A stretch of 26,244 nucleotides of DNA, taken from IMG/VR virus record IMGVR_UViG_3300037635_001002, positions 1 to 26,244 of that record; one strand, given 5' to 3'. The notes under the pieces are model-generated. The model saw nothing but the letters and a program-made list of their open reading frames with translations, did no database searches and was not told where the DNA came from. Below are positions 1 through 26,244 of this stretch, piece after piece. Each line of letters starts with the position of its first letter. Position 1 is the first letter of the stretch. Made by a program: the position numbers and the translations under genes. The DNA is from a virus.

Positions 1-716
1 GCAGTAGCATAGTCTGTTGAATCAAATGCTTTAACTTGTGCTAGGTTAGTAACCTCACTGTCCATCAGCGCACCAGCAGCAGTTACGTTAGTACCATCTG
101 TTACGTCAGCAGCAGTCTCGATACCTGCTAACTTAGTTTCTTCAGCAGTTGTGTAGGATGCAGTGGTAGCATCAAGTACAGCAGAGTGTGCTTGTACGTC
201 AGAGCCTATAGCTAAACCAAGATTAGTTCTCGATGTTGTTGCACTTGCTACGTCATTTAAGTTATTAGCAGCTTGTAGTCCACCACTACCTGTTGTAATG
301 GTTTGCCATGCAGACCCTGTGTAGGTCATCATGACTTCAGTAGTAGTATTAAAATATAACGCACCAGTAGTTAACGCACCACCATCATTATCTACTGTAG
401 GATCAGATGACTTAGCACCTAAGTACCTGTCATCAAAATCATCATAAGAAGCTGCAGCAGCAGTAGCAGAACTAGCAGCAGCCGTTGCAGAAGATGCAGA
501 CGCTGTAGCAGAACTTGCAGATGCTGTAGCAGATGTTGCAGAATTACTTGCAGATGTTGAAGATGCTGTTGCTGAGTTATCAGCAGAAGTGGCTGAAGAG
601 GCAGCAGCATTAGCAGATGTAGTGGCTTCAGCAGCTTTAGCCGTGGCTACACTAGCTTGATTAGCTGCGTCTGTTGTTGCATCTCCTGACCCTCCAGCCC
701 CTCTATATATAGCCAT
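1..716 (-). CDS. Tail fibre protein, N-terminal part (cut by left edge)
   Basis: The frame opens at ATG 716-714 and stays open to the window edge, giving 238 codons with the C-terminus missing. The start is MAIYRGAGGSGDA. Residues 20-90 are almost only Ala, Ser and Thr in short repeats such as SSATASA, as in trimeric fibre shafts. A module around residues 92-138 (DDFDDRYLGAKSSDPTVDND, then ALYFNTT and YTGSAW) is common in marine phage fibres. It should be a receptor-binding or fibre-shaft protein of the virion. The gene follows pqqA by 9 nt and its likely ribosome site (AAGTAAGG) overlaps the pqqA stop. The start was chosen because the Ala/Ser-rich frame begins there. No exact fibre class can be named without the missing tip domain. 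Confidence 0.8.
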   Translation of the reverse strand, partial: MAIYRGAGGSGDATTDAANQASVATAKAAEATTSANAAASSATSADNSATASSTSASNSATSATASASSATASASSATAAASSATAAAASYDDFDDRYLGAKSSDPTVDNDGGALTTGALYFNTTTEVMMTYTGSAWQTITTGSGGLQAANNLNDVASATTSRTNLGLAIGSDVQAHSAVLDATTASYTTAEETKLAGIETAADVTDGTNVTAAGALMDSEVTNLAQVKAFDSTDYAT

Positions 717-725
717 TATACGCCC

Positions 726-797
726 TTACTTAGTTGCAATGTACATCGTGACTTCAAAACCAAATCTTATCTCAGTGTATTCAGGTTTAGTCCACAT
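726..797 (-). CDS. pqqA: PqqA-like PQQ precursor peptide
   Basis: This 23-codon gene begins [13 protein letters not shown] and continues [10 protein letters not shown]. Known PqqA peptides (for example from Klebsiella) are also about 23 residues, begin MWxKP and carry the crosslinked pair Glu15 and Tyr19 in a GxEVTxY context. Here Glu is residue 15 and Tyr is residue 19. In the known pathway PqqD presents PqqA to the radical-SAM enzyme PqqE, which joins this Glu and Tyr to make pyrroloquinoline quinone, cofactor of periplasmic dehydrogenases. A Shine-Dalgarno AAAGGA lies 6 nt before the ATG. The start overlaps the end of the 31-residue ORF by 11 nt, and the tail fibre follows 9 nt later. No pqqB-E genes are visible, so any function depends on host enzymes. 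The motif and length match are strong; activity is inferred. Confidence 0.85.
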
Positions 798-882
798 AAT
801 GTTTCCTTTGTCGTAGTTTAAGTAGTTGTTGTTTCTTGTGATTGTCTAGCTCACGCTTACGGCAGAAGTCTTGCCAAGTCAT
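787..882 (-). CDS. Small basic peptide of 31 residues, coupled to pqqA
   Basis: The frame begins [12 protein letters not shown] and ends RQRKHYVD, with many Lys, Arg and Gln residues and no membrane segment. It has one of the strongest ribosome sites in the window (AGGAGGG at 893-887, 4 nt before the ATG). Its stop lies inside the start of pqqA (11-nt overlap), the usual layout for translational coupling. I do not recognise the family. It may be a real peptide, or mainly a device that delivers ribosomes to pqqA. Confidence 0.6.
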
Positions 883-906
883 AACACCCTCCTATAAAGA
901 AAGATG

Positions 907-947
907 CGTTCCTTCGGTTTCCCTACTTCCGTCCGTTAGGATGAACG
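907..947 (-). other. Possible structured 5' leader between capsid terminator and the pqqA genes
   Basis: Read on the minus strand, CGTTC (947-943) can pair with GAACG (911-907). Inside it CCTA (940-937) can pair with TAGG (925-922), and a CGG in that loop (935-933 or 931-929) can pair with CCG (917-915), a pseudoknot-like arrangement. It lies after the capsid terminator and 14 nt before the AGGAGGG ribosome site. The stems are short, so this may be chance. Confidence 0.3.
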
Positions 948-953
948 ACAATG

Positions 954-986
954 ATAAAACTCCCTAGACCTTGTGAGTCTAGGGAG
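954..986 (-). terminator. Rho-independent terminator after the major capsid gene
   Basis: A perfect 10-bp stem (CTCCCTAGAC at 960-969 with GTCTAGGGAG at 977-986) encloses a 7-nt loop. On the minus strand it is followed by TTTTAT. It starts 13 nt after the capsid stop codon, the normal place for a terminator limiting read-through from this highly expressed gene. The pqqA and fibre genes beyond it need read-through or their own promoter, and I saw no convincing promoter. Confidence 0.85.
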
Positions 987-998
987 ATACCTACTTAA

Positions 999-1931
999 TT
1001 AAGCAGGAACAGCTAGAGCAACAGCAGAACTGTCACGTAACTCAGCTACACCGTAAAGCATATCTGTCGTGAACAATGTTGCAAGCCATTCTTGCTTGTA
1101 CTGGGTCTGTGAACGTACACCCATCTGCTCAGCAAGACAGAAAGCATCTTTATGAGCCATGAGACAAATACGGTCAGCACCAGAGTTACCAGCACCTGAG
1201 TCAGCGTTGGTTGTCACAAAGGCTTTAACACCATAGAGATCACCAATTTGACCATTACGGATCGTGTTGTTTGATCCCTGCTCACCAACAAAAGACTCAG
1301 AACTGAATCTGTCAATACCCATCAAGGTATTTCTTGTTGTAGGTGGAACGATCAATAAACGATCTGTCATTGGTACGTCAGCATCATCAAGTCTTTGGAT
1401 CGAACGTCTTACACCAGCATCAGCCAATGCAGCAGCATTAGAAGAAGTAGAGTTGTAGACGGTAGTTCCGTTAGAACCGATAAATGCGTTAGTCGTAGTA
1501 GCTGCTGTAGAGTACGCAGTACCTGAACCAGCAGTACGACCTAGCTGAATCAAGTCAGTATCAACTTGTTTAGCAATAGCAAAACCAGCGTCATCAGTGT
1601 AGAACTTTCGTAGAGAGCTAAGAGCTTGTGTCTCAACAATGTCCTCAATGAAACGTGAGTATTCGTAGTGCTTGTTGATGTTGACCAGAATCTCGTTCTC
1701 AGTTGCAGCAATAAGCGTTACCTGAGTTGATGCTGCCTTTGCAGACGCTGCACCACGAGTTGGTTTAGGAATGTGAAGCACATCACCTTTTTTGCCTTTA
1801 AAAGACATCTTGGAGAACAAGTTAGCAGCGACAAGATTAGCCTTGTAAGCTGCAACAATCTCATCACTCCAAATCTCAGGGATGAACTTCGCTGCGGTAG
1901 TGGTTGTTACATTATTAGTACCTAGTGCCAT
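999..1931 (-). CDS. Major capsid protein
   Basis: This 310-residue protein should build the icosahedral shell. It begins MALGTNNVTTTTAAKFIPEI, the N-terminal pattern (…IPEIW…) seen in HK97-fold coat proteins of podovirus-like marine phages and cyanophages. Residues about 30-65 hold the LFSKMSFKGKKGDVLHIPKP stretch and about 90-130 the HYEYSRFIEDIV helix region expected of such coats. The ATG is preceded by AAAAGGAAATAAGA. The scaffold gene is directly upstream and a strong hairpin terminator directly downstream, the usual head-gene order. The length fits coat proteins of about 300-350 residues. Assignment rests on motif memory and context; the exact coat subfamily is not certain. Confidence 0.88.
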   Translation of the reverse strand: MALGTNNVTTTTAAKFIPEIWSDEIVAAYKANLVAANLFSKMSFKGKKGDVLHIPKPTRGAASAKAASTQVTLIAATENEILVNINKHYEYSRFIEDIVETQALSSLRKFYTDDAGFAIAKQVDTDLIQLGRTAGSGTAYSTAATTTNAFIGSNGTTVYNSTSSNAAALADAGVRRSIQRLDDADVPMTDRLLIVPPTTRNTLMGIDRFSSESFVGEQGSNNTIRNGQIGDLYGVKAFVTTNADSGAGNSGADRICLMAHKDAFCLAEQMGVRSQTQYKQEWLATLFTTDMLYGVAELRDSSAVALAVPA

Positions 1932-1949
1932 TTCTTATTTCCTTTTCAT

Positions 1950-2777
1950 TTAATAGACTCTTCCTTCCTCATAAGCGAGAAGGATTTCATCTGCGTTAGC
2001 ATAGTATTTTTGTGGATCTCTTATAAGTAGTTCTTGAAAGGCTTTACGACTATATTTTTTCTTAGAACCCATTGAAGAAGAACCTGTATCAACAGTGGCA
2101 GCTTTTAAAGACTTAACTCTGGACTCTTGAGAGTCAGGAGTAATTTGTTGCTGTGGTTCTGAATTACTTTTAACATTTGAAATAGCCTTCCAAGTGCTAA
2201 TAAGTTCAGAAGCAGCTTCTAAATCATAACCTTCGTTAGCTTGTTTATGTAGTTTTTGTCTGATTGAAGACTTGTTCACCCAGTCAACAAACTGACCGTC
2301 ATTAACAACATCTTTAAAATCAGGAAACTTTTGTTGTAACTGTTGTAAAGCAGACTGAGCTTTTACTATCATAGCTGCTTCTTGTGCATCTTTGATAGCT
2401 GGATGATTATTAATACGGTCATCCACTGCTACAGTAGGTTCTTTAAAAAATGTATCGTTAGGATCTTCATAAACTACAGGCTGGTCTGTTGCTTTGTTTT
2501 TAAGAAGTTCACGTTTTGTCATTTCATCAAAAAACTTACGATGCTCACCAACTTCTCTGGCTTGCTTTCCTATAAGTTTCTCAGACTCTTGGTGCATTTT
2601 GACAATATCTTCTAAAGACTTACCTCGATACTTCTCAGGTAATTCAGGTTGTTCTTGAACAGCTTCTTGTTGCTCTTCAGGAGCCTGTGCTTCTACTTTT
2701 TCTTCTTTAGTTTCTTCACCTATCTCATCAGGTGTAAAATCAAGATTTTGTTGTAACGGATCTTCAAACTTAGCCAT
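1950..2777 (-). CDS. Capsid scaffold / assembly protein
   Basis: This 275-residue, strongly charged protein is rich in Glu, Gln and Lys. Its first 50 residues are acidic and disordered-looking (EETKEEKVEAQAPEEQQEAV), followed by PEKYRGKSLEDIVKMHQESE near residue 50, a motif common in scaffold proteins of marine podovirus-like phages. The C-terminus is basic (SKKKYSRKAFQELL) and could bind the coat protein. Scaffolds guide procapsid assembly and leave the shell before or during DNA packaging. It sits 18 nt upstream of the major capsid gene. The ATG at 2777-2775 is preceded by CAGGAG with about 9 nt spacing. Confidence 0.82.
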   Translation of the reverse strand: MAKFEDPLQQNLDFTPDEIGEETKEEKVEAQAPEEQQEAVQEQPELPEKYRGKSLEDIVKMHQESEKLIGKQAREVGEHRKFFDEMTKRELLKNKATDQPVVYEDPNDTFFKEPTVAVDDRINNHPAIKDAQEAAMIVKAQSALQQLQQKFPDFKDVVNDGQFVDWVNKSSIRQKLHKQANEGYDLEAASELISTWKAISNVKSNSEPQQQITPDSQESRVKSLKAATVDTGSSSMGSKKKYSRKAFQELLIRDPQKYYANADEILLAYEEGRVY

Positions 2778-2802
2778 ATATAAAAACTCCTGTCACTATG
2801 TG

Positions 2803-2808
2803 ATTATA
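2803..2808 (-). promoter_or_regulatory. Candidate -10 element before scaffold and capsid genes
   Basis: The minus strand holds a perfect TATAAT about 25 nt upstream of the scaffold start, in a short AT-rich gap. No good -35 hexamer lies 16-18 nt upstream, so this is a weak candidate for a promoter that boosts capsid expression. Confidence 0.35.
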
Positions 2809-2833
2809 GGATATAAAAAATGCCACTGGACGC

Positions 2834-3067
2834 TCAGCCTCTGCGTTTTTCAGCGACTCTTGTTGCTTCTTCATGTTTTCTAGCCCAAGCATCGGCTGCT
2901 GTAGGAAAATCACCAGTGATTCCTTCAAGCGCGATACGAGGTGCTGAGATAATACGAAGTGCCATTAGTTGACAAACAGGACACTCAACAGCGTTTACCT
3001 TGTCATCAACATAACTCTCTGTGGTGTGATTTTCAGCACACCTAAATTCAAACATTCTCTTACTCAT
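2834..3067 (-). CDS. Small zinc-ribbon protein, FmdB-like
   Basis: This 77-residue protein begins MSKRMFEFRCAENHTTE and has Cys10, His14 and the pair CPVC at residues 29-32. This resembles the single zinc ribbon of FmdB-type regulatory proteins, which are often found in phage head-gene clusters. The rest is a basic tail (RKHEEATRVAEKRRG) that could bind nucleic acid. It overlaps the previous gene by 8 nt and lies upstream of the scaffold gene in the same operon. The role in phages of this type is not established; zinc binding is inferred from the four ligands. Confidence 0.65.
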   Translation of the reverse strand: MSKRMFEFRCAENHTTESYVDDKVNAVECPVCQLMALRIISAPRIALEGITGDFPTAADAWARKHEEATRVAEKRRG

Positions 3068-3293
3068 TGTTCAGTTGCTCCCACGCTTCCTCAGAAAGTT
3101 TCTTGAGAGTTCTGATCCAATGCAAAACATCTAACTGACCTTTACGAAAGTGCAACTCCTCTAGGCTTTGTGTAGCCATCAAGTTGTTTCTCTCTTCAAT
3201 CATCGTTTCAACATCTGTCAACAAATCTGTGTAGCCTTTTGTTCCCATCATGTTGAAGCGTTCTTCGTAATACTCTTGGAGTTCTTTATCCAA
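3060..3293 (-). CDS. Small helical protein of the head-gene operon, function unknown
   Basis: This 77-residue protein (MDKELQEYYEERFNMMG…) is charged and probably all helix, with no membrane segment. It is the first gene after the late promoter at 3347-3375. The start is TTG at 3293-3291 with AGGAG about 8 nt upstream. That ribosome site can fold into a small hairpin (AGGA, loop GAAC, TCCT) just before the start, which might limit translation. The position between portal and scaffold, as far as the inserted cassette allows, suggests a head or connector accessory. I do not recognise the family. Confidence 0.65.
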   Translation of the reverse strand: MDKELQEYYEERFNMMGTKGYTDLLTDVETMIEERNNLMATQSLEELHFRKGQLDVLHWIRTLKKLSEEAWEQLNNE

Positions 3294-3312
3294 TAGGAGT
3301 TCTCCTGTAAAT

Positions 3313-3337
3313 GTAAATAAGAATCATTCCTATTTAC
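3313..3337. promoter_or_regulatory. Fur-box-like 25-bp palindrome at a late promoter
   Basis: The site has arms GTAAATA and TATTTAC around the core GAATCATTC, with 11 of 12 base pairs symmetric. It is nearly the same as two palindromes at 8882-8906 and 8911-8935. The pattern AAT-x-AGAAT-x-ATTC resembles known bacterial Fur boxes. It begins a few nt after the predicted start of transcription of the late promoter, so a bound protein would block the polymerase. Which protein binds is inferred. Confidence 0.6.
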
Positions 3338-3346
3338 TTGAGGCTT

Positions 3347-3375
3347 ATCCTACCACAAATAGAACGGTTTGTCTT
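3347..3375 (-). promoter_or_regulatory. Late promoter for the head-gene operon
   Basis: On the minus strand AAGACA (3375-3370) and TAGGAT (3352-3347) are 17 nt apart, and TGG directly before the -10 makes it an extended -10 type. The predicted transcript starts near 3340, just before the Fur-like palindrome. The same TGSTAGGATA string occurs upstream of the small terminase. Confidence 0.5.
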
Positions 3376-3444
3376 AATTATTTGCTTATATAACTTTTTA
3401 TTATAAAAAATCGTATTTATATAACAAAATAATTGTACAAAGTG

Positions 3445-3473
3445 TTTACTTTTGTGAAATTAATTTTTAAAAT
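3445..3473 (+). promoter_or_regulatory. Sigma70-type promoter of the inserted plus-strand cassette
   Basis: TTTACT at 3445-3450 and TAAAAT at 3468-3473 are separated by exactly 17 nt in a very AT-rich stretch. Transcription would begin near 3480, about 30 nt before the ATG of the first cassette gene. Confidence 0.6.
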
Positions 3474-3509
3474 AGATTCAACACTTAAAAAACAACAAGG
3501 AGATTCAAA

Positions 3510-3809
3510 ATGAAATTAATTTCAACACGACATTTCGGAAACAACTCAATGCGTTTTGCTTTGGTAGGAAAGAGAGGAAGGAAGTGGACTAAAGTAGTTG
3601 TCGTTACCTCTCCCATCAGAGTCGTAAAAGTAGATAACAAGATTGCCGACAAGTTTGAAGAAGTTGTTAAGGGCGATCCTAGACTCGGAACAAAACCTAA
3701 AGCTGGTAACCCAGTCACTAGAATGAAGCAAGACATCAGAGAGCTGGCAGCTTGGACTTACAAAGAAGGATTGCCAAAAACATTAACCAACTTCTTGAAA
3801 GGGGAGTAA
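3510..3809 (+). CDS. Basic protein of 99 residues, function unknown
   Basis: The protein begins MKLISTRHFGNNSMRF and is rich in Lys, Arg and Val, with no Cys or membrane segment. A beta-rich first half (WTKVVVVTSPIRVVKV) precedes a helical C-terminus. The ATG follows AAGGAGATTCAAA and lies downstream of a good sigma70-type promoter at 3445-3473. It is the first gene of a plus-strand cassette set between minus-strand head genes, so it is probably expressed separately from them. The basic charge would suit nucleic-acid binding, but I recognise no family. Confidence 0.65.
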   Translation: MKLISTRHFGNNSMRFALVGKRGRKWTKVVVVTSPIRVVKVDNKIADKFEEVVKGDPRLGTKPKAGNPVTRMKQDIRELAAWTYKEGLPKTLTNFLKGE

Positions 3810-3813
3810 TAAA

Positions 3814-4248
3814 ATGAAAGTATCAAAAGAAGCAATGGCGTGGTACAAAAAAGCCGATCAAGTATGGACAAGCGTTGGTGAAACCTCGCACGATAACGTA
3901 TCGTGGAACGAAGATCGTATTTGTTTTAAGACAGCTTCAAGCGCAGCAAAAGCAATGTGGAAATCTGAATTTCCTAAACAAAGATTTCCTTATAAAATTA
4001 TTAAGGTAAAAGGCAAAAGATATAACTGGGTTCGTGGAGGTGTGTTATCAATCAACACTCAAAGAAACTGGGCAGCTTTTGTTCATGACTTTGGTCATTG
4101 GATGGGAATAAAACATCAACGTAGAAACAAAAACTGGAAAACGCATCACTGTGCGGAACACGCAATCATGGAGTGGAAACTATCCAGAATGATTGTTGAT
4201 AAAGGTTACATTGACAAGTCAAAAGAACAATTAAGAAAAGAGGCGTAA
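3814..4248 (+). CDS. Protein with metzincin-like HDxxHxxGxxH motif
   Basis: This 144-residue protein carries HDFGHWMGIKH at residues 91-101. This matches the metzincin zinc-peptidase signature HExxHxxGxxH at every fixed position except Asp in place of the catalytic Glu. More possible ligands follow (His111, His112, Cys113, Glu115, His116). The three histidines His91, His95 and His101 could bind zinc; with Asp92 the protease activity may be lowered, altered or absent. There is no signal peptide, so it would act in the cytoplasm. The ATG follows GGGGAG. It is the middle gene of a plus-strand cassette with its own promoter and terminator. The family is not one I can name, and the protease assignment is inference from one motif. 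Confidence 0.65.
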   Translation: MKVSKEAMAWYKKADQVWTSVGETSHDNVSWNEDRICFKTASSAAKAMWKSEFPKQRFPYKIIKVKGKRYNWVRGGVLSINTQRNWAAFVHDFGHWMGIKHQRRNKNWKTHHCAEHAIMEWKLSRMIVDKGYIDKSKEQLRKEA

Positions 4249-4250
4249 GA

Positions 4251-4331
4251 GTGAGAATATTATTAGAAGCAGTTTTATTCAGCTACGGATCTTTTTACGT
4301 CATCTGGCATCTGCTTGCTTTTATGTTTTAA
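4251..4331 (+). CDS. Hydrophobic membrane peptide of 26 residues
   Basis: The frame starts at GTG 4251, two nt after the stop of the metzincin-motif gene, and reads MRILLEAVLFSYGSFYVIWH followed by LLAFMF. Almost the whole peptide could form one membrane helix. A site AAGAGGCG lies about 5 nt upstream. It ends 3 nt before the terminator hairpin. Such peptides can be holin-like or membrane-active, but nothing specific can be assigned. Confidence 0.5.
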   Translation: MRILLEAVLFSYGSFYVIWHLLAFMF

Positions 4332-4334
4332 GAA

Positions 4335-4350
4335 AGGGGCGTAAGCCCCT
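4335..4350. terminator. Bidirectional terminator between convergent genes
   Basis: AGGGGC (4335-4340), loop GTAA, and GCCCCT (4345-4350) form a perfect 6-bp GC-rich stem. It is flanked by CTCTTTATTG on the plus side and TTTCTT on the minus side. It lies between the end of the plus-strand cassette (4331) and the end of the portal gene (4355), so it can serve both. Confidence 0.7.
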
Positions 4351-4354
4351 CTCT

Positions 4355-6379
4355 TTATTGCGTCATCCTTTTCTCTTGCATTTGCTTATCGACTATCCTC
4401 TCTTTTGATTCAATATCTTTTTCTTTAATCATCAGATCAGCAATCTTAGCTCTCTTCTCAAACTCTTCAGTATCCTCATCTTTAATGTTAGCTGATAGGT
4501 TTCTAATCATGTCAGTCTTAACCTTGTCCTCCATCAGAGAAGCCTCAACCATGATCTTCTGAGCATTGGCTTGTGCCTCTTGAGCATCAGCCATAGACTC
4601 TTGCGCTCTGGCTTGCAGTTCAGCAGTCTGAGCAGCAAGGTATTGGAGTTGCGCTTGCTGTGCTTGCATCTGCATTTCCTGAGCTTGTGGATTAGGCTGA
4701 GACATCTGATCTAACTGAGCTACTAGCTGCTCTCTGTTTAACAACCCAGAGGTAGACACGATGCTCTTGAGAATGACAGGAACTATAGGAGACTTTGGTC
4801 CTAGTGTTTGTAACAGACCAATCAACTGTTGCTGCTCATGCTCTCTAGCTAAAGCACCAATAGAAGACATCGTAGTAAACTTGAAGTCTTTCATCGGATA
4901 GCGTTCTGGGTCAAACTGCATATAACGATACGCAACCTTCTTGACCATCGGTATGATGAAGTCATCCTGAAACGATGCCATCGCCACCTTGTTCTTTTTA
5001 ACGATAGCAGACATGGCTAAAGACATTCCCATTCCGTTGTTCTGTCCTCCTCCTGCTGCACTCTTGACCAACTCTGCAGAGTCTAGTGTGCCTGTAGCTT
5101 GTAGCAGCATTGCCTCAAAACCTTTTGCTGTTTCATAATTTGAAGCATCTGTAGATCCGAACTTGAACGGTTGTAAGATTTCTGAAGGATTGCCGTTAGT
5201 CAGTATGTTTTTACCAGCTCTGACTTCAAACTTCATACCTCTCGGTAATCTTGTAGCATCGATACCCATCATAGGTGCAGTGGTCAGGGCTAAAGAGTCC
5301 ATATGACTGCGTAGCTGGGCATCGACAGCTTTTTGCATATTGTACGCCTTCTCTACTGTTCCAACTCCGTAGAACAGCTTAGGACGCACTTCAGGTCTAT
5401 AAATGACGATTGGACGGTCTTCCATCATGTATGGAGAGCGTTCTGCCTTCAAAAGTTTAGAATCATTGGCAATAACTATGACAGCCTCGACTAAATCAGC
5501 CATTTCAGCAGCTTCATCGTCATCTGGGAACAATTCTTCTGCTTTTTGCTCTACTTCACCTGAAGATTCTAATAAATCTCTTGGAACTAGCCCATAATAC
5601 CGAATTACCTTAACTTTATCGTCTTGATACTCAGTTGCTTCAAGTTTAGACGGTTCTATGTCATCATCTTCATAATATGGTTCGATATCTACCTTTTTAT
5701 AGACTCCAGAAGCCATTCCACGCACTATTTGATGATAGCTAATGTATTCTTCAACAGCTACACCTAAAGATTCATCAATTGAGTCAGCATTTGGGTCTAC
5801 TAAGAGATTACGAGGGTGAACAGGCTTAACTTTGACTGTTATCTTCTCTCTTTCGGTGACTCCTACCTCTGCCATGCCTTGTTCTGGCATTTCTTGGGTA
5901 GTAGGGATACGTTCTAGCTCTGTTTGAACTAAAACTTCCCCTACACCTGTTCCATACAGCTCTGCTAGTTTAACAATCGATGATACGTTGTTGATGTAAG
6001 CATTGTTATGCGTGTCTTCTAGTAAGAGAGACTGCATAAGCTCAACATCTGCACTATCTTGATCTAATCCATCATCACTTATTTCAAACAGTTTTCCGGA
6101 TCCAGCAAAGCCTTCCATAGTTTCCGCAACCCTGTTATCAACAGCTTGACGGGTAGCAGGACTAATGATTTTACTACGCTCACTGTCCCTAGTACGATCT
6201 TCCGCAGCCCAAACTCCATAATATATCCTTTCATATTCATCCCACTTGGTTTCATAATTAGAGTCTCTCCAGTCTCTCCACTTGTCACAGTGGTCAACTA
6301 CGAAAGACACCAGCTCTTTCTCACTTTGTGTTTCAGGTGCTTCTTCTTCCATGAAATCTGTGTTGTAGTTTTCAGCCAT
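4355..6379 (-). CDS. Portal protein
   Basis: At 674 residues this matches the size of podovirus-type portal proteins, which form the 12-fold ring through which DNA enters and leaves the head. It begins MAENYNTDFMEEEAPETQSE and has the WDEYERIYYGVW and SPATRQAVDNRVAETMEGF stretches typical of portals from marine podovirus-like phages. The central part contains NPSEILQPF and GTLDSAELV. The last 120 residues are a Gln/Ala-rich coiled coil (QAQEMQMQAQQAQLQYLAAQ), likely the barrel region. The gene lies 1 nt downstream of the large terminase. The call rests on size, position and recognised sequence style. Confidence 0.88.
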   Translation of the reverse strand: MAENYNTDFMEEEAPETQSEKELVSFVVDHCDKWRDWRDSNYETKWDEYERIYYGVWAAEDRTRDSERSKIISPATRQAVDNRVAETMEGFAGSGKLFEISDDGLDQDSADVELMQSLLLEDTHNNAYINNVSSIVKLAELYGTGVGEVLVQTELERIPTTQEMPEQGMAEVGVTEREKITVKVKPVHPRNLLVDPNADSIDESLGVAVEEYISYHQIVRGMASGVYKKVDIEPYYEDDDIEPSKLEATEYQDDKVKVIRYYGLVPRDLLESSGEVEQKAEELFPDDDEAAEMADLVEAVIVIANDSKLLKAERSPYMMEDRPIVIYRPEVRPKLFYGVGTVEKAYNMQKAVDAQLRSHMDSLALTTAPMMGIDATRLPRGMKFEVRAGKNILTNGNPSEILQPFKFGSTDASNYETAKGFEAMLLQATGTLDSAELVKSAAGGGQNNGMGMSLAMSAIVKKNKVAMASFQDDFIIPMVKKVAYRYMQFDPERYPMKDFKFTTMSSIGALAREHEQQQLIGLLQTLGPKSPIVPVILKSIVSTSGLLNREQLVAQLDQMSQPNPQAQEMQMQAQQAQLQYLAAQTAELQARAQESMADAQEAQANAQKIMVEASLMEDKVKTDMIRNLSANIKDEDTEEFEKRAKIADLMIKEKDIESKERIVDKQMQEKRMTQ

Positions 6380-6380
6380 A

Positions 6381-7643
6381 TTAATATCCTGATATCCAGT
6401 CTAAAGGTTCGTATTCATCATCTAAATCTTCAAAGTACATCACTGCGTTAGCTATCTGAGCAATTAAACTAACTGAGTCAACCATGTCATCATGCACACC
6501 AGTGGTAGGAAAGTTAAGCAGCTCATCTTTAAACTCTTTAACCCAGTCACCATCACAAAGCTCTACCTGCTTATGCTCAAACCTACCCTGCAAAGCTCCT
6601 ACAACTCTGTCTACCTTGCTTCTGTTACCTATCGCTATTTCTTCTATTCTTGGGTAGATGTTTTGTTTTAACATCATCTCGGTTAAGTAGGGCATAACAG
6701 CCCTCATCAAAGAACCTTTTTCTATTCCAATAACTTGCACACCGTATAACTGGGTGTGCTTTAGGATTCTCTCGCATACCTCTTTAATGTCCCACCTTCC
6801 TGCGTCAACCTTGTCAACCCACCATTTGTTATCGTCTCCTACCTTGACAATAGCTATAGATGTCTGGTCTAAATACTTCTTCTTGTTGCTGGCTTGCTTT
6901 GATACGTTCTCAAAACCTGCCAAGTCCACAGCCATGTAGTAAGTACCATTTTCTGGTTCATCGTCTTTATCTTTTACTACCACCCAGTCTTCTTTAAATA
7001 TGTCTGACTGTGGTGCTTCAAAATTAGCCATGAACTCCTGCCTAAATGCAAACGTAGACATAGTTTCTTTAGCTATTTCAATCTCTTCTCTATCTAGCAG
7101 TGGATTATCAAAGCTAGTAAAATGCCACGACTTCCAATCCTTAACATCTTTCTTACCTAGCTTGTAGAGATCATAGAAGTGGTTACGTCCCTTCGGTGTA
7201 CCAATAAAGACACACTGACCCTTCAAGTCAGCTAACGCTGGTCTAAGAATCTGCTCAAACACTGTAGGTTTAATATCTGCATACTCATCGAGTACAACAA
7301 ACTTTAAAGCTACACCTCGCATCGTCTCAGGTCTATCAGCACCTTTTAACGATATGACAGAACCATTAATCAGTGTTAACTGCATATTATTAACGTGGCT
7401 GCTTGCTATCACTGGATTACCCAGCTCTAACAGTTGCTGCCACATAATGTCTCTAGCCTGTTGTTGCGTAGGGGCTATGTACCAGACATGACCCTTATCA
7501 GCCTCTAACGCAGACACTATCAATCTCCACGCTGCTAGTCTGCTCTTACCTGTCCTACGACCAGCAGCTATGACCTTAAACCTAGACTCATCTGTCCAGA
7601 CCTCTTGTTGCCATGGTAGTAGCTTAATCTTCAGGTCTGACAT
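6381..7643 (-). CDS. terL: Terminase large subunit
   Basis: This 420-residue ATPase-nuclease pumps and cuts DNA during head filling. The N-terminal motor has the adenine-binding region LPWQQEVW, a Walker A AAGRRTGKS at residues 26-34, a Walker B VVLDE ending at Asp119-Glu120, and the coupling motif FIGTPKG near residue 148. The RNase-H-like nuclease has Asp240 (YYMAVDLAG), Glu308 (VIGIEKGS) and the acidic pair in HDDMVDS at 384-390. All key residues are present, so it should be active. It overlaps the methyltransferase-like gene by 20 nt and is followed 1 nt later by the portal gene. Confidence 0.95.
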   Translation of the reverse strand: MSDLKIKLLPWQQEVWTDESRFKVIAAGRRTGKSRLAAWRLIVSALEADKGHVWYIAPTQQQARDIMWQQLLELGNPVIASSHVNNMQLTLINGSVISLKGADRPETMRGVALKFVVLDEYADIKPTVFEQILRPALADLKGQCVFIGTPKGRNHFYDLYKLGKKDVKDWKSWHFTSFDNPLLDREEIEIAKETMSTFAFRQEFMANFEAPQSDIFKEDWVVVKDKDDEPENGTYYMAVDLAGFENVSKQASNKKKYLDQTSIAIVKVGDDNKWWVDKVDAGRWDIKEVCERILKHTQLYGVQVIGIEKGSLMRAVMPYLTEMMLKQNIYPRIEEIAIGNRSKVDRVVGALQGRFEHKQVELCDGDWVKEFKDELLNFPTTGVHDDMVDSVSLIAQIANAVMYFEDLDDEYEPLDWISGY

Positions 7644-8118
7644 TCTTTATAAAAGATACCCAATGAGTATTTGCTTTTTTTCCAGACCTATGACCATACA
7701 AAGGTTTTTCTGCTGTTAGTTTTAAAACTTCTTTTAAAGGTATGTCTACTTCATTCCATTTAAATATTAATGTTCCATTTTTTTTAAGAACTCTAAAACA
7801 TTCAGCAAAACCTTTTGTTAAATCTTCTTCCCATGTTTCTTTATCTAATGATCCATAACTAAAACCAACAACAGATTTTAAAGATATGTTTCTTACATGA
7901 GGTGGATCAAACACAACGTGATAAAAAGACTCATCTTTATATGGCATATCTCTAAAATCATGTATTTGATCTGGCTTAACTTCTTTTTTCCCGGGATTTG
8001 AAGTGCAATGAGACACGTCTAAAAAATCTTTTCTTTGATCTGCGTACAAACATCTTTCATCTTTTTTATCAAACCACATCATTCTACCACCACAACAAGC
8101 ATCTAATACTGGTTTCAT
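7624..8118 (-). CDS. SAM-dependent methyltransferase-like protein
   Basis: The 164-residue protein starts MKPVLDACCGGRMMWFD, which fits motif I of class I methyltransferases (SAM binding, residues 4-12). FDPPH at residues 70-74 matches the catalytic motif IV of DNA N6-adenine type enzymes (D/N-PP-Y/F/H), with His in the last place. ECFRVLKKNGTLIFKW (about 106-121) fits the next strand of the fold. It is short and lacks an obvious DNA recognition domain. It may protect phage DNA from host restriction, but the substrate is unproven. It lies between the two terminase genes, overlapping both (4 and 20 nt), and looks more AT-rich than the terminase. Confidence 0.75.
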   Translation of the reverse strand: MKPVLDACCGGRMMWFDKKDERCLYADQRKDFLDVSHCTSNPGKKEVKPDQIHDFRDMPYKDESFYHVVFDPPHVRNISLKSVVGFSYGSLDKETWEEDLTKGFAECFRVLKKNGTLIFKWNEVDIPLKEVLKLTAEKPLYGHRSGKKANTHWVSFIKNVRPED

Positions 8119-8513
8119 GTATTTTCTTTCGTTACGGTCTCAAACTCTACATCAGTAACTTCTTCTTGTTCTAAAACTTCAGCTTGCTTATCGCCTACCA
8201 TTGATATCTGAATGTTGACGCTACCTCTACCTGCGTCCTTACCCTTGTCAAAGTAGGACATTGGCAGCACTCGATCAATACACATCTTTAAACAAGCCAC
8301 CTGATCCTTGTCATCATTGTCAAGAGCTTTGGTGATGATCGTGTTAATCACAGTCTCACCACTGGTAGCTAACAACCTAGCATGAAACTCTTTTATTCTG
8401 GATGCTTCTCCAGCAGGTCTACCAACCCTGTTTCTTTTCTTTTTAGCTTCAACCTCAGTCTTTCTCGGTCTACCGCGACCCCTTTTTTTAGGGACATTAT
8501 CCTTATCAGACAA
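8115..8513 (-). CDS. Probable terminase small subunit with AT-hook motif
   Basis: This 132-residue protein begins with a very basic stretch containing KRGRGRPRKTE and VGRPAGEAS, AT-hook-like DNA-binding motifs. A helical middle (IKEFHARLLATSGETVINTI) and an acidic tail follow. The small terminase selects phage DNA and recruits the large subunit. The call rests on its position as first gene of the packaging operon, its size and its DNA-binding character. The start is TTG at 8513-8511 with AGAGGA about 9 nt upstream, and no better start lies nearby. A general DNA-binding regulator is the main alternative. Confidence 0.65.
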   Translation of the reverse strand: MSDKDNVPKKRGRGRPRKTEVEAKKKRNRVGRPAGEASRIKEFHARLLATSGETVINTIITKALDNDDKDQVACLKMCIDRVLPMSYFDKGKDAGRGSVNIQISMVGDKQAEVLEQEEVTDVEFETVTKENT

Positions 8514-8606
8514 ATGTTTATCCTCTAATTAGATATCTATGTAGGTTTAGAGGGTCAATGACGGTAATCATTGTTCATAATTCCTCTTAGGCTACATAAA
8601 GGAGGT

Positions 8607-8615
8607 ATCCTAGCA
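8607..8615 (-). promoter_or_regulatory. Extended -10 late promoter for the packaging genes
   Basis: The minus strand reads TGCTAGGATA, an extended -10 element, about 95 nt upstream of the small terminase start. A weak -35 (CATACA, 18 nt upstream) is possible. The head-gene promoter at 3347-3355 has the same TGSTAGGATA string. Confidence 0.4.
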
Positions 8616-8674
8616 TATTTTACTTATTCTTGTATGCTTTTTTTTGTAGGGTACTTATTCTCCTTAGTTCTAAA

Positions 8675-8764
8675 TGAGCTTATCAGTTCTTAACGTCCGT
8701 TAACGTCCCTTAGCGGTGCTTAGAGGTTCTTATCGGTCCTTAACGGTTCTTAGCGGTCAATCCT
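8675..8764. repeat. Array of 10-bp tandem repeats (iteron-like)
   Basis: About nine consecutive 10-bp units follow the pattern GGTYCTTANC, for example GGTGCTTAGA, GGTTCTTATC, GGTCCTTAAC and GGTTCTTAGC at 8715-8754. The first and last units are degenerate and weaker copies reach back to about 8650. The exact 10-bp period puts every unit on the same face of the helix, as in iterons that bind an initiator or regulator in series. Confidence 0.7.
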
Positions 8765-8845
8765 CTTTTCATTTTCACTTTTTTTGTGTCTGTTAGGGTG
8801 TTAATTATACAACACTCAGAGTGACAACCCAGCCCCCCATAAAAG

Positions 8846-8876
8846 TTATCCACATTTTGTCCACAAGTTATCCACA
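8846..8876 (+). repeat. DnaA-box module A (three boxes)
   Basis: Perfect DnaA boxes TTATCCACA lie at 8846-8854 and 8868-8876, with the one-mismatch box TTGTCCACA between them at 8857-8865. All three point the same way and start exactly 11 bp apart. The 17-bp block at 8838-8854 that includes the first box is repeated in module B. Confidence 0.75.
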
Positions 8877-8881
8877 ATCTG

Positions 8882-8906
8882 CTAAATGAGAATGATTCCT
8901 ATTTAG
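8882..8906. promoter_or_regulatory. Fur-box-like palindrome 1 in the origin region
   Basis: Arms CTAAAT and ATTTAG surround the core GAGAATGATTCCT; 10 of 12 base pairs are symmetric. The core resembles classical Fur sites (GATAATGATTATC type). It lies between DnaA modules A and B. Confidence 0.6.
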
Positions 8907-8910
8907 ATTT

Positions 8911-8935
8911 GTAAATGATAATGATTCGCATTTAC
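8911..8935. promoter_or_regulatory. Fur-box-like palindrome 2 in the origin region
   Basis: Arms GTAAATG and CATTTAC surround ATAATGATTCG; 10 of 12 base pairs are symmetric. The left part, GATAATGATT, matches the Fur consensus closely. Its centre is 29 bp from that of palindrome 1. Confidence 0.6.
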
Positions 8936-8951
8936 ATTATGCTCATAAAAG

Positions 8952-8981
8952 TTATCCACAAGTTATACATTTTTATCCACA
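8952..8981 (+). repeat. DnaA-box module B (three boxes)
   Basis: Perfect TTATCCACA boxes lie at 8952-8960 and 8973-8981, with a weak box (TTATACATT) at 8963-8971. Starts are 11 and 10 bp apart and the orientation is the same as module A. The upstream 17-bp block (8944-8960) is an exact copy of 8838-8854. Confidence 0.75.
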
Positions 8982-9042
8982 GGGTGCTTAATAATTTAGG
9001 GAGGAGGATGTGTTTGCGAAGTAGCCTCACAGGACTACACAG

Positions 9043-9062
9043 ATCTCCACAAATCTCCACAA
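9043..9062 (+). repeat. Tandem repeat of ATCTCCACAA
   Basis: The 10-bp unit ATCTCCACAA occurs twice in a row. Each copy matches the DnaA box at 7 of 9 positions and the spacing is again one helical turn, so this may be a third, weaker module of the origin. Confidence 0.5.
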
Positions 9063-9130
9063 TAAGACTTGACATTAGCGCAATTATCAGTCACTAAAAA
9101 ATAACTAGGGAGTCTACATAATCTGTTGAT

Positions 9131-9181
9131 TTATTTATGCTTTAAAGGAATAAATAATGTGTCAAAATAAATTGTTTATTT
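9131..9181. repeat. AT-rich inverted repeats, possible unwinding element
   Basis: TTATTTAT (9131-9138) is complementary to ATAAATAA (9150-9157), and AAATAAA (9165-9171) to TTTATTT (9175-9181). They sit between the origin boxes and the early promoter. Such AT-rich DNA could open easily, but no function is shown. Confidence 0.35.
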
Positions 9182-9194
9182 AGTACGAAAAAGC

Positions 9195-9223
9195 TTGACC
9201 TAGAAATAAAGCGCAATTAGAAT
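9195..9223 (+). promoter_or_regulatory. Early promoter, sigma70 type
   Basis: TTGACC at 9195-9200 and TAGAAT at 9218-9223 are exactly 17 nt apart. Transcription would begin near 9230, about 40 nt before the first early gene. This would let host RNA polymerase start the whole plus-strand operon. Confidence 0.75.
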
Positions 9224-9269
9224 AGAGGTGTGGTAAGGGAATATTAATTAATAAAACAAGGAGAAATAA

Positions 9270-9518
9270 ATGACTAAAGTTAAATCAGAAACAAGCTGGG
9301 ATGGTTACTACTTTCAAGTAACTTTGGATGGTAAGAAGTATCCAAGAGAGCGTGGTGACTGGTACGTCATCTCTAGAGGTTTTGAACCAAAGCAAGCTAA
9401 AGAAGAAGCGATAGAGTTTGCCAAGTGGGAGAGAGCAGGTAAATATATCTCTAGCGCAGGTGTCAAGTACCAGTCTGAAGAACAGTATGAAAAATTCATT
9501 GAGGAGGAGATGTCTTGA
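9270..9518 (+). CDS. First early gene, 82 residues, function unknown
   Basis: The protein begins MTKVKSETSWDGYYFQVTLD, rich in Lys, Glu, Tyr and Trp. A beta-rich first half (YYFQVTLDGKKY, WYVISRGF) precedes a helical C-terminus (EEQYEKFIEEEMS). There is no membrane segment or metal motif. AAGGAGAAATAA precedes the ATG and the early promoter lies about 50 nt upstream. First-expressed small phage genes often act on host functions, but nothing in the sequence says which. Confidence 0.7.
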   Translation: MTKVKSETSWDGYYFQVTLDGKKYPRERGDWYVISRGFEPKQAKEEAIEFAKWERAGKYISSAGVKYQSEEQYEKFIEEEMS

Positions 9519-9697
9519 ACTCTCAGTACAAAGACGTAGAGTACGTCATCATAGCAAACACCTCGGAAGGACATCACGAAGCTGTGATGTTCTTTGAGGA
9601 TCTTAAAGAAGCCAAAAGCTACAAAGATGTTTTGGACTCTACAGTCTACACAATGGTTCGTAGAACCACTACAATTAACGATGAGGAGATCGCATGA
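9515..9697 (+). CDS. Small early protein, 60 residues, function unknown
   Basis: The start is TTG at 9515, sharing bases with the previous stop (TTGA), with a strong GGAGGAG just upstream. The protein (MNSQYKDVEYVIIANTSEGH…) alternates beta-type (VEYVIIANT, VYTMVRRTTT) and helical (FFEDLKEAKSYKDVL) stretches and is soluble. No family is recognised. It is coupled to its neighbours by overlapping stop and start codons. Confidence 0.65.
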   Translation: MNSQYKDVEYVIIANTSEGHHEAVMFFEDLKEAKSYKDVLDSTVYTMVRRTTTINDEEIA

Positions 9698-9786
9698 ATA
9701 ACGGTGGAATGATTTTGTTTTTATGTCTCTTAGCCGCGATTCACGTAGGCATCATGGTCTGGATGTGGCTAGGAGCGTTGTCATGA
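9694..9786 (+). CDS. Small membrane protein of 30 residues
   Basis: The start ATG at 9694 overlaps the previous stop (ATGA), with GGAGATCGC upstream. The peptide begins MNNGGMILFLCLLAAIHVGI and continues MVWMWLGALS, so one membrane helix covers about residues 6-27. The stop overlaps the next start (ATGA again), which supports it as a real gene. A role in the host inner membrane early in infection is possible; the function is unknown. Confidence 0.6.
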   Translation: MNNGGMILFLCLLAAIHVGIMVWMWLGALS

Positions 9787-9962
9787 AGTTTAAGACACCA
9801 TACGAGCAGGGTAAATGTGATTGTCACTACCGAAGGTATGATCGAGATAGGGCTTGCTGGAATGAGAAAGAGCGAGTAGAATATGATAAAGGTTGGGAGT
9901 ACGGTCAAAAAACCAACTATTTTTTTGATGATAACGAACACTATGATGAGGAAAACTACTAA
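9783..9962 (+). CDS. Small charged protein, 59 residues, function unknown
   Basis: I place the start at ATG 9783, which overlaps the stop of the membrane peptide as ATGA. A start 20 codons upstream at 9723 would overlap that peptide out of frame. The protein (MKFKTPYEQGKCDCHYRRYD…) has Cys12, Cys14 and Cys25, a KGWEYGQ motif near residues 36-42 and an acidic tail. The pattern of G, YRR, CW and GW faintly recalls ribosome modulation factor, but this is not firm. It shares the start MKxKTP[YF]xxG with the next gene, so the two may be paralogs. Confidence 0.6.
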   Translation: MKFKTPYEQGKCDCHYRRYDRDRACWNEKERVEYDKGWEYGQKTNYFFDDNEHYDEENY

Positions 9963-10249
9963 TGAAAAATAAAACACCATTTCAATGCGGTCAAGAAGAT
10001 GCTTTTTTCAATCTGGCAAAAAGACCAAGATATGTCTTGGAAGGTAAAGTCTACAAGCTGGTACAATCTCAAGAAGAGCTGGTGGCTCAGTATTACGCTG
10101 GCAGAAGAGATGCTGACCAGTTCTATGACGGAACTGAGAAGAGAATTAAAAGAACCACTGTTTTGTTTGCTGAAGACACTGGTGAGGTAAAAAGAATGAC
10201 CGATGAGGTTGTATGCTCAGGTCAAGTAAGCTCTAAAAAAGGAGACTAA
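9962..10249 (+). CDS. Small early protein, 95 residues, function unknown
   Basis: The ATG at 9962 shares one base with the previous stop. The protein starts MKNKTPFQCGQEDAFFNLAK, then has QYYAGRRDADQFYDG near residues 43-57, a G/Y-rich helical pattern like that of the previous gene. The second half is basic and soluble (KRIKRTTVLF). No metal site or known domain was recognised. Tandem, similar small genes are common in early phage operons. Confidence 0.65.
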   Translation: MKNKTPFQCGQEDAFFNLAKRPRYVLEGKVYKLVQSQEELVAQYYAGRRDADQFYDGTEKRIKRTTVLFAEDTGEVKRMTDEVVCSGQVSSKKGD

Positions 10250-10250
10250 A

Positions 10251-10490
10251 GTGCGTTGTAAATCGTGTGATGTTTTATTGACTGATTTTGAAGCAACTCG
10301 AAAATCAGGAGAAACTAAAGATTATATAGAATTGTGTAATCACTGTTGCGAAGCCTCAGGTGACTTTTTCACGTTCGACAGAAGGGACTTGATGCACTCA
10401 AGCGATGAGAAAAATGATTTTGAGTTTGACCAGTTAGACGAACACGATTACAATCACTTAGGTATTACAGAAATATTTTACGATCTTTAG
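10251..10490 (+). CDS. Small zinc-finger-like protein, 79 residues
   Basis: The start is GTG at 10251, preceded by AAAAAAGGAGACTAAA. The protein begins MRCKSCDVLLTDFEATRKSG and has two cysteine pairs, Cys3/Cys6 (CKSC) and Cys29/Cys32 (CNHC), the ligand set of a zinc ribbon. The C-terminal half is acidic (FEFDQLDEHDYNHLG). Zinc binding is likely; the partner or target is unknown. It lies in the early operon. Confidence 0.7.
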   Translation: MRCKSCDVLLTDFEATRKSGETKDYIELCNHCCEASGDFFTFDRRDLMHSSDEKNDFEFDQLDEHDYNHLGITEIFYDL

Positions 10491-10499
10491 GAGATAAAA

Positions 10500-10697
10500 A
10501 TGGATGATGAATTTTACGATCAAGATGGACATGATGACGGTCAGCAGTTTGCAGACAGTGAGGAGGAGGCACATTTTTATGCAGTAATCTCAGAGTTTTT
10601 AGAGTTGCTGGATATTTACTCACCTCAATTTGTCTTACTGACAATGAATCAGATGATTCAAGAGAGATCAGAAAGCACTCTAAGTAGTGTTAATTAG
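10500..10697 (+). CDS. Small acidic protein, 65 residues, function unknown
   Basis: This protein (MDDEFYDQDGHDDGQQFADS…) is strongly acidic in its first half, with a helical second half (FYAVISEFLELLDIYSPQFV). Small acidic early proteins can mimic DNA and block host DNA-binding proteins, but this is only a possibility here. A GGAGATAAAA site precedes the ATG. It is the last small gene before the AT-rich gap and the primase-helicase. Confidence 0.6.
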   Translation: MDDEFYDQDGHDDGQQFADSEEEAHFYAVISEFLELLDIYSPQFVLLTMNQMIQERSESTLSSVN

Positions 10698-10743
10698 TAT
10701 TAGTTATTATTATTATAATTAGTATTAACTTAAACTAAGTAGT
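10680..10743. repeat. AT-rich spacer with direct repeats before the primase-helicase
   Basis: CTAAGTAGT occurs at 10680-10688 and 10735-10743. Between them TAATTAGTATTA occurs at 10691-10702 and 10716-10727, 25 bp apart. The block spans the end of the previous gene and the only sizeable gap inside the early operon. It may be regulatory; no promoter is clear. Confidence 0.35.
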
Positions 10744-10772
10744 AAATTTTAGCACATAAAAAAGGGTTTGTT

Positions 10773-12407
10773 ATGGGAATTCAATTAAAAGCACATCAAC
10801 CTTGTCCAGATTGTGGATCGTCAGATGCTTTAGCTATCTACGACTGGGGAACAAAGTGTTATGTCTGTGAGGTTGTTCATGTCAATGACAAAAACTTAGG
10901 TGAACATAAAAGGAGAAATATGTCAGTAGTTTCTAACAGCGCATCAGCTTGGAAAGAGGTTAAGACCTTATCTCATCCATCTGAAGATTCAATATTTAAA
11001 TCAGTTCCAGAGCGTGGCATATCAAGAGCTACAATGGAGTTTTTTGGTGTGAAATCAGATGGACAAAACTACTGGTTTCCGTACACCGACAGTGACGGTA
11101 AAATTGTTGCTTACAAAAAACGTGGCATCACTGAGAAAAAGTTTAGCACCACTGGTGACTGGTCTAATGCTCAGTTATTCGGAATGAGTCACTTTACTAA
11201 AGGTGGCAAGTATGTAAGCTTGGTAGAGGGTGAGCATGATTGTAGTGCTGCATTTCAAATGCTCGGATCTAAATTTCCGGTGGTGTCGATCAGGAACGGT
11301 GCAGCCAGTGCCTCAGCAGATGTGCGTAAGTATTACAAGTGGCTCGATAGCTTTGATAATGTCGTAGTGTTTATGGATAACGATGAGCAAGGTAAGGCTG
11401 CTGTCGAGGCTATTACCAAAGTTCTTGGATCTAAAATTAAAGTGTTTAAGCCTCAAGCGGATTACAAAGATGCCTGTGACTATCTGTCCAGAGGCGATGA
11501 CAAGCTCTTCATGGAGACTTGGTGGAGAGCAGAACGTCATGTCCCTGAAGGCATCGTAAGCTCTTCATCGTTGCGAGAAGAGGTTCTCAAAAGACCAACA
11601 AAGTCTCTTGTTCGATATCCCTTCCAAGCACTAGATGAGATGACGATGGGTATCAGGGAAGCAGAGCTTGTGACTGTCACCGCTGGCTCAGGACTTGGTA
11701 AGTCTCAATTTATTAGAGAGCTTGCTTACAGTATCTTTAACCAGACTGATGACAACTTCGGAATCATGTTTCTTGAGGAAGACAAAGCAAGAACTGCAAG
11801 GTCACTGATGTCTTTGCACTTAAACAAACCAATACATTTACCAGACACTGAAGTTTCCGATGAAGAATTAGCAGATGCTTATAATGCTTTGCTGAAGGAT
11901 GATAGGTTCTATTTCTATGACCACTTCGGATCTAATTCAATCGACACGATAGTGGATAATTGTCGCTATTTTGCTCGTGCCTTGAATTGTCGTTATATCT
12001 ACCTCGATCACGTCTCAATAGTGGTTTCAGCGCAGGAAGCGAGCGATGAACGTAAAGCAATTGACGAGATTATGACTAAACTCCGAATGCTTGTTCAGGA
12101 GACAGGAATCACTCTTTTCTTGGTGTCTCACTTGAAGCGTCCAGAGGGTAAGGGCTTTGAGGATGGCGCACAAGTCTCTGTATCAGCTCTTAGAGGCTCT
12201 GGCTCGATAGCTCAGTTGTCGGACATTGTTATCGGCTTAGAGCGTTCTAGTCAGCATCCTGACCTTACTGAGCGCAATACTACACAGGTCAGGGTTTTAA
12301 AGAACAGGCACTCTGGTCAGGTTGGTCCTGCTGGTCGATTACTTTACGATTTAAAGTATGGTAGGATGTGTCAACGTCTTGATGAAGAAGACGAGAATGC
12401 TTTATGA
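10773..12407 (+). CDS. T7 gp4-like primase-helicase
   Basis: The 544-residue protein combines primase and replicative helicase. Cys11, Cys14, Cys29 and Cys32 (CPDC…CYVC) form the zinc-binding domain that recognises priming sites. The Toprim primase domain has VEGEHD (151-156) and MDNDEQG (201-207). The RecA-like helicase has a Walker A AGSGLGKS at 304-311, a Walker B ending at Asp412 (YIYLDH) and a sensor-like LFLVSHLKRP. All key residues are present. An internal ribosome site would allow a shorter product lacking the zinc domain. The gene is followed by a small gene overlapping by 4 nt (ATGA) and then the DNA polymerase, the T7-like order. Confidence 0.93.
   Translation: MGIQLKAHQPCPDCGSSDALAIYDWGTKCYVCEVVHVNDKNLGEHKRRNMSVVSNSASAWKEVKTLSHPSEDSIFKSVPERGISRATMEFFGVKSDGQNYWFPYTDSDGKIVAYKKRGITEKKFSTTGDWSNAQLFGMSHFTKGGKYVSLVEGEHDCSAAFQMLGSKFPVVSIRNGAASASADVRKYYKWLDSFDNVVVFMDNDEQGKAAVEAITKVLGSKIKVFKPQADYKDACDYLSRGDDKLFMETWWRAERHVPEGIVSSSSLREEVLKRPTKSLVRYPFQALDEMTMGIREAELVTVTAGSGLGKSQFIRELAYSIFNQTDDNFGIMFLEEDKARTARSLMSLHLNKPIHLPDTEVSDEELADAYNALLKDDRFYFYDHFGSNSIDTIVDNCRYFARALNCRYIYLDHVSIVVSAQEASDERKAIDEIMTKLRMLVQETGITLFLVSHLKRPEGKGFEDGAQVSVSALRGSGSIAQLSDIVIGLERSSQHPDLTERNTTQVRVLKNRHSGQVGPAGRLLYDLKYGRMCQRLDEEDENAL
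10911..10922 (+). promoter_or_regulatory. Internal ribosome site in the primase-helicase gene
   Basis: AGGAG at 10911-10915 (within AAAAGGAG) lies 4 nt before an in-frame ATG at 10920, codon 50. This is just after the zinc domain (residues 11-32). Starting here would give a helicase-primase of 495 residues without the zinc domain, as T7 gene 4 makes 4A and 4B. Confidence 0.5.
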
Positions 12408-12601
12408 GAAAAAAATATTTAGTTTGGGCTAATGTTTACGGAGGTTGCGGAGAACACTACAATAAGATCGTAGCCAAAGGATCTTGGGCTTATTGTAAAG
12501 AACGATACTATGATTGTTGTGATGACCCAGATGAGTATCGAGGTATTTACATTGAGGAGTACAAATCTGTCGATGGTGAACCAGACTTGGAGGACTTTTG
12601 A
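12404..12601 (+). CDS. Small protein, 65 residues, between helicase and polymerase
   Basis: The protein (MRKKYLVWANVYGGCGEHYN…) has Cys15, a YCKERYYDCCDD stretch near residues 30-41 and an acidic tail; it is Tyr-rich and soluble. The start overlaps the helicase stop as ATGA and its stop overlaps the polymerase start as TTGA, so it is tightly coupled into the replication operon. The Cys residues are not arranged as a clear zinc site. I do not recognise the family. Confidence 0.65.
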   Translation: MRKKYLVWANVYGGCGEHYNKIVAKGSWAYCKERYYDCCDDPDEYRGIYIEEYKSVDGEPDLEDF

Positions 12602-14241
12602 GAAACATAATTATTGATGTAGAAACCGACAGAACCATCAGTCAGATCTGGTGTGCTGTCACTAAAGACTTAACAAATAAAGAGGAGGCTAAAGTATGGA
12701 CTCAAGCAAGCGAGTTACAAAAGTATCTAAGACCAAACGATATCTTGATTGGTCACAACATCGTAGGATTCGATGCACCAGTGTTAAGGAAGCACTGGAA
12801 CTTGAGTATCGACTCAAGCCAATTGCGCGACACATTATTAATGTCAAGGCTACTAAACCCAGTTCTCGAAGGAGGACACTCGCTAAGATCATGGGGACTA
12901 CGATTAGGAAAGCACAAAGGAGATTTCACTGCTTTCGATGGAGGGCTGTGTGATGAGATGGTTGACTACTGCATCCAAGATGTCGAAGTCACCGCTACAC
13001 TATTTGAGAATCTTAGTAGAGATCTACTGGATTGGGGTGAGTCATCTACTCTTGAGCATCAAGTCGCTGTCATTCTCAAACAGCAAGAAGATAACGGATT
13101 CAAGCTCGATGTTAAGAAAGCGTTATTCCTTCTTACAGACTGGAGGAAAAGACTGGCAGAAATTGAGGAAGAATTACAAGAAGTTTTCAGACCTATTGTA
13201 ACTGAACGTATTAGTGAAAAGACAGGTAAAAGACTTAAAGATAAAATAGAAATCTTTAATGCAGGTAGTCGTAAACAGATAGCAGAGCGTCTCATAGCTC
13301 TGGGTTGGAAACCTACTAAGCACACTGAAAAAGGTTCTGTCATTGTTGATGAGAAGGTTCTGTCTAACATAGACATACCAGAGGCTAAACTAATCTCTGA
13401 GTACCTTCTTCTTCAAAAAAGAATTACTCAGGTTGAGAAGTGGATTGACTACGCCGACAGGAACGACAGAGTTCACTGCCGTTTGATTAGTAATGGGGCT
13501 GTGACAGGTAGAATGACGCACAGCAAGCCTAATCTGGCACAGGTTCCGAGGGTAGGTAATCCGTTTGGTAAAGAGTGCAGAGAATGCTGGACGGTAGAGG
13601 ACGGTAATGTACTATGTGGTATTGATGCTTCTGGAATCGAGCTTAGACTATTGGCACACTACATGCGTGATGAAGATTACATTAATGAGATACTGAGTGG
13701 TGACATCCACACAGCTAACATGAAGGCTGCAGGTCTAACGAATAGAGATCAAGCTAAGACATTTATCTATGCTTTTCTTTATGGGGCTGGTCCTGCTAAG
13801 ATAGGTCAGATTGTAGGAGGTAGTGAGAAAGAAGGTAGAAAGCTGATTAACAGTTTTCTTGGTAACACACCAGCCTTACATAAACTAAAAGAGAAAGTTA
13901 ACCGTATAGCTGAGAAAGGGTTTTTACCTAGTCTGGATGGTAGGCGTTTAATTGTTCGATCTCAACATGCTGCTCTCAACACTTTGCTACAGGGAGCTGG
14001 TGCTGTGGTTATGAAAAAGGCTTTAGTATTGCTACACTCCAAATTAAAAGCTGGTAAAATACATGGCTCTTTTGTTGCTAATGTTCATGATGAATGGCAA
14101 ATAGAAACGACAAAAGAGTGTGCTGAATCTGTAGGTCGATTAGGCGTTCAGGCAATTCAGGAAGCAGGACTCGCTTTAGGGCTACGTTGTCCGCTCGATG
14201 GCGAGTTTAAAATAGGTGATAATTGGGCAACAACACACTAA
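12598..14241 (+). CDS. Family A DNA polymerase with 3'-5' exonuclease domain
   Basis: The 547-residue enzyme copies the phage genome. The exonuclease domain has IIIDVETD (Asp7, Glu9), NIVGFDAPVL (54-63) and YCIQDVEVT (124-132). The polymerase domain has motif A GIDASGIELR (Asp343), motif B RDQAKTFIYAFLYG (383-396) and motif C VHDEW (496-500). The residue aligned with E. coli Pol I Phe762 is Tyr391, as in T7 polymerase. The start TTG at 12598 overlaps the previous stop (TTGA), and the DxE motif right after it supports this choice. No 5' nuclease domain is fused; a separate exonuclease lies downstream. All catalytic acids are present. Confidence 0.94.
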   Translation: MRNIIIDVETDRTISQIWCAVTKDLTNKEEAKVWTQASELQKYLRPNDILIGHNIVGFDAPVLRKHWNLSIDSSQLRDTLLMSRLLNPVLEGGHSLRSWGLRLGKHKGDFTAFDGGLCDEMVDYCIQDVEVTATLFENLSRDLLDWGESSTLEHQVAVILKQQEDNGFKLDVKKALFLLTDWRKRLAEIEEELQEVFRPIVTERISEKTGKRLKDKIEIFNAGSRKQIAERLIALGWKPTKHTEKGSVIVDEKVLSNIDIPEAKLISEYLLLQKRITQVEKWIDYADRNDRVHCRLISNGAVTGRMTHSKPNLAQVPRVGNPFGKECRECWTVEDGNVLCGIDASGIELRLLAHYMRDEDYINEILSGDIHTANMKAAGLTNRDQAKTFIYAFLYGAGPAKIGQIVGGSEKEGRKLINSFLGNTPALHKLKEKVNRIAEKGFLPSLDGRRLIVRSQHAALNTLLQGAGAVVMKKALVLLHSKLKAGKIHGSFVANVHDEWQIETTKECAESVGRLGVQAIQEAGLALGLRCPLDGEFKIGDNWATTH

Positions 14242-14250
14242 GAGGAATAT

Positions 14251-14652
14251 ATGGCTAATCTAAAACCAGTAGTTGTACAAGCAGATGTTATGTGGGCTTT
14301 TCTTGACACACCTAATGAGATGAGCGGTAAGTATCAGGTAGACTTGTGTAACCTCTCAACAAAGGCTATCGATGAGCTTGAGTCAATGGGTGTCAATGTC
14401 AAGAAGAAAGATGACAAAGGCTTTTACGTTACAGCTAAATCTAAGAACTATCCAATCAAGGCTGAGTTGTCTGACGGATCAGAAGTTACTTGTAAGATTA
14501 AGAACGGCTCCAAAGCAGTAGCTACTCTTAAACCGTATGCTTACAATTGGAAGGGTAAGACAGGTGTAGGAACAGGCATCAACAAGTTAGTCATAACTGA
14601 ATTGATTGAGTATGTTCCTTCTTCTGATTCAGTAGCTGAAGAGACGCTGTAA
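14251..14652 (+). CDS. Single-stranded DNA-binding protein, gp2.5-like
   Basis: The 133-residue protein begins MANLKPVVVQADVMWAFLDT and has beta-rich stretches (VMWAFLDT, GKYQVDLCNL, YAYNWKGKTG) fitting an OB fold of the T7 gp2.5 type. It ends with an acidic tail (SSDSVAEETL), as SSB proteins use to bind partners. It would coat single strands and organise polymerase and helicase. It lies between the polymerase and exonuclease genes, the order expected of a T7-like replication operon, and AAGAGGAATAT precedes its ATG. The call is based on context, size and the tail. Confidence 0.72.
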   Translation: MANLKPVVVQADVMWAFLDTPNEMSGKYQVDLCNLSTKAIDELESMGVNVKKKDDKGFYVTAKSKNYPIKAELSDGSEVTCKIKNGSKAVATLKPYAYNWKGKTGVGTGINKLVITELIEYVPSSDSVAEETL

Positions 14653-14653
14653 T

Positions 14654-15364
14654 TTGTCTAAGTCGATGAACAATGCGAAGGCACTCATCGATGGAGATAT
14701 TCTGACGTACCGTATTGGGTTTTCTTCTAATGAACCTGATGAGGAAAAGTTTGCTATTTCTCGGATGGGTAATTTTGTTGATAGACTGATTAAGGTCAAA
14801 GGAATAGATTCTTATGAAGGCTATCTGACAGGGAAGAAAAACTATAGGTCAGAAATTGCTACTGAGCAAGCTTACAAGGGGAATCGTAAAGAGGCTAGAA
14901 GACCAGTCCATTACGATTCTCTGCGTGAGTATCTCATAACTAAGTGGGACTTTAAACTCCAAGAAGGTCAAGAGGCTGACGATGCAATGGGAATCAAAGC
15001 CTACGAGCTACCTGAAGATTCTAGCTGCATCATGACCATCGATAAAGACTTAGACATGATTAGAGGATGGCACTACAACTTTGTAAAAGAAGATTTGTAT
15101 TATGTTACCGAAGCTCAAGCCATTAAGAATTTCTACATTCAGCTTCTTACTGGTGATCGAGTTGACAACATTGCTGGTCTTAAAGGTATTGGTCCAGTCA
15201 AAGCCAATAAGATTCTGGAGAAATGCACAACTGAGAAAAGTCTTTTCAAAGCTGTGAGTGAGAAGTACGATCATGACATTGATAAACTAACTGAACGTGG
15301 AAGGCTCTTATGGATAAGAAGAAAAGAGAAGCAATTATGGAAACCGCCAAGCACTTCACGATAG
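14654..15364 (+). CDS. 5'-3' exonuclease, T7 gp6-like / FEN family
   Basis: The 236-residue protein has the acidic sites of the flap nuclease family: LIDGDILTYR (Asp13, Asp15), EADDAMG (107-113), TIDKDLDMI (128-136) and TGDRVDNIAGLKGIGPVKA (166-184). The last is the metal site plus the helix-hairpin-helix that binds DNA. It would degrade host DNA and remove primers. The start is taken as TTG 14654; ATG 14666 (residue 5) is possible but has no better ribosome site. The C-terminus (GRLLWIRRKEKQLW) is typical of such phage enzymes, so the gene is complete. It overlaps the next gene by 55 nt. Confidence 0.88.
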   Translation: MSKSMNNAKALIDGDILTYRIGFSSNEPDEEKFAISRMGNFVDRLIKVKGIDSYEGYLTGKKNYRSEIATEQAYKGNRKEARRPVHYDSLREYLITKWDFKLQEGQEADDAMGIKAYELPEDSSCIMTIDKDLDMIRGWHYNFVKEDLYYVTEAQAIKNFYIQLLTGDRVDNIAGLKGIGPVKANKILEKCTTEKSLFKAVSEKYDHDIDKLTERGRLLWIRRKEKQLWKPPSTSR

Positions 15365-15696
15365 GTTATGTTCAATGGGTTGATGCTGTTGCTGATGCAG
15401 GATGGGAGGATAACTCTAAAGCTGATGTACATCCTGTTTTAAGTATTGGGTTTATTGTTGACGAGACAGAGGATGCTATCTGTCTTGCTGCTGCAATCTC
15501 TTACGATCAGTCTAACTCTAGGATACATATACCTAAACAGTGGATTAAAAGTATTAAGAAAGTAAGACTAGATAAATTTTTAGATTTAAGGAGAAAGCCA
15601 TTAAAACCCAAAGCGCAAAAGCAAAAGGTAGAAAGCTCCAACAGTGGTTCAGAGATCATCTCATCGAAAGATTTAATTTTTACAGGTCCGATGTGA
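15310..15696 (+). CDS. Phage protein of 128 residues, function unknown; unusual C-terminal overlap
   Basis: The start ATG follows GGAAGGCTCTT; a second ATG (codon 10) is also possible. The first 90 residues have a compact beta-rich pattern (LSIGFIVDETEDAICLAAAI, then SRIHIPKQWIKSIKKV) that I associate with small unnamed phage proteins in replication operons. The last 33 residues (KPLKPKAQKQKVESS…) overlap the next gene out of frame and look like a non-conserved extension. Removing one T from the TTTTT run near 15577-15581 would end the protein at TAG just before the next ribosome site. The tail may therefore be an artefact or a recent mutation. Confidence 0.6.
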   Translation: MDKKKREAIMETAKHFTIGYVQWVDAVADAGWEDNSKADVHPVLSIGFIVDETEDAICLAAAISYDQSNSRIHIPKQWIKSIKKVRLDKFLDLRRKPLKPKAQKQKVESSNSGSEIISSKDLIFTGPM

Positions 15697-15959
15697 AATC
15701 TACTAGTATGGGTGCAGGAGGAGAGGACATACAGTTCTCTCAAGAGGTAGGAGATCAGCTCGGTATCTCTGTTGAGTGTAAGTCAAGAGAGTCTATGGCT
15801 ATTTATGCTTTTTACTCACAAGCTGCTGACAACTGTCCTGAGGGTAGACAACCGACAGTCATTGTCAAACAGAATCATTCTAAGCCTCTTGCTGTTATTG
15901 ATGCTGAATACTTTGTTACTTTATTAAAGGGAACCAATGAGACACTTGATAATTCCTGA
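15600..15959 (+). CDS. Small PD-(D/E)xK-type endonuclease with ATT start
   Basis: I place the start at ATT 15600, which has a perfect AAGGAG (15588-15593) 6 nt upstream. This gives 119 residues beginning MKTQSAKAKGRKLQQW, the N-terminus I recall for this phage nuclease family. The alternative GTG at 15693 would remove the first helix. GGEDIQFS (40-47) and SVECKS (57-62, Glu59 and Lys61) fit a PD-(D/E)xK metal site, and KPLAVIDAEYFVTLL (95-109) is a typical C-terminal strand and helix. It probably acts on branched or structured DNA in replication, recombination or packaging. It overlaps its neighbours by 97 and 23 nt. Confidence 0.65.
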   Translation: MKTQSAKAKGRKLQQWFRDHLIERFNFYRSDVKSTSMGAGGEDIQFSQEVGDQLGISVECKSRESMAIYAFYSQAADNCPEGRQPTVIVKQNHSKPLAVIDAEYFVTLLKGTNETLDNS

Positions 15960-16701
15960 TACACAATGCAAGCCTAACAACTCATTCGATCACTTAGCGT
16001 GGGCAGGTGAGTACGCTGTTAAGATTAAACCTGACGTCATCGTTCACTTAGGAGATCACTGGGATATGCCCAGCCTTAGTGTTTATGACATTGGTAAGAA
16101 ATCGTTTGAGGGTAGAACTTATCATGATGATATCGAGGCTGGTAACAAGGCTATGGATACCTTCATGAAACCTATCGTTGCAGAACAGAAGAGGCAGCGA
16201 CTAAACAAGAAGAAAGTCTGGAAACCTAAAAAGGTCTTTCTTATCGGTAATCATGAGTACCGTATCGACAGAGCTATTGAGTCTGACAGGAAGCTAGAAG
16301 GACTGATTGGTTATAATGATTTTAATCTAAAGAAATATAACTGGGAGGTTCGTCCCTTTTTAGATGTAGCGGTTATCAGTGGGATAGCTTATAGCCACTA
16401 CTTTACTTCAGGTGTTATGGGTAGACCAGTCAGCAGTCCTAATCTTTTATTACAAAAGAAACACATGAGCTGTATCATGGGTCATGTCCAAGATAGATCT
16501 ATAGCGTTCAGTAAGAAAGCTGACGGCTCTAGGATCACTGGTTTGTTTGCTGGTATTTTTTACCAACACGATGAGGAGTATCTTAATCCTCAGACTAATG
16601 GTAGCTGGTCTGGTGTGTGGGTGTTTAATGAAGTAGATAATGGTAGCTTTGACGAGATGCCTGTCTCGATTAATTATCTAAGGAAACAATATGGAAATTA
16701 A
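15937..16701 (+). CDS. Calcineurin-like metallophosphoesterase
   Basis: The 254-residue protein has the metal-binding series of the family: PDTQ (Asp8), HLGDHWD (37-43), IGNHEYR (103-109, Asn105 and His106) and GHVQDRS (182-188), with FAGIFYQHDEEY near the end. It should hydrolyse phosphodiesters, possibly in nucleic acid or nucleotides; the substrate is unknown. It starts at ATG 15937, 23 nt inside the nuclease gene. Similar enzymes occur in replication operons of many phages. The sequence is full-length and all key residues are present. Confidence 0.8.
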   Translation: MRHLIIPDTQCKPNNSFDHLAWAGEYAVKIKPDVIVHLGDHWDMPSLSVYDIGKKSFEGRTYHDDIEAGNKAMDTFMKPIVAEQKRQRLNKKKVWKPKKVFLIGNHEYRIDRAIESDRKLEGLIGYNDFNLKKYNWEVRPFLDVAVISGIAYSHYFTSGVMGRPVSSPNLLLQKKHMSCIMGHVQDRSIAFSKKADGSRITGLFAGIFYQHDEEYLNPQTNGSWSGVWVFNEVDNGSFDEMPVSINYLRKQYGN

Positions 16702-16978
16702 AAATGTACTACAAACCAGAGCAGGTACATATGGTGAATACAGAGACGTAAGTCAGATTAGTCAGGACATAAAGAAAGTAATTAAGAACTCTCGTAATTA
16801 TCCGTTTATGCCAGCTTATATGTTAGAGTCTCTTGAGTTAATAGCAAACAAGTTAGCTAGAATACTTAATGGCGATCCGATGTACGATGACTCTTGGAGG
16901 GACATCTCTGGATACTGTACGTTGGTGCTGATGGAAATAGAAAACATGGAGAACTCAGATGAATCTCACGATTCCTGA
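16691..16978 (+). CDS. Phage protein resembling DUF6378, 95 residues
   Basis: The protein (MEIKNVLQTRAGTYGEYRDV…) has the sequence style of a small, widespread phage family that I associate with DUF6378: TRxxxYGEY near the N-terminus, a long helix, then KLARILNGDPMYDDSWRDIS and GYCTLV. The function of the family is not known to me. It overlaps the phosphoesterase by 11 nt and the next small gene by 20 nt. The DUF name is from memory and should be confirmed by a profile search. Confidence 0.6.
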   Translation: MEIKNVLQTRAGTYGEYRDVSQISQDIKKVIKNSRNYPFMPAYMLESLELIANKLARILNGDPMYDDSWRDISGYCTLVLMEIENMENSDESHDS

Positions 16979-17111
16979 ACTTATAGAAAAACTTTCTGTT
17001 TTAGATGAAATAGAATTACTTGAAGTATTAGAAATAACTTCAGTAGATATACTGAACAGATTTGAAGATGTTGTAGAAGATAATTACGATAAACTAATAA
17101 AGGAAATATAG
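16959..17111 (+). CDS. Small acidic helical protein, 50 residues
   Basis: This short gene starts at ATG 16959 with GGAGA about 6 nt upstream. The protein begins MNLTIPELIEKLSVLDEIEL and continues LEVLEITSVDILNRFEDVVE, with many Glu and Asp residues and no membrane segment. Helices with leucines at regular spacing suggest a coiled or dimeric form. It ends directly before the reductase start (TAG, ATG). Similar Leu/Glu-rich small proteins (LLELLNITSEDL style) occur in related phages, as far as I recall. Function unknown. Confidence 0.6.
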   Translation: MNLTIPELIEKLSVLDEIELLEVLEITSVDILNRFEDVVEDNYDKLIKEI

Positions 17112-19001
17112 ATGGATTTTTACCAAGAGTATATTGCTAAGAGTAGGTATTGCAGATTCGTAGAAGCAGAAGGACGTAGAGAAGATTGGTTTGAGACAGT
17201 CGATAGATACATGGACTTCATGAAGAACCATCTGGAGACTAAGCATAACCATGTCATGCCTATGGAGACAGACTCGGAGATGCGTGAGGCTATCAAGAAC
17301 TTAGAGGTTGTGCCTTCTATGAGAGCTATCATGGCTGCAGGTAAGGCACTCGACAGAGACAACACAGCAGGTTACAACTGTAGCTACATGCCTGTCGATG
17401 ATCCCAAAGCATTTGATGAGGCTATGTACATCTTACTTTGTGGTACTGGTGTAGGGTTTAGTGTTGAGCATAAGTATGTTGACAAACTACCTGAGATACC
17501 TGACCAGTTGTTCGACTCCGAAACAACTATTGTTGTACCTGATAGTAAAGAAGGTTGGGCTAAGTCACTACGTCAGGTCATTGCTTTGTTGTACTCTGGT
17601 GAGATACCTCAGTGGGATACAAGCAAGGTTAGACCAGCAGGTGCTAGACTCAAGACGTTTGGTGGTAGGGCTAGTGGACCAGAACCTTTACATGAGTTGT
17701 TTAAGTTTGTTATCGCTAGGTTTCAAGGTGCAGCAGGTCGTAAGCTAAATACGCTAGAGTGTCATGACATCATGTGTAAGGTTGCTGAGGTTGTTGTAGT
17801 AGGTGGCGTTAGACGTTCAGCTATGATCTCACTGTCTGACTTAGAGGATGACAAGATGCGTCATGCTAAGGTCGGTCAGTGGTGGGAGGCTAACCCTCAA
17901 CGTGCGTTGGCTAACAACTCTGCTGTGTATGCTACCAAGCCTGACGTTGGTCAGTTCCTAAACGAGTGGACCAGCTTGTATCACAGTCACAGTGGTGAGC
18001 GTGGTATCTTTAATCGTGAGGCTGCTGTCAACACAGCTAAGAAGAACGGACGCAGGGATACAGACTTTGAGTACGGTACTAACCCATGTTCAGAAATTAT
18101 CCTTAGACCCTACCAGTTCTGTAACCTGTCTGAGGTAGTAGTCAGATCTACAGACACCAAGCAAGACCTAGAACGCAAGGTCAGATTAGCTACTATCTTA
18201 GGAACGTATCAGTCTACGATGACTCACTTCCCTTATCTCAGAAAGGTGTGGCAGAAGAACACAGAGGCTGAGAGGTTACTTGGTGTGTCACTGACTGGTA
18301 TCCTAGACAACAAACTTATGGGAGAAACCAGTGACAAAACTAAGGCAATGCTTGAGAGACTCAGAGACGTATCGGTTGATACAAACTTACAGTTATCCAC
18401 TGAGCTTAATATCCCTGTATCTGCTGCCATCACTTGTATTAAGCCTTCTGGCACTGTTAGTCAGCTTGTTGACTCTGCCTCTGGTATTCATACGAGACAC
18501 AGTAAGTATTATGTGCGCAGGGTACGAGGCGATAAGAAAGATCCTCTATCCACGTTCATGACTGAGCAGGGTATACCTTCTGAGGATTGTGTGTTACGAC
18601 CAGAGTCTACTACTGTCTTTAGTTTCCCTAAGAAGTCACCAGATGGTGCGCTACTTCGTGAGGACATCACTGCTATCGAACACTTAGACTTATGGTTGAT
18701 GTATCAGAAGCATTGGTGTGAGCATAAGCCGTCAGTCACTATCTCTGTCGAGGAGCATGAGTGGGTAGAAGTAGGCTCATGGATCTGGAAGAACTTCGAT
18801 GATGTCAGTGGTGTTAGCTTCTTGCCCTACGATGGTGGGACATATAAGCAAGCTCCCTATGAAGAGTGTACTGAGGAGGAGTATAAAGAACTTCTTCATA
18901 AGATGCCAAAGAGCATTGAGTGGAATAGCCTCATAGAGATTGATGACAATGTGGAAGGAGCGCAGACTCTGGCTTGTACAGCAGGTGCTTGTGAGATCTA
19001 A
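17112..19001 (+). CDS. nrdJ: Class II (B12-dependent) ribonucleotide reductase
   Basis: The 629-residue enzyme makes deoxynucleotides from ribonucleotides using adenosylcobalamin, so it works with or without oxygen. Key residues are visible: Cys90 (GYNCSY), the thiyl-radical Cys326 with Glu328 in NPCSE, Cys337 (QFCNLSE), and the C-terminal redox pair Cys622/Cys627 (CTAGAC), spaced as in the monomeric Lactobacillus type. GGVRRSAMISL (231-241) is also typical. It is the last gene of the plus-strand operon, overlapping the convergent holin-like gene by 4 nt. The host must supply cobalamin. No intein or break is seen. Confidence 0.92.
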   Translation: MDFYQEYIAKSRYCRFVEAEGRREDWFETVDRYMDFMKNHLETKHNHVMPMETDSEMREAIKNLEVVPSMRAIMAAGKALDRDNTAGYNCSYMPVDDPKAFDEAMYILLCGTGVGFSVEHKYVDKLPEIPDQLFDSETTIVVPDSKEGWAKSLRQVIALLYSGEIPQWDTSKVRPAGARLKTFGGRASGPEPLHELFKFVIARFQGAAGRKLNTLECHDIMCKVAEVVVVGGVRRSAMISLSDLEDDKMRHAKVGQWWEANPQRALANNSAVYATKPDVGQFLNEWTSLYHSHSGERGIFNREAAVNTAKKNGRRDTDFEYGTNPCSEIILRPYQFCNLSEVVVRSTDTKQDLERKVRLATILGTYQSTMTHFPYLRKVWQKNTEAERLLGVSLTGILDNKLMGETSDKTKAMLERLRDVSVDTNLQLSTELNIPVSAAITCIKPSGTVSQLVDSASGIHTRHSKYYVRRVRGDKKDPLSTFMTEQGIPSEDCVLRPESTTVFSFPKKSPDGALLREDITAIEHLDLWLMYQKHWCEHKPSVTISVEEHEWVEVGSWIWKNFDDVSGVSFLPYDGGTYKQAPYEECTEEEYKELLHKMPKSIEWNSLIEIDDNVEGAQTLACTAGACEI

Positions 19002-19156
19002 TCTTTCTTATTATTAACTAGATCAAACAGGGCACGTACTTTCTCTTCTAACACTGAGATGCGTGCCCCAATCTCTGCCTTCCAAGTTATTGCTAAGAAC
19101 ACTACGAACAGTAGCCCTGAGATTATCTCCCAGAAGTTGATGATGAACTGCTCCAT
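18998..19156 (-). CDS. Holin-like membrane protein, 52 residues
   Basis: The start ATG (19156-19154) follows the stop of the lysozyme-like gene directly. The peptide begins MEQFIINFWEIISGLLFVVF, has one membrane helix (about residues 8-24) and then a charged helical tail (KAEIGARISVLEEKVRALFD). One-helix proteins with a charged tail next to a muralytic gene are often holins or holin-like. Its stop overlaps the reductase stop region by 4 nt. Expression would come from the late minus-strand operon. The holin role is inferred from topology and position. Confidence 0.55.
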   Translation of the reverse strand: MEQFIINFWEIISGLLFVVFLAITWKAEIGARISVLEEKVRALFDLVNNKKD

Positions 19157-19825
19157 TTAATTCTTAATCCCTAATATTTCTCTGTTAGCATTGGCAAGAA
19201 TTTTTGGGTCCCACGCCTCACCTTCTTTCTTTGTGTGGTGTAGGTTCAAGTAAATCTTATACATTGCTTTCTTTTGTTCCTTCTCACTAGCGTTAGGATC
19301 TAGTAAAGATTTAATTAGTTTGTCACTTCCTTCTTTTTCAAGTATGTCACCTAAAAATAAAACAGTCTGCTGATCTGGTGTCAGATCTTCAACCTTACCT
19401 GTTTTAAATACCTCATCTAACCAAGGGGCATCTATTCTTTTCTTAGCTCTGTTTACAGCAGTCTGTAAAGCACTTTGTCCTCCTTCAGTACCTACTAAAA
19501 ACTGATAGAGTCCTGTAGCTGAGCTTGCTTCTTTTCCTTCTAAAGGTCTATTCTTTACTTTAGGATCTCCAGAGCTTTCTGCTCTACCTACTTTAAGAGC
19601 AAAGTCATACAGTACGTTTCTTGCTTTTGTTGAATCAAGACCTTCCATCCCTGATCTGTTTAAATGTTTTGTCATCAGTGTTTCTGCTAATGGAGATCTT
19701 ATTTGATTGACATCGCTGACATTACTTACGTCTACTATTTCTGCTCTTCTTGAAGGAATAACCTCCATCTCAGGAGTAGACAGGATGTTACCGAACGCAT
19801 CGTAGTTATTACTCATCATATCCAT
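19157..19825 (-). CDS. Lysozyme / lytic transglycosylase-like virion protein
   Basis: This 222-residue protein has GRAESSGDP (80-88), with Glu83 as the likely catalytic acid, and SSATGLYQFLVG near 101-112. The order Glu, then S/T-G-L-Y-Q-F is that of SLT-type transglycosylases, which cut peptidoglycan. It has no signal peptide. It lies at the end of the internal virion protein cluster and before the holin-like gene. It may act from the virion during DNA entry, as in T7 gp16, or at lysis. MDMMSN at 19825 was chosen as start because AAGGAA lies just upstream. Confidence 0.7.
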   Translation of the reverse strand: MDMMSNNYDAFGNILSTPEMEVIPSRRAEIVDVSNVSDVNQIRSPLAETLMTKHLNRSGMEGLDSTKARNVLYDFALKVGRAESSGDPKVKNRPLEGKEASSATGLYQFLVGTEGGQSALQTAVNRAKKRIDAPWLDEVFKTGKVEDLTPDQQTVLFLGDILEKEGSDKLIKSLLDPNASEKEQKKAMYKIYLNLHHTKKEGEAWDPKILANANREILGIKN

Positions 19826-19828
19826 GTT

Positions 19829-20803
19829 TTATTTCCTTGCTTTAGGAATTTTAAATCCCTCTGTTTCTTTTTCTAGGTTGTCCAAATATGCGTCAAGGTC
19901 TGCATCAGTTGTTAAATCTTTACCCGCTTGATCTGCTAATGTTGCAGTAGGGCTTGATAAGTTCTTGTCTTTTGCGAAAGAAGGGTATATTACTTTTTCT
20001 GGAACAACATTACCCAACTGGTCAATACGTTCAGGTTCAATCAAATCACCTTTCTCATTAACGTCAAGTCTTGGATTGTTTAACTCAAGTCGAATCTCTT
20101 CAATACTTTTACCTTTTAAGTTTTCGTACTCATCTCCGTATGTAGGATACTGGACAGGAGGTGGCATACCTAACTGACCTCTAAACATATCAGGACTTTC
20201 AATACCTAAGTCTATCATGCCTCTAGGAGGAGGAGGAACAAACCTGTCCCTTGTCCGTATATTTGCTTCTCTCTGTGGAGAAAATTCTTGTCTGGACGGC
20301 ATAGGAGGTTTTCTTGTTATAGACAAGAGATCACCAGTAAATAGACCAGAAGGACCTATTGGGCTTTCTCTACCTATACTATAATCATCCATTACAGGAG
20401 GACGAACATCTCTAATTGCTGGAGGTTCTAAAGATACATCTCTACCGTCTGCTGATGTTCTTACAGGAGGTGTCATTGATCTTGGTAATGGTTTACTAAG
20501 ATCAGGAACTACAGGAGGACGAGTAGGATCAGGAGGAGGTATCGGAGGTATGTCTTGTTCTACTTGTATGGGTTGCCCACCTAACATACCAGACCTGAAC
20601 CTTACAGTAGGTTGCTCATATCTGTCGTAATTATATTTCTGTCTAGGAACAGGATTGAGAGGTCCATAAGTATTATAAATATCATCAGAGTAATCTTGAT
20701 AAGAAGGACCGACTGGTTGCTGTGCAGCAGTTCCTCTTCCTATTCCAAATTCTCCAAGTTTCCCTACTAAACTATTTAACAAACTGTCTAAAGGACTAGC
20801 CAT
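19829..20803 (-). CDS. Proline-rich virion protein, function unknown
   Basis: The 324-residue protein is very rich in Pro, Arg and Asp (IPPIPPPDPTRPPVVPDLSK, FVPPPPRGMIDL), so much of it should be extended or disordered. It starts MASPLDSLLNSLVGKLGEFG with a possible helix and ends with KETEGFKIPKARK. The start overlaps the stop of the upstream gene by one base (TAATG). It lies inside the internal virion / ejection gene cluster, so a structural or ejected protein is likely; no family is recognised. Confidence 0.6.
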   Translation of the reverse strand: MASPLDSLLNSLVGKLGEFGIGRGTAAQQPVGPSYQDYSDDIYNTYGPLNPVPRQKYNYDRYEQPTVRFRSGMLGGQPIQVEQDIPPIPPPDPTRPPVVPDLSKPLPRSMTPPVRTSADGRDVSLEPPAIRDVRPPVMDDYSIGRESPIGPSGLFTGDLLSITRKPPMPSRQEFSPQREANIRTRDRFVPPPPRGMIDLGIESPDMFRGQLGMPPPVQYPTYGDEYENLKGKSIEEIRLELNNPRLDVNEKGDLIEPERIDQLGNVVPEKVIYPSFAKDKNLSSPTATLADQAGKDLTTDADLDAYLDNLEKETEGFKIPKARK

Positions 20804-22488
20804 TATTGTTCCTCTTCTGTAGATCTTTCAAACATTCCTAAATAACTAGGTGTAGCCGATGGTACTACTTGTGCTGCTTGTTGCGCTCTTCTTGCTGTTC
20901 TACCTGCAAGTTGTGAGGCTTCTCCAACAAATCTAGGAGAAGCAGCAGCTAATGGAAGAAGAGAAGTAGGACTAAGTAAACCAGTTCCCACTCCTAGTCC
21001 AACACCTCCTGATAATAATGAGCTTGTTACTCTTCCTTGAAGTCCTCTAGGAACAACAGAACTTAACTCCTGACCAGCTAACTGCGACATAAATTTCTTA
21101 CCTCCTGTCACTCCTTCTAGTTCTTGTGCTAAGTTTAATCGTTGTCCATAGTTAGTAGAAACACCATCTCTCATTGAAGTTAATAGTTTTTTTAATGCTA
21201 CTTCTGCTGTTTTAGTGTCCTTAAGACTTAATGCTTTTTCAATCTCTTGAATTATTTTTGAAGCATTCTCGTAGCTCTTCATTACTTTACCGTAGTTAGG
21301 ATCAACATCATCAATTGACTTTCTGACTAATTCAGCCATTTCAGAAATAGCAGATCTGGCTTCTCCTGTGTAATTCATAGCCTCAGAGTTTAAAGTTCTC
21401 TTCAATTCATCAAAATCAGCCAGTGACTTGTATCCTTGTTTTTCAGCTCTTTGTAATATTTCTGCTGCTTTTCCAGCAGCCTCTATAGTAGAGGCGTTTG
21501 TTGTTCTTAAATTTTGAAGCTCAATCAATTTAGCTCTGACAGGTGATAAAGATAAGTTAATATCTTTTAGATTTGCTTTACCTTCTAGATAACTTCTTCT
21601 TCTTTGTTTATACAAAATATCTAAATTAAATCTAGCATTAGCTACTACTTCTGTAGGATCTGCCTTTCCAGTCAAGCTATCTCTAAATCTCTTGACAGCA
21701 TCTCCTCCTTCTTTACCAGCTTTGTATGCTTGAGAAACAGCTTCTCTTCCAGTTCCTGAAGTAAAAGATAAAGTAGTTGCTACAGCAGGTGCTATAAGTT
21801 TTTTGTTTCCTACTTTAGCAACCTTACCTAAACCAGCAAGACCAAAAGTAATAGGATCTATCCTTGCAGCATATTTTGCAGCCTTTTCTAACCCAGCAGG
21901 AACTCCTACTAGTTTAGCTCCTCTACCTGCTTTAGCAGCAGTGGCTACTACTTTAGCTGCTATGGTTGCTCCTCCACTAAGCGCACCAGCTAAGTCAGCC
22001 ATAAACCCTGCTGAGTCTGTAGCTATAGTTCTTTTAATATTTTCTATACCACCATATCTATCAGCAAAATACTCACCTACCGCAGAAGCTAATTGCTGAC
22101 TCTCTTCATCTTCTCCAATAAGCTGAACAACTTCATCTGGTAGAGTGTTTTGTAAAATACCATAACCTAGTTGACCTACAGTTTTAGCTGTTTCAATAGG
22201 ACTAGATACAGCGTCCCATATAGCCATAGCTTCTCTCTTAGCAGAAGCACCAAAACCTGATACAGCTTCTTCAGCTACCTGTCCTAAACCTACATCGGTA
22301 TAATCTTTTTTAGTAGGAGTAGGAATAGGATCAGGGCGAGGAGTTGGTTGTCCTCTTGGTTTCCTACTAGATTTGTATTGCTCTTTTGCTGCTTTTATGA
22401 TCTGTTCTTGTGTTGCTCCTTCAGGACCAGTAACAATTAACTCAGTACCGTCAGGTGCTGTGACTTCATAATCTACTAAAGTTGCCAT
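20803..22488 (-). CDS. Internal virion / DNA ejection protein with hydrophobic segments
   Basis: This 561-residue protein begins with a beta-rich domain (MATLVDYEVTAPDGTELIVT, then ATQEQIIKAAKEQY) that recurs in virion proteins of marine phages. A proline linker (PTPRPDPIPTPTKK, about 48-61) follows. A glycine/alanine-rich hydrophobic region (MADLAGALSGGATIAAKVVA, about 165-185) could insert into membrane, and the middle is a long charged helical part. Its size, composition and position next to the lysozyme-like gene suggest a core protein ejected with the DNA to form a trans-envelope channel, as T7 gp15/gp16 do. This is inferred from features, not from a known family match. Confidence 0.6.
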   Translation of the reverse strand: MATLVDYEVTAPDGTELIVTGPEGATQEQIIKAAKEQYKSSRKPRGQPTPRPDPIPTPTKKDYTDVGLGQVAEEAVSGFGASAKREAMAIWDAVSSPIETAKTVGQLGYGILQNTLPDEVVQLIGEDEESQQLASAVGEYFADRYGGIENIKRTIATDSAGFMADLAGALSGGATIAAKVVATAAKAGRGAKLVGVPAGLEKAAKYAARIDPITFGLAGLGKVAKVGNKKLIAPAVATTLSFTSGTGREAVSQAYKAGKEGGDAVKRFRDSLTGKADPTEVVANARFNLDILYKQRRRSYLEGKANLKDINLSLSPVRAKLIELQNLRTTNASTIEAAGKAAEILQRAEKQGYKSLADFDELKRTLNSEAMNYTGEARSAISEMAELVRKSIDDVDPNYGKVMKSYENASKIIQEIEKALSLKDTKTAEVALKKLLTSMRDGVSTNYGQRLNLAQELEGVTGGKKFMSQLAGQELSSVVPRGLQGRVTSSLLSGGVGLGVGTGLLSPTSLLPLAAASPRFVGEASQLAGRTARRAQQAAQVVPSATPSYLGMFERSTEEEQ

Positions 22489-22498
22489 TACTTATCCT

Positions 22499-23530
22499 TT
22501 ACAATACTATTGTATTTTTTTCTTTAACTGTCCAATCACCGCTTCCACCTTCACCATCTTCAAGAGTGCTAGGAGGAGGAGTAGATATGTCAGCACCTAA
22601 TGAATCTAAGTATTTTTCAGAACTTCTTAAAGATGCTTCTAATCCTGAAGTGTTATATCCTGAGTTTTTGTAACTGTCAATAAGTTTAATAAGTCCTAGT
22701 CTAGCCCATTTAGATTGGTTTATAAGTTTTGCTTTTGCTATTTTTGGGCTATCAGTTTCACTAATCTTAATCTTTTCAAACTCTTTTGCTTCGTTATCTG
22801 TTAAGGTTGCTCCAAACAGCTCAGCTCTTATCTCACTGGTATATGTATCGTAATCCATCCACCAGTTAAAATATCTTCTATTTTCTGGAGAATCAAACTC
22901 ATCCAACTTTTTCTTAGCATTTGCTAAAGATCTTGGTGTATCAAGACCAGAGAAAGTTTCTTCAAAAGTAGATGCTAGCCTCATACCTGTTTCTACTCTG
23001 TTAACCATCTTTATAGTTTTTTCAATGGTTCCTTCTTTTAATATTTCTCCTGATCCTCCTAGTGCTTCTCTTTGAGCTTTCTGAACCTCAAACTGTAACT
23101 TCTGAGTTTCTAGGTCTTGCTTCTGTCCTTCTCTTTGAGAGGCTTGTGCAGTCGCTACTCTTGACTTAGCTTCTTCCATAAACTGCATGGCTTCCCTCGG
23201 ATATCCCCTGTCACTTAACTCTTTAGCCATTTGAGCCATGACTTGAGGATTAGTCATATCCTGTTTACCAAACTTATTCATGACATCTTGCATGACATTG
23301 GCTCTTTCCATATCAGGAGAAGGAGCTTCACCAAACAGCTTCATTGTTCTTAGATTCTCTCCTAGACGTACACCTTGCTGAGCAAGACCGCCATACATTC
23401 CTAGACCTTGACCAGCTCCTGCTAATCTGTCTCTGTAGTCTTGTCTAGCAAGTGCTTCTCGATCTTGTCTCTTTTTATATTCCAACTCCTCTGGAGTAGG
23501 TCCAAACAAAGGTAGTATTCCATTAGCCAT
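22499..23530 (-). CDS. Internal virion protein, charged and helical
   Basis: The 343-residue protein starts MANGILPLFGPTPEELEYKK and is Gln, Glu, Lys and Ala rich, with long predicted helices (AQASQREGQKQDLETQKLQF at about 131-150) and no membrane segment. A Gly-rich stretch (GAGQGLGMYGGLAQQG, about 38-53) lies near the N-terminus. It sits between two putative ejection proteins in the late operon and is likely a virion core or tail-internal component. The ATG is preceded by AAGGATAATT. The family is not recognised. Confidence 0.6.
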   Translation of the reverse strand: MANGILPLFGPTPEELEYKKRQDREALARQDYRDRLAGAGQGLGMYGGLAQQGVRLGENLRTMKLFGEAPSPDMERANVMQDVMNKFGKQDMTNPQVMAQMAKELSDRGYPREAMQFMEEAKSRVATAQASQREGQKQDLETQKLQFEVQKAQREALGGSGEILKEGTIEKTIKMVNRVETGMRLASTFEETFSGLDTPRSLANAKKKLDEFDSPENRRYFNWWMDYDTYTSEIRAELFGATLTDNEAKEFEKIKISETDSPKIAKAKLINQSKWARLGLIKLIDSYKNSGYNTSGLEASLRSSEKYLDSLGADISTPPPSTLEDGEGGSGDWTVKEKNTIVL

Positions 23531-23532
23531 AA

Positions 23533-24669
23533 TTATCCTTTAAATCCGTATGCACTCATAGGTGAAGCAATGCCACTAAACAAGCCTCCTCCAAAACCTT
23601 GTGTAGATGCTCCTACATAAGGAGGAGTAGTAGTAATTGGAGGAGCATTAATTACTCTTTCTTCAATATCTGCCTGTGGAGGATTAAATATATTACCTAT
23701 TCCTTTCATTAGATTCTCATTTCCAAACAAACCTTGCATCGCATCATTCTTCATTTGAGCAGCAGCTAGTTGTTGCTGAGCTGTTCCTAAAGCACCTGAA
23801 CTAGCCATATCAGCACCGTACTGTTGTCCAGACATAGCCGTAGCACCTAAGTTAGCCCCCATAGTTAATGGCTGTTGTGCAAGCTCTTCTAGTCTTGCTT
23901 GATTAGCTAAGTAGCTCTGATATGGTGCTAGTGATCCTTGCATCACATCGTAACCAGTACCCATCAAAGCACCAGACTTAGCTACTTGTTGACCTCCAAA
24001 GTTTACTGCTTGTTGTGCAGCCTGTTCAGCTCCTGCTGCTAGTTGTAGGTTACGTCTGTTACGAGATTCTTGTAATTGTTTAAGTAATGGATTACCACCA
24101 GCACCTACGCTTAGACCGCCCTGACCTCTACCAAAAGCAGTCCTAGATAGTCTCTCTTCTTCTTCAATGTCGTAAGGTCTTAATGCAGCCATCTGCCTCT
24201 GCATATATTCATTTCTAGCTTGTTCAGGAGAAGTAGCAATGTATTCTTGTCCGATATTAAATAATCCTTGAGCTGGTGCAGCAAACTGTTGAGCAAACGG
24301 TATGGCTTGCTCAGCAGTGTCTAGTCCCTGACCCATCATCACACCAAGTCTGCCTGTTTGTTCTTGTACTGTTTCACTAGGTGTGTAACCAGCAGAAGTA
24401 ACTGCTCCAGTGACAGGATCAACTTCAAACTCAGACTGACCATAAAGAGTCTTCATAGCGACAGGTTTAAAGAAACCTTGCTGTCCTAGTTGACGCATTC
24501 TGGCATCATACTGAGCAGCCGTTTCTCCAGCTTGTTTAGCTTGCTGCCTACCAGAGATTGCACCACCTACAGCAGCTCCTATCTGCGCTCCAAACGGAAC
24601 ACCTGAGGCTGCTCCTACTATTGGTGCTGCAATTGCTGCTACGTCTTTAATGCTTGAGAATAACCCCAT
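23533..24669 (-). CDS. Internal virion / DNA ejection protein, Gly-Ala-Gln rich
   Basis: The 378-residue protein begins MGLFSSIKDVAAIAAPIVGA and continues with a glycine zipper (GAQIGAAVGGAISGRQQAKQ, about 27-46), a pattern of phage proteins that insert into membranes. The middle is Gln/Ala-rich and helical, and the C-terminus is glycine-rich (FGGGLFSGIAS). Such N-termini are common in T7 gp14-like ejection proteins of podovirus-type phages, so this is my likely call. It lies between the tail collar and the other internal virion genes. AAAGGAAAGAAG precedes the ATG. Confidence 0.65.
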   Translation of the reverse strand: MGLFSSIKDVAAIAAPIVGAASGVPFGAQIGAAVGGAISGRQQAKQAGETAAQYDARMRQLGQQGFFKPVAMKTLYGQSEFEVDPVTGAVTSAGYTPSETVQEQTGRLGVMMGQGLDTAEQAIPFAQQFAAPAQGLFNIGQEYIATSPEQARNEYMQRQMAALRPYDIEEEERLSRTAFGRGQGGLSVGAGGNPLLKQLQESRNRRNLQLAAGAEQAAQQAVNFGGQQVAKSGALMGTGYDVMQGSLAPYQSYLANQARLEELAQQPLTMGANLGATAMSGQQYGADMASSGALGTAQQQLAAAQMKNDAMQGLFGNENLMKGIGNIFNPPQADIEERVINAPPITTTPPYVGASTQGFGGGLFSGIASPMSAYGFKG

Positions 24670-24686
24670 CTTCTTTCCTTTTTAAA

Positions 24687-25388
24687 TTAAGCTGTACGCT
24701 TCCACATATAAACTACGATGTACGGTTGTAAGTTCTTACCTGTTGCTGATTCACCTGCATTAGCTGTGTCACCTGATATTGTATGAACGTGTGCGCCTTG
24801 TGAATCTGTAGTTGACAAAGCTGTACCAGAAGCTCCTCCCTGTAATCCAGAAAAATAACTTACAGTGCTACCAGCAGTGCTTGCTGATCTACCTGTTCCA
24901 GTTGTGTGTTGGTGCGCTCCGGCAGAAGCGTTTTCAAGAGTTCCTGCTGCATGATTGTGTGTAGGTATGATTGAATCTTTACTACCACCTGTTTCTTCTA
25001 CAGTGTCAAAGTCTGAGTCAGCAGCGTTTAAACCTACTGGTACTTTACCTGCTCCAAATGCTGCCCAAGTACCGAAGCCTAACAAGGTAGCAGGATTAGT
25101 AGCTACAGTAGCGTTCATGTAAATAGAACCAACAGGATACGCACCAACTAAAGCTGACTGCACAAAAGCTGTTGTAGCTATTTGTGTGCTAGATGTTCCT
25201 GTAGATGCTGTAGGTGCTGACGGTGTACCAGTAAACGTAGGACCATTTAGATCAGACTTAGATGAAATAGCAGCAGCAATAGCGTTATACTCCGCATCTA
25301 TCTCTGAGCCTTTAATAATCTTTTGTGCATCACCAGACGATAGCCCGTCTTTTTGTGCAAAGTTAGTTGCTTTTGTATAATCAGACAT
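24687..25388 (-). CDS. Tail collar / short fibre protein with HxH motifs
   Basis: The 233-residue protein has a Thr/Ser-rich shaft with PTASTGTSSTQIATTAFVQS (59-78), a known repeat of phage fibres, then YPVGSIYMNA (84-93) and LLGFGTWAAFGAGKVPVG (102-119) of the tail collar domain. The C-terminal part has three HxH motifs (His144/146, His159/161, His200/202), like those that bind iron at the tips of T4-type fibres. It would sit at the tail tip and touch the host. The C-terminus, NLQPYIVVYMWKR, is a typical ending. It lies 8 nt downstream of the tail/neck gene. Confidence 0.78.
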   Translation of the reverse strand: MSDYTKATNFAQKDGLSSGDAQKIIKGSEIDAEYNAIAAAISSKSDLNGPTFTGTPSAPTASTGTSSTQIATTAFVQSALVGAYPVGSIYMNATVATNPATLLGFGTWAAFGAGKVPVGLNAADSDFDTVEETGGSKDSIIPTHNHAAGTLENASAGAHQHTTGTGRSASTAGSTVSYFSGLQGGASGTALSTTDSQGAHVHTISGDTANAGESATGKNLQPYIVVYMWKRTA

Positions 25389-25396
25389 ACCTATCC

Positions 25397-26244
25397 TTAA
25401 ATTGTTTTACCTGCTTTAACATAAATATCTATCTTTTGTATCGACAAAGGTGCAGCGTTAATATCTGCCTCAAAGCCTAGTTGCATAATAGAACCTGAGC
25501 CACCTAAGTTACTGTTGACTTCTTCAAGCACTAGACCACTAGAGTATTCTGCAATAGCGTACTCACCGCTGTTGTACTCATAAACATTACCTGCTCGTAG
25601 CTTTTTAGTTATAGACCGATATGAGTTAACATAATCAAAACCATACTTCAACGCTACGTCTTGACCTACACCACCAACAACTACAAAGTTACCTTTCTTT
25701 AAAAACTTCATAGTTGTTGGACTACCTAAGTCAAAGTAGTTAGTGTAGTAGCGTAGTCTGTACTTTTCTGTGTCATCTAAAAACCCAAAGTATTTACCTA
25801 AGTAACCTTCTTGTCCTACGAAAAGATCGCCTGTATAAGTAACGTGTAATGCCGTAGGTTCAAGACTATCCCAAACAGTAGCCCTTGCTGCGCCATTCTG
25901 TAATCTAGCTCGTAGATCAAAACAGTAAACATACTTAGACGTAGGTAGTGTTAATAAATAGAAAGCATCTTTAGGATAGTAAACACCTTTAATCTTTTCT
26001 TTGTTAGTCTCTGATTCTACAAACTCAATCAGATCATCTCTTACGTTAAATGAGATGTCGTTAATAGGTGCTGACTTTTCCTGAATGACTCTTGAAATGC
26101 TTCTGACACCTGTTTGAGATAAGAACATTACATCAGTACCTGTGTTAGCAATACTGTCTCTAGCTATGCAACCAATGTCAGCAATTAAATCAGCTAACTG
26201 TAAGTTAGTAACATCAATAGGGTTTGCATAAACAGCTATGTTTC
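25397..26244 (-). CDS. Tail tube / neck stabilisation-type protein, N-terminus cut by right edge
   Basis: The frame runs to the window edge, so the N-terminus is missing; an in-frame ATG at 26128 is internal, since good sequence continues upstream (NIAVYANPIDVTNLQLADLI). The visible 282 codons are beta-rich (FDLRARLQNGAARATVWDSL, FVVVGGVGQDVALKYGF), as in beta-propeller-like tail tube B (T7 gp12) or P22 gp10 neck proteins. QTGVRSISRVIQEK is a motif I recall from such proteins. It lies upstream of the collar and ejection genes, as expected. The choice between tail tube B and stabilisation protein is open. Confidence 0.6.
   Translation of the reverse strand, partial: NIAVYANPIDVTNLQLADLIADIGCIARDSIANTGTDVMFLSQTGVRSISRVIQEKSAPINDISFNVRDDLIEFVESETNKEKIKGVYYPKDAFYLLTLPTSKYVYCFDLRARLQNGAARATVWDSLEPTALHVTYTGDLFVGQEGYLGKYFGFLDDTEKYRLRYYTNYFDLGSPTTMKFLKKGNFVVVGGVGQDVALKYGFDYVNSYRSITKKLRAGNVYEYNSGEYAIAEYSSGLVLEEVNSNLGGSGSIMQLGFEADINAAPLSIQKIDIYVKAGKTI

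Follow-up and report, generated by a model that had tools for sequence, protein, structure and literature searches.

A stand-alone pqqA gene in the virion cluster of an IMG/VR phage and its occurrence in phages linked to methylotrophs

The cofactor PQQ is built from a glutamate and a tyrosine of the peptide PqqA, which is bound by PqqD and crosslinked by PqqE. One PqqA is consumed for every PQQ made; the enzymes turn over and are reusable. A phage-borne pqqA would resemble psbA and psbD of cyanophages, which likewise provide a component that a host energy pathway uses up quickly; the difference is that psbA codes for a protein subunit lost to photodamage, while PqqA is a peptide from which a cofactor is made. 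The closest described virus is the Lake Baikal population VP_266, a predicted methylotroph phage which encodes PqqA according to the available sections of its report (PMC7678222). In the same sections VP_266 is described as T4-like and as also encoding a methanol dehydrogenase, and a boost of methanol oxidation is proposed (PMC7678222). Elsewhere, pqqA, pqqE and pqqD are listed among the viral phosphorus genes of a reservoir sediment, as far as the available part of that paper goes (PMC13188868). These two reports of viral PqqA were found among the papers listed by a full-text literature search, preprints and most subscription journals being outside its scope. Another paper names PqqA a single time, as a peptide family of bacteria whose expression accompanies that of defence systems (PMC11118758), and a PQQ-dependent oxidoreductase, not PqqA, is found among vinegar virus genes (PMC9602057). 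The initial annotation of the DNA studied here knew of no established role for pqqA in phages; this has to be withdrawn, as viral PqqA was already published for VP_266. Phage pqqA is of a kind already reported, one that proves wider than had been noticed, and is not peculiar to the phage described below.

The window, i.e. the whole stretch of DNA that was analysed, comprises 26,244 nucleotides of the IMG/VR record IMGVR_UViG_3300037635_001002. Like VP_266, it encodes a PqqA. The gene lies at 726..797 on the minus strand and, translated from 797 to 726, gives 23 residues and a stop, with an MWxKP start and with Glu15 and Tyr19, the glutamate and tyrosine with three residues between them that form the PQQ crosslink pair. 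The identity had been proposed from these same features, and it was upheld by profile searches in which both scores were far over the curated cut-offs (PF08042, E = 7.9e-12, 45.3 bits, cut-off 21.1; NCBIfam TIGR02107, E = 5.7e-13, 48.3 bits, cut-off 20). The position 726-797, originally given without a strand, is correct for the minus strand; translation of the plus strand over these bases revealed no PqqA-like peptide. A ribosome-binding-like region, CAAAGGAAACATT, is found 5′ of the ATG at 798..810 (minus strand), and the ribosome-binding-like AAAGGAAAC is at ribosome-binding distance 5′ of the same codon. Together with its place in relatives and its pattern of substitution (see below), these features confirm, at the level of sequence, that the ORF is a real phage pqqA. 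If phages do carry PqqA, few of their metabolic genes would be smaller than this one of 72 bases, which annotation had overlooked.

Capsid, portal and terminase genes were identified in the window with PHROGs, and by its gene set the phage looks like a podovirus. The major capsid protein gene (999..1931, minus strand; phrog_267, E = 6.1e-46) is located upstream of pqqA. A terminator-like hairpin occurs 3′ of the capsid gene and upstream of pqqA (960..986, minus strand, fold z -4.2), where one such hairpin was found near pqqA and 1.0 was expected in shuffles. No sigma-70-type promoter was found near pqqA, compared with 2.2 expected by chance. A 31-codon leader ORF with its own AGGAGG (787..882, minus strand) overlaps the start of pqqA by 11 nt, and translational coupling of the two is therefore possible from the layout. 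The leader recurs in relatives with a long spacer, its C-terminal end differing in some, and is absent from seven relatives with a spacer of only 64-69 nt; it has no Pfam match. Downstream, an alanine/serine-rich ORF that was labelled tail-fibre-like by eye and is cut by the window end (3..716, minus strand) begins with an ATG 9 nt after the pqqA stop. The ORF in its place in a distant relative, L031, matches tail fibre families. There is no tRNA in the window. On the plus strand, a 144-residue ORF at 3814-4248 contains histidines that by eye have a metal-site-like arrangement, and it has no match in Pfam or PHROGs.

The best 80 loci of an IMG/VR capsid search were taken as relatives, of which 71 had at least 300 nt downstream of the capsid gene and could be scored; nine were dropped for a shorter stretch. 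The 23-codon pqqA ORF is found downstream of the capsid gene in 20 of these 71. Its occurrence tracks capsid identity: 7/7 relatives at ≥90%, 11/11 at 80-90%, 2/7 at 75-80%, 0/10 at 70-75% and 0/36 below 70%. The expectation that relatives share the gene is thus upheld at capsid identities of at least 80% (18/18) and fails under 75%, where 0/46 of the scorable relatives among the best 80 contain it. The gene is therefore dispensable for this phage type. L031, a far relative found through its PqqA and with a capsid protein only 51% identical to that of the window, has a PqqA of another type, encoded between the capsid gene and the tail-fibre gene (2900-4264), in the same region as in the window. 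As intermediate relatives are without the gene and this distant one has it, these comparisons suggest repeated gain, or frequent loss, of pqqA at the capsid locus.

Where the gene is present, its codons bear the marks of purifying selection on the peptide. Pooled pairwise pN/pS was 0.13 over 14 distinct capsid-anchored pqqA sequences. Glu15 and Tyr19 are kept in all 21 capsid-anchored copies, the window included; Tyr19 is encoded by TAC in 11 and TAT in 10, and Glu15 by GAA in all 21, with no synonymous change. Among 12 distinct sequences with a long spacer, identity was 96.2% for pqqA, 90.9% for the spacer and 86.5% for the last 300 nt of the capsid gene. Within pqqA, codon positions 1 and 2 were 99.3% identical and position 3 was 90.1% identical. 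The spacer 5′ of pqqA is therefore conserved too, at 90.9% against 96.2%.

To look beyond this phage type, IMG/VR was scanned with the codon pattern MWxKP-x9-E[V/I/M]TxY, which was found on at least 120 contigs. A control pattern with one codon more between the two halves was found on none. In all 120 contigs listed for the full pattern the pqqA ORF is exactly 23 codons long, and 116 of the 120 listed ORFs are preceded by a Shine-Dalgarno-like (SD-like) motif, compared with 6.3% of random positions. With regard to another conceivable origin, a copy of a host gene left at a prophage attachment site, it is of note that between phages the codons of the ORF vary and the ribosome-binding site is kept. 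That a mere 23 codons, absent in distant relatives, might be a chance or decayed ORF without function is thus exceedingly improbable given the profile E-value of 5.7e-13, the pN/pS of 0.13, the spacing control and the SD-like motifs; with the recurrence after the capsid gene, these led us to reject this explanation.

Glu15 and Tyr19 are part of the full pattern, and another scan was therefore limited to residues 1-14. It returned at least 120 loci, and the 93 certain to stem from it were scored. Glu15, Thr17 and Tyr19 are all kept in 93 of these 93 listed loci and every ORF has 23 codons, with synonymous codons at both crosslinking residues (GAA 88 and GAG 5 at Glu15; TAT 48 and TAC 45 at Tyr19). 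The variable residues are 6-10 and 20-23. Over 109 distinct copies found by pattern, pN/pS was 0.21, a value that is biased low because the search pattern fixes residues. Moreover, 35 of the 120 viral peptides listed are letter-identical to cellular PqqA, representing three distinct peptides. These observations bear on the suggestion that the phage peptide is a decoy or sink, occupying PqqD/PqqE so that PQQ falls and host dehydrogenases are starved. Titration of PqqD by a substrate without partner genes is conceivable, and nothing direct speaks for the suggestion. A decoy would profit from losing its reactive residues; instead they are invariant and many of the peptides are identical to the cellular form, which weakens the idea. 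The hosts themselves also multiply the same gene (see below), and we consider a decoy very unlikely.

The surroundings of pqqA are diverse. Grouping of 138 loci by single linkage, with two shared neighbouring ORFs needed, gave 36 groups. When 19 chosen neighbour proteins were compared with PHROGs, 15 matched virion, packaging or DNA metabolism families, one fell in a family classed as 'other', one in a family whose function is unknown, and for the remaining two there was no match. The families include several kinds of major head protein, terminase, DNA polymerase, exonuclease, ribonucleotide reductase and tail fibre. In the window itself, pqqA lies among the virion genes with 9 nt between its stop and the ORF that comes next, a setting that would suit a peptide recruited for a task other than PQQ, such as a regulatory or virion-associated peptide. 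However, other phages have pqqA near recombination, polymerase or packaging genes, the residues of the PQQ crosslink are kept, and carriers with stated hosts infect methylotrophs, making such a recruitment improbable. By eye, six contigs in the counts (L006, L013, L011, L077, L080 and L117) have bacterial or mixed flanks; they were kept. A neighbouring ORF in L011 has no Pfam match. In L117 (8893-10366 of a 163 kb viral contig), peroxiredoxin-like and carboxymuconolactone-decarboxylase-like genes are found just upstream of pqqA.

A collection of 50,697 phage records was searched with five PqqA queries, those of Klebsiella and Methylobacterium type included. Four of them returned the same 12 records, and the Methylobacterium query returned only the four Melnitz records. 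A closer inspection revealed that two of the 12, contigs labelled 'Acinetobacter phage MD-2021a' (CAKLQF020000010.1 and CAKLQH020000055.1), are evidently bacterial chromosome; in both, the genes pqqB, pqqC and pqqD and one for a radical SAM protein adjoin the pqqA match, and they were set aside for this reason. The ten genuine phage carriers comprise nine with Methylophilales hosts (MEP301, MEP401, MEP402, Venkman, P19250A and four Melnitz strains) and one uncultured phage. The ten are a count of carriers and no measure of prevalence among Methylophilales phages, of which taxonomy names more (MEP431-434, HIM624-A, Venkman EXVC038S and others). Carriers with a stated host are linked to methylotrophs (Methylophilales). 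Starts vary, with MWTTP in P19250A, MWTSP in MEP301 and a 24-codon form beginning MKWTKP in Melnitz-1, and the Glu-Tyr pair is kept in all three. MW202697, an uncultured phage with a 74.6% terminase match to MEP402, was not among the PqqA matches, hence absence of pqqA among relatives exists here as well.

In none of the ten genuine carriers does the annotation name PqqA: at its place five records are blank and the other five show a 'hypothetical protein', which in Melnitz-1 and MW202481 is on the strand opposite to pqqA. A PHROGs search gave no family for the window PqqA. The suspicion that so short a gene is easily missed by annotation was well founded. 'PQQ' is absent from the papers on MEP301 and MEP401/402, and the Melnitz paper has PQQ only as a medium supplement. 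For MEP401/402, latent periods of some 17-20 h are reported (PMC10580990).

The Klebsiella-type query found no Klebsiella or Pseudomonas phage among the 50,697 records, and phages of other PQQ makers thus seem to be without pqqA. This is relevant to a role outside metabolism, namely superinfection exclusion, in which PQQ made from phage PqqA would close a PQQ-binding outer membrane receptor to other phages. There is a precedent in E. coli, where PqqU with bound PQQ blocks the PqqU-targeting phage IsaakIselin, as described in the available part of the report (PMC12124388). Against it stand the apparent restriction just described, the many different phage genes beside which pqqA is found, and the lack of evidence for such receptor use by methylotroph phages; we give this role little credence.

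In cells, the codon pattern MWTKP-x6-FGFEVTMY was found at no fewer than 116 loci. By title, 83 of the 116 listed belong to a methylotroph group (Methylophaga, or Methylophilaceae with their relatives), and the remainder are mostly unnamed Proteobacteria. Cellular PqqA of Methylophilaceae, Methylophaga and TMED22-like Betaproteobacteria shares with the window peptide its length, the MWTKP start, the RFGFEVTMY core and the Glu-x3-Tyr pair. The last of these groups has the nearest operon-linked cellular form seen. Unlike cellular PqqA, the window copy is phage-encoded, is situated in a virion cluster without pqqB-E, and ends in YIATK, which was not found in the cells searched: the exact C-terminal stretch, closing with [TNK]K, had no match in the GTDB-species genome collection when sought together with its stop codon, and none in 274 genomes from the class to which TMED22 belongs. 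The ribonucleotide reductase of the window (17112-19001, plus strand), about 66% identical to enzymes of Rhizobium, Lentibacter and Roseobacter phages and adenosylcobalamin-dependent according to the annotation of its matches, has affinities that sit oddly beside the betaproteobacterial look of the PqqA.

Methylophilaceae were reported to have 3-12 pqqA copies and mostly single copies of the other pqq genes, in the part of that study available (PMC4109929); the combination is thus already published. In our searches, all 120 genomes examined from this family (that of Methylophilus methylotrophus) carry pqqA, in 1-12 copies with a median of 4, and 114 of the 120 have two or more. Six genomes from several groups, with 2-12 pqqA, each have one pqqE over the cut-off, and PQQ alcohol dehydrogenases over the cut-off were found in all six. 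Three methylotroph genomes (G002, G122 and G004) have 9-12 copies; in G002 and G004 these are spread over many contigs, each genome having one pqqE over the cut-off.

The absence of pqqB-E from the window, noted at the outset, was supported by searches with Methylovorus PqqB-E, which gave chance-level matches only (best E = 0.45), and there was no match to a PQQ alcohol dehydrogenase; the window is a 26 kb fragment and these negatives cover that stretch of genome. Adjacent pqqBCDE is usual for a PqqA, though not defining, and is lacking here. Across 220 viral loci, no match to PqqB, C, D or E was found at 1e-3. The same queries gave strong matches in 23 of the 116 cellular loci listed (stretches of at most 8 kb), so cellular pqqA, too, is often away from the operon. 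Longer sequence was available for 31 viral contigs of 20-356 kb (all 29 above 20 kb from the IMG/VR pattern scan, plus L150 and L327), which were chosen for holding pqqA and may each be a fragment. Every one has exactly one pqqA, none has a pqqE over the cut-off (three have weak sub-threshold matches) and none matches a PQQ alcohol dehydrogenase. Viral contigs with a methanol dehydrogenase as in Lake Baikal were sought and not found among the viral loci and these 31 contigs. The T4-like VP_266 with its methanol dehydrogenase, as described in the available text (PMC7678222), therefore differs from the podovirus-like window and from the long contigs; it was also reported there as one population, whereas pqqA is widespread here, isolates included.

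Two properties expected of an auxiliary metabolic gene were found. A host-type metabolic gene is present on genuine phage genomes (the window and the isolates MEP301/401/402, Venkman, P19250A and Melnitz), and it is maintained by selection (pN/pS 0.13; 18/18 relatives at ≥80%). We think it probable that phage-carried functional pqqA acts as a minimal auxiliary metabolic gene. Provision of extra substrate for host PqqD/PqqE is most likely the best explanation of its presence. In an infected methylotroph cell, pqqA would be translated, probably alongside the late virion genes. The peptide would be bound by host PqqD and crosslinked at Glu15-Tyr19 by host PqqE, and host PqqB and PqqC with a protease would complete PQQ. 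Because PqqA is consumed one per PQQ and the enzymes are reusable, the peptide alone could sustain PQQ, and then methanol dehydrogenase and energy, after host gene shutdown. For the same reason, a small genome may profit from carrying pqqA and none of the other parts, which fits the hosts' own multiplication of pqqA alone. Higher PQQ and a benefit to the phage would be expected to follow. The beneficiary was first thought to be glucose, alcohol or another dehydrogenase; as nine carriers infect Methylophilales, a PQQ-dependent methanol or alcohol dehydrogenase is the likelier one, and glucose dehydrogenase is not favoured. PQQ is a stable cofactor, hence a demand for it within one infection is not self-evident.

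Published work, in the parts available, addresses the supply of PqqA. Added PqqA was converted to PQQ by cell extract at 70-80% (work cited in PMC9851590), and overexpression of pqqABCDE gave a limited rise of PQQ in Methylovorus MP688 (PMC9851590). Disruption of one pqqA in M. extorquens AM1 lowered PQQ and did not abolish it (cited in PMC6520949).

The main interest of these findings is the spread of pqqA among methylotroph phages. On balance, we favour the view that stand-alone pqqA is a general, near-unnoticed feature of such phages, gained repeatedly by unrelated types, in which the phage brings the consumable only, the enzymes are those of the host, and PqqA supply controls methanol oxidation in infected cells. 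Cultured carrier phage-host pairs (Venkman, Melnitz, MEP301, MEP401/402 and P19250A) make this directly testable. The phage gene also bears on why methylotrophs retain up to a dozen copies of pqqA. Coastal and lake methylotrophs have an important part in the consumption of methanol and further one-carbon compounds, and if phages bring a hidden PqqA into the cells they kill, infection may sustain or even raise methanol oxidation.
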